In this document: positions 1 to 47,603 of the stretch, piece after piece
Numbering within the stretch: position 1 is the first letter of the stretch
How the letters are laid out: each line of letters opens with the position of its first letter
Origin: Mesoaciditoga sp.
GTDB taxonomy: Bacteria > Thermotogota > Thermotogae > Mesoaciditogales > Mesoaciditogaceae
NCBI GenBank assembly: GCA_002878315.1
Contig: PNIW01000008.1
Span: 1-47,603, forward strand
Direction of reading: 5' to 3'
DNA length: 47,603 nucleotides
The notes under the pieces: model-generated
The model's input: only the letters and a program-made list of their open reading frames with translations
Database searches by the model: none
What the model was told of the DNA's origin: nothing
Program-made: the position numbers and the translations under genes

Positions 1-30
1 ACCCGCTACCTGCTACGTGCCACCCGCTGT
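1..30. repeat. Degenerate GCTAC-rich intergenic sequence
   Basis: The first 30 bases are built from loose variations of a GCTAC(G)TGCCAC theme and are cut by the window edge. Part of the pattern (ACGCGCTAC followed by GGGCCAC) recurs on the minus strand at about 24966-24988, and ACGCGCT recurs at 576-582. This suggests an eroded dispersed intergenic element, but the match is imperfect and only seen by eye. Confidence 0.25.
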
Positions 31-35
31 TTTGG

Positions 36-44
36 TGTTATAAT
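36..44 (+). promoter_or_regulatory. Extended -10 promoter for hicBA
   Basis: TG-T-TATAAT is a perfect extended -10 element. The same ten-base context (GTGTTATAAT) precedes the next operon at 612-621. Initiation about seven bases downstream would fall near base 51, inside the GAGGTG ribosome site of hicB, so the message would have almost no leader. The -35 region cannot be judged and lies in the repeat-like edge sequence. Confidence 0.5.
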
Positions 45-60
45 TAATCGAGGTGGTGTG

Positions 61-309
61 ATGATAACTGAATACATTGAAGAGGCTCTCAAACACGCAA
101 GGTATGAAATGATAAATGATCTTGAGCCATTCTACGGTGAGATTCCGAAACTTAAAGGAGTATGGGCAACAGGTAAGACTCTTGAAGAGTGCAGAAAAAA
201 TTTAAAAGAAACTCTCGAAGAATGGATCGTGTTAAGCATAAAAAATTCTCTTCCTATCCCACCTGTCGGTAAGTACAAAATAGAGATTTCGCAAAAGATA
301 GATGCCTAA
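61..309 (+). CDS. hicB: HicB family antitoxin
   Basis: This small acidic protein (82 residues from this start) matches the HicB antitoxin fold: an N-terminal RNase-H-like region with the motif GEIPKLKGVWATGKTLEECRxNL, then a helix and the PIPP segment typical of these proteins. HicB neutralises the HicA mRNA interferase and usually represses its own operon. I chose ATG at 61 over GTG at 58 because GAGGTG (50-55) then has a five-base spacer; from GTG the spacer would be only two. The gene lies before hicA and overlaps it by eight bases. This antitoxin-first order is the reverse of E. coli hicAB but is common elsewhere. No separate C-terminal DNA-binding domain is visible, so autoregulation would have to use another surface. 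Confidence 0.85.
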   Translation: MITEYIEEALKHARYEMINDLEPFYGEIPKLKGVWATGKTLEECRKNLKETLEEWIVLSIKNSLPIPPVGKYKIEISQKIDA

Positions 310-520
310 GATATCTTCCATATCGAGAAATGAATTGATTTACAAATTAAGAAAATTTGGATTCAAAGGGCCTTATAAAGGAAGTAAACATGCTTTTATG
401 ATAAAAAACACATTAAGGCTTACGATTCCAAACCCTCATAAAGAGGATATTTCATTCGATCTTTTGAAAAGAATTCTCAAACAAGCAGGTATATCTCAAG
501 ACGAATGGTCAAAAATTTAA
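302..520 (+). CDS. hicA: HicA family mRNA interferase toxin
   Basis: The 72-residue product is a typical HicA toxin with a double-stranded-RNA-binding-like fold. The catalytic His lies in the segment GSKHAFM (about residues 28-34), followed by the characteristic strand TIPNPHKEDIS and a C-terminal helix of the form LLKRILKQAGIS. HicA cleaves mRNA when its HicB partner is lost. The ATG lies inside the end of hicB, so the two are translationally coupled. The reading frame is full length and the active-site His is present, so the module looks functional. Nothing else in the window appears tied to it, and it reads as a stand-alone chromosomal module. Confidence 0.88.
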   Translation: MPKISSISRNELIYKLRKFGFKGPYKGSKHAFMIKNTLRLTIPNPHKEDISFDLLKRILKQAGISQDEWSKI

Positions 521-524
521 CACC

Positions 525-545
525 AACAATTCGGCGTTGTTTTTT
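525..545 (+). terminator. Weak intrinsic terminator after hicA
   Basis: AACAA (525-529) and TTGTT (537-541) flank a seven-base loop and run straight into six T residues (540-545). The stem is short and AT-rich, so termination may be partial. The remaining bases to 612 hold no gene; 551-583 contains a sequence resembling part of 24966-25015 in inverse orientation. Confidence 0.4.
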
Positions 546-612
546 ACCATAATTGACTATGTGCCGAAATACCGCCACGCGCTCTTTTATTCTCAATTTT
601 CAATTCTTCCCG

Positions 613-621
613 TGTTATAAT
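613..621 (+). promoter_or_regulatory. Extended -10 promoter of the twelve-gene operon
   Basis: TG-T-TATAAT, identical to the element upstream of hicB. No good -35 hexamer is present at the expected distance (593-598 reads TCAATT), which fits an extended -10 promoter. The start site would be near 628, giving a leader of about 22 bases with GGAGG at 641-645 before ATG at 650. Confidence 0.6.
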
Positions 622-649
622 TAATTGATTTTAGAATTATGGAGGATAT

Positions 650-1423
650 ATGATAGCCGTTATAACAGATCACGGATCGGATGATCTATTTATGGGTGTT
701 TTGAAGGGCAATTTTTCTTATTTGATTCCTAAAGAGGAGATAATAGAAGTTACGCGTCCGATAAATTTCGGAGACTCTTACGTTGCCTCGTGCATAGCCG
801 AACGGCTTGCATGCCATCTTCCGAAATCGACTATTTTTATGATAGTTGTCGACGGCCAGAATGAGAGCGCGAGAAGGCCGATAGGGCTTCGCACTAAGGA
901 TGACAGGATCTTTATAGGCTTTGACAATGGCACCTTTACGCTCCCGATAGAAAGATTTGGCCTGAAACAGATAAGGGAGATAGATGTTCCAAAGGTCAAA
1001 TTCTCTCTTTCTTTTACGAGATCCGTTCTCGATATTTTAATTCCCGTTACGGTCGATCTTTCGAATGGAAGAAATTTTGAGAGTATAGGAAGCATTTACA
1101 TGACATTCTACGATCTCAAACACAAAAAGGCTGAAATTGCCGATGATGGAATAAGAGGAGAGATCTCTTTTGTAAATGAGCGCGGGGATATTTCTACGAA
1201 TATACCTTTCGATTATCTTGAAAAGATGGGCCTTTCCCAGGAGGATAAACTTAGGGTCAACGGAAAGCCATCGAGTATATCTCTTGACAGAAGGGCCGGA
1301 CGGAAGAATGAACTTATCGTCTGCGAGGGACTGGGCGGGTATGTTGAAATAACTTCGCGATATTTGAGGGCAGAGGATATTTTAAAACTTCCGCCGAGAT
1401 CAGAGATAGTTTTGGAGGTTTGA
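650..1423 (+). CDS. SAM hydrolase / hydroxide adenosyltransferase-like protein (DUF62)
   Basis: The 257-residue protein resembles the DUF62 family, whose members split S-adenosylmethionine into adenosine and methionine with an activated water. The N-terminal TDxGxxD segment (residues 6-11), the conserved Asp of the VVD motif (D68) and the FDNG motif (91-94) are recognisable, and RRPI (75-78) follows as in the family. The usual DPGVG stretch after VVD is replaced by DGQNE, so substrate handling may differ. The C-terminal half is the expected small beta domain. It is the first gene of a long operon, and the sensor kinase begins three bases after its stop. Family membership is fairly secure; activity is inferred. 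Confidence 0.72.
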   Translation: MIAVITDHGSDDLFMGVLKGNFSYLIPKEEIIEVTRPINFGDSYVASCIAERLACHLPKSTIFMIVVDGQNESARRPIGLRTKDDRIFIGFDNGTFTLPIERFGLKQIREIDVPKVKFSLSFTRSVLDILIPVTVDLSNGRNFESIGSIYMTFYDLKHKKAEIADDGIRGEISFVNERGDISTNIPFDYLEKMGLSQEDKLRVNGKPSSISLDRRAGRKNELIVCEGLGGYVEITSRYLRAEDILKLPPRSEIVLEV

Positions 1424-1426
1424 ACT

Positions 1427-2776
1427 TTGAAGATATGGCCATTTTCGAGAAGTGAAAGTTCGACCACCTATGGCACGGTTATCTCGATCTTTCTAATGGC
1501 TTTGATAGGTTTCATAGAGGTTTTCATTTACGTGCTTTTTTACCCTCCGCCTCTTCAGTACTGGCTTATAATGATCTCGATGGATCTCGTCATCTATTTT
1601 GCCTCCTCTATCTTTCTTTTTCAATTTTTGAGCGAACCTTTGATTCAACTTCTAAACAGGGTAAAACATACATCTATAACTCTCAATCCGGTCCCTCAAA
1701 AGGGACTGAGAGGCGAGTTTGGAGAGATTTTGAGAGACGTTGACAGGCTTGCCGAGACTTTGAAGAGGGAAAGAGAGGGTTTGCTCGAGACTTACAGCGA
1801 ATACAGAAATATAGTCGAATCTTTGGATGAAGGCATTCTTACCGTCGATGAGAATAAGGATATAGCGACCATGAACAAGGGCCTCGAGAAGATCTTTTCG
1901 ACAACCCGAAGCCAGTGGAAGGGAAGGCAGTTTGAGGAATTTTTGCGCTTCTACGGCATCATCATCGATGAGACCAAAAATGTCGTAAGGGTTAAGACCC
2001 TCGACAAAAGACTTATCTTTCAGGAAATACCGATGAATACCTCTCATTCTTTGATGCTTTACATCTTCGAGGATATAACGACCCTTTCAAATCTTGAAAA
2101 GGCCCTCGGTAGGGCCGAGCAACTCGCCCTTCTCGGAAAGATGACAGCCTCTATAGCCCACGAGATAAAGACTCCTCTTGCGTCTATGAAACTCTCGGTC
2201 CAGCTTTTGAAAAAGCAGAGTCCGGGAATTTCAGAGGAAGCGCGCGAAACTCTTGATATTCTCGAAAAGGAAATAAGAAGGCTTGAAGAGAGATCGATGC
2301 AATTTCTGACATTTTCAAAGACCACATACGATCTGAAGATTCTTAACGTTGTGGATGTTTTGGAGGAATCAATAAAACTCGCGCGGATAAGGGCAAGAGA
2401 GAGAGGAATATCTATTGAATTGACAAAGTTAGCAGATAAACTTATTATCGAAGGGGACGACAACGCGCTCAATTCGGCCTTTTTGAATGTTTTAGTCAAT
2501 GCGATGGATGCGTCGAATGAAAATGAAAAGATAGAGGTCAAAATCGAGAAGGTTAGAAATTACGCGCTTATTACCTTTACAGATCACGGAAGCGGGATTC
2601 CGCCGGATTACATGGATTATCTTTTCGAACCTTTTTTCACTCTGAAGGCCAATGGAACGGGCCTTGGCATGAGCATAGTCAGAAGGGTTGTAAATTCTCA
2701 CGGTGGCAAAGTGGAGGTCAAAAGTCAGAAGGAAGTTGGCACAAGCATTGTTATAAGGCTGCCGCTTTCGAGGTGA
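1427..2776 (+). CDS. Membrane sensor histidine kinase with PAS domain
   Basis: This is an NtrB/AtoS-like sensor kinase of 449 residues. Two hydrophobic segments (about 15-38 and 43-67) with almost no loop between them anchor it, so it has no sizeable external sensor. A linker and a PAS-like domain (about 112-215) follow. The HisKA H-box is AHEIKTPLASM with phospho-acceptor His245. The ATPase domain carries the N box (NVLVNAMDAS), DHGSGIP, an FEPFF box and GTGLGMSIV. It starts at TTG 1427, with GGAGG at 1414-1418 giving an eight-base spacer. The next gene is its cognate regulator. The signal is probably cytoplasmic or membrane-borne and cannot be named from sequence. Confidence 0.88.
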   Translation: MKIWPFSRSESSTTYGTVISIFLMALIGFIEVFIYVLFYPPPLQYWLIMISMDLVIYFASSIFLFQFLSEPLIQLLNRVKHTSITLNPVPQKGLRGEFGEILRDVDRLAETLKREREGLLETYSEYRNIVESLDEGILTVDENKDIATMNKGLEKIFSTTRSQWKGRQFEEFLRFYGIIIDETKNVVRVKTLDKRLIFQEIPMNTSHSLMLYIFEDITTLSNLEKALGRAEQLALLGKMTASIAHEIKTPLASMKLSVQLLKKQSPGISEEARETLDILEKEIRRLEERSMQFLTFSKTTYDLKILNVVDVLEESIKLARIRARERGISIELTKLADKLIIEGDDNALNSAFLNVLVNAMDASNENEKIEVKIEKVRNYALITFTDHGSGIPPDYMDYLFEPFFTLKANGTGLGMSIVRRVVNSHGGKVEVKSQKEVGTSIVIRLPLSR

Positions 2777-2780
2777 TTTT

Positions 2781-4112
2781 ATGGCTAAAATTCTCGTTGT
2801 CGAAGACGATTTGAGCCTTAACAAACTCGTTTCGAGGTCTCTCGATCTCGATGGTCATTCTGTCAAAAGCGTCAAGACAAAATCGGAAGCCTTGAAAGAG
2901 ATCGAGAGCAATTCTTATGATCTTGTACTCCTCGATCTTATGCTTCCAGACGGAAACGGAATGGATCTTATCGAAAGAATGGTAAGAGAATCGGCCGTTA
3001 TAGTGATAAGCGCCCACGCGGATGTCAATATGGCCGTTAAGGCCGTCCAGATGGGAGCATTCAATTTCATTCCAAAACCATTTGAACTTGAAAATCTGAC
3101 GATAGAGGTAAACCGTGCCATCGAAGCGAGAAGTCTAAAACTTGAAAATATCTCCTTAAAACTTCCGACAAAGATAATAGGCGAGAGCCCATCCATAAGA
3201 AAGTTGAGGGACATGATCCAGATCGTCGCATCAAGAGATGTGCCGGTCTTTATAACTGGCGAATCTGGAACGGGAAAGGAACTTGTCGCCAGATCTATCT
3301 GGGAGTTAAGCGCGAGATCAAAAAGTTCCTTTGTTGCCGTTAACTGCGGGGCAATTCCCGAGGAACTTTTCGAATCCGAACTTTTTGGATACGAGCGCGG
3401 AGCATTTACCGGCGCGACCACATCAAAGCCAGGAAAATTTGAGATGGCCGATGGCGGAGTTATCTTTCTCGATGAGATAGGGGAATTGCCAAAGAATGTT
3501 CAGGTCAAGTTATTGCGCGTTCTCGAAAATTCGGAGATCGAAAGGTTAGGTGGCGTCGATCCGATACGCATAAATGTGCGCGTTCTTTCGGCGACAAACA
3601 GGAATATCGAAGAAGAGGTCAAGGCCGGAAACTTCAGAGATGATCTTTATTACAGGATAAATGTCGTAAGGATAGAGGTGCCTCCGCTAAGAGACAGGAT
3701 GGAGGACGTGCCAATTTTAGCCGATTATTTTGCAAAACTTTATTCAAAGCAAATGCAGGTAGAGTACAAGCCATTTTCTCAAAAGGCTTTGAATTTTTTG
3801 AAATCTTATCCATTTCCGGGGAATATAAGGGAATTGCAAAATATAGTTAAATCCGCGCTTATATTCGCAAGGGGTAAAGAAATAGAGATAGATGATCTTT
3901 CAAACCAGATCCAGGACGTGGAAAAAAATTATGTGAAGATCCAGATAGGAGAAAGTTTGGAGTCGGCCGAGAGAAAGATAATCGAGGCGACATTGGAGTA
4001 TTTCAACGGGAATAAAACCCAGGCCGCTAAGGCTTTGAATATAGGGCTTAGCACTTTGCACAATAAACTCAATCAGTGGAGGGAAAACAATGAAGATCAA
4101 AGTTCTGGATAA
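2781..4112 (+). CDS. Sigma-54-dependent NtrC-type response regulator
   Basis: The 443-residue protein has three domains. The receiver (1-120) has acidic residues D9 and D10, phospho-acceptor D52 and conserved K99. The AAA+ domain has Walker A GESGTGKE (160-167), an intact GAFTGA loop (207-212) that contacts sigma-54, and Walker B ending in D231-E232. A C-terminal Fis-type helix-turn-helix (about 395-435) includes [16 protein letters not shown]. It should activate RpoN-dependent promoters when phosphorylated by the preceding kinase. The stop lies 23 bases inside thyX, so the regulator and thymidylate synthase are translated in overlap. The intact GAFTGA predicts that the genome encodes RpoN. 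Target promoters are not evident in this window. Confidence 0.9.
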
Positions 4113-4713
4113 AGGCTATGTCGAGATGGTAGATCTTCTTGGAGGAGATATGGCCGCTGTGAGGGCGGCAAGAATTTCGTACATGTCTAAATCCGATCCG
4201 CAAAGGGATGAAAAACTCATAGATCTTCTTGCCAGACTCGGCCATGAATCTCCGTTTGAGCATATAGTCTTTACGTTCTACATAAAAGCGCCGATCTTTG
4301 TGGCCCGCCAATGGATGCGCCACAGAATCGCGAGCATCAACGAAAGATCGGGAAGATTCACAGAGTTCGGAGAGGAGTTCTACATTCCCGATTCTCAAAG
4401 GAGCGACGGCAGCGCGGATAAGATGCGCGAGTCTATGGAAGAGTCCTTTCGAGTTTACAGGGAATTGATTTCAAACGGCGTAAAAAAGGAGGTTGCGAGA
4501 ATGGTTTTGCCTCTAAGCCTTTACACCGAATGGTACTGGACTGTAAACGCGAGAAGCCTTATGAATTTTCTGAATCAAAGGGCAGACTCGCACGCCCAAT
4601 ATGAGATCCAAAGGTACGCGATCGCCGTTGCCGAATGTTTTAAGAATGCCTGCCCTCTCACATACAATGCTTTTTTAAAGCATATTTACAGGGGAAATTT
4701 ACTGGAGGTCTGA
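4090..4713 (+). CDS. thyX: Flavin-dependent thymidylate synthase ThyX
   Basis: ThyX makes dTMP from dUMP using methylene-tetrahydrofolate, FAD and NADPH, replacing ThyA. The diagnostic motif RHRxxSxNExSxR is perfect at residues 77-89 ([13 protein letters not shown]), and the length of 207 residues is usual for a ThyX. The start ATG lies within the end of the response regulator gene, with GGAGG about ten bases upstream. The C-terminal half contains the expected RxxLPxxxYTEWYWTxNARSL-type segment that helps bind nucleotide and flavin. rnc begins two bases after the stop. There is no sign of truncation. Confidence 0.95.
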
Positions 4714-4715
4714 TT

Positions 4716-5405
4716 TTGGACAGAACGGTTGAAGAGATTTTAAAGATCCTGAACATAAACAAAGAATTGCCCTTTCCCGATCTTTTTATAGTTGCGATAA
4801 CCCACAGTTCTTACGCGAATGAAAACAGGGTTGAATCTTACGAAAGGCTTGAATTTCTCGGCGACGCGCTTGTCGGCCTTGTGATAGCCCACAATGCATT
4901 TGAACTTTTCAAAGATATAAATGAAGGTGAACTCGCGAAGATAAAGGCCATTGTCGGAAGCGCGAAGGTTCTTTCCGAAGTTAGCAAAGAGATAGGGCTT
5001 TCGAAATTCGTCCTCGTTGGTAAAAGTTTGAGTTCGGCCTCGGAGGGAGAACTCGACTCGATCTACGCCGATACCTTTGAATCCGTTATGGCCGCGGTAT
5101 TTTTGAATTTAGGCTTTGATGAGGCAGAAGATATGATATCGCGCTTTTTGAATGAAAAGATATTGGAAGTCGTCGAGAAAAAATTGTTCTTCGATTACAA
5201 GACAGCGCTCCAGGAATACACTCAAAGCAAATTCATGAACCTTCCCGAGTACGTCCTTATCGAGGAAAGCGGCCCTCCGCACAGAAGAAATTATGTATTC
5301 GAAGTCAGGATAAACGGAGAGGTTTACGGCAAAGGTTACGGCAGATCGAAAAAAGAGGCCGAGCAGGTGGCCGCGAAGATGGCCTATGAGAGGTTGAAGG
5401 AATGA
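4716..5405 (+). CDS. rnc: Ribonuclease III
   Basis: RNase III cuts double-stranded RNA in rRNA and mRNA processing. The catalytic signature ERLEFLGDA is at residues 43-51, with metal ligands E46 and D50. The second acidic pair is D110 and E113 in the ADTFESVMAAVF segment. A dsRNA-binding domain (about 157-229) ends with KKEAEQVAAKMAYERL. The length of 229 residues is normal. The start is TTG at 4716, supported by GGAGG at 4704-4708. The last four bases overlap the start of the radical SAM gene (ATGA arrangement). Confidence 0.94.
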   Translation: MDRTVEEILKILNINKELPFPDLFIVAITHSSYANENRVESYERLEFLGDALVGLVIAHNAFELFKDINEGELAKIKAIVGSAKVLSEVSKEIGLSKFVLVGKSLSSASEGELDSIYADTFESVMAAVFLNLGFDEAEDMISRFLNEKILEVVEKKLFFDYKTALQEYTQSKFMNLPEYVLIEESGPPHRRNYVFEVRINGEVYGKGYGRSKKEAEQVAAKMAYERLKE

Positions 5406-6373
5406 AGATTATTCCCGTCTTTTTCCCAAATGCAGGGTGCAAGCACAGATGTGTATTTTGCAACGAATGGATGGCAACTATGAAGACCGTCCCCCGATCG
5501 GTGGAGGAGGAGGTAATGAATGCATGTAAACTCTACCACGCCGATAAAGATTCAGAAATTGGCCTTTACGGAGGAACTTTCACGGCAATTGAAAACTGGA
5601 AGGATATTTTAAAGACAGTCCACGATCTGGCTTTAAAAATCGGTGTGAAAGGCATAAGGATATCGACAAGGCCGGACGAGATAAATGATGTGGATTTTCT
5701 AATCGAAAACGGGGTAATTCACGTTGAAATAGGGGCGCAATCGATGGTTGATAGGGTCCTTGAGGCGTCAAAGAGAAACCATACTGCCGGAGATGTTGCC
5801 ATTGCGGCAAAAAGGCTGAAAGAGGCCGGAATAAAGGTATCGATCCATCTTATGACCGGACTTCCCGAAGATTCAAAAAAGGACGATCTCTTTTCTGCCT
5901 TCGAGGTTGCCAAACTCCGCCCTGATAGCGTAAGAATCCATCCAACGCTTGTTTTGAAGAATACCGAACTTGAAAAGTTTTTTCTTTCTAAAACTTATCG
6001 TCCCCAAACTCTCGACGATGCCGTCGATGTTGTGTCCGATATGATAACCATATTCAAAAATGATAAAATACAGATAGAAAGAATCGGAATGTATCAGGAT
6101 AGAGAAACCATTTTAAATGTTGTGGCGGGGCCTTACCATCCTGCCTTCGGAGAAATGGCCTTATCGGCTATGTACAAAAAGTTCATAGATTCAACGGGAG
6201 CCGTGAAGGTATGCGGGCCGAAAAATTTGAGATCTCAGATAATCGGAAGAAATAAAGCGAAGATACCGTTTGAGGAGAATAATGATGTCTGCGTCATCGC
6301 CGGCGATCAAAGGATTTATTTTAACGATTGGGCCGGACTTTACGTGTCAAAACTCAGGGAGTTGATCGGGTGA
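5402..6373 (+). CDS. Elp3-like radical SAM protein without acetyltransferase domain
   Basis: The N-terminus carries the radical SAM cluster motif CxxxCxxC at C13, C17 and C20. A GGTFTA segment (SAM contact) and a TIM-barrel body resembling the Elp3/YhcC class follow. Members transfer or generate 5'-deoxyadenosyl radicals, often on tRNA. With 323 residues it lacks the GNAT acetyltransferase half of true Elp3, so an Elp3 reaction should not be assumed. It sits between rnc and smc, overlapping both by four bases, which puts it in a conserved-looking housekeeping run. Substrate unknown. Confidence 0.78.
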   Translation: MKIIPVFFPNAGCKHRCVFCNEWMATMKTVPRSVEEEVMNACKLYHADKDSEIGLYGGTFTAIENWKDILKTVHDLALKIGVKGIRISTRPDEINDVDFLIENGVIHVEIGAQSMVDRVLEASKRNHTAGDVAIAAKRLKEAGIKVSIHLMTGLPEDSKKDDLFSAFEVAKLRPDSVRIHPTLVLKNTELEKFFLSKTYRPQTLDDAVDVVSDMITIFKNDKIQIERIGMYQDRETILNVVAGPYHPAFGEMALSAMYKKFIDSTGAVKVCGPKNLRSQIIGRNKAKIPFEENNDVCVIAGDQRIYFNDWAGLYVSKLRELIG

Positions 6374-9300
6374 GACTTGTAAGGCTTGAAATAGAAGGGT
6401 TTAAATCCTTTGGAACACATGTGAGTTTTGAGATAAAAAACGGGATAGTTTCAATAGTCGGTCCGAATGGATCCGGAAAGTCGAATATCGTCGATGCGAT
6501 AAGATGGCTTTTTGGAGAAAGGGCCAATTCCAAGTTGAGAATGTCCGAGACCGCGGATGTGCTGTATTATGGATCCAATTCCATAAAGAAGGCCGAAAGG
6601 GCGCAGGTAAAGGCTGTATTTGAAGAGGATGGAAAAGAGATCTCCGTCGAGAGAATCTACCAGTCAGACGGTAAAAATGTCTATTTACTTAACGGTTCTG
6701 CCGCAAGGCTTAAGGATATAGAGGAACTTTTCTTTGGGACAGGAACCGGCAAGGATTTTTATTCGATAGTCGGTCAGGGAGAGATATCGAATCTTGTCAA
6801 TTCCTCTCCGATCCAGATAAAGACTCTTGTAGAAGAAGCGGCCGGAGTCCTGATATACAAAGAGAGGAAGAATGAGGCTCTCGCGAAATTGAAGGAAGTA
6901 AGCGAAAATCTCGATCAACTCAAGGTCGTTATGGACGAGGTAGAGCACACGATGAGATCTTTAAACCTTAAAGCAAAGAGGGCCCAGAAGTACAAAGAAT
7001 ACGAAGAGACGATAAATGAAAGAAAAAGAAGGTATTTTGGCCATCTTTTGAGTGTTTATTACAAAAGGCAAGAGGAGATCAAATCCAAAATCAGCGAATA
7101 CACTCAAAAGATAGAGGAAAGCCAAAGGGAACTTTTCAGTCTTGAGGTTGAAGGATCGAAATTGAGGGAGTATTCATCGAGCGCCCAGGAGGATATAAAC
7201 AAATTCGAAAGCGAGATGGAAAGTTACAGACAGAGGGAAAGAACGCTTTCCGATCTTAAAGATTCAACGTCATCGGCACTGTCGGAATTGAGATCTTCCT
7301 ACGTCGAGAACGGAACAAAAAAGGATGGAATGAAGGCCGAGGTGGAAAGACACCAGACGAGGCTTGAGGAGTTAAACAGGCTAATTTCAAGCCTTAAATC
7401 AGAAGAAGATGAGATTTCGCGCAAACTTTCTGATGCCCAGCAACGGTACAATTCCATCACCGAGGAGATAAGCAAGGATCAAAAAAAGAGAGCCGCGATA
7501 GAAAGCAAGATATCCGAACTCACAAAGGAGAGAAATTCAAAAGAGGTTGAAAGATCGAAGGCATTCGAAAATTACAAAGATCTTGATCAAAGAATAAATG
7601 TTTTAAATGCCCAGATAGAAGAGAAAAAAGCGTCGGCCTCGAGGTTGCAGGAAGATCTCGATAAGTTCTCAAAGGAAGAGTCTGAATTTCTGTCGAGCGT
7701 AGAGTATAAAAACAAAAAACTGCAGGAGATAGACGAGGAAAGAAGAAAACTCGAGGACGGCGCAAAGAATCTCCGCCAGAGGAAGAATATGATCTCTTCG
7801 AAGATCTTTGAATTAAAATCGAGGTACGACCTGCTTTCGAGTAGCATTGAAAGTTATGCCGGATATTCAAATGCGACAAGAAGCGTCATGAACGCAAAGA
7901 TAGACGGAGTTGTCGACGTTGTCGCGAATATGATAAATGTGCCGGCAGACATTGAAGTTGCCGTCTCAGTCCTTCTCGGCAACAGAGTCCAGAATGTGGT
8001 CGTCAAAAATTCAGACGTGGCCAAAAGATGCGTTGAATTTCTGAAAGCAAACGATGCCGGGCGAACAACCTTTATTCCCCTCGATATGATAGACATGAGA
8101 GAGCCCACGATTCAGCCATCGGTGCTTTCATTTAAAGGAGTCGTCGGCTATGCCTTTAAACTCGTCAAAGGGATAAAAGGGTATGAAAATCTTGTGAACT
8201 TTCTTTTTGGATCCGACCTTATCGTCAGGACTCTGGATGATGCCATAGCGTTGAGGGATCATTTTAACTTCAAATACAGAATCGTGAGTTTGGAAGGCGA
8301 GATAATAGCGCAATCAGGCACAATAACGGGCGGAAGCCTTGAAAGATCTGAAAGGATCGATCTTATATCTAACAGAAGAATTTTGAAGGAGATGCAGTCG
8401 CAGATACTCGAACTTTCAGAAGAGGCGAAAAAGATAGACGATGAGATAAATCTTTCGGCGCAGAGAATCGAGGATCTTCTCGATGAGAGAAGAAGGATAG
8501 AATCTTCTCTTTTAAAGGAAAATATCTCTCTCAACAATTCGCGCGGAAACAAGAATGCCGTTATCACGAAACTTGCCGAGCTTCAAAGAGAGGTCAACAA
8601 TCTCGAAAAAATGAGATCTGATTATTCTAACAGGATGGAAAGGGATCAAAAGACGATATCAGAAGCCGAAGAGAGAATAAGAAAGATAGATTCGGAACTT
8701 TCAGAACTTGAACTTGTCAAGAAAAACGATTCGACAGAGGACATAAGAAGAAGACAGGAAATGGAGAAGGTCCAGGAAGAGATAATAGATTTGAAGATGA
8801 AGTTGAATTCCGTAAGGGAACGATTCGGCGGATATTCCAGTGAAAAATCAAGGGTCATTGCCAGAATCGAGGAACTCTCCTCTAACATATCGTCCATAGA
8901 ATCCGAAATTCAGCGCACCGTTCAGGAGATGGCATCGAAGGAAGAAAGGTTGAAGAACATAGAGAGAGAACTCGAATCTGTAAGAAGAGACGAGAAAAAT
9001 CTCTTTGAAAAGGCCAAAAACATCAAAGGCGACAGAGAAGAGGTCTTAAAGAAGATGGAGGAGATAGAAAATCTTCTCGCACAAAAAAGAGACGGAATCT
9101 CTTCTTTGAGGGAATCGCTTCATTCCGCGGATGTCGAGAGGGTATCTGTTGAATCTTCGATCAATCAGGCAATGGCAGAATTTCAAAAGTGCAACGGCTC
9201 TCAGGATGACATCATGGAGGTCGACGATCAGACCTTTCAGAATCTCGGCAGCGATATAGAAGAATACGAAAGGAAGATGAAATTTTTAGGACCGGTCGAT

Positions 9301-9900
9301 CTTTCTTCGATAGATGAATACGCCGCTGTCGAAAAAAGATTCAGCGAACTTTCTTCGCAACGGGCGGATCTTGAAAATTCTTACAATTCACTTCAGGACG
9401 TGATAAAGAAGACGGACGAGGAAGCGAGGAAACGGCTTAATTCGACAATGGAGTTGTTGAATGAGAATTTCGGCCGCATGATTTCAGTCCTCTTTTCGGG
9501 AGGCACTGGCATGATGTCATTTACAGAAGGTTTTGATATTCTCGATGCCCCCGTCGAGATAAATGTAAAATTGCCCGGAAAAAAGATACAAAAACTCTAC
9601 ACGATGTCAGGAGGAGAAAAATCACTTGTCGGCATTGCCTTTATCTTTTCTTTGCTCATGATAAATCCGAGTTCTTTTTACGTTCTCGACGAGGTAGATG
9701 CGGCCCTGGATGATTTCAGTACCCAGAGATTCATAAATTTGCTTGAAGAATATTCAAAGATCGCCACTTTTATAGTCATAACGCACAACAAATTCATAAT
9801 GGAGAGGGCAGATACTCTTTACGGAATAACCATGATGGACGGTGTATCTACTATAATACCCGTTGAACTTTCAGAATTTTCAGATTCGAAGGTGGAATGA
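6370..9900 (+). CDS. smc: Chromosome segregation ATPase SMC
   Basis: SMC forms a dimeric ring with ScpA and ScpB that compacts and segregates chromosomes. From this start the protein has 1176 residues, the full family length. It begins MRLVRLEIEGFKSFG, with Walker A GPNGSGKS at 31-38 and a Q-loop segment near 145-160. Two long coiled-coil arms flank a hinge around 510-640 (GVVDVVANMINV, GGSLERSERI). The C-terminal head has signature MSGGEKSL and Walker B FYVLDEVDAALDD. A start 42 bases earlier is open, but GTG at 6370 gives the canonical N-terminus and has AGGGAG at 6356-6361. It overlaps the preceding stop as GTGA. Confidence 0.96.
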   Translation: MRLVRLEIEGFKSFGTHVSFEIKNGIVSIVGPNGSGKSNIVDAIRWLFGERANSKLRMSETADVLYYGSNSIKKAERAQVKAVFEEDGKEISVERIYQSDGKNVYLLNGSAARLKDIEELFFGTGTGKDFYSIVGQGEISNLVNSSPIQIKTLVEEAAGVLIYKERKNEALAKLKEVSENLDQLKVVMDEVEHTMRSLNLKAKRAQKYKEYEETINERKRRYFGHLLSVYYKRQEEIKSKISEYTQKIEESQRELFSLEVEGSKLREYSSSAQEDINKFESEMESYRQRERTLSDLKDSTSSALSELRSSYVENGTKKDGMKAEVERHQTRLEELNRLISSLKSEEDEISRKLSDAQQRYNSITEEISKDQKKRAAIESKISELTKERNSKEVERSKAFENYKDLDQRINVLNAQIEEKKASASRLQEDLDKFSKEESEFLSSVEYKNKKLQEIDEERRKLEDGAKNLRQRKNMISSKIFELKSRYDLLSSSIESYAGYSNATRSVMNAKIDGVVDVVANMINVPADIEVAVSVLLGNRVQNVVVKNSDVAKRCVEFLKANDAGRTTFIPLDMIDMREPTIQPSVLSFKGVVGYAFKLVKGIKGYENLVNFLFGSDLIVRTLDDAIALRDHFNFKYRIVSLEGEIIAQSGTITGGSLERSERIDLISNRRILKEMQSQILELSEEAKKIDDEINLSAQRIEDLLDERRRIESSLLKENISLNNSRGNKNAVITKLAELQREVNNLEKMRSDYSNRMERDQKTISEAEERIRKIDSELSELELVKKNDSTEDIRRRQEMEKVQEEIIDLKMKLNSVRERFGGYSSEKSRVIARIEELSSNISSIESEIQRTVQEMASKEERLKNIERELESVRRDEKNLFEKAKNIKGDREEVLKKMEEIENLLAQKRDGISSLRESLHSADVERVSVESSINQAMAEFQKCNGSQDDIMEVDDQTFQNLGSDIEEYERKMKFLGPVDLSSIDEYAAVEKRFSELSSQRADLENSYNSLQDVIKKTDEEARKRLNSTMELLNENFGRMISVLFSGGTGMMSFTEGFDILDAPVEINVKLPGKKIQKLYTMSGGEKSLVGIAFIFSLLMINPSSFYVLDEVDAALDDFSTQRFINLLEEYSKIATFIVITHNKFIMERADTLYGITMMDGVSTIIPVELSEFSDSKVE

Positions 9901-11717
9901 TGTACGAGAGAAAATTCATAAGGAATATATCGATAATAGCGCACATAGATCACGGCAAGTCGACTCTTGCAGACAGGATACTCGAAATGACCCATTCCGT
10001 CGATCTCAGAAAGATGCGAAACCAGTACCTCGACAATATGGAGATAGAAAGAGAAAGAGGGATCACGATAAAAGCCCAGCCTGTTAAGGTTATGTACGAC
10101 TCCGCCGACGGCAATCGGTACGAGATAAACCTCATAGACACGCCGGGCCATGTCGATTTCACCTATGAAGTGTCGAGAAGCCTCGCGGCGTGCGAGGGCG
10201 TTATCTTGCTCGTAGACGCGACTCAGGGAGTGGAGGCCCAGACCATAGCCAATGCCTATCTTGCGATAGATAACGGCCTTGAAATCGTTACCGCCATAAA
10301 CAAGATAGACATGCCAAATGCGAATATAGAAGAAACTCAAAAGGAATTGTATGACACGCTCGGAATAAAGCCTGAAGAAACACTTCTTGTGAGCGCGAAG
10401 ACAGGACAGGGAGTAAAAGAACTTATAGAGGAGGTCATAAAACGGGTTCCTCCTCCTTCGGGAAATGATGGAGGGAGTTTGCGTGCGCTTATCTTCGGGG
10501 CGAATTACGATCCCTACAAGGGGGCTGTCGCGCATATCAAAGTAGTCGATGGCAAAATTTCGAGGGGAGACGTTATAAAGATGATGTCTTCTGGCCAGTC
10601 CCATGAGGTTTCGGAAGTGGGAATTTTTGCGCCCGAATTATACCCGGTCGACACGCTATCTTCCGGAGAGGTTGGATATCTTGCCGCGAATATGAAGGAG
10701 GTTTCTCAGGCAAGGCTTGGAGACACGGTAACTCTCAATTCTAATCCGGCTGCAAAGCCTTTGCCCGGGTACAAGGAAATGAAGGCTGTCGTTTACGCAG
10801 GAATTTATCCGTCCGATCCTCAAGATTACGATAACCTCAGGAAAGCCATCGAAAGATATAAATTAAATGACGCCGCCTTCATCTTCGAGCCGGACAATTC
10901 GGCCGCGCTCGGCTTTGGTTTTAGATGTGGATTTCTTGGCCTTCTCCATATGGAGATAGTCATCGAAAGACTCGAAGATGAGTACGACCTTGATATTATA
11001 GCGACGGCGCCAAATGTCATATATGAAGTGGTAATGGCAGATGGAATTGTCAAGAGATTTACAGATCCGTCCAAAATACCTCCAGAAGGGACCTATATTG
11101 AAATAAGAGAGCCTTATGTTAATCTGACGCTTATAACACCTGTTGATTCAATGGGCGATCTTGTCAATTTCATTCAAAATGAAAAGAGAGGGGAATTTGT
11201 CTCGACAGAAAATGCGGGAAAAAACAGGGTCGCGCTCCATTTCAAAATGCCGATGGGAGAGATGATCTTTGACTTTTTCGACAAGATAAAGGCCATAAGC
11301 CATGGATACGCCTCTATGGATTATGAAATAGACGAATACAGAAAATCAGACCTCGTTGTGATAGGGATCCTCGTTAACAAAGAACGGGTTGAGGCCCTTG
11401 ACACGGTTGTCCACGAGTCAAAGGCTTACAGCGTTGCGAAAGCCCTCGTCGAGAGCATAGCCGAAAGCATACCGAGGCATCAATTCGAGATCCCAATTCA
11501 GGCTACTGCTCACGGAAGGATAATAGCAAGGGCGACTGTCAATCCCTTTAGAAAGGATGTGCTTGCAAAGTGTTATGGAGGTGATGTTACAAGAAAGATG
11601 AAGTTGCTTAAAAAACAAAAAGAAGGAAAAAAGCGTATGAAGATGCTTGGAAGCGTTGAGATCCCAAAGGAAACTTTTCTTTCAATTCTTAGCATAGGAA
11701 AGGAGAATAAAAATTGA
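9900..11717 (+). CDS. lepA: Elongation factor 4 (LepA)
   Basis: LepA is a ribosome-associated translational GTPase linked to back-translocation and ribosome biogenesis. The GTPase domain shows AHIDHGKST (14-22), the RERGIT switch, DTPGH and NKID. An EF-G-like domain II follows, and the LepA-specific C-terminal domain ends with the basic segment KMKLLKKQKEGKKRM. Length is about 605 residues, close to the E. coli enzyme. Two ATG codons are adjacent at 9897 and 9900. The ribosome site AGGTGG (9890-9895) is one base from the first but four from the second, so I prefer 9900, which touches the smc stop codon. The TTG start of the next gene overlaps its stop. Confidence 0.95.
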   Translation: MYERKFIRNISIIAHIDHGKSTLADRILEMTHSVDLRKMRNQYLDNMEIERERGITIKAQPVKVMYDSADGNRYEINLIDTPGHVDFTYEVSRSLAACEGVILLVDATQGVEAQTIANAYLAIDNGLEIVTAINKIDMPNANIEETQKELYDTLGIKPEETLLVSAKTGQGVKELIEEVIKRVPPPSGNDGGSLRALIFGANYDPYKGAVAHIKVVDGKISRGDVIKMMSSGQSHEVSEVGIFAPELYPVDTLSSGEVGYLAANMKEVSQARLGDTVTLNSNPAAKPLPGYKEMKAVVYAGIYPSDPQDYDNLRKAIERYKLNDAAFIFEPDNSAALGFGFRCGFLGLLHMEIVIERLEDEYDLDIIATAPNVIYEVVMADGIVKRFTDPSKIPPEGTYIEIREPYVNLTLITPVDSMGDLVNFIQNEKRGEFVSTENAGKNRVALHFKMPMGEMIFDFFDKIKAISHGYASMDYEIDEYRKSDLVVIGILVNKERVEALDTVVHESKAYSVAKALVESIAESIPRHQFEIPIQATAHGRIIARATVNPFRKDVLAKCYGGDVTRKMKLLKKQKEGKKRMKMLGSVEIPKETFLSILSIGKENKN

Positions 11718-12337
11718 AATTCTCTATCGAACTTAAGATATTGATAGGCTTTCTTGCCGGAGCCGTGATCCTCTGGCTCATCTTTGCGCTTGGAGATACC
11801 ACCGGAAATACAATAGACAACGTCTTTCTTACTAATGGAAATGCAAACATAGAAAATATAGATCCAATCTACACTAACGCCATGATAAATGCCAAAACCT
11901 ACGGCCTTGTCGATCAAAGCATACAGACTTCTGTTATACCCGAATTGTTTTTTGCGACTTATATTGGCACAAATGTTAAGAGTCTGAAGGTTATATCTCA
12001 AAAGAGCATAGGTTCGACGGAAATTTCGAATATATTCTCCAATTATACCTTTATTACAAATTCTACGATCGAGATCATGAAAAAGTACGGCATAGTCCGA
12101 ACGGCAGACGCTTCTGTGCTTAACGCGAATTTCCAAAATTACAATGTCGCATCAATCCAGTCGATGCTCTCGGAGAGAGAGAGGATACCGCAATTTGCCG
12201 CTTACGATTACACGATAGAACTTCACACCGCAGGTGGCATTGAGCGTGTTCATGCCATAGTCATGAGGGTCCTTTCGTCGGCCACCGGGCAGCCTTATAA
12301 ACATTTAAGATGGGTGGTAAGTTACGTATACCATTGA
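11714..12337 (+). CDS. Unknown single-pass membrane-anchored protein
   Basis: I do not recognise this 207-residue protein. A single hydrophobic segment (about 8-27) near the N-terminus acts as an uncleaved signal-anchor, leaving about 180 residues outside the cytoplasmic membrane. The external part is rich in Asn, Ile and Thr with no Cys and no repeats. It starts at TTG 11714, which overlaps the lepA stop as TTGA, and GGAG lies at 11701-11704. It is co-transcribed with lepA and the endonuclease V gene and may be a lineage-specific envelope protein. Confidence 0.6.
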   Translation: MKFSIELKILIGFLAGAVILWLIFALGDTTGNTIDNVFLTNGNANIENIDPIYTNAMINAKTYGLVDQSIQTSVIPELFFATYIGTNVKSLKVISQKSIGSTEISNIFSNYTFITNSTIEIMKKYGIVRTADASVLNANFQNYNVASIQSMLSERERIPQFAAYDYTIELHTAGGIERVHAIVMRVLSSATGQPYKHLRWVVSYVYH

Positions 12338-12341
12338 TGAG

Positions 12342-12974
12342 ATGATAAGAATCCAGAGAGAAATGTCGAAAGAGGTCGTGATAAGGCCCCTTGATTTTGT
12401 TCCAAAAAGGATAGGAGGATTTGATCTTTCGTATCCGCGAAAGGACATCGCTTTAGCGGTATGCGTGGTGCTGAGTTATCCCGATCTCGAATTGATAGAG
12501 ATGAAATGGACAGCAGTCAAGGTAGAAATGCCGTATATTCCGACCTTTCTTTCTTTTAGAGAAGGTCCGGCTATAGAAAAAGTTTACGGCATGATCGAAG
12601 AAAAACCAGATCTGCTTTTTTTTGACGGTCAGGGTATAGCGCATCCGAGAGGCGCAGGAATAGCCTCATACATGGCTTTGAAATTTCACAAGCCTTCCAT
12701 AGGCGTTGCTAAATCTCATCTCTTTGGCGAATACAAAGATCCGGGCAAATTAAGGGGAGACTTTGAATATATCTACAGCGGGTCGGAAGTTATAGGCGTG
12801 GTTTTGAGAACTAAAGACAATGTAAAGCCCCTTTTTGTTTCTCCGGGAAGTTTTGTCGATTTCAAAGATTGCGCTGATTACACGCTGAATTCTTGCAAAG
12901 GGTACAGACTGCCGGAGCCTACAAGGCTTGCGGATATGTACACGAAGAAATTAAGAAAAGAGATGATACTTTGA
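12342..12974 (+). CDS. nfi: Endonuclease V
   Basis: Endonuclease V nicks DNA or RNA near deaminated bases such as inosine. All catalytic positions are visible: D28 in GGFDLSY, Y65 and E74 in PYIPTFLSFRE, D95 in FFDGQGIAHPRG, and H101. Their spacing (37, 46, 67 and 73 residues from the first Asp) equals that in Thermotoga maritima EndoV (D43, Y80, E89, D110, H116), as I recall those numbers. The N-terminus is about fifteen residues shorter than that protein, but IRIQ aligns with its first conserved helix. No strong ribosome site precedes ATG 12342, so translation is probably coupled to the previous gene, which ends four bases earlier. Confidence 0.93.
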   Translation: MIRIQREMSKEVVIRPLDFVPKRIGGFDLSYPRKDIALAVCVVLSYPDLELIEMKWTAVKVEMPYIPTFLSFREGPAIEKVYGMIEEKPDLLFFDGQGIAHPRGAGIASYMALKFHKPSIGVAKSHLFGEYKDPGKLRGDFEYIYSGSEVIGVVLRTKDNVKPLFVSPGSFVDFKDCADYTLNSCKGYRLPEPTRLADMYTKKLRKEMIL

Positions 12975-13258
12975 GCAAAGAAGACTGGGAAAGAGAAAAA
13001 CAGATTTTAAAGGGCTCTTCAAATCAGATATTTGAAGTCTCCGCGATATGGGGAGAGGTCTTGATATGGATGTTCCTCTTCCTGCTTGCGTATTCCGAGA
13101 TCATACTTTTCAAATCTTTCGAGAAAAATTTGCTCAAAATCGTGATCGTCGCCATCATAATGGCAGGACTTGTCTACCTCGGTGTCTTTTTGATAATCAA
13201 GGCAAGAAGACATCTAAAGAAGGTGATAGGAGATGGAGACGACACAGAGGACGAATAG
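12971..13258 (+). CDS. Small two-helix membrane protein of unknown function
   Basis: The 95-residue product has a charged N-terminus, two hydrophobic helices (about 30-46 and 58-78) and a basic-then-acidic tail (RRHLKK followed by DGDDTEDE). I recognise no family. I chose TTG at 12971, which overlaps the endonuclease V stop as TTGA; a longer frame upstream lies wholly inside that gene and has no ribosome site. It overlaps the following TM1266-like gene by 26 bases. Confidence 0.6.
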   Translation: MSKEDWEREKQILKGSSNQIFEVSAIWGEVLIWMFLFLLAYSEIILFKSFEKNLLKIVIVAIIMAGLVYLGVFLIIKARRHLKKVIGDGDDTEDE

Positions 13259-13499
13259 AAGGCTTGGCGTCGTCGCCATAGTCGTAAAGAACAGGGAAGA
13301 ATCTTATTCTGGCGTCAACGAAATTTTGCACGATTACGGAAATATAATAATCGGAAGGATGGGAATTCCTTACAGGGATAGAAATCTGTCGATAATATCC
13401 GTTATCGTCGATGGAACGACGGACGAAATAGGAGCAATGACCGGAAAACTTGGAAAGATAAAGGATGTATCCGTAAAAAGCATGCTTACGTCTATATGA
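13233..13499 (+). CDS. TM1266-like regulator, iron-only hydrogenase system type
   Basis: This 88-residue protein belongs to the small ACT/NikR-C-like ferredoxin-fold family typified by T. maritima TM1266. It has the usual order: a first strand RRLGVVAIVV, a helix VNEILHDYG, IIGRMGIPYRDRNLSIISVIVDG and a C-terminal helix-strand ending VKSML. The family is annotated as a putative regulator of the [FeFe]-hydrogenase maturation system because of gene neighbourhoods in other bacteria. No hydrogenase gene is present here, so the role is open. It is the last gene of the operon; AAGGTG upstream supports ATG 13233, and a perfect terminator follows at once. Confidence 0.82.
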   Translation: METTQRTNRRLGVVAIVVKNREESYSGVNEILHDYGNIIIGRMGIPYRDRNLSIISVIVDGTTDEIGAMTGKLGKIKDVSVKSMLTSI

Positions 13500-13517
13500 A
13501 AAATCCCCGGGGATTTT
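13500..13517. terminator. Perfect palindromic bidirectional terminator
   Basis: AAAATCCCC (13500-13508) is followed directly by its exact reverse complement GGGGATTTT (13509-13517). In either direction a GC core is followed by a run of T, so one element can end the plus-strand operon (stop at 13499) and the minus-strand omp-beta transcript (stop at 13530). It lies in the 30-base gap between these convergent units. Confidence 0.8.
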
Positions 13518-13529
13518 CTTATATTATCT

Positions 13530-14474
13530 TTAGAATGCGCTAACTGAGAAAGAAGATGTAAGTGCAAAGCCTGTGCTCGAGCTGTAGGAAGGTTTGAGTG
13601 ACCATCTTACATTGCCCTTCGTGTTAGGAACATTGCCAGAAAGTTTTACAGAGGCAGACCATGCAGATGGGCTGTAAGAGGCGCTAAGACTTCCAGTCGC
13701 TCCCATGACTGTGAAGAGATTATTCGCGGTGAGTCCGAGAGAAGAGAACTGCATATTCGTGAAGGCCACATTGACTTCGTTGTTGCTTCCGAGATCAAAC
13801 CATGCGGTTACATTGTTTGAACTTGAATATTCCGCACCGAGTTGATTGGATCCCATATTTACAACAGCGCCAACTGTGTAAGAAGGCGTGTTGGAAGCAT
13901 ACTCAAGCAAGCCAAAGAGGTTTGCAGGGCCAACTCCGACATTCGCTCCAGCGTAGTAAGTTGCACCGCTAAAATTCCCTAACAATGAGGTCATTCCGCC
14001 GTAGAGATTTGCAGGGCCCATAGATGTATCGCCAAACAGACCTATTGTGGAAGAAGTTGCCAATCCGCTTGACTGGACATAGAGATTAAGAGCAGAGGAT
14101 GTGTATTCCAAACCATGGCTATAAGAGGAACCAGAATACCAAAAACCTAATGATCCTGTTCCATTAACATTGCTTCCACCAAAAACTGTCTCGCCGAAAT
14201 TTGGACCATTGTAACCTGTCACGAGAGAAAGATTTGTCATCAAAGGAATCGTGAGGTAGAAATCAGAAAGACCCCATGGAGAAAGTCCCGCGCTGAACGA
14301 GTAATCTGTTCCAGATGCGCTAACGTTCAAATAAGGAGAAACAGTTACACAGTTAGTCTGGAACGGATAAATATTCCAGTTTACGGAGCCGCCTCCGGAG
14401 AAACTTAAGGATGCAAATGACGCAACCGCAAATATTGCGATCGCAACTACCGACAACACTAATACCTTTTTCAT
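13530..14474 (-). CDS. Outer membrane beta-barrel protein, toga porin Omp-beta-like
   Basis: The 314-residue protein starts with a signal peptide (MKKVLVLSVVAIAIFAVASFA, about 1-21). The rest is rich in Gly, Ser, Asn, Tyr and Thr and consists of short alternating strands joined by turns, as in outer membrane barrels. It contains no Cys besides one near residue 42. It ends in SVSAF: a C-terminal Phe on a final amphipathic strand is the classical signal for the barrel assembly machinery. It follows the Omp-alpha gene on the same strand, matching the omp-alpha/omp-beta pair of the Thermotoga toga. GGGGG lies about ten bases before ATG. Pore selectivity cannot be predicted. Confidence 0.75.
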   Translation of the reverse strand: MKKVLVLSVVAIAIFAVASFASLSFSGGGSVNWNIYPFQTNCVTVSPYLNVSASGTDYSFSAGLSPWGLSDFYLTIPLMTNLSLVTGYNGPNFGETVFGGSNVNGTGSLGFWYSGSSYSHGLEYTSSALNLYVQSSGLATSSTIGLFGDTSMGPANLYGGMTSLLGNFSGATYYAGANVGVGPANLFGLLEYASNTPSYTVGAVVNMGSNQLGAEYSSSNNVTAWFDLGSNNEVNVAFTNMQFSSLGLTANNLFTVMGATGSLSASYSPSAWSASVKLSGNVPNTKGNVRWSLKPSYSSSTGFALTSSFSVSAF

Positions 14475-14612
14475 GCTTTAAAGCCCCCTTCTAAAAGAAT
14501 TTTGAAAGTTGATAAAGATAGATTACAATTCAAACCGCTATGCACTTTCCCTACCACCTCCCGATTTCCCTGATTCTCGCCCGTCAGGAAGGAGTTTTAT
14601 TACAATTTTATG
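14475..14612 (-). other. Spacer between omp-alpha and omp-beta with small hairpin
   Basis: This 138-base spacer holds no gene. CCTGA (14569-14573) and TCAGG (14584-14588) form a five-pair stem with a ten-base loop, but no T-run follows in the direction of transcription, so it is not a classical terminator. It could be a processing or stability element that sets the relative level of the two toga proteins. No convincing promoter was found. Confidence 0.3.
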
Positions 14613-15578
14613 TTAACGATTTGGATACCAGTAATACCACACGAAATAAAGCAATAATCCAAGTGTCGCAGTTCCGATGGCCACTCCGGCAGCACCTATC
14701 CATGTCGCAGTTGTAGCCTTATCGTTGACTGTCTTTATCTCGCTTTCGAGAGTTGCCTTGGTGTTGCTTATCTGATTCGTGAGTTCGGTTCTTGTATTGT
14801 TAAGATCATTTCTCAAGAAACTTATCTGATTGTCGAGATAATTTCTTGTAGTCTCAAGTTGGGTTGTGAGGACCTGAATGTCATTTGCCTCTTTTGAACT
14901 CAGATTGTTAAGAGCCGCTGTCAAAGAAGCTATATCCGTCGTGTTTTTGATCACCTGCTGGTTGACGAGATCTATCTTCTTGTAGAGGAACATTGCATTG
15001 TCATTTATCATCTGGGTTAGTCTATTTGTTGTTGAGGCCACCTCTGTTTTGAACTCCGCAAGAGAAGCCTGCAGGCCGTTGACGCTTTGCGTCAAACCCG
15101 CTATTTCTTTGTTCATGTTGGCAATCATCTGGTTGTTAACATTGGAAAGAATAAGCGCTTTGTTAGCCGTTGCGGAAGCGGCAGCCGTAGCCTGCTTGAG
15201 TTGTTCAATGACTGTAGTCAAAATGGCAACCTGATTTTCAAGCGTTACGACGATGGAATTTGTAGATGTGAGATTTTGCTTGAGAGTGTTAACGACATCT
15301 TGAAGTGCTTTGAGGTCGCTTGTTTTTGCCAAAGATGGGTTTTGCTCGATGTAATTGATAAGGTTATACGCAACCTGCGCAAGTGTATACCTGTTAACTG
15401 TTTGCGTACCCTGGAAAAGGCCATTAATTCCGCTCATGATGTTATCGTTAGTTACAACATTTACCGGCGTTGCGTAAACACTCGTGGCCGGAACATCGGT
15501 AAAGGTTGTGGCCGTAACCAATGAACCCATCAGAATAACAGCAACGATTGCTATACTTACGATCACGGTCTTTCGCAT
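14613..15578 (-). CDS. Omp-alpha-like toga spacer protein: SLH, coiled coil, membrane anchor
   Basis: The 321-residue protein has four parts. A signal peptide (1 to about 23) is followed by one SLH domain (about 24-80, FTDVPATSVYATPVNVV, then the TVNRYTLAQVAYNL helix). A long coiled coil (about 85-290) consists almost only of heptad-like Leu/Ile/Val with Asn, Thr, Gln and Lys. A C-terminal hydrophobic anchor (about 294-316) ends YWYPNR. In Thermotoga this architecture, Omp-alpha, spans the wide periplasm: the SLH domain holds the cell wall and the C-terminus sits in the outer sheath. AAGGAGGATGG precedes the start. It has its own promoter and is followed by the barrel gene. Confidence 0.86.
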   Translation of the reverse strand: MRKTVIVSIAIVAVILMGSLVTATTFTDVPATSVYATPVNVVTNDNIMSGINGLFQGTQTVNRYTLAQVAYNLINYIEQNPSLAKTSDLKALQDVVNTLKQNLTSTNSIVVTLENQVAILTTVIEQLKQATAAASATANKALILSNVNNQMIANMNKEIAGLTQSVNGLQASLAEFKTEVASTTNRLTQMINDNAMFLYKKIDLVNQQVIKNTTDIASLTAALNNLSSKEANDIQVLTTQLETTRNYLDNQISFLRNDLNNTRTELTNQISNTKATLESEIKTVNDKATTATWIGAAGVAIGTATLGLLLYFVWYYWYPNR

Positions 15579-15673
15579 TCTTGACCATCCTCCTTTTCTT
15601 TTTAAAACCTTTATATCTTAACACGGGGCAAAGCAAAAATCCCCCTTACTTCAAAAAGATACAATTTTTTAAA

Positions 15674-15702
15674 ATTATACCACTCGATTATGAAGAATTC
15701 AA
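15674..15702 (-). promoter_or_regulatory. Sigma-70-type promoter of the omp-alpha/omp-beta unit
   Basis: On the minus strand TTGAAT (15702-15697) and a perfect TATAAT (15679-15674) are separated by exactly 17 bases. The start site would be near 15667, leaving a leader of about 90 bases before omp-alpha. The -35 overlaps the last codons of tyrS, so the toga genes can be transcribed independently of tyrS. Confidence 0.8.
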
Positions 15703-16883
15703 GATCTTAAAATGATTTTGTATATCTTTCTCTTCCCAACCTTAAGGATGTCTCCATCTTTAAAATTAGTTAAACTCATTTCATCTTCAACGACTTTTTC
15801 GTTTATTTTAACGCCATTTTGAGATATCAATCGTTTTGCCTCGCTTGCCGAACTCACAGCGCCTATGTCCTTTAAAAATTGTGTCAGTCTTACACTGTTA
15901 ACGCCCTTTATCACAGGCACGTCCTCTGGAATTTCTCTTTTGGAAAAGGTTGTCACAAACTTTTCCTGCGCAAAGGCCGCGTCCTTTTCGGAATAGAGCC
16001 ATTTTACTATTTCGAAGGCGAGGCTTTTTTTGAACTCCATCGGATGTAATTTTCCCGACTCTATATCTGACTTTGCCTCTTCGGCATCAAGGTCTGTTAA
16101 TAATTTCGCGTATTTGAACATCAACGCATCCGGTATCGACATGATCTTTCCATAAATATCGTCGGGCGGATCGGTAAGGCCTATGTAATTTCCATAACTC
16201 TTTGACATTTTCAGAGTGCCGTCTGTTCCCTCTATTATCGGCATCGTAAGAACTATTTGAGGAGGCTGGCCAAATTCTTCCTGATACTTTCTTCCGACAA
16301 GAAGGTTGAACTTTTGATCCGTGCCTCCGATTTCGACATCGCACTTTACCGCCACAGAATCATAAGCTTGGGCTATCGGATAGAGAAATTCGACAATACT
16401 TATGGGCTCTCCGGATCTGTATCTTTTTTCAAAATCGTCCCTTTCAAGCATTCGTGCAACGGTGTATTTGGATGCAAGTCTTATGACGTCTTCGAATTTA
16501 AGCGGATCGAGCCATTCCGAGTTGAATCTGAGTTCTGTCTTGTTTTTGTCGAGAATTTTGAAAGCCTGTTCCTGATAACTTATGGCATTTTGTTTTGTCT
16601 CTTCGGCAGAAAGCATCGGCCTTGTTTTGGATCGGCCCGAAGGATCGCCTATTCTCGCGGTGAAATCACCTATTATGAGCACGACTGTATGGCCAAGATC
16701 CTGAAACTGCCTTAATTTTCTCAAAACCACGGCATGGCCTAAATGCAAGTCAGGCCTTGACGGATCGACTCCGAGTTTAACTCTCAGAGGCCGGCCCGTT
16801 TTCAATCTTTCTAACAGTTCCGATTCTTCTATCAGATCTTCGGTATTTGATTTTAAGATCTTTAGTTGATCTTCAGGCGACAA
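15699..16883 (-). CDS. tyrS: Tyrosyl-tRNA synthetase
   Basis: This class I enzyme of 394 residues charges tRNA-Tyr. The HIGH motif appears as HLGH (residues 47-50) in DPSRPDLHLGHAVVL, the tyrosine-binding segment is near 170-195 (YDSVAVKCDVEIGGTDQKFN), and the KMSKS motif is LKMSKSYGN (about 230-238). A C-terminal S4 RNA-binding domain (about 330-394) begins VRLTQFLKDIGAVSSASEAKRLI. The overall form is the TyrZ type. It starts at TTG 16883 with AAAGGAG nine bases upstream, and lies downstream of secG in the same transcript. Confidence 0.95.
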   Translation of the reverse strand: MSPEDQLKILKSNTEDLIEESELLERLKTGRPLRVKLGVDPSRPDLHLGHAVVLRKLRQFQDLGHTVVLIIGDFTARIGDPSGRSKTRPMLSAEETKQNAISYQEQAFKILDKNKTELRFNSEWLDPLKFEDVIRLASKYTVARMLERDDFEKRYRSGEPISIVEFLYPIAQAYDSVAVKCDVEIGGTDQKFNLLVGRKYQEEFGQPPQIVLTMPIIEGTDGTLKMSKSYGNYIGLTDPPDDIYGKIMSIPDALMFKYAKLLTDLDAEEAKSDIESGKLHPMEFKKSLAFEIVKWLYSEKDAAFAQEKFVTTFSKREIPEDVPVIKGVNSVRLTQFLKDIGAVSSASEAKRLISQNGVKINEKVVEDEMSLTNFKDGDILKVGKRKIYKIILRS

Positions 16884-16896
16884 TCCGAATTCTCCT

Positions 16897-17139
16897 TTAT
16901 CTCAAAGTTAGAACGTAAGCGGTTACTATGCTCATTACCATGAATGCCACGGCAAGCGCTATCGTTACCTTTGCAAGCGTATCTAAGCCCTTTTCACGAC
17001 CAAAAACCGTGTACAAAGAACCAGATCCGAACGCTCCTCCAAGGCCTCCGTGTTTTGACATCTTCATCATGACAGCCCATATCAGCGCCACAGATATCAC
17101 AACATCGATTATCATAACAAATAGCACGAGAAAACTCAA
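16897..17139 (-). CDS. secG: Preprotein translocase subunit SecG
   Basis: SecG is the small non-essential subunit of the SecYEG channel. This 80-residue protein has two membrane helices (about 3-24 and 56-77). The Gly-rich cytosolic loop between them (KHGGLGGAFGSGSLYTVFG) is diagnostic of SecG. It starts at TTG 17139 with AAGGGAT upstream and is the first gene after a strong promoter, with tyrS following 13 bases later. Confidence 0.92.
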   Translation of the reverse strand: MSFLVLFVMIIDVVISVALIWAVMMKMSKHGGLGGAFGSGSLYTVFGREKGLDTLAKVTIALAVAFMVMSIVTAYVLTLR

Positions 17140-17171
17140 TTCTATCCCTTCCTTTCGATCACGTCTTCATT

Positions 17172-17200
17172 ATTATACTAACAAATCTACAAAAATACAA
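17172..17200 (-). promoter_or_regulatory. Sigma-70-type promoter for secG-tyrS
   Basis: Minus strand TTGTAT (17200-17195), 17-base spacer, TATAAT (17177-17172). The expected start site is about 17165, roughly 25 bases before the secG start codon. It lies between the MFS exporter and secG. Confidence 0.75.
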
Positions 17201-17205
17201 TATCT

Positions 17206-18657
17206 TCAGGAAAGTTTTTTCGCTGGTTCTTTATCTTCCTTCCATTCTGGCTTTTTTCCGCGCATGTACGAAAGAATCGCGGCTGCAATGCTTATAAATA
17301 AAGATATGTAAAAGGCAACGCTTAAGTCGTGAATGAATTTGTCAACGAATATGCCCCTGGAACCAACCTGAATTCCCGCAAATAGAGCCTGCATTGCCTG
17401 CGGAGTCATTCCGGAAGATGTTACGGCAAAGGCTATGGCTATGCTGACAACGGACCCGGCGTTATTCATCATGACACGAGTGCCCGAGGCTGTTCCCCTT
17501 TTATTGGAAGGGACAGAACTCATTATGGCGTTGTTGTTGGGAGAGTTGAACATTCCAGATCCGAATCCCATTATCATCTGCCAGAATATTATCTCAAATA
17601 AAGACGTGTTTGCATTTATAAATGTAAAACCAAAAAGTCCGGCTGCCATGACAAGCAGGCCAATCGAACTCAATTCACGCGATCCGTATTTATCAGAAAG
17701 AGCTCCGCTTATCGGCGCCGCTACCATCATCGCGATGGCAAACGGAGTTAGCATCAACCCTGCCTCAAACGGGCTCATTGACTTTATACCCTGAAGGTAG
17801 AATATGAGAAGAAATGTAAGAGATCCATTCGCTATGCCATTGAAAAGCGTTGATGTGTAGGCAAAGCCCATAAGTCTGTTTTTGAAAAAGGTCAGATCCA
17901 AAAGCGGATCCCTTGTCCTCGATTCGAGATAGACAAAGACCAACATTAAAATCGCGCCGACCACAAATCCAATGACAGTTGTAAGAGATCCCCAGCCGTA
18001 AAGGCCTCCCAAACTCATGGCCATGAGTATTCCGAAGAGTCCTCCCGTCAGAGTGATCGCTCCAAACCAGTCGAATTTTTGATCTGAAGGCATTTTTTCA
18101 ACTTCTTTTATTTGAAGCCACGCCCATATCGTTCCTATTATTCCGAGAGGCACGTTGAAGAAGAAGACCCATCTCCATCCGAGCGCGACAGTCAAAAGGC
18201 CGCCTATAATAGGCCCGAGAGTGAATCCAACGGCAACAACCATAGCATTTATCCCGAGAGCCCTTCCGAGTTCTTTCCTCGGGAAAGCGTCTGTAACTAT
18301 AGCCGCGCTATTTGCGATCATGAGGGCTCCTCCTACGGACTGAACTATCCTTAATATGAGAAGTTCCGGCCCGTTTTGTGAAAGGCCTGCAAAAAAGGAT
18401 GTTACCGTAAAAAGCGCGAAACCGTCGACGTAAAGATTTTTTCTTCCAAAGATATCTGCCACCCTTCCTATCGCGGGCACGAGAATTGTCACTGACAGCA
18501 TGTAACTCATTATTACCCATATAACGAGTATCATGGAGGTGTTCAATTCTTTCGCTATATCGGGAAGCGCTATAAGCAAAGCGCTGCTATTCATGACCGA
18601 AACAAATGCTCCAAGACTTGTCGCTGACAAAGCCTTCCATTTATATTGAACTGCCAT
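17206..18657 (-). CDS. MFS exporter, DHA2 (14-helix) drug:proton antiporter family
   Basis: The 483-residue protein has about fourteen hydrophobic segments. It carries the major facilitator motif A (GRVADIFGRKN, about residues 64-74) and the antiporter motif C (GFTLGPIIGG, about 145-154), which together indicate proton-driven export of the DHA2/EmrB type. The N-terminus has the typical D/N-x-x-x-x-x-ALP segment (NSSALLIALPDI). The substrate cannot be predicted. It is transcribed toward secG but appears to be its own unit: 73 bases separate it from the purH-like gene, and secG has its own promoter. AAGGAA precedes the ATG. Confidence 0.88.
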   Translation of the reverse strand: MAVQYKWKALSATSLGAFVSVMNSSALLIALPDIAKELNTSMILVIWVIMSYMLSVTILVPAIGRVADIFGRKNLYVDGFALFTVTSFFAGLSQNGPELLILRIVQSVGGALMIANSAAIVTDAFPRKELGRALGINAMVVAVGFTLGPIIGGLLTVALGWRWVFFFNVPLGIIGTIWAWLQIKEVEKMPSDQKFDWFGAITLTGGLFGILMAMSLGGLYGWGSLTTVIGFVVGAILMLVFVYLESRTRDPLLDLTFFKNRLMGFAYTSTLFNGIANGSLTFLLIFYLQGIKSMSPFEAGLMLTPFAIAMMVAAPISGALSDKYGSRELSSIGLLVMAAGLFGFTFINANTSLFEIIFWQMIMGFGSGMFNSPNNNAIMSSVPSNKRGTASGTRVMMNNAGSVVSIAIAFAVTSSGMTPQAMQALFAGIQVGSRGIFVDKFIHDLSVAFYISLFISIAAAILSYMRGKKPEWKEDKEPAKKLS

Positions 18658-18730
18658 ATTCCTTCCCTTCTTATGTTATGTCGTAGACAATTTTAGAATT
18701 TTATTGCTACATACAAATTTCTATTCTTTT

Positions 18731-20053
18731 TCAAATTTTGTATCTTCTTCTGCCAGAAAAGACGAGTTCTATTCCGTTTTCTTCGAGTTTTTTCCTTATG
18801 TTTTTGTCCTCTTTGACTCCGCCGGGCTCTATGACGGTCTTTATTCCGCTTCCTATTATAAGATCTGGAATTTTTAAATCTCTTATCGGGCCGTCAAAGG
18901 CACAGATCGCGCCATCTAAACTTGAAGGATATTTTTTGGCCTTCATCAGTGCAACTTCTAAAGCCTCTATCTGTTCGGCCTGGCCGGATCCTAAAGAGAT
19001 CATTTCGTAATCCTTGAATATGCAGCATGCCATGCTTTTGGAAAGGGCAACTATGAGGTTGACGAATTTGTACTGTACGTCAAATTCATCAGATAAAAAT
19101 CTCATATTCAAAAGATCATCTGGCGTCTGAACGAGAAAATTTCCTTCGAGAAACCTGTATTCTTTTTCTATTTCTAAATTCGGTATCTCTTTTATCTTTA
19201 TGAATTTCTTTATTTTAAGGTCAGGGTAATCGGGAAAATCGGGCAGGATGACTATATCAAGATCATTTCCATCAAGCCCTTTTAAGAGTTCCTTGCTTAA
19301 GAAATTGGCGGCAAGGACTCCTCTTGAATCTTTGAAATTGAAATTGCTTCTTTTTACCTCAGCGATCACGCCGTGATGAACCCTTACGGCGAATCTGTAA
19401 TCTAAGTATCTCAGAAGCGAAAGGGCCGTGTAGATGTCTATTATGTTGTTGTAACTGAGAGTAAAGAGAGTATCCTCATCGAGAATGTCAAAAAAAGCCT
19501 TTGTTTTTGCTATTTTTGAAAGGTAGGCGAGTTGCTGCGGATTTTCTCCGTATCTTAAGGGTGTCTTTTCTTCCAAAATAAGGGTTTCAAATTTTTCGGA
19601 GGCAAAGAGTTCGCTCATTTCTTTGTGGATCAAAGACGTGTATCTTAAGACCCTGTAGAGCGCTTTGAGAGAAAGCATCCTTCTGTCCTGAAGTGTTATG
19701 TCTCCGCATTCTTCGAGTGATTCTATTATTTTATCGAAATCATCGGGATCGAGCACTATCACTGAATTTCTGTAATTTTTTACGCATGAATAGATCGCGG
19801 AAATCTTCCACTCCTCTATCGAATTGAGAATGTAATTCTCTTCCAGTCTTTGATTTGCAGTGTTAAGTTCAAGCACAACGAGATCTATACCCTGAAAATC
19901 CGAACCCCCGGATTTTTTGATCTCGATGTTAAGATCGAATATGTTTTTGAAATCGTCGATTGTATAGATCTTTACTCCAAACTGAATCAGTTTGTCCTTA
20001 AAAGCGCTGTAGGGGCCGTCGATCCTTTCGAAAAAAGCGTAATTTACGTTCAA
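18731..20053 (-). CDS. Divergent PurH-like protein, probably not an active AICAR transformylase
   Basis: The 440-residue length matches the short Thermotoga-type PurH. Family landmarks in order are LRYGENPQQ (166-174), LSYNNI (199-204), a GSGQ segment and IEPGG near the C-terminus, so the AICAR formyltransferase fold is present. Catalytic motifs are degraded: KHxNPCG reads HHGVIAE (about 226-232), SNA after the conserved Lys reads SMA, GQMSRVDS reads GQAEQIEA, FFPF reads DGPI, and the terminal RHFRH reads RRRYKI. The N-terminal half shows neither the IMP cyclohydrolase SSGT nor the KTLHP motif. It starts at TTG 20053, four bases after the cheW stop, inside a signalling operon rather than a purine operon. 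I infer a repurposed ligand-binding paralogue. Confidence 0.72.
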   Translation of the reverse strand: MNVNYAFFERIDGPYSAFKDKLIQFGVKIYTIDDFKNIFDLNIEIKKSGGSDFQGIDLVVLELNTANQRLEENYILNSIEEWKISAIYSCVKNYRNSVIVLDPDDFDKIIESLEECGDITLQDRRMLSLKALYRVLRYTSLIHKEMSELFASEKFETLILEEKTPLRYGENPQQLAYLSKIAKTKAFFDILDEDTLFTLSYNNIIDIYTALSLLRYLDYRFAVRVHHGVIAEVKRSNFNFKDSRGVLAANFLSKELLKGLDGNDLDIVILPDFPDYPDLKIKKFIKIKEIPNLEIEKEYRFLEGNFLVQTPDDLLNMRFLSDEFDVQYKFVNLIVALSKSMACCIFKDYEMISLGSGQAEQIEALEVALMKAKKYPSSLDGAICAFDGPIRDLKIPDLIIGSGIKTVIEPGGVKEDKNIRKKLEENGIELVFSGRRRYKI

Positions 20054-20057
20054 TCCA

Positions 20058-20513
20058 TCACCTCATTGCATTTGCAAGTTGAACTGACTCTTTGTCCGTT
20101 AAAATTTTGTCTATATCTAATATGATTATCATTCTACCATTCATATTCGAGATGGCGCCTATGTATTTGTTAGAATTATTCGATATCTCCTCTGGAGGTT
20201 CTTCGAGTTGATTTTGGGAGAGAGTTATGACCTCTTTGACCTCGTCTACTATTATCGCGACTTTTTTGTTTCCGACGTTGACAACAATCGCCTTTTGGTT
20301 CTCCTTTTTTGATTCATCGCTGACTAAAAATTTCTTCCTTCCATTTATTACCGGAATCGCTAATCCCCTGAAATCCATAAGTCCTTCTACAAAATTGGGA
20401 GCATTCGGGATCCTGACGATCTTCCCGACGGGCACTATGCTGTCTATCTTCATAATGTCTATCGCGTATTCTTCTTCTCCTATCATGAAATTAACTACCT
20501 TCATCTCGCTCAT
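20058..20513 (-). CDS. cheW: CheW-like scaffold protein
   Basis: The 151-residue single-domain protein has the two-lobed beta-barrel CheW pattern: VVNFMIGEEEYAIDIMKIDSIV, then IVRIPNAPNFVEGLMDFRGLAIPVINGRK, and a C-terminal strand IIILDIDKIL. CheW couples chemoreceptors to the kinase CheA. No CheA or receptor gene is present here, so it may serve chemotaxis genes elsewhere or a different complex. Its ATG lies 23 bases inside the lexA-like gene, preceded by AGGAGGG, and its TGA is followed almost at once by the purH-like gene, so all three are translationally coupled. Confidence 0.9.
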   Translation of the reverse strand: MSEMKVVNFMIGEEEYAIDIMKIDSIVPVGKIVRIPNAPNFVEGLMDFRGLAIPVINGRKKFLVSDESKKENQKAIVVNVGNKKVAIIVDEVKEVITLSQNQLEEPPEEISNNSNKYIGAISNMNGRMIIILDIDKILTDKESVQLANAMR

Positions 20514-21069
20514 TGAAATCCCTCCTTTCCGGAATTCTTAATATACCGTAGAAACTTCCCTTTATTTCTCCATCGATTTTGTTCCCATTCAGATCTTTTA
20601 ACTCACCGGAATTGTAAATGCCAATGAAGTAATCATCGCCTTTTTTTAAAAGCACAAGTCCATCCTGAATTTCGTCGTTAAAAATTATGTAATCGCCACT
20701 TATAACTTTATATTGAACAATCTCTATCGCTGATTTAACCGCGATAAGAGATTTTTCATTTGACGGGATTGGCAGGTGAACTTTTTTGTTGCTTTTAATG
20801 ATTTTACCACTTTTTCCGGCCCATCCTATTAATTCGGCGAAGGTAATGTCAAAAGGGCTTTGAGAAAGTACCTTTATTCCGCGCGATGCTTTATCTCTTT
20901 TTATGTATCCCTTTTTTTCTATCGCTTCAACATGAGCGAGCGCCCCGCTCGGGGAAGAAAATCCAAAATGATCAGATATCTCCCTTATAGTTGGGGGATA
21001 ACCATTTCTGTTCAAAAATTCTTTTATAAAGTCGTAAATTTCGCGTTGCCGCTGTGTTAATTCTTTTAT
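20491..21069 (-). CDS. LexA-like repressor with degenerate peptidase domain and non-standard start
   Basis: The N-terminal winged helix-turn-helix is clearly LexA: KELTQRQREIYDFI, NGYPPTIREIS and GYIKRDKASRGI (residues 2-68). The C-terminal domain keeps the LexA layout, including a possible AG cleavage pair (84-85) and GDYIIF (125-130). However, the catalytic Ser of the GxSM motif reads as KSAI (112-115), and the Lys-containing TLKK strand reads YFIGIY, so self-cleavage should be impossible. The full domain is open only back to ATA at 21069, preceded by a stop and by AAGGGGTG at six bases. A GTG at 21073 is out of frame by one base in an A4 run. TTG at 21015 would delete the first helix. Confidence 0.75.
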   Translation of the reverse strand: MKELTQRQREIYDFIKEFLNRNGYPPTIREISDHFGFSSPSGALAHVEAIEKKGYIKRDKASRGIKVLSQSPFDITFAELIGWAGKSGKIIKSNKKVHLPIPSNEKSLIAVKSAIEIVQYKVISGDYIIFNDEIQDGLVLLKKGDDYFIGIYNSGELKDLNGNKIDGEIKGSFYGILRIPERRDFNERDEGS

Positions 21070-21075
21070 TCACAA

Positions 21076-21083
21076 CACCCCTT
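21076..21083 (-). promoter_or_regulatory. Ribosome binding site that points to the lexA-like ATA start
   Basis: AAGGGGTG overlaps the DUF1015 stop codon and lies six bases before ATA (21069-21067) and about four before the out-of-frame GTG (21073-21071). No comparable site precedes the in-frame TTG at 21015. It therefore supports initiation at the family-typical N-terminus. Confidence 0.6.
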
Positions 21084-22254
21084 AGAATGTGTGAACGACA
21101 AGGCCACTTCTTAATTTTGGCTCAAACCATGTCGATTTCGGAGGCATTATCATGCCGCTGTCCGCAACGTTAATGACGCTTTCAACGCTTGTCGGGTACA
21201 TGTAAAAGGCTATTTTACCCCTTTCATCGTCGACGATCTTTTGAAGTTCTTTCGGTCCCGCCATTCCTACGAACTCTATGTCAGGATCTGTTCTTGGGTC
21301 TTTTATCCCGAACAATGGATCGAGCACCCTTTCCTGAAGAATAGAAACATCAAGGGATCTGACTGGATCCTCATCAACCACTTTTGCTTTTAACTCGTAC
21401 CATTCTCCGTTGTACATGCCTATAACGTGCGGGGCGACAGACGGAATTGTGCTTCTTTTTGTTACTTCAAAATTTGCTTCCTTTAAGGACTTTATTAATT
21501 TTGAAGTGTCAATGCTTTTTTTTATTATTCTGTGGTATCCGAGTATTTCGAGTTCGTCGTGCGGAAAGATCGTAGCCATGAAATAATTCCATTCCCCAGA
21601 TCCGCCTATTTCAGATGCCGCTCTAACGGAGGCCGCGGCTCTGTGATGACCGTCCGCTATGTAAAAGGCCTCGACGGATTTGAACGCTTCGATTATGTCG
21701 TCGACAAGAACGCTATCCTCTATCCTGTAAAGATCGTGAATGGTTGCGGGATTTTCCGTCGTGAATTTGTAAAGATGGGTGGCGAGATCTGATCTCATCA
21801 ATTTTTTTATCTCTTTTTTCGATCTGTACATCAAAAAGACCTGTTCTGTGTGCGCACGGGTTGTGAGGATGTGTTTCATTCTCTCCTCTTCTTTTTCTTT
21901 TCTCGTAAGTTCATGCCTTTTTATCTTTTCGGGATAGTCAGATGCTTGAACGCACGCCATAACGCCAGTCTGGGTATGCGAGGCCGTTTTTTGAACGTAA
22001 ATGTAGAGTGAAGGCCTTTCATTTCTTATAAGAAGCCCTTCATCTACGAATCTTTTCAATTCTTTTGCGGCGAGATCGTAGATATTCTCTCCCTCTTTGG
22101 CGATCGCGTCAGGTCTTACGATGCGCATGAAGGAGTGCGGATCCTTTGCGAAATCTTTTGCCTCTTTAAAATCCACAACATCGTACGGAGGACAGTTTAT
22201 TCTATTTATCTCGGTACTTTTTGCTTCCAGCCCACCAAAAGGTCTTACGATCAT
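21082..22254 (-). CDS. DUF1015 family protein
   Basis: This 390-residue protein matches DUF1015. It begins IVRPFGGLEA, contains the early NCPPYDVV segment, a long middle with EQVFLMY, and the family hallmark ADGHHRAAAS (about 201-210), then a C-terminal part with VGMAGP. The family's biochemical role is not settled to my knowledge; members in Thermotoga lie near serine biosynthesis genes, but no such genes occur here. The ADGHHR box resembles a nucleotide- or phosphate-handling site. It lies between mrp (15-base gap) and the lexA-like gene (12 bases to its ATA). Confidence 0.85.
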   Translation of the reverse strand: MIVRPFGGLEAKSTEINRINCPPYDVVDFKEAKDFAKDPHSFMRIVRPDAIAKEGENIYDLAAKELKRFVDEGLLIRNERPSLYIYVQKTASHTQTGVMACVQASDYPEKIKRHELTRKEKEEERMKHILTTRAHTEQVFLMYRSKKEIKKLMRSDLATHLYKFTTENPATIHDLYRIEDSVLVDDIIEAFKSVEAFYIADGHHRAAASVRAASEIGGSGEWNYFMATIFPHDELEILGYHRIIKKSIDTSKLIKSLKEANFEVTKRSTIPSVAPHVIGMYNGEWYELKAKVVDEDPVRSLDVSILQERVLDPLFGIKDPRTDPDIEFVGMAGPKELQKIVDDERGKIAFYMYPTSVESVINVADSGMIMPPKSTWFEPKLRSGLVVHTF

Positions 22255-22269
22255 CTAATCTCTTCCTTT

Positions 22270-23007
22270 CTATCCCAATTTTTTCATGATGATCTCAACG
22301 GATTTATCGAAATCTAATCTTGTTTCTCCTTCGCTTCTTGTTAGAAACAATTTTGCCATCCCATTTTGCGATATCTCTTCCAAAAGCGGGGTGCGGGCTA
22401 TTATCTCAACACCTGTCCTTTTTGAAAGTTCGTCTGTGCCCTGCCCGAAGAGATAATGCTTTTTCCCGCAATACTTGCAGGTGTAGTAGGACATATTCTC
22501 CCATATGCCTATTATCGGCACATTCATCTTTTTGAGGAAATTTATAACCTTTTCGACATCCCCAAGCGCTACCTTCTGCGGAGTTGTTACAACCACGGCA
22601 CCGTCTATTTTGTTGTTGTAAACTTTTAGTATTTCAAGAGGCTCATCCCCGCTGCCGGGAGGAAAATCCATTATCATGTAATCGAGATCTCCCCATTCGG
22701 TATCCTGAACAAACTGATCTATCAGTTTTGCTTTCAGGGGTCCCCTCCATATTATAGCCTTGTCCTCGCCGACGCCGGCCGCCACCGTCATGAATTTCAA
22801 ATTTCCAATTTCCATGGGTATAAAGCGTTTCCCGTCGGTCAGGATCTCCGGTTCAACGTCTAAAATTATGTGGTCTGTCGGACCGTGAATGTCAACATCT
22901 ATCAATCCAACCTTGTACCCGCTTAAGGATATACCGACCGCTAAATTGACGGCAACCGTCGATTTCCCAACCCCTCCCTTTCCGCTCGTCACCATTAAAG
23001 TTTTCAC
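22270..23007 (-). CDS. mrp: Mrp/NBP35-type P-loop ATPase, Fe-S cluster carrier
   Basis: The 245-residue protein has the deviant Walker A GKGGVGKST (residues 9-17), DVDIHGP (37-43), DFPPGSGDEP (about 114-123) and a C-terminal CxxC (TCKYCGKK, about 177-184) that in this family bridges a [4Fe-4S] cluster between two subunits. It delivers clusters to apo-enzymes. There is no N-terminal DUF59 domain, so it is the short archaeal/Thermotoga form. GTG 23007 has GGAGG upstream and overlaps the HEAT-repeat stop by four bases. Confidence 0.92.
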   Translation of the reverse strand: MKTLMVTSGKGGVGKSTVAVNLAVGISLSGYKVGLIDVDIHGPTDHIILDVEPEILTDGKRFIPMEIGNLKFMTVAAGVGEDKAIIWRGPLKAKLIDQFVQDTEWGDLDYMIMDFPPGSGDEPLEILKVYNNKIDGAVVVTTPQKVALGDVEKVINFLKKMNVPIIGIWENMSYYTCKYCGKKHYLFGQGTDELSKRTGVEIIARTPLLEEISQNGMAKLFLTRSEGETRLDFDKSVEIIMKKLG

Positions 23008-24281
23008 GATAATTCCTCCAATCTTTGAGGGAACAATTTCGCAATTCCATTCAATGCTTCCATCTTTACTTCTATCGAATCTGAATTTCTGAATATATCG
23101 ATAAGTTCGTCCGAATCAATGTCTTTTGACGCTATAAGAGATTTAAGAGCCTGAATCTTTATTCTCTTTGACCCATCGAGAAGTTGCTTTATTCTTTCGT
23201 CCTTTATCTTCAATTTTGAAAGCACTCTGAGGGATTTTTCCGTTAATTCTTCATCTTCGCCTTCTATGATTTTTAAAAGAGATTCCACATTCGCTTTTGA
23301 TGGAAATCTTTCCACAAAAGGTATGACTGAGATCTTCAAGTTTCTGTCATTTCCATCCAATATTTCTTCTATAATTCCTTCAACATGCTGGCTTTCAAGG
23401 CTTATTAACGCTTTCAACGTTGTGATTTTTAAAGATTTTGAAGGATAATTGACGTATTTAAGTATCATCCCTTCGAGTTCCTTTTTGTCCTTGCAAGTTG
23501 ATGCGTTCTTTATCGCCGCCTCGACATTTTCAACGGGAGCGCTGTCATTTATTATTTCCTTGAGGCTTTCCCATATCTCGTTGCAGGGAAATTTACCCAT
23601 AAGCGTTATAGCCGTAGAACTTATCTTTGAATAGGTGGATTTCGAAAGTTTTTTGATAAGCGGTAAAGACCCGCTAAAATAACCCGCAAAAACCTTCATC
23701 GCAGACGATCTCACATTGAATGGCAATTTCGGATCCTCTATCACATCAATTATGATCTTCGGATCAACTTCTTCGCCCGCTGCCGCAAGCGATCTTACAG
23801 CCTCTATTCTGACCTGCACATCTGGATCTTCTGTTAATTTTTTAGCCTTTTTTATCGCCTCTTCGCACCCTATCTTATCAAGGATTTTCAGAGACTTTAT
23901 TCTCACAGCCGGAGAACTGTCCTCAAGCGTCAAAGACAACATCCCGCAACCGTCCATCATTGACATGTGCGGAAAAAGGCTTACTGACTCTTTTTTTATT
24001 CTTTCTCCCCTTTTTAAAAGAGGTTCCACATCTTTTGACTCGAGAGGATATGAAATTGCCGCTAAGTATTTTATCGCCGATATAACAAGAAACTCTTCCG
24101 GATGGGAAAGGGCCTTTATTGCCTCCTGGGTATGCCATCTGTCTCTTAACCTTCTTAACTCGTTGAAGGCGACAGCCACTGTGATGGCATTTGTCGAATT
24201 GAGATCTGTTGATATTCGCTTTATTCTTTCCTGAATGAGCCTTTCTTTTATGTTAAGAAAGATCTGTTTTGTGCTTTTCAT
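23004..24281 (-). CDS. HEAT-repeat protein
   Basis: The 425-residue protein is almost wholly alpha-helical, with about ten repeats of 30-37 residues. Several have the HEAT pattern of the form AVRIKSLKILDKIG, VRIEAVRSLAAAG or VEMKMEALNGIAK. HEAT arrays are binding scaffolds, and no enzymatic motif is present. It overlaps tsaB upstream and mrp downstream by four bases each, so its amount is tied to theirs. A role as adaptor for the adjacent Fe-S carrier or for tRNA modification is possible but unsupported beyond proximity. Confidence 0.82.
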   Translation of the reverse strand: MKSTKQIFLNIKERLIQERIKRISTDLNSTNAITVAVAFNELRRLRDRWHTQEAIKALSHPEEFLVISAIKYLAAISYPLESKDVEPLLKRGERIKKESVSLFPHMSMMDGCGMLSLTLEDSSPAVRIKSLKILDKIGCEEAIKKAKKLTEDPDVQVRIEAVRSLAAAGEEVDPKIIIDVIEDPKLPFNVRSSAMKVFAGYFSGSLPLIKKLSKSTYSKISSTAITLMGKFPCNEIWESLKEIINDSAPVENVEAAIKNASTCKDKKELEGMILKYVNYPSKSLKITTLKALISLESQHVEGIIEEILDGNDRNLKISVIPFVERFPSKANVESLLKIIEGEDEELTEKSLRVLSKLKIKDERIKQLLDGSKRIKIQALKSLIASKDIDSDELIDIFRNSDSIEVKMEALNGIAKLFPQRLEELS

Positions 24282-24892
24282 AAATTCTCCTCTACAGTCT
24301 TTTGGGCAACAGGCTTTTGAAGGTAGTACGGCTTTACGCTTATGTGATCGTATATATTTAGGTTGTTTTGAAATGATCTTACAACACTTTCAAGTAAATC
24401 CTGCCCCGAAAAGATTGGCCCTTTTACAACAGGAACATTTACGCCTGGTATCTCTTCTTCGGAAATAACCTCTCCTTTCAGATTGAGCGAGTCAGAAGAT
24501 TGCATATAGCAGGACCATGCTTTTCCGTCAAATGAAGATACGTACCACCATCCCTTTCGCGCGTTCCTAAGAAGCGTTACGGGCCGTTCGGCGTTGAAAA
24601 CTTCGAAGTATTTCAATCCCACGATGGGAATAGAAAGAGAAAAGGCGAGAGACTTTGCCACCGCTATTCCGCTTCTGAGGCCTGTGAAATTGCCGGGCCC
24701 CGTTACACAGCCTATTAAGTTTATTTCAGATATATCGATATTCTTGAATCTTAAAATCATATCGATTTTTTTGACTAAAAGATCGGAGCCTCTCTTGTTC
24801 GACGAAAACGACTGAACTGATTCAACATCATTTTCGATCATTATCGCGACCGTCATCCACCGACCCGATGTGTCAAATGCTATAATGTTCAA
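24278..24892 (-). CDS. tsaB: tRNA threonylcarbamoyladenosine protein TsaB
   Basis: TsaB is the non-catalytic ASKHA-fold partner of TsaD in t6A synthesis on tRNAs that read ANN codons. Landmarks are NIIAFDTSG at the N-terminus, GPGNFTGLRSGIAVAKSLAFSL (about 65-86) and VGLKYFEVF. GTG at 24901 is open, but GAGGTG covers that codon itself. TTG 24892 has GAGGTG at a six-base spacer and yields the family-typical MNIIAFDTS, so I start there (204 residues). It is the first gene of the minus-strand operon. Confidence 0.88.
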   Translation of the reverse strand: MNIIAFDTSGRWMTVAIMIENDVESVQSFSSNKRGSDLLVKKIDMILRFKNIDISEINLIGCVTGPGNFTGLRSGIAVAKSLAFSLSIPIVGLKYFEVFNAERPVTLLRNARKGWWYVSSFDGKAWSCYMQSSDSLNLKGEVISEEEIPGVNVPVVKGPIFSGQDLLESVVRSFQNNLNIYDHISVKPYYLQKPVAQKTVEENL

Positions 24893-24981
24893 AAGTATCA
24901 CCTCTTAAAAAAGTATATCATAAAATGAAAAAATAAGTGGAACTGTTTGAATAAATAATCAGGCAGCATGTGGCCCGTAGC

Positions 24982-25033
24982 GCGTAGAGTAAAATCGGCT
25001 GTATTTCGGCCATATAACTTTACACACCTACGC
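24982..25033. repeat. Long imperfect inverted repeat in the divergent intergenic region
   Basis: Nested arms are GCGTAG (24982-24987) with CTACGC (25028-25033), GTAAA (24989-24993) with TTTAC (25019-25023), and GGC (24997-24999) with GCC (25009-25011). The hairpin ends four bases before the -35 box of the downstream promoter. Parts of it resemble 553-583 (reverse orientation) and 1-30. The rest of the 231-base gap 24893-25123 is AT-rich and holds no gene. Confidence 0.5.
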
Positions 25034-25036
25034 ACG

Positions 25037-25065
25037 TTGACGAAAGGTAAAAATCAGTGTATAAT
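25037..25065 (+). promoter_or_regulatory. Near-consensus sigma-70 promoter for the TPR-upp operon
   Basis: TTGACG (25037-25042), a 17-base spacer and a perfect TATAAT (25060-25065). The predicted start is near 25072, with GGAGG at about 25106-25110 before ATG 25124. It is the best promoter in the window and probably drives seven genes to 34503. Confidence 0.85.
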
Positions 25066-25123
25066 AATTATGAAATAATAATTAAGAATTAAATTTTTTG
25101 ACACGGAGGAGGCGTGACCTGTT

Positions 25124-26194
25124 ATGAATGAGATTTTAATTTTAGAGATAGGAGACCAAAAGTACGGGATCGATTTTCACGATCCGTTTTTCTTTTTAAT
25201 AAGGGATTTACTTTACGAAAGCACGTGGGAAGTATTCGCTGCAGATCTCACCAATAAGGCTCACGTAGAAAGGATCCACAAACTTCAGGAAATAGAGAAT
25301 AAGACGGGAAGAATTTCAGGCTCTCTTTTTCTTCCGATTTCGACTTTAGAGATAAAATCTTATTTTAAAGAACTGGATCTCAATCCTCAAAAATTGAAAC
25401 ATGCCACTCCGGAAGGCTTTTACGAACTCGCACAGGACGAGGCTGAATCCGAAGAAATCGATGAAGCGATGAATTTGATGGATTTTGTCATAGAGACGTG
25501 GCCCTCCTATGCAAAGGCTTACGAACTCAAAGGGACCTTCCTGATAGAAAAGGGCGCGCAAGAAGAAGGCATTGCTCTTCTGAAAAAATCAATCGAAATA
25601 GATCCAACTCTTGCGGAGGCCTATTCGGAACTCGGCCAGGCTTATTACAATCTCGAAGATTACGACAAGGCGATCGAATACTGGAAGAAGGAACTTGAAT
25701 ATACCCCTTACGATAAATTCGCCTATTTCATGATTGCCAATGCTTACAGAAAACAGGGAAAGATAGGAAGCGCCATAGAGACTTTGAAAAAATTCGTGAG
25801 CGAGGACAAAAAAAGCATTCTTGCACGTTACGAACTCATGGATCTTTACAATCAAATGGAAGAATATGAACTCGCAAAGGAGTACGAAGATCAGATACTC
25901 AAGATGACGCCTTACTATCCTGGAGACATAGAACCATGGGCAAAGGTGCTTTTTAAAAATGAAAGATATGAGGAGGTAATAAGGGTAGTTGAAGATCACA
26001 TCCAAAAATACCCAATAGACGCCCATTTCAAAATATTGCTCGTTGTGCCATATGCAAAGAGTGGCAGATACAATGAGGCCAGAGAGATACTTAACGAATT
26101 CAAAGATCAGAAAGACTGGTATTATTACGGGAAAAAGGAACTTTTTGAAAGTAATCTGAGCAAAGAGGAACTCGATCTGTGTGGTATACGCTGA
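25124..26194 (+). CDS. Tetratricopeptide repeat protein
   Basis: The 356-residue protein has an N-terminal region (1-100) without a recognised domain, rich in aromatic residues. About six TPR units follow (about 103-340); the clearest are PTLAEAYSELGQAYYNLEDYDKAIEY and the next unit, FAYFMIANAYRKQGKIGSAIE. TPR arrays mediate protein contacts. No signal peptide or membrane segment is visible, so it is probably cytoplasmic. The last 16 bases overlap the prepilin peptidase gene; partnership with a type IV pilus system is suggested by position only. Confidence 0.85.
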   Translation: MNEILILEIGDQKYGIDFHDPFFFLIRDLLYESTWEVFAADLTNKAHVERIHKLQEIENKTGRISGSLFLPISTLEIKSYFKELDLNPQKLKHATPEGFYELAQDEAESEEIDEAMNLMDFVIETWPSYAKAYELKGTFLIEKGAQEEGIALLKKSIEIDPTLAEAYSELGQAYYNLEDYDKAIEYWKKELEYTPYDKFAYFMIANAYRKQGKIGSAIETLKKFVSEDKKSILARYELMDLYNQMEEYELAKEYEDQILKMTPYYPGDIEPWAKVLFKNERYEEVIRVVEDHIQKYPIDAHFKILLVVPYAKSGRYNEAREILNEFKDQKDWYYYGKKELFESNLSKEELDLCGIR

Positions 26195-26906
26195 TTCTCA
26201 GCGTTGTAAGCGTTGTTTTTGGCCTTGTTTTGGGAAGCTTTTACAACGTTCTGATCTACAGGATTCCAAGACATATTTCTCTTGTAAATCCTAAAAGATC
26301 TTTTTGTCCCGCCTGTGGCCACCAGTTAAAATGGTCTGACAATATTCCTATCTTGAGTTATTTGCTTTTACGCGGGAGATGTAGGTACTGTAATGCCAGG
26401 ATCTCCTTTGTTTATCCCATTGTTGAAGGAACAACCGCAGTTCTTTTTTTAATTGCCGCCCTCGTTACGAAAGACATTTTAAGCATGGTATCTTTGTGGA
26501 TGCTTTTCTCAGGTGGTATAATTATAACTGTAATAGATCTTCAAACTATGATGATTCCAGACTTTGCCGTTGTGATAACTGCAATGGGAGGCTTTCTGTG
26601 GGCCTTCGCTAATCAACATGTTATCTTGTCTTTGATCAGCGCGGTTATAGGGTTTGGAATATTTTTGATCATATATTTGGTTTCTAAAAATGGTATGGGA
26701 TTTGGAGATGTCGAATACTTTGGCGCCTTAGGATTGTATCTTTTGCCGTACGATCTTATATGGGCTGTTTTGTTTGCCTCAATTTCTGCCATAATTTTTA
26801 CCATTCCAATGCTTTTGAGAAAAAAGGCGAACAGGAAAACGCGTGTACCCTTTGGCCCATTCCTTATTTTGGGAGTTTCGATAGCGATCTTTTTGGGAGG
26901 TAGAAT

Positions 26907-26910
<4 letters not shown>
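26179..26910 (+). CDS. pilD: Prepilin peptidase (type IV leader peptidase)
   Basis: This membrane aspartyl protease, also a methyltransferase in the full-length form, processes type IV pilin-like leaders. The 243 residues include the N-terminal FGLVLGSFYNVLIYRIPR and two Cys pairs (CPAC and CRYC) of the methyltransferase loop. The catalytic Asp residues lie in VIDLQTMMIPD and in GFGDVEYFG, the GxGD motif with Glu where Lys is common. About seven hydrophobic segments are present. GTG 26179 has AGAGGA eight bases upstream. No pilin genes occur in the window, so the substrates lie elsewhere. Confidence 0.92.
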
Positions 26911-30727
<3,817 letters not shown>

Positions 30728-30742
30728 AAAGAGAGAGATAAA

Positions 30743-34503
<3,761 letters not shown>

Positions 34504-34508
34504 ATTTG

Positions 34509-34517
34509 TGATATAAT
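34509..34517 (+). promoter_or_regulatory. Extended -10 promoter for the sugar permease genes
   Basis: TG-A-TATAAT is a full extended -10 element. TTTACA at 34487-34492, inside the end of upp, is a possible -35 with a 19-base spacer. Transcription would begin near 34524, giving a leader of about 28 bases. Confidence 0.65.
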
Positions 34518-34551
34518 CTTCTACTAAATTTGGTGAGGGTGAAGTGATCTT

Positions 34552-35847
34552 ATGCATAACAAGATGCGTTTTTGGGAAAATGTGAGCGGGTATCTCTTCA
34601 TCCTTCCGGCTCTCGTAATCATGTCTATCTTCGTCTTCTGGCCGGTCGGATATTCCTTCTATCTCTCTTTCTTCAATTGGGATTACGCCCACCTTAAAAA
34701 TCCGAGTTTTATAGGGTTACAAAATTACATCCAACTTTTCGAGTTAAACACGCCTCCGCCTTATTCATTTCTTAAGGCTCTTGTCTTTGACGGATTCTAC
34801 ATATCCGTAACTTTTCTCGCGCTTTTCTCCATATACATCCTAATCGAATGGTTAAAATCGAAAAAGTTCAGAATTCTTGAAGAAATTTATGTACTTATAA
34901 CGGTTCTTTCTCTGGCCTTTTTCGACAAAATTCTGAGTGCTCTGAATGCAATTCCGTACATAGTTTTGATCTTTTTGGGATTAGCGGCGGGACTTGTGGT
35001 CTTTAGAAAGAGCAGATTCATTTCAAGAATGGCTGGTCATCTTTTTACCCTCTTTTTGATAAGCGGCGCGATTTATCTAACATTGAGGTTTGCCTTTCCA
35101 AGTAATTACGGAATATACCAGTGGCTCGATGCTGTGAAAGAAAGTAGCGATTTCATCAAATCGATATGGAATACCGCATATTACGTTATTCTCTATGTGC
35201 CGGCAGACATAATTCTTGCCTTACTTGTAGCCTTGCTTTTGAACAGGCTTAAACTTTTCAAGGCCATTTTGAGAACATCTTATTTTATGCCTTTCGTTAC
35301 CTCCATAGTTGCCATAAGTCTCGTCTGGCAATGGCTTTACAACGATCAGTATGGTCTTATAAATTATCTGCTTTCTTTGATAGGTATCTCCCCAATCGCC
35401 TGGCTTAAAAGCGATGTGTGGACGATTCCGACTATAGCCATAATGTCTGTGTGGAAGACAATTGGATACAACGCCATAATATTCCTCGCGGGCCTTCAAT
35501 CGATAGACAGATCGTATTATGAGGCGGCAGACATAGATGGGGCTACGACCTCCCAAAAGTTGTGGTACATAACATGGCCACTTCTATCTCCCATGACCTT
35601 CTTTGTTTTAATCGTCTCCGTTATAGGAGCATTCAAGGTCTTTACAGAAGTTTATGTCCTCTACCAGGCTGTCCCAGGTCCTTACAACAACTCGGGATTG
35701 ACAATAGTTTATTACATCTTTCAGACCTTCTATACAAACCAGCAAATGGGCCTTGCGTCTGCTGCGGCATACATACTCTTTGCCATAATTTTGGTCTTTA
35801 CGCTTATTCAGTTCAGGGTTGGCCAGAAAAGGGTTGAGTACTTATGA
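34552..35847 (+). CDS. Sugar ABC transporter permease, MalF type with an extra membrane block
   Basis: The 431-residue protein starts and ends like a normal MalF/UgpA-type permease: TM1 near 12-35, FIGLQNYIQLF, then NTAYYVILYVPADIILALLVALLL, and the EAA loop at about 323-342 (YEAADIDGATTSQKLWYITWPLL) that contacts the ATPase. Family members of this short type have about 290-300 residues. Here about 120 residues with about four hydrophobic segments (about 70-190) are inserted before the conserved core. The insert is not E. coli MalF's P2 loop. Its partner permease follows with a four-base overlap. No ATPase or binding-protein gene is adjacent. Confidence 0.88.
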   Translation: MHNKMRFWENVSGYLFILPALVIMSIFVFWPVGYSFYLSFFNWDYAHLKNPSFIGLQNYIQLFELNTPPPYSFLKALVFDGFYISVTFLALFSIYILIEWLKSKKFRILEEIYVLITVLSLAFFDKILSALNAIPYIVLIFLGLAAGLVVFRKSRFISRMAGHLFTLFLISGAIYLTLRFAFPSNYGIYQWLDAVKESSDFIKSIWNTAYYVILYVPADIILALLVALLLNRLKLFKAILRTSYFMPFVTSIVAISLVWQWLYNDQYGLINYLLSLIGISPIAWLKSDVWTIPTIAIMSVWKTIGYNAIIFLAGLQSIDRSYYEAADIDGATTSQKLWYITWPLLSPMTFFVLIVSVIGAFKVFTEVYVLYQAVPGPYNNSGLTIVYYIFQTFYTNQQMGLASAAAYILFAIILVFTLIQFRVGQKRVEYL

Positions 35848-38210
35848 AGATAAAGGGCACAATTGTAGAGATAATCCTTTACATAGTAGCCTTTGCCGGT
35901 GCCGCGATAATGCTTATGCCATTCATATGGATGGTCGTTACCTCTCTTAAATTGCCCGAAGAGGTTCAGATCTTCCCGCCCACGTGGGGAACGGTCAATG
36001 CGTTGTCGATAAGAGACATAAATGCTTCAATAGACCATTCGAGTTATTCGTCCGTTAATTACTCTGCCCTTAGCCTCCAGCAATTTTTGAATGTAAGCCA
36101 GGCAAACACATCGAGCGCTTCCAACGTTTTGACGGTCAACTTTGCAGGCACCTCTCCGTTGAGAGGCACGATATATCTTACGCTTGGAAATGGCAATCCC
36201 ATCAAATACGCAACGGAAGTTAATATGTCCAAAGTTGAAGATCTCATAACGAACGTTGATTCGATGATTTATCCTGCCGATTACCAAAACCAGATAAGTG
36301 AACTCAAATCTCTTTCCGCTAATCCGGATGAATACATGAAAGCATTCTTGAATATTTTCAGATACGGATCCAAGCCTATTTTCTCAAGGATAGATTTCAT
36401 TGATAACGCCGAAAAGGCCATAAATTCTGCCACGTCAACGGCCAAGATCTTCATGCCGGCTCTTCTTCGGAATCCATCTTTGGCCTCTTCCGGAACGGAG
36501 CAGCAATTCGTCAAAGACTTTCTTTCCTCTGGAGAATTTTTCAAGCAATCACACGCTCTTGCTTTGGCGTTACTTCCTTACAGGAAAGGTACAGGAACTC
36601 TCGCATCAGATCTGCCGGCAATTAAGAAATTGTTCGCCAACTTTTTTGGCAATGCCGATCTAAAACAGATCTTAATCCAAAAATTCGGGCAAATCGATCC
36701 AGCTTTGGATAACGTTGTCAATTTCTACGAGCAGAGAATGATAAATCCAATCGCCGGATACTACAATTTGATAAAATCCTACGATGATATTGTGGATTTT
36801 TACCAGAATTCGATGAATTTGACCGTTGAAGACCCTGAAATGATCTTTACCTTCTTTACAAAAAAAGAACAGATTCAAAGGCTCGAGAGTGCGATAAAAA
36901 ATTCAACGCTTCCTTCAACTTACGCAAATATCGCTTTGAATATAGTGCGATCCGGAAATATTTCCCATTTCATAGATGGTTTCATTAATTCAACTAATGA
37001 TATGCTAAAGTCCGATCTCGCATCTATTGGATTGAATAAAGATCAGGTTGACAGCGCCTTTAGAGGAATATCGAGTGTTATTACAAATATGAAAATATTA
37101 TACGGGGTTCTGAATACATCGGAAAAGGCCGAACTTGATAAAATGATAGAAAAATACTCTGGAAACTGGAATGAATTGTCGCAAAAGATCTCCGAAGCCT
37201 TTGGAATGGAACATCCAAATAGCACCGGAGTCCTGACAGGCAGTTCGGGCCAACTTGCCTACATTTCGAGCGGATTTTCTTCGTACAAAAATCCGTCGGC
37301 AGTCGAAAAAATGCTTGAAGTTGCATGGTTGAACTACAGAGTTGTTGCGCAAATTACCGATATTTACAATAACACATATTACACAATGAAGATCATAAAG
37401 GCACCATCTATAGTTTCGAGTATTCAGTACTTCTCTTCCAATGGAAGTGTCAAAATCTTTTTGAAAAACATAAACAGCGTATGGTTTACAACCTTACCGG
37501 TCAAGGTCTCGGTCCATTTCACCCTTCCAGAAATATTTGCGAATCTTTTTGAGGCTTACGTTCAGGCATGGAATGCCGCTCCGTTTGCAAGGTATTATTT
37601 GAATACCATATTTGTCGCCGTTGTAACGACATTTTTGAACATCGTCTTTGGAGTTATGGCAGCCTTTGCCTTTTCAAAATTGCATTTCGCGGGAAGAAAC
37701 TTTTTCTTCATGCTCTTCATAGCGACGATGATGATTCCCGGAGAGGTGTTACTCGTTCCTAATTTCATAACGATAGTGCATTTCGGCTGGCTTAACACCT
37801 ACTATGCCCTTATAATCCCCTGGGCTGTCAGCGCCTTTACGATATTTTTGATAAGACAGAATTTCATGGGAGTGCCAGATGAACTGTTTGACGCCGCAAA
37901 AATAGATGGCGCATCGAGATGGAGATTTTTGTGGACTATAATGGTCCCACTCTCAAGACCCGTTATAATAACCGGTGCACTTTTGAATTTCGTCGGAAGT
38001 TGGAATGCCTTCCTGTGGGTACTTATAGTCACGAATGAACCTTCGATGAGGACATTACCCGTTGGTCTCCAAAATTTCAGCAGCAACGCCGGAACGATTT
38101 ACAATCAATTGATGGCCGCCTCGACATTCACGATGCTGCCCATCGTCATATTGTTCCTCTTTGCCCAGAGATACTTCATAGAAGGCATCGCAAGGACTGG
38201 AATAAAATAA
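35844..38210 (+). CDS. Sugar ABC transporter permease, MalG type with a very large external domain
   Basis: The C-terminal 215 residues are an ordinary MalG-type permease core, with the EAA loop at about 682-701 (DAAKIDGASRWRFLWTIMVPL) and five membrane segments. TM1 lies at about 7-29 and is followed by the usual FPPTWG. About 525 extra residues (about 45-570) come between TM1 and the core, on the external face. The insert is soluble-looking, rich in Ser, Asn and Ile, without Cys motifs or a recognised enzyme signature. Normal MalG proteins have about 275-300 residues. I recall that some Thermotogae maltose permeases are also enlarged; the identity of this insert is unknown. Confidence 0.86.
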   Translation: MKIKGTIVEIILYIVAFAGAAIMLMPFIWMVVTSLKLPEEVQIFPPTWGTVNALSIRDINASIDHSSYSSVNYSALSLQQFLNVSQANTSSASNVLTVNFAGTSPLRGTIYLTLGNGNPIKYATEVNMSKVEDLITNVDSMIYPADYQNQISELKSLSANPDEYMKAFLNIFRYGSKPIFSRIDFIDNAEKAINSATSTAKIFMPALLRNPSLASSGTEQQFVKDFLSSGEFFKQSHALALALLPYRKGTGTLASDLPAIKKLFANFFGNADLKQILIQKFGQIDPALDNVVNFYEQRMINPIAGYYNLIKSYDDIVDFYQNSMNLTVEDPEMIFTFFTKKEQIQRLESAIKNSTLPSTYANIALNIVRSGNISHFIDGFINSTNDMLKSDLASIGLNKDQVDSAFRGISSVITNMKILYGVLNTSEKAELDKMIEKYSGNWNELSQKISEAFGMEHPNSTGVLTGSSGQLAYISSGFSSYKNPSAVEKMLEVAWLNYRVVAQITDIYNNTYYTMKIIKAPSIVSSIQYFSSNGSVKIFLKNINSVWFTTLPVKVSVHFTLPEIFANLFEAYVQAWNAAPFARYYLNTIFVAVVTTFLNIVFGVMAAFAFSKLHFAGRNFFFMLFIATMMIPGEVLLVPNFITIVHFGWLNTYYALIIPWAVSAFTIFLIRQNFMGVPDELFDAAKIDGASRWRFLWTIMVPLSRPVIITGALLNFVGSWNAFLWVLIVTNEPSMRTLPVGLQNFSSNAGTIYNQLMAASTFTMLPIVILFLFAQRYFIEGIARTGIK

Positions 38211-38223
38211 CGACGACGAAATA

Positions 38224-40419
38224 TTATGGAGAAAACTTTTTTATGAATTCAAAGATCTTTCTGATAATCTGATTGTGAAAGATCCCGTGATAAGCTCTGA
38301 CTGCGAGTACAGAGGATTGTGCCTGTTCGAAGATGAGATCTGTCTTTAAGCCTAACAGGCTGTCTCCTATGTTCCAATCGGTCGAAATGCCTATAACTAT
38401 CAGATCGTAATCTTTTGAAAGTTCGACTATCTTCTGCCATGCGGAAGGGCTGTATTCTATCAAGATCTCACCATTTATTTTCAACGAGTCAAGCACATTG
38501 AAAAGCACCTTTTTGTATTCTTCAATTTCTTTTTCATCGTCTTCGTAAGTTATTTTAAGAATCGTGATCTTTGCATCGGGATAAGCATTTGCGATCCTTT
38601 TGATCGTATTGGCGGCCATTTGAGAGTAAATACTTCCACTGTACGGAAAGAGAATGCGTTTGAATTGATTGCCTGTGAATTTCATTATACCGACATCAAC
38701 GGGAGACTTTTCTAAGATCTTTCTTTCCCACTTGCTGAAGGTCTTCGCGCCTTCCTCTTTCCATCCCATGAAGATCATGTCGATTTTGTTTTCGATGGCA
38801 AACTTGTCAACTATCTTTTCTCTGTCTTTTGACAAGATGACATTTAGATCGATCTTTGTGTTTTTTTCATTTCCAAAGTGCGAGACATCTTTTCTTATTC
38901 TTTCAAATTTTTCAACGGATTTCCTTAAAATTTCGTAATTATCTTTATCCTTTACGATATCCGGTACATCTACTATCCCTATTGGGATAACATTCCCATT
39001 CGAGATGTCGAAGGCAAAATTCAACAAAGACTGAATTCCCGCTTCATCTTCCACCACGCAGAGTACTTTGAAATTGTCGCTTACGTTTTTGACCTTCAAA
39101 AATGGCAAAGGCTCATTTGAGATACCCTTTGGAGCCGTTTTCAACTTTGGACTGAGAAGATAATAGACAATCCCAATTGCCGAAAGCGCAATTACAAAAC
39201 CCAAAGCAAGTCTATCCGTGTAAAGCAAAATCAAGATCATCACGACGTTAAACACTATGGCGAAGATCGGAATGTAAGGATAAAATGGTACTTTAAATCC
39301 TTTTTCGGTATTCAAATTTCTTTTCCTTGAATATAAAAGAGAGAGATTTATGAAAGCATATCCTGTAAGTGTAAGAGAACTTGCTATTATTGAAATTTCT
39401 TCGATATTTTGCGTTATCGTCGCCACAAGGATGATAACCGATGCCACCACGATGCTGAAGATCGGAGATTGAGTTTTAGGATTTACAGATTGAAAAAAAT
39501 ATGGCATCCTTTTGTCTCTCGATAGCGCAAAAGAAGTTCTCGACGACGCAAGTAAAGCGGTATTCATACAAGATAGGGTGGCTAAAATACCCGCTCCGGC
39601 AAAGATGTACCCTCCCAGTGGCCCTCCAATTATTTTGGCCGTATTTATCATGAAATTGCCAGCATTTTGTGCCGTGATGGTGTTAACATTTAAGACGGCA
39701 CTTCCTATAAAAAAAGCCAGAGTTTTAACTATAAGCACAACGGCCATGGAGATCATTATGGCAAGAGGAATAGTTCTCTTTGGGTTTTTAACCTCTTCTC
39801 CAAGCGTCGTCACGGCGTCAAATCCTATGTAAGTCATATAAAGAATGCTCATGGTTTGAAACATCGGGACAAATCCGTTAGAAAAAAACGGAGTTACATT
39901 TTTCACGTCGGCGAATTTAAATCCGTAGATTATGTACCCTATTAGAATACCCACAAAAATCGTTACTATCGTATTTTGAAGCAGAGCGGAATTTTTAATA
40001 CCGCTTATCTGGTTCGATGCTACATAGACTATCAAAATCAAAGATCCTATGATTCCGGGCAAAAAGGGAATGAAGTAGTGAAGAAAATTTCCAAATCCTA
40101 TCGCAAACAAAGATGCAGATAAAGCATATCCAATCCACAGAATCCAGCCGGTGAAAAAACCTGTAAAGTTATTTCCGAAGGTCGCTCTCACGTAAGAATA
40201 TCCTCCGCCGGCTTCGGGGACAAAGGTAGAAAATTCCGCAAAAGAAAACGAGGTCAACAACGTTGCTATGCCTGCCAGCAGAATTGCAAGAGTCGCAGAT
40301 GGACCGGCAATTTTGAAAACAGTTCCGGCAAGGACAAAGATGGCTCCGCCTATCATGGAACCTATGCTTACCATCGTTGCTGAATACAGGCCAAGTGTTC
40401 TGTTAAGTTTTTTCCGCAC
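38224..40419 (-). CDS. APC-family amino acid transporter fused to universal-stress-protein domains
   Basis: The first 430 residues form a twelve-helix amino acid/polyamine/organocation transporter with the helix-1 motif MVSIGSMIGGAIFVLAG and the segment GFDAVTTLGEEVKNPKRTIP. Residues about 455-730 contain two UspA-like alpha/beta units, the second with ILFPYSGS and YDLIVIGIS. The soluble part probably senses nucleotide or energy state. Similar fusions are known in archaea. I start at GTG 40419 because GGAGG is six bases before it and directly abuts the upstream TTG. It overlaps the upstream gene by 17 bases and converges on the permease operon with a 13-base gap. Confidence 0.88.
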   Translation of the reverse strand: MRKKLNRTLGLYSATMVSIGSMIGGAIFVLAGTVFKIAGPSATLAILLAGIATLLTSFSFAEFSTFVPEAGGGYSYVRATFGNNFTGFFTGWILWIGYALSASLFAIGFGNFLHYFIPFLPGIIGSLILIVYVASNQISGIKNSALLQNTIVTIFVGILIGYIIYGFKFADVKNVTPFFSNGFVPMFQTMSILYMTYIGFDAVTTLGEEVKNPKRTIPLAIMISMAVVLIVKTLAFFIGSAVLNVNTITAQNAGNFMINTAKIIGGPLGGYIFAGAGILATLSCMNTALLASSRTSFALSRDKRMPYFFQSVNPKTQSPIFSIVVASVIILVATITQNIEEISIIASSLTLTGYAFINLSLLYSRKRNLNTEKGFKVPFYPYIPIFAIVFNVVMILILLYTDRLALGFVIALSAIGIVYYLLSPKLKTAPKGISNEPLPFLKVKNVSDNFKVLCVVEDEAGIQSLLNFAFDISNGNVIPIGIVDVPDIVKDKDNYEILRKSVEKFERIRKDVSHFGNEKNTKIDLNVILSKDREKIVDKFAIENKIDMIFMGWKEEGAKTFSKWERKILEKSPVDVGIMKFTGNQFKRILFPYSGSIYSQMAANTIKRIANAYPDAKITILKITYEDDEKEIEEYKKVLFNVLDSLKINGEILIEYSPSAWQKIVELSKDYDLIVIGISTDWNIGDSLLGLKTDLIFEQAQSSVLAVRAYHGIFHNQIIRKIFEFIKKFSP

Positions 40420-41518
40420 TTTCAACCTCCTTGCTTTTGGCTTTGAATTCGAAGAACATAGTTACAATGCCAAGCAGAATGGGAAGATAGTATGTTGATA
40501 TTCTCCATATCAAAATTCCGGCCATGACTGCTGGTGGACTTCCGTACATTGAAAAGACGAGATAAAAGGCTCCTTCTATGCCGCCAGAAGATCCGGGAGT
40601 CGGAAAGTAATAAACGATGAAAGAGAGCAGGATAAAGATAGCGCTCAAAGACCAGAATGAAAGAAAAAATTGAGCCCCATTTTCGTAAGAGGCGGCCATT
40701 ATGGATCTGTAAAGTATGTAATAAAGAATGCCCAAATCCAAAATTCCTGTCATGGCATCGAAGATTATCAAAAGAGGCTTTTTCATCCATATCATGTGCA
40801 TTGCATCGTAAAATTGCCGGACATTGTTTTCAAATTTTGTCAAAACCTCGACATCGTCTTTTTTGAAAAGTTTGAAGATCCATTTAAGGATTCTTGATTT
40901 TTTGAAGAAATTCACAAGACCAATACCGACATTTGGCACAAGAAGCATTAAAACAATAGCTAAAGAAACGGTAATCCCCATCAGGATAATCACCCATAAG
41001 ATCTGACTTATGACAGGGATTCCTATTTGGACATAGAAAAGGTATCTTTTCAACAACAAAATGGATGAGATAGAAAGAAAGATAATCATCGTGCTCCATC
41101 GGGTCAAAATTATGGCCGATGAGATTTCGGGCTTTACCTTCCATTTAGAAAGATGGTATATCTGAAATGGTTGGCCTCCCGCGGAAGAAGGCGTTATGTA
41201 TGTGTAAAAATATCCCAAAATCGAATTTGAAAGCGCAACCTTCCAGTTAACATGCTCGTCGAGAAAATGGGTCATTACCCATGTTCTAAGAGTGTCTATG
41301 AATATTATACCCATGAAAAGCCCAAAGCCTATGAGTATATCGATTGGAGATAAAAATAAAATCTTCAATATCTGTGTGCTGTCTCTGGCAAAGATCATAA
41401 AAACCGCGAAAACAGATGCGGTTGAAAGCAATGCTATAAAAAGGCTTCTGTAAAGTTTCTTTCTTTCGTTCTTAGATTCGTTCCTAACTTCTGAGCCCTC
41501 CTTCAATACTAATTCCAA
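40403..41518 (-). CDS. LPG-synthase transmembrane-type protein (UPF0104)
   Basis: The up to 371-residue polytopic protein matches the flippase-like membrane domain of lysylphosphatidylglycerol synthase without its aminoacyl transferase half. Markers are ITPSSAGGQPFQIYHL, YYFPTPGSSGGIEGAFY and ILIWRISTYYLPILLG. Such stand-alone proteins are thought to move lipids or lipid-linked intermediates. The start is uncertain: TTG at 41518 lies at the predicted transcription start, TTG 41506 has no site upstream, and the best ribosome site AAGGAGG (41503-41497) lies downstream of both and points to a GTT codon at 41488. It is the first gene of a two-gene unit with the APC-Usp transporter. Confidence 0.8.
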   Translation of the reverse strand: MELVLKEGSEVRNESKNERKKLYRSLFIALLSTASVFAVFMIFARDSTQILKILFLSPIDILIGFGLFMGIIFIDTLRTWVMTHFLDEHVNWKVALSNSILGYFYTYITPSSAGGQPFQIYHLSKWKVKPEISSAIILTRWSTMIIFLSISSILLLKRYLFYVQIGIPVISQILWVIILMGITVSLAIVLMLLVPNVGIGLVNFFKKSRILKWIFKLFKKDDVEVLTKFENNVRQFYDAMHMIWMKKPLLIIFDAMTGILDLGILYYILYRSIMAASYENGAQFFLSFWSLSAIFILLSFIVYYFPTPGSSGGIEGAFYLVFSMYGSPPAVMAGILIWRISTYYLPILLGIVTMFFEFKAKSKEVESAEKT

Positions 41519-41526
41519 TATATTCT

Positions 41527-41555
41527 ATCATAAAAGGCTATAACCATTTTGTAAA
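41527..41555 (-). promoter_or_regulatory. Sigma-70-type promoter for the UPF0104/APC-Usp unit
   Basis: Minus strand TTTACA (41555-41550), 17-base spacer, TATGAT (41532-41527). The start site would be near 41520, practically at the first possible TTG codon. Confidence 0.65.
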
Positions 41556-41723
41556 TTCACATGGGATTATGAGTTTTCATTTGAGCTTTTCCAATCGCGC
41601 TACAGACGACACATTAACATTTTGTTCATATTTCTGCGTTATAAAAACAAAGATATTCAATCTAATTTTACGATTGTAAGGCCAAGTTTGGGATAATCAG
41701 AGTATTTTGCGGAAAATGACTTA

Positions 41724-41744
41724 AAATGGCCGAATTTGCCATTT
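41724..41744. promoter_or_regulatory. Palindromic operator candidate upstream of the carbohydrate operon
   Basis: AAATGGC (41724-41730) and its exact reverse complement GCCATTT (41738-41744) are separated by seven bases. The right arm overlaps the predicted -35 box, a natural place for a repressor such as the DeoR protein encoded two genes downstream. No T-run follows, so it is not a terminator. Confidence 0.5.
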
Positions 41745-41765
41745 GCATTTTAATACTTTTATATG
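41736..41765 (+). promoter_or_regulatory. Possible promoter of the carbohydrate operon
   Basis: TTGCCA (41736-41741), 18-base spacer, TATATG (41760-41765). The -10 is imperfect. The start would be near 41772, before GGAGG at 41795-41799. The remaining bases 41556-41723 of this 288-base gap are AT-rich and hold no gene; CGCGCTACAG at 41597 resembles the repeat-like sequences at 1-30 and 24966. Confidence 0.35.
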
Positions 41766-41806
41766 TTTTCATTTAATTGTATTTTGTTTCATTTGGAGGC
41801 ATAAAA

Positions 41807-43054
41807 ATGAATATAAGAAAAGAAGACGTAAGTAAAGCCGTCAAAAAAGCAATAGATGAAGTTCAGATAATCGATCTTCACACGCATATTTTTGATTTGA
41901 GATTCAAGGATTTGCTTCTATGGGGAATCGATGATCTTCTTACATATCATTATTTGATAGCCGAAGTTATGAGATTTTCCGATATGCCTTACGATGAATT
42001 CTGGAAGATGACAAAAACAGAGCAGGCAAATTTTATATGGAAAAAACTGTTCATCGAAAATAGCCCTATAAGCGAGGCTGCAAGAGGAGTTGTAACTGTT
42101 TTGAAATCTGTCGGACTCGATCCGGCTATCCGCGATCTTGAAAGTTACAGAAAGTTTTTCGCATCGAAAAAGGTTGATGAGTATGTCGATCTTGTCTTCA
42201 AAATCGCGAAGATAAAATACGTTATCATGACAAATGATCCTTTCGTCGAAGATGAAAGAAAAATCTGGATCAAAAATGAAAAAGGAGATGCTCGATTCAA
42301 AAGCGCCCTGCGAATAGATCCGCTCCTTGTGAAATGGTCATCTTCTTATCTTAAACTCAAAGAATGGGGATACAATGTCGAAGAGAAATTGACAGAAAAG
42401 ACCTTTTCTGAGATCAAGAGATTTCTTTCCGAATGGATGGATCGCATGAATCCTGTCTATATGGCCGCGTCGCTGCCACCTGAATTCGAAGTTCCTGCCG
42501 ATACCGAAATGGCCTTGATAATAGAGAATGTCATAATTCCAGTCTCTTACGAGCGAAATGTACCATTTGCCATGATGATAGGTGCCAAAAGACTTTCAAA
42601 TCCTCAATTGAAACTTGCCGGTGATTCGGTTGGCAAGGCGGATATAAACACCATTGAATACATGGCAAGAATGTATCCTCACAACAAATTTTTAATCACA
42701 ATGCTTTCTAAAGAAAATCAGCACGAGCTTGTCGTCGCGGCGAGGAAGTTCAGGAATATCCATATTTTTGGTTGCTGGTGGTTTTTGAACAATCCTTCCG
42801 TTGTCGATGAGATCACTCGTGAAAGAATGGAAATGTTGGGATTAAGTTTTACCCCTCAGCATTCGGACGCGCGCGTGTTAGATCAGCTCATATACAAATG
42901 GGATCATTCAAAGAAGGTTATAGAGAAAGTGTTGACGGATAAATATTCGGATATTTTGGAAGATGGATGGACCGTTACTGATGATGAGATAAAAAGAGAT
43001 GTTGAAAAACTTTTCGGCGGAGAATTTGAAGAATTTTTAAAGAGAAAATTTTAG
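41807..43054 (+). CDS. Uronate-isomerase-like amidohydrolase-superfamily protein
   Basis: The 415-residue protein resembles UxaC glucuronate/galacturonate isomerase. A metal-binding DLHTH (residues 23-27) lies near the N-terminus, followed by a helical insertion (40-150) like that of UxaC. FGCWWFLNN near residue 320 parallels the WWFND segment of UxaC. It is shorter than typical UxaC (about 450) and clearly divergent, so isomerisation of a related sugar acid is the most that can be said. I chose ATG 41807 rather than the upstream ATG because GGAGG is seven bases before it. It is the first gene of a five-gene sugar operon. Confidence 0.72.
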   Translation: MNIRKEDVSKAVKKAIDEVQIIDLHTHIFDLRFKDLLLWGIDDLLTYHYLIAEVMRFSDMPYDEFWKMTKTEQANFIWKKLFIENSPISEAARGVVTVLKSVGLDPAIRDLESYRKFFASKKVDEYVDLVFKIAKIKYVIMTNDPFVEDERKIWIKNEKGDARFKSALRIDPLLVKWSSSYLKLKEWGYNVEEKLTEKTFSEIKRFLSEWMDRMNPVYMAASLPPEFEVPADTEMALIIENVIIPVSYERNVPFAMMIGAKRLSNPQLKLAGDSVGKADINTIEYMARMYPHNKFLITMLSKENQHELVVAARKFRNIHIFGCWWFLNNPSVVDEITRERMEMLGLSFTPQHSDARVLDQLIYKWDHSKKVIEKVLTDKYSDILEDGWTVTDDEIKRDVEKLFGGEFEEFLKRKF

Positions 43055-43062
43055 GAGGAAAG

Positions 43063-43854
43063 ATGTTAGAGGAGACCCGAAAGGCAAAATTGATCGATCT
43101 TATAAAAGAAAAAGGCGAAATAACCGTTAATGAACTTTCAAAAAGACTCGGCGTAACGGGCACGACCATAAGGAAGGATCTTTCAGATCTTGAAAATCTT
43201 GGTATGGTAGTTCGCACGCATGGTGGTGCGGTACTTCCTTCTCACACAAAGGTCGAATGGGGTTTTATTCAAAAATCCCAGCAACATGTTGAAGAAAAAT
43301 CTATCATAGCTAAAAAAGCCATCGAATTCATCAAACCGGGCGACAGTATAATTTTGGACAGTGGCACAACGACGCTTGCTATAGCAAGAGAGATAAAGAA
43401 AATGAAATTGCTTCCACTGACGATCGTTACGAATAACTTTTTTATAGCGACCGAACTTGTCGGAACAGGTATAGATCTCATAGTGCTCGGTGGAATTGTG
43501 AGAGAAAACAGTTTTTCTTTGATAGGCGCATTTGCCGAAGAAAACATAAAGAAGATATATGCAGACAAAGCCTTTCTTGGCGCGACGGGCTTTTCGAAAG
43601 ACGGATTTATGACTCCAAATGTCAACGAGGCCAAGATAAAGTCTTTGATGATCTCGCAATCGAGTGAATCTTTCGTCATCGTTGATTCTTCAAAATTTGA
43701 AAGGCCATCATTTGCCATCTACGCGACTTTTAAAGAAATAGATCACGTCATAACGGACTGGAAAGTGCCAGAAAGTGCAAGTGCAATACTCGTAAATGCG
43801 GGTGTTGATCTGATAATTGCTCAGAAGGAGGATAATCATGATCCTAAAAGATAA
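43063..43854 (+). CDS. DeoR-family transcriptional regulator
   Basis: The 263-residue repressor has an N-terminal DeoR helix-turn-helix (about 8-57, GEITVNELSKRLGVTGTTIRKDL, then HGGAVLP). Its C-terminal sugar-phosphate sensor domain contains GDSIILDSGTTTLAIA, TNNF and LGGIVRENSFSLIG, as in GlpR, FruR and IolR. The effector is probably a phosphorylated intermediate of the pathway encoded around it. AGGAGG precedes ATG 43063. It ends 17 bases inside the fusion gene. The palindrome at 41724-41744 is the obvious site to test for its binding. Confidence 0.92.
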   Translation: MLEETRKAKLIDLIKEKGEITVNELSKRLGVTGTTIRKDLSDLENLGMVVRTHGGAVLPSHTKVEWGFIQKSQQHVEEKSIIAKKAIEFIKPGDSIILDSGTTTLAIAREIKKMKLLPLTIVTNNFFIATELVGTGIDLIVLGGIVRENSFSLIGAFAEENIKKIYADKAFLGATGFSKDGFMTPNVNEAKIKSLMISQSSESFVIVDSSKFERPSFAIYATFKEIDHVITDWKVPESASAILVNAGVDLIIAQKEDNHDPKR

Positions 43855-45814
43855 TATCGTAACCGTTGTTCAGCCAATGGCTTTCCCTGGCCGGCAAAAT
43901 ACGAATTCCATGCAAAGAGGAGAGCCGAGTGAAAAATATCTGATGGAATCGCTCAAAACAATTGCCCAGGATGGCTATTTTGGCGGGATAGAGATAACGC
44001 GCATAAAGGATCCTGTCTTAAGAAAGAAAGCGATAGAGTTTTTAAAAACAACAAAACTCCATATTTTCTTCGGGGCCCAATTTGTCCAGTCTTTGAATGA
44101 GGAAGGATACGCGCCGACAGATATCTCCTCGATAAATGATCTCGACAGGGTAAATGGCGTCAACCGCCTAAAAGATTTAATAGATCAGGCTTACGAATTC
44201 AACGCCGAAGGATTTACCTTTAGGTCAGGACGCGATCCCGGAATAGAACTTCGCGATGCGGCAAAACTTTCTTTGGTAAGATCCATTCATGAACTTTGCG
44301 AGTATTCGGATAGCGTTGCAAAAAGATTGAAAAGGAAACCGATGAAATTGATCTTAGTGATGTTTGACAGGATCAACGATCCGCGGGGACGTTTTCATAA
44401 TCAACTAATAGGGCCTACTCTCGAGGCGATAGAGATAGCAAGGCGCATAAGGGACGAGTACCATCACGATGAATTCGGACTTTTGTACGATCTTACCCAT
44501 ATGCTTCTCATAAGAAACACGAAATCGATAATAGAGCATATAAACCTTGAAATACAATCTGGAGATCAAACAAAAAGGTACGACAATTTGATCAAGGTTG
44601 AGGACGTTGAAGAGCCTGAATTCGCCGAGGTCTTGCAATATCTCAAGCCATACCTTTCACACGTCCACATAGGAAATTGCGTGCTCGATCCCAACGATCC
44701 CAACTACGGTGATGCCCATATATCATTCGCGTATCCGAATGGGGCAATAAAGTTAAGAGAAATTGCCGATTTCGTCAAGGCGCTTCACGAAATGGATTAC
44801 ACAGGGCCAATTGGATTCGAAGTAATGCCGCGCGGTCGTGAAGGAAGTGTGCCCGTATTGCAGCATTCTAAATCCTTCTACGATGATGCCCGAACGTGGC
44901 AGGATGTTATTTACAGTGCCGGCAAATATAAGTTTGTAACGCGCGATTACTTTCCAGAATGGGCCTTTTACAAATTGACAGACTTGAGGGTTAAGAATCC
45001 CGAAATAATAGAAGAGACTCTGAAATCAAGAAAGAGAAGAAAATCCCTCACCGATGATGGTTATCTTGTAATACTTGCCGCAGATCATCCGGCCCGCCGC
45101 GTTACCGGTGTCGGAGAACACTCTACTCTAATAGGAGATAGACTTGAATATTTAGGAAGAATCGTAAGAGTCTTAACTTACGGTTACGTTGACGGTGTAA
45201 TGGCCACACCTGATCTAATAGACGAACTTGCAATGATAGATTATCTTTACAAAAAGTCTGGAAGAAAGAGTTTTCTGGATAACAAAGTGATAATGGGCAG
45301 CATGAACAGATCGGGTCTTGCCGGAATTGAATATGAGATGGAAGACGTTATAACCGCGTACTGGCCGAAAGATCTTGTGAGATTTAACCTTGACGCCGGA
45401 AAATTGCTCTTTAGACTCGATACGGGAAAATATTCGAGATGGTCTTTGAAGACACTCGAAGAGTGTGCCGCAGCCGTAAGAGAATGCAACGAGTTAGGTC
45501 TTCCCGTATTCTTAGAGCCATTACCGGTAAAAAGAGAAAATGAGAGTTCCGCTTACGAAACTATATTGGATGCCGACGAACTCATAAAGATCGTCGGAGT
45601 CGTATCAGCAATAGGCGGAAGCAGCGCGAAGATGTGGATAAAGATTCCTTATGTTCCGAATTTTGAGAGAGTTGCGAGATCAACGACCTTGCCTATTTTG
45701 ATCCTCGGTGGAGAATCAAAAGAAGATCCGACCTACACAATTGAAAATCTATCTAAGGCGCTTGAAAGCGGACCAATTGAAAAAAGTATTCGAAGAGACT
45801 TTAGAGTGAGGTGA
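43838..45814 (+). CDS. Fusion of sugar epimerase/isomerase TIM barrel and Cgl0159-like aldolase
   Basis: The 658-residue protein joins two barrel enzymes. Residues about 1-385 are a xylose-isomerase-like TIM barrel of the IolE/epimerase type, with probable metal ligands in YDLTHM, SHVHIGN and GFEVMP. Residues about 400-650 match the Cgl0159-type aldolase found in actinobacterial inositol gene clusters: VILAADHPARRVTGVGE, GVMATPDLIDEL, GSMNRSGLAG, LDAGKLLFRLD, FLEPLP and LPILILGGESKEDP. The linker (385-400) is basic. ATG 43838 has AAGGAGG at six bases. The fusion suggests isomerisation followed by C-C cleavage of the same sugar; the substrate is unknown. Confidence 0.8.
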   Translation: MILKDNIVTVVQPMAFPGRQNTNSMQRGEPSEKYLMESLKTIAQDGYFGGIEITRIKDPVLRKKAIEFLKTTKLHIFFGAQFVQSLNEEGYAPTDISSINDLDRVNGVNRLKDLIDQAYEFNAEGFTFRSGRDPGIELRDAAKLSLVRSIHELCEYSDSVAKRLKRKPMKLILVMFDRINDPRGRFHNQLIGPTLEAIEIARRIRDEYHHDEFGLLYDLTHMLLIRNTKSIIEHINLEIQSGDQTKRYDNLIKVEDVEEPEFAEVLQYLKPYLSHVHIGNCVLDPNDPNYGDAHISFAYPNGAIKLREIADFVKALHEMDYTGPIGFEVMPRGREGSVPVLQHSKSFYDDARTWQDVIYSAGKYKFVTRDYFPEWAFYKLTDLRVKNPEIIEETLKSRKRRKSLTDDGYLVILAADHPARRVTGVGEHSTLIGDRLEYLGRIVRVLTYGYVDGVMATPDLIDELAMIDYLYKKSGRKSFLDNKVIMGSMNRSGLAGIEYEMEDVITAYWPKDLVRFNLDAGKLLFRLDTGKYSRWSLKTLEECAAAVRECNELGLPVFLEPLPVKRENESSAYETILDADELIKIVGVVSAIGGSSAKMWIKIPYVPNFERVARSTTLPILILGGESKEDPTYTIENLSKALESGPIEKSIRRDFRVR

Positions 45815-45819
45815 TTGAG

Positions 45820-46254
45820 ATGATATTCGACATGAAAGAGGGAAATTTGATTTTCGTAAGGTTTGACACGAACGATGATTTTTTTGAGTCTTTATATTCT
45901 GTTGTCGAAAAGTATTCAATGAATGCCGGCGTTATTCTTTCCGGGATGGGCATGTTGAAAGATTTTGAAATAGGATGGTTTAACACAGAAAAGGATCAAT
46001 ATGAAAAGATAAAGATAGAGACTCCCCACGAACTTGTGGCGTTAACTGGAAATATCGCGAGAAAGGAGGGAAAGCCATTCGCGCACATCCATGTCGCACT
46101 CGCGGGGCCTGATAAGAAATTAGTGGGCGGCCATCTCTTTTCTGCAAAGGTAAACATAACAAACGAGATCTTCATCTACAAAATAGATTCGATGAAATTC
46201 GAAAGGGTTGCGTACGGATCATTTAACAAGTTGGAAGGAAAGTATTTGAAATAA
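45820..46254 (+). CDS. PPC (DUF296) domain protein
   Basis: The 144-residue protein is a single plant-and-prokaryote-conserved (PPC) domain. It has SGMGMLKDFEIGWF, ALTGNIARKEG, the conserved histidines in AHIHVAL (about 89-95) and GGHLF (about 104-108), which in solved members bind metal. Bacterial PPC proteins have unclear roles and often accompany sugar or nucleotide genes. I start at ATG 45820 since GAGGTG (45807-45812) is seven bases upstream; the earlier GTG at 45811 lies within that site. It is co-transcribed with the fusion enzyme. Confidence 0.85.
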   Translation: MIFDMKEGNLIFVRFDTNDDFFESLYSVVEKYSMNAGVILSGMGMLKDFEIGWFNTEKDQYEKIKIETPHELVALTGNIARKEGKPFAHIHVALAGPDKKLVGGHLFSAKVNITNEIFIYKIDSMKFERVAYGSFNKLEGKYLK

Positions 46255-46264
46255 CCCGAAAGGG
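46255..46264 (+). other. Small GAAA-tetraloop hairpin before the binding-protein gene
   Basis: CCC-GAAA-GGG follows the PPC stop codon and is followed by AAATTTTT. The three-pair stem is too short for a reliable terminator, but a GNRA loop at this place could act as a processing or partial attenuation point before the highly expressed binding-protein gene. Confidence 0.25.
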
Positions 46265-46287
46265 AAATTTTTAAGGAGGTGTTGGTT

Positions 46288-47592
46288 GTGAAAAAGGTAT
46301 TTGTAGCATTGTCAGTATTGCTTGTTGGGCTGATGTTTGTGGCTTTTGCCCAACAAATAACTTTAACTTTTGCTTATTTTACAGATGGGCCGGATCTTCC
46401 TGTCATTCAATCCTTAATAGCACAGTATGAGCAACTTCACCCGGATATAAAAATAAATCTGTTGAATATACCGTACAGTGACTATGCCCAGAAATTGTCA
46501 ACGATGATACAGGGGGGCACTCCACCGGATATTGCAAGAGCAGGCGATATAATACCATACCAGGATGTTGCTTTGAATATAGCAAAATATATCCCATCTT
46601 TTACGGGTGAAAGCGTTGAACAATGGGTAAAAAATCATAGCGGATTTACATCTATGGAATACTGGTACAAAACAAGAAATGAAGTTCTCGGTATTCCATG
46701 GGATGCCGGCGCCCATGCTTTATTCTACAACAAAGATGAATTTGAAAGGGCCGGAATAACTGCTCCTTCAACAGCGCCATGGACTTGGGAACAATGGGAA
46801 TATGCGATGGAAAAGATAGTCAAAAGTGGTGCGGCTAAGTATGCTCTTACTTATGAAAAGACATCTTATAGATGGTCAAATTTACTCTATCAGGCTGGAG
46901 GAGAGATATGGAATTCAAAAGATCAATGCGTTATAAACAATGCTGAAGGAGTCAGAGCGCTTTCTTTCTTCGTATCCTTATTCAGGAAAAATCTTATACC
47001 TGAATCTGTATGGGTGGGGAATACACCGGCATTCAGTTACTTCCAAAATGGCCTTGCTGCGATGTTTTATTCAGGAACTTGGATGATACCAGAGTTAATG
47101 CAAAAAGGAACTGTAAATTTCAAATGGGGAGTCATGCCCCTTCCAATGGATAAAGTTAATGCCGTAATGACAGGGCCAAAGGTTATTATCGGATTTAAGA
47201 GTACAAAGTATCCAAAACAGGTTGCTGAGTTCATGCTTTGGTTAACTTCTAAGCCAATATTGACAGAATGGTGCCAGAAACTTGGCGCTATACCGGCAAA
47301 CCACGAATTACTTGAAGAGGGTATAGATTATGGAAATCCTGAACTGAATTCTGTAATGAAGATAATTCTTACAGATCTTAACAAAGGTACACAGGTACAG
47401 GGCAATTGGCCTGCTAATTTCCAACGCGATTGGATCGTTGGCAATACGGCTGTTATAACTCAAACGTATTATCCTCGCCTTGTTCAGGATATAGTCAATG
47501 CCATTTCGGGTACTATGACTCCTCAACAGGCTCTAAATGATGTTGCAAATTACTTTAATGAACAAATGAAGAACCTTAAGACATCTTCCTAA
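46288..47592 (+). CDS. Sugar ABC transporter substrate-binding protein (family 1)
   Basis: The 434-residue protein has a signal peptide (MKKVFVALSVLLVGLMFVAFA, about 1-21) without a lipobox Cys, then the family 1 extracellular binding-protein pattern: LTFAYFTDGPDLPVIQSLIAQYEQLHPDIKINLL, PPDIARAGD, GIPWDAGAHALFYNKDEFERAG, FQNGLAAMFYSGTW and AEFMLWLTS. Thermotogota binding proteins are usually soluble in the space under the toga, which fits. GTG 46288 has AAGGAGG at eight bases. It ends eleven bases before the window edge, so cognate permeases may lie just downstream. The oversized permeases at 34552-38210 are alternative partners. Confidence 0.92.
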   Translation: MKKVFVALSVLLVGLMFVAFAQQITLTFAYFTDGPDLPVIQSLIAQYEQLHPDIKINLLNIPYSDYAQKLSTMIQGGTPPDIARAGDIIPYQDVALNIAKYIPSFTGESVEQWVKNHSGFTSMEYWYKTRNEVLGIPWDAGAHALFYNKDEFERAGITAPSTAPWTWEQWEYAMEKIVKSGAAKYALTYEKTSYRWSNLLYQAGGEIWNSKDQCVINNAEGVRALSFFVSLFRKNLIPESVWVGNTPAFSYFQNGLAAMFYSGTWMIPELMQKGTVNFKWGVMPLPMDKVNAVMTGPKVIIGFKSTKYPKQVAEFMLWLTSKPILTEWCQKLGAIPANHELLEEGIDYGNPELNSVMKIILTDLNKGTQVQGNWPANFQRDWIVGNTAVITQTYYPRLVQDIVNAISGTMTPQQALNDVANYFNEQMKNLKTSS

Positions 47593-47603
47593 ATAAACCG
47601 GCA

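Follow-up and report, generated by a model that had tools for sequence, protein, structure and literature searches.

The closest described relative of the protein studied here is PurH/ATIC (PF01808 plus PF02142), with which it has common ancestry over approximately residues 45-440. PurH structures, including 4ehi, the Mtb structures 3zzm and 4a1o, and T. maritima 1zcz, have the same fold. The cyclohydrolase residues of the enzyme (K66, Y104, D125 and K137) and its AICAR contacts have been listed, with transformylase numbers one higher than those used here (PMC3261824). PurH from Methanosarcina acetivorans, together with aEF2, is a 50S dimerization factor, and its active sites are empty in that structure (9ou7; PMC12605026). 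This is a PurH fold in a non-enzymatic role, as we propose for the protein described here; however, in the archaeon the enzyme of purine synthesis itself has taken on the second role, whereas ours is a separate, catalytically impaired copy. The single-domain AICAR formyltransferase (NCBIfam PRK07106) is a weak match to the transformylase part of our protein (15.5 bits; cut-off 415), and its catalytic residues are absent there. A further precedent is PDB 6nko, which we take to be ForH, a PurH-like protein of the formycin pathway. ForH is likewise reused outside normal purine synthesis and matches our protein by fold (E 1.3e-5). It is short (about 190-196 residues resolved), whereas our protein keeps mainly the transformylase part, and there were no C-nucleoside biosynthetic genes, the ForH-type context, among the neighbours of our gene.

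The window, the whole stretch of DNA that was analyzed, is 47,603 nucleotides of Mesoaciditoga sp. contig PNIW01000008.1. The PurH-like protein that it encodes differs from PurH/ATIC in having lost K266, N431, F541, K66, Y104 and D125, in having its constraint moved to a core, in scoring under curated cut-offs, and in being kept where purine synthesis is absent.

Fold and catalytic residues of the PurH-like protein

The coordinates given in the initial annotation were right, and the gene is on the minus strand. It starts with a TTG codon, and GAGGTGAT lies directly upstream of it. LN(V/I)N is the common start of all ten Mesoaciditogales proteins (the window protein and nine orthologues), and the N-terminal LNVN of the window protein is similar to the MNIK of the other second paralogues described below. 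Its features are as follows; H226-H227-G228 and M341 are numbered in the window protein, and single catalytic residues as in human ATIC.

18731..20053, minus strand: putative PurH-like pseudoenzyme, 440 aa, TTG start (open reading frame, Pfam and PDB homology, residue alignment, dN/dS)
19850..20053, minus strand: shortened remnant of the MGS-like cyclohydrolase domain, residues 1-68 (K66 and Y104 motifs gone)
19565..19849, minus strand: clade-defining core, residues 69-163 (KNYRNS..DPDDF..IIESLEECGDITLQDRRMLSLKA...SELFASEKFE)
18734..19564, minus strand: transformylase-like domain, residues 164-440, partial ligand site (23 of 45 canonical-invariant sites kept)
19532..19558, minus strand: LRYGENPQQ, equivalents of R207 and Y208 kept (sequence, residue alignment)
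19370..19378, minus strand: H226-H227-G228 replacing KHxNPCG (K266 to H, H267 kept), invariant in the order (alignment)
19022..19033, minus strand: M341-A-C-C beside the KSNA position (N431 to M; alignment)
18884..18898, minus strand: FDGPI replacing SDAFF (F541 to P; alignment)

Homology searches and structure prediction confirmed that the 440-aa protein is a PurH homologue, well beyond chance, with a predicted PurH fold. It matched Pfam PF01808 at 2.2e-27 and PDB 4ehi at 2.1e-23. With 61 relatives as input, AlphaFold gave a confident model with a pLDDT of 92.1 and a pTM of 0.88 (a model from ten sequences only, with a pLDDT of 62.8, was set aside), and the closest structures to it in a fold search were PurH crystal structures (5.7e-28). 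The protein fell far short of the curated PurH scores (NF002049, 135.5 bits with a cut-off of 402; TIGR00355, 110.1 with a cut-off of 528), cut-offs that some canonical Thermotogota PurH proteins narrowly miss as well.

We aligned 68 sequences, consisting of 27 canonical PurH proteins, among them that of E. coli, and 41 paralogues, and followed 12 catalytic and ligand sites. All 12 were retained in 27 of 27 canonical PurH proteins. The initial annotation had noted that the landmarks LRYGENPQQ, LSYNNI, GSGQ and PGG persist, and all were found. It had also held that the transformylase Lys, Asn and Phe are replaced and that the cyclohydrolase motifs are missing, and the alignment bore this out. 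In the transformylase site K266 is His, N431 is Met and F541 is Pro, the latter two being positions that we take to be catalytic or folate contacts, and R207, Y208, H267 (in VHHG) and R588 are retained; in the cyclohydrolase site K66, Y104 and D125 are lost and K137 alone is retained. The reported replacement of the terminal His was true of the window's genus but did not extend to six other members of the order, which end in RRYKH, RRFKH or RRYRH. By this residue comparison, the window protein is shown to have lost residues for both AICAR transformylase and IMP cyclohydrolase. K266, H267, N431 and F541 did not occur together in any of the 41 paralogues.

Selection and the purine pathway in the Mesoaciditogales

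Comparison with the Athalassotoga saccharophila orthologue gave a dN/dS of 0.026 (dN 0.022, dS 0.838) for the PurH-like gene, the same as for the nearby tyrosyl-tRNA synthetase gene (dN 0.021, dS 0.838); a decaying remnant or pseudogene was rejected on this ground. The PurH-like gene was present in all ten Mesoaciditogales genomes. It was the sole PurH-like gene in six; canonical purH was additionally present in four, the same four that have purD. At one locus (G004:C5:43544-44763) purD lies in two open reading frames behind canonical purH, reflecting a frameshift or an assembly error.

The window's genus is represented by four genomes, one of which, that of A. saccharophila, has a chromosome published as complete (PMC7163026). 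No canonical purH was detected in any of them; absences in the incomplete drafts carry less weight than in the complete genome. No PurD scored above the cut-off in these four genomes either, so the purine pathway was not found in the genus. HisF, the other source of AICAR, was absent from all ten genomes of the order. With no PurD, canonical PurH or HisF, there is no known ZMP-making route in the window's genus, and the ZMP sensor proposed initially is therefore unlikely there.

From dN/dS and gene content, the PurH-like gene is shown to be under strong purifying selection in cells without purine synthesis. This strongly supports the earlier proposal that a degenerate PurH has been repurposed outside purine synthesis. 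The search for a canonical purH, suggested along with that proposal, came up empty in the window's genus and succeeded elsewhere in the order, where the two genes coexist. Absence of another purH does not by itself refute repurposing, because the pathway is missing too.

Several roles tied to purine synthesis could be set aside. An active PurH was disfavored by the residues, the missing pathway and the coexistence with canonical PurH; a partner subunit of canonical PurH, by the retention of the gene where canonical PurH is absent; and recycling of AICAR from histidine synthesis, for the order, by the lack of HisF. That six of the ten genomes have no other PurH-like gene would fit a strongly diverged but active PurH of the cell. 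We consider that reading, and equally that of a decaying remnant, highly improbable given the loss of both catalytic sets, the lack of PurD in those genomes, the canonical PurH of four relatives and the low dN/dS.

A paralogue family across the Thermotogota and its core

By a profile search with the ten Mesoaciditogales proteins, most Thermotogota were seen to have a second PurH-like gene. In a tree of the 68 sequences, all second paralogues formed one clade apart from canonical PurH (support 99/97). With the tree rooted on E. coli, this clade branches from within Thermotogota canonical PurH; its internal branching order is unsure because several rows have very long branches. A profile of the 91-residue core only, which separates the clade from canonical PurH, found clade members in 88 of 103 Thermotogota genomes and in 10 of 11 families (designated f1, f2 and so on; f1 is the Mesoaciditogales), with three f10 genomes, whose scores of 73-75 bits overlap the outside scores, counted by the length of the open reading frame (371-382 aa) and by kinship. 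Outside the phylum, no clade members were recognized in 287 genomes, where the best core-profile scores were ≤84 bits. The outside matches that we inspected were canonical PurH or stand-alone cyclohydrolase domains, and the nine strongest or oddest had all or nearly all of the catalytic motifs of their domains intact. At four outside loci (L114, L115, L116 and L117) there are stand-alone cyclohydrolase-type open reading frames of 199-293 aa that retain the IMP cyclohydrolase motifs wholly or for the most part.

Retention of the paralogue did not differ between genomes without PurD (28 of 33) and genomes with it (60 of 70; Fisher p = 1), and HisF was also missing from 25 of the 28 paralogue-bearing genomes without PurD. 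Since the gene is kept almost throughout the Thermotogota, even without purine synthesis, it must do another job. The best explanation for the tree and the distribution is that a PurH duplication early in the phylum gave rise to a Thermotogota-specific family of predicted pseudoenzymes. We found no relevant literature on a PurH paralogue in Thermotogae, in a search that covered few subscription journals, no Pfam or NCBIfam model for the family beyond PF01808, MGS (Pfam) and the sub-threshold PurH models, and no solved structure matching the Thermotoga-type (f10) paralogue by sequence. There seems to be no earlier description of this family, whose members would be pseudoenzymes that descend from a known enzyme.

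To judge from the residues that remain, decay took opposite courses, striking one catalytic half in some families and the other half in others. In f7 and f9 the cyclohydrolase site is mostly whole, with as many as 16 of the 16 N-terminal positions that are invariant in canonical PurH, and the transformylase site is lost. All four cyclohydrolase residues are present in 10 of 12 sampled members of these two families, so some may still be enzymes. The whole transformylase domain is gone in f8, f11 and part of f9, leaving proteins of 199-223 aa, and Y104 is Arg in f8 and f11. The Mesoaciditogales proteins show the reverse: in the two members counted, 23-25 of the 45 transformylase positions remain, against 1-3 of the 16 N-terminal ones. 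Two f5 paralogues of 504-507 aa (L102 1189-2703 and L105 1999-3522) have followed a separate course of decay, with RHGNPLW and GAGQ kept and K266 and N431 gone.

Common to all paralogues is a core of approximately 95 residues, CGDVPLQxRRxLALKA...LSELFASEKFE, corresponding to residues 69-163 of the window protein. Mean identity between families was 25.8% in the N-terminal part, 41.5% in the core and 16.8% in the C-terminal part of the paralogues, compared to 47.6%, 38.5% and 44.7%, respectively, in canonical PurH. The core is therefore the least conserved part of canonical PurH and the most conserved part of the paralogues. CGD was found in 36 of 41 paralogues and in none of 27 canonical PurH proteins, and RR..K in 40 of 41 and 2 of 27, respectively; the window protein has the clade signature (C)GD..L..RR..(A/S)LKA plus SE.FA.EKFE. 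In these comparisons, the two active sites are shown to have lost constraint family-wide, and the core, where the former cyclohydrolase domain ends, to have gained it. Dimer contacts could account for part of the core conservation.

The ten f1 proteins have a feature of their own. H226, H227, C343 and C344 are invariant among them, with the histidines at the K266/H267 positions and the cysteines beside the N431 position. H226 is absent or nearly so from canonical PurH, and C343 and C344 each occur in at most one canonical protein. Such a set could make a new enzyme, in which the Mesoaciditogales pocket would carry out a different nucleotide reaction or bind a metal through His226/His227 and Cys343/Cys344. 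The set is found in f1 only and the other clade members do not have it, and we regard this reading as decidedly unlikely.

Gene neighborhood and possible functions

The genes upstream of the PurH-like gene are on the same strand.

20058..20513, minus strand: CheW, directly upstream with a 4-nt gap (PF01584, 1.6e-37)
20491..21015, minus strand: LexA-like DNA-binding protein, overlapping the cheW start (PF01726, 6e-14)
21082..22254, minus strand: DUF1015 protein, conserved neighbor (neighborhood comparison, Pfam)

The PurH-like gene is probably co-expressed with those for CheW and the LexA-like protein. There was no Peptidase_S24 match in the tail of the latter, which is apparently a repressor without a self-cleavage domain; its true start may be further upstream because the listed start truncates the DNA-binding domain. 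CheW adjoins the PurH-like gene in eight of the ten Mesoaciditogales genomes, and is missing from the clusters of G002 and G003, which weakens the case for CheW as an obligate partner. A further CheW, encoded next to a longer CheA-like open reading frame, occurs in nine of the ten genomes, indicating that a chemotaxis-type system exists in them. The conserved cluster also holds an Mrp-type ATPase, a HEAT-repeat protein and a TsaB-like protein, and in those members of the order that do not belong to the window's genus the PurH-like gene is overlapped at its 3' end by one for homoserine dehydrogenase. In the window and in A. saccharophila, tyrS is separated from the PurH-like gene by a gene for a 483-aa transporter-like protein (17206-18657, minus strand), which is absent from that place in the other two genomes of the genus (L022 and L023).

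This arrangement bears on the proposal of a ZMP, IMP or folate sensor, in which the residual transformylase pocket would bind its ligand and signal through CheW or the LexA-like protein. The operon-like spacing fits such a sensor, as do the R207, Y208, H267 and R588 kept in f1 together with 23 of 45 canonical-invariant transformylase sites, and a nucleotide-sensing role has been suggested for PurH in the 50S dimers of M. acetivorans by the authors of that work (PMC12605026). The window's genus has no AICAR source, however, and the clusters without CheW keep the PurH-like gene. A transformylase-pocket sensor cannot be the common function of the family, because the domain is missing from many members. 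Overall, we consider the sensor unlikely.

A gene neighborhood shared across the Thermotogota families was looked for and not found. Neighbors by family include CheW and LexA in f1, FliM/FliY in f2, glutamine synthetase in f6 and f7, and a ComF-like protein in f8 and f10. One f2 locus (G010, L068 3072-10498) is a flagellar run of a hook-type protein, MotA, MotB, FliL, FliM and FliY, followed by the paralogue. Glutamine synthetase is often beside the paralogue in f6 and f7 (L072, L073, L075 and L077). In f8 and f10 (L078, L079, L085 and L087) the paralogue is followed by the ComF-like protein, which has a zinc ribbon and a phosphoribosyltransferase domain, and in some f9 members (L071 and L083) by an approximately 200-aa protein that matches nothing in Pfam and by an FlhB C-terminal domain on its own (approximately 90 aa). 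Because the neighbors vary between families, gene context does not name a partner.

A role on the ribosome or in translation, by analogy with the bridging of two 50S subunits by M. acetivorans PurH and aEF2, has this published precedent (PMC12605026), and the highest query TM-score among the fold matches (0.81) was to the PurH chain of the 50S dimer (9ou7_DA). That match reflects the common PurH fold, though, and the f1 context has no ribosomal genes. Of the 103 Thermotogota genomes, 98 already encode an S30AE-domain hibernation factor, mostly in open reading frames of approximately 180-210 aa, which leaves no evident gap for the PurH-like protein to fill, and replacement of a missing hibernation factor is unsupported. 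We consider a ribosome or translation factor very unlikely.

Our preferred reading, held tentatively, places the gene in a Thermotogota family of PurH-derived pseudoenzymes, as its Mesoaciditogales representative, and has it encode a non-catalytic scaffold or regulator that acts through the core. Its chief competitors are a new enzyme with the HH/CC pocket and a role at the ribosome. For the family as a whole, there is a little less than an even chance that it is a phylum-wide, dedicated non-enzymatic regulator derived from PurH, with its function in the CGD...RR...LKA...LSELFASEKFE core and its catalytic domains decayed oppositely. The protein would be a scaffold or regulator that is probably homodimeric, as PurH is, and the surface of the core would bind a cellular partner. 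In the Mesoaciditogales, a phosphorylated purine or related ligand may still be accepted by the pocket, which has R207, Y208, H267 and R588 besides the new His226 and Cys343/344; such binding may tune the interaction between the core and its partner. IMP, AMP, GMP or another purine nucleotide might be bound there.

Similarity-based annotation would label these paralogues as a housekeeping purine enzyme or its fragments, and would credit some organisms with steps of purine synthesis that they do not have. Since some lineages dropped one half of the enzyme and others the other half, the family is an unusually clean record of where a new function is located. The nearest functional precedent, an archaeal PurH that dimerizes ribosomes, makes non-enzymatic roles of PurH a timely subject. 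If our preferred reading is true, a core metabolic enzyme would have become a phylum-wide regulator early in the Thermotogota.

Follow-up and report, generated by a model that had tools for sequence, protein, structure and literature searches.

The LexA-like protein encoded in the analyzed window has lost the self-cleavage site, the catalytic serine and the catalytic lysine of LexA, and we consider it likely that this true LexA descendant now acts as a constitutive repressor, binding DNA as a dimer that is not cleaved. The window is the whole 47,603-nucleotide contig (G000:C92) of a draft genome from a family of Thermotogota (Mesoaciditogales). Among its named relatives, Athalassotoga saccharophila NAS-01 stands closest, and its LexA ortholog shares 91% identity with the window LexA; A. 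saccharophila is thermoacidophilic and among the deepest branching Thermotogae (PMC7163026). We propose that the winged-helix domain would still bind a conserved operator, as its extreme conservation suggests, and that the C-terminal domain, predicted to keep a LexA/CI-like fold, would dimerize. With an acidic residue at the nucleophile position, Gly for the general base and Lys-Ser for the scissile Ala-Gly, the self-cleavage chemistry would be gone, and DNA damage would therefore not remove the repressor through RecA. Its activity would probably be set by the amount made, kept low by an AUA start within a housekeeping operon, possibly with further control by proteolysis, a ligand or modification.

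The initial annotation had recognized a gene at positions 20491-21069. The gene is real, but it lies on the minus strand and its coding part is confined to 21069..20494, followed by the stop codon at 20493..20491 in our reading of the window (Table 1). The 192-amino-acid product matches LexA_DNA_bind in Pfam (PF01726, E=5.8e-23, above the cut-off), the LexA of Thermotoga maritima (3K2Z) is its top PDB sequence match (E=3e-15), and the DNA-binding domain of its structural model superposes on 1LEA (Z 13.0, rmsd 1.2 over 71 residues), which together bear out the LexA identity first assigned to this domain. The window LexA does not match Peptidase_S24 in Pfam, and its score against the NCBIfam lexA equivalog TIGR00498 (77.6 bits) falls below the cut-off of 110.95.

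Table 1. Features of the lexA locus in the window (positions in the window; all on the minus strand).
Feature	Position	Strand	Basis
Dyad-less LexA, 192 aa, residue 1 at 21069	20494..21069	-	Pfam, NCBIfam, alignment
Winged helix-turn-helix DNA-binding domain, residues 2-70	20860..21066	-	PF01726, 1LEA structural match, dN/dS 0.008
Degenerate S24/LexA C-terminal domain, residues 77-180	20530..20841	-	AF2 model, structure and profile comparison
C-terminal dimer strand region, residues 163-180	20530..20583	-	No amino-acid change between two species
Former cleavage site, Lys86-Ser87 for Ala84-Gly85	20809..20814	-	Alignment
Ser113, aligned with E. coli Ser116	20731..20733	-	Sole serine invariant in the family's C-terminal domain
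Catalytic Ser119 position, Glu116; Glu/Asp in 9/9 orthologs	20722..20724	-	Alignment, profile comparison
Catalytic Lys156 position, Gly150; Gly 8/9, Thr 1/9	20620..20622	-	Alignment
AUA initiation codon at LexA Met1 position; TGA stop directly before	21067..21069	-	Sequence, orthologs
Shine-Dalgarno-like AAGGGGTG	21076..21083	-	Sequence
DUF1015 gene, directly upstream of lexA, one transcription unit	21082..22254	-	Pfam, neighborhood comparison
cheW, overlaps lexA end	20058..20513	-	Pfam, neighborhood comparison
Divergent PurH-like gene, after lexA-cheW in all family genomes seen	18731..20053	-	Pfam, neighborhood comparison

In an alignment of the window LexA with Escherichia coli LexA and about 80 others, whose result was stable in four MAFFT modes, Glu116 occupies the position of E. 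coli Ser119 and Gly150 that of Lys156. The loss of both catalytic residues, claimed in the initial annotation, is thus confirmed, and both are missing from all nine family orthologs. To this the alignment adds a change that had gone unremarked, the replacement of the Ala84-Gly85 cleavage site by Lys86-Ser87, which is neither Ala-Gly nor the Cys-Gly that can also serve as the scissile bond. The motifs by which the loss had been recognized fared differently: YFIGIY is indeed the strand that has Gly at the lysine position, but the serine of KSAI, Ser113, corresponds to E. coli Ser116 and does not mark the nucleophile site. Cryptic self-cleavage, in which the family-invariant Ser113 would act as a relocated nucleophile together with another base, is highly improbable, given that Ser113 does not align with Ser119, that the C-terminal domain has no invariant Lys and that the Ala-Gly bond is gone.

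The losses extend across the family. Nine of its 10 genomes carry lexA, and all nine genes lack the cleavage site, the Ser and the Lys. In the alignment of these orthologs, position 119 (E. coli numbering) is Glu or Asp in every case, position 156 is Gly in eight and Thr in one, and position 84 is Lys in eight and Glu in one. Because A. saccharophila NAS-01 is an isolate and its ortholog shows the triple loss, the loss cannot stem from an error in sequencing or binning; the nine open frames and the dN/dS values also speak against sequencing error and rule out a pseudogene.

LexA matches number one per genome. A search for LexA/S24 proteins in the complete A. saccharophila genome and in that of the window found no cleavable LexA, and neither holds the second, intact lexA for which the initial annotation had proposed to search; the other S24 matches in the two genomes are a signal peptidase and an HTH-S24 protein with Tyr in place of the Lys. 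RecA is encoded in 10 of 10 family genomes. The loss of the cleavage site, the family-wide loss of the dyad and the lack of a cleavable LexA both here and in the complete relative support the earlier expectation that this regulator should not undergo RecA-stimulated self-cleavage in the known way. The Mesoaciditogales family (Athalassotoga and its kin) probably lacks the SOS switch in its classic form.

Some other family members have phage-type HTH-S24 repressors with intact dyads (for example, L078 and L079). Separately, an HTH-S24 regulator conserved in the family (L031, L083, L084, L089, L090 and L082) has also lost its catalytic Lys, which is replaced by Tyr, Phe or Arg, and a conserved palindrome, TTATTGTAGAATAA, lies at about -28 of this paralog's own gene. 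SOS regulation in the family could have passed to this paralog (L031/L084), which is located near recA in Athalassotoga; its conservation and its palindrome would fit such a takeover, and phage-type substitutes for LexA are used by Bacteroidetes (PMC8565304). However, because its catalytic Lys is lost, the paralog should not self-cleave, and we regard the takeover as unlikely.

An AlphaFold (AF2) model of the window LexA, built from a 21-row alignment, has a pLDDT of 88.7. At whole length, it matches the LexA structures 3JSP and 3K2Z with Z of about 14 and a large rmsd, which is presumably due to domain hinging. Its C-terminal domain matches those of LexA and lambda CI with Z of about 10 (rmsd 2.6-2.9 over 103-106 residues), and the matches across LexA, lambda CI and 186 CI range from Z 9 to 10.7. 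This good-confidence model had intact LexAs in its alignment; because a model from four family members alone left the C-terminal domain below useful confidence, the predicted retention of an S24/LexA-type C-terminal fold depends in part on those intact sequences. A profile-profile comparison of the family's C-terminal domains with those of intact LexAs is collinear (P=9e-4) and supports homology. The match to phage 186 CI (2FJR, 2FKD; Z about 9) is to a protein whose LexA/CI-type C-terminal domain serves oligomerization and is not known to self-cleave. Unlike the window LexA, 186 CI is a phage protein with a different DNA-binding domain, and it is inactivated by an antirepressor.

Purifying selection on lexA is strong, and the two domains are under unequal constraint. 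In two species pairs, dN/dS is 0.008 and 0.025 in the DNA-binding domain and 0.15 and 0.13 in the C-terminal domain, with an overall value of 0.08 for lexA. The highest values, from small counts, are found in the regions of the lost Ser and Lys (0.25 and 0.40), and the last strand (residues 163-180) has zero nonsynonymous changes between two species. This is how selection looks on a protein that still works as a DNA-binding dimer while its protease site has gone out of use. A decaying relic, which would do little and be heading for loss, might be suspected from the score under the NCBIfam lexA cut-off, the weak start codon and the clean deletion of lexA from its conserved operon in the sister genus (G005). 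Yet the frame is intact in nine genomes of three genera, and the low dN/dS, overall and above all in the DNA-binding domain, argues against decay, making this reading improbable. That the sister genus lives without lexA also counts against a constitutive repressor, the reading that we prefer.

The first codon of the window lexA, at the position of LexA Met1, is ATA with TGA directly before it, and its frame holds no ATG, GTG or TTG before residue 19. The residue at this position is Ile in all nine orthologs (the window and L002-L009), encoded by ATA in six, ATC in two and ATT in one; the corresponding codon in other Thermotogota LexAs is mostly ATG or TTG. Four of the nine family genomes have no in-frame NTG upstream of lexA, in two more (G001 and G002) the sole upstream GTG sits inside the ribosome-binding site, and in the remaining three a GTG or CTG that could serve as the start lies one to three codons before the Ile codon. 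These rare AUA, AUC and AUU starts suggest deliberately weak lexA expression. Other regulatory genes with a non-canonical start are infC (ATT) and that of Streptomyces SigR (GTC). The SigR start was uncovered by the same logic and is repressed by IF3; as in G001 and G002, its ribosome-binding site contains an apparent GTG (PMC5472188). SigR and infC are different proteins, and IF3 control is demonstrated for them (PMC5472188) but conjectured for the family lexA. With the SigR precedent, low, IF3-sensitive LexA synthesis is a reasonable inference for the family. Automatic annotation probably truncates or misses such genes; for the window lexA, the truncation would be to the TTG at 21015.

On the minus strand, the gene order around lexA is tsaB, a HEAT-repeat protein, an Mrp-type ATPase, DUF1015, lexA, cheW, a purH-like gene, an MFS transporter, secG and tyrS, the last three named by eye from their translations. 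Those that precede lexA (tsaB, Mrp, DUF1015) are housekeeping genes of an ordinary kind. DUF1015 adjoins lexA in nine of nine lexA-bearing family genomes, at a distance of about 0.75 kb in G004. The composition of the operon varies: cheW is missing from the operon in the congeners G001 and G002, which keep lexA, and in G005 DUF1015 is followed by a short gap and then by cheW and the purH-like gene, lexA having been cleanly deleted (L138:2640-2760). In Athalassotoga, PF01808 matches no gene but the purH-like one, whereas G004 and G006 have a normal PurH and carry the purH-like gene as a second, divergent copy. In three other genera (L093, L095, L096 and L138), two further genes stand ahead of DUF1015-lexA in the operon, one for an oxidoreductase and the other for a DNA repair methyltransferase of the MGMT/Ogt type with the motif PCHR.

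Since cheW and lexA do not always occur together, the coupling to CheW and the PurH-like protein by which the initial annotation had envisaged a possible rewiring is not supported. A new signal as such may exist, and none is evident; constitutive repression, governed by how much LexA is present, fits the data equally well. More generally, the former protease domain might bind a ligand or a partner, or be modified, and so answer another stress (e.g., acid, redox or purine status). This sensor role, which we regard as doubtful though the most credible of the alternatives, would account for new conserved chemistry that does not look like random decay: the acidic position 119 in all nine orthologs, the Lys at the former P1 position in eight of nine and the invariant Ser113. 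In Synechocystis, moreover, phosphorylation is a possible means of LexA control (PMC7567884). On the other hand, the operon partners are inconstant, and the relaxed constraint around the old active site is unlike a precise ligand pocket. Still more tentatively, we conjecture that the family rebuilt LexA into a non-proteolytic regulator, with an acidic nucleophile position and a Lys at the scissile Ala, a new signal acting through the domain and a level gated by IF3 via the AUA, AUC or AUU start; the acidic residue 119 and that Lys would possibly form a salt bridge and so hold the old cleavage loop in place.

The LexAs of T. maritima (3K2Z) and other Thermotogota share an orthologous DNA-binding domain and an equal overall fold with the Mesoaciditogales LexA, but they have the Ala-Gly site, the Ser and the Lys, whereas the latter has none of the three. 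The other Thermotogota LexAs that we examined are mostly intact, the exceptions being L023 and those of genus g10. In L023 (G060), the Ser is kept and Arg stands at the Lys156 position. A search with the window LexA gave no LexA match in some deep families; genomes of family f3 (L118-L120; G011, G023 and G017), likewise without a match to the query, have a UmuD-like S24 protein with an intact dyad. Genus g10, which belongs to another family and is presumably Marinitoga, also has a LexA DNA-binding domain in a protein without the dyad (L098-L103). Its LexA differs in being shortened to about 154 residues, with a C-terminal domain of about 80 residues that has no detectable S24 relation in profile comparison, and in having a normal ATG start. 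The g10 genomes also carry other S24 repressors with intact dyads. In a full-length tree, the Mesoaciditogales and g10 LexAs, both on long branches, group together (99/99), and a tree of the DNA-binding domain does not decide between origins of the dyad loss in the family and in g10 (AU p 0.43 and 0.66). While the trees do not settle the matter, the species placement favors independent losses.

A known counterpart is the LexA of Synechocystis sp. PCC 6803, which has no Ala-Gly and has Asp for Ser119, and which is a repressor outside the SOS response with no reported cleavage (PMC3091678, PMC4759255, PMC7567884). The window LexA shares the winged-helix domain, the absence of the Ala-Gly site and an acidic residue, here Glu, for Ser119. 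With a LexA DNA-binding domain, a lost site and Ser, and a conserved gene, the Mesoaciditogales LexA belongs with that of Synechocystis; it carries additional changes, comes from a distant phylum and is fixed throughout a family. Unlike the cyanobacterial protein, it has also lost Lys156, has a shorter C-terminal domain, shows these losses as a family-wide trait and starts with AUA, AUC or AUU. We found no report of a dyad-less LexA outside cyanobacteria in the literature searched. In this deep-branching family of Thermotogota the trait is fixed, a complete isolate genome has no cleavable LexA, and one genus has deleted lexA entirely. The culturable A. saccharophila offers a system for studying DNA damage responses with an uncleavable LexA, and for asking what selects for a LexA repressor kept without its switch.

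Nine known LexA boxes were not enriched upstream of genes in 0.8 Mb of the A. saccharophila genome, and 106 promoter pairs compared with the congener G002 held no recurrent conserved palindrome, only scattered single ones (at an antitoxin gene, mnmA and the HTH-S24 paralog). No promoter or operator that would point to autoregulation is visible at lexA, which lies mid-operon; recA is also inside an operon. Because these operator and regulon searches found none, repression by the family LexA is itself an inference. Palindrome counts in the same 0.8 Mb brought out only AATT repeats with a 7-bp period. These intergenic (AATTNNN)n repeats occur at A. saccharophila positions 695407-695452 and 1000694-1000767, among others, and the 0.8 Mb contains 49 intergenic AATTNNNAATT sites.
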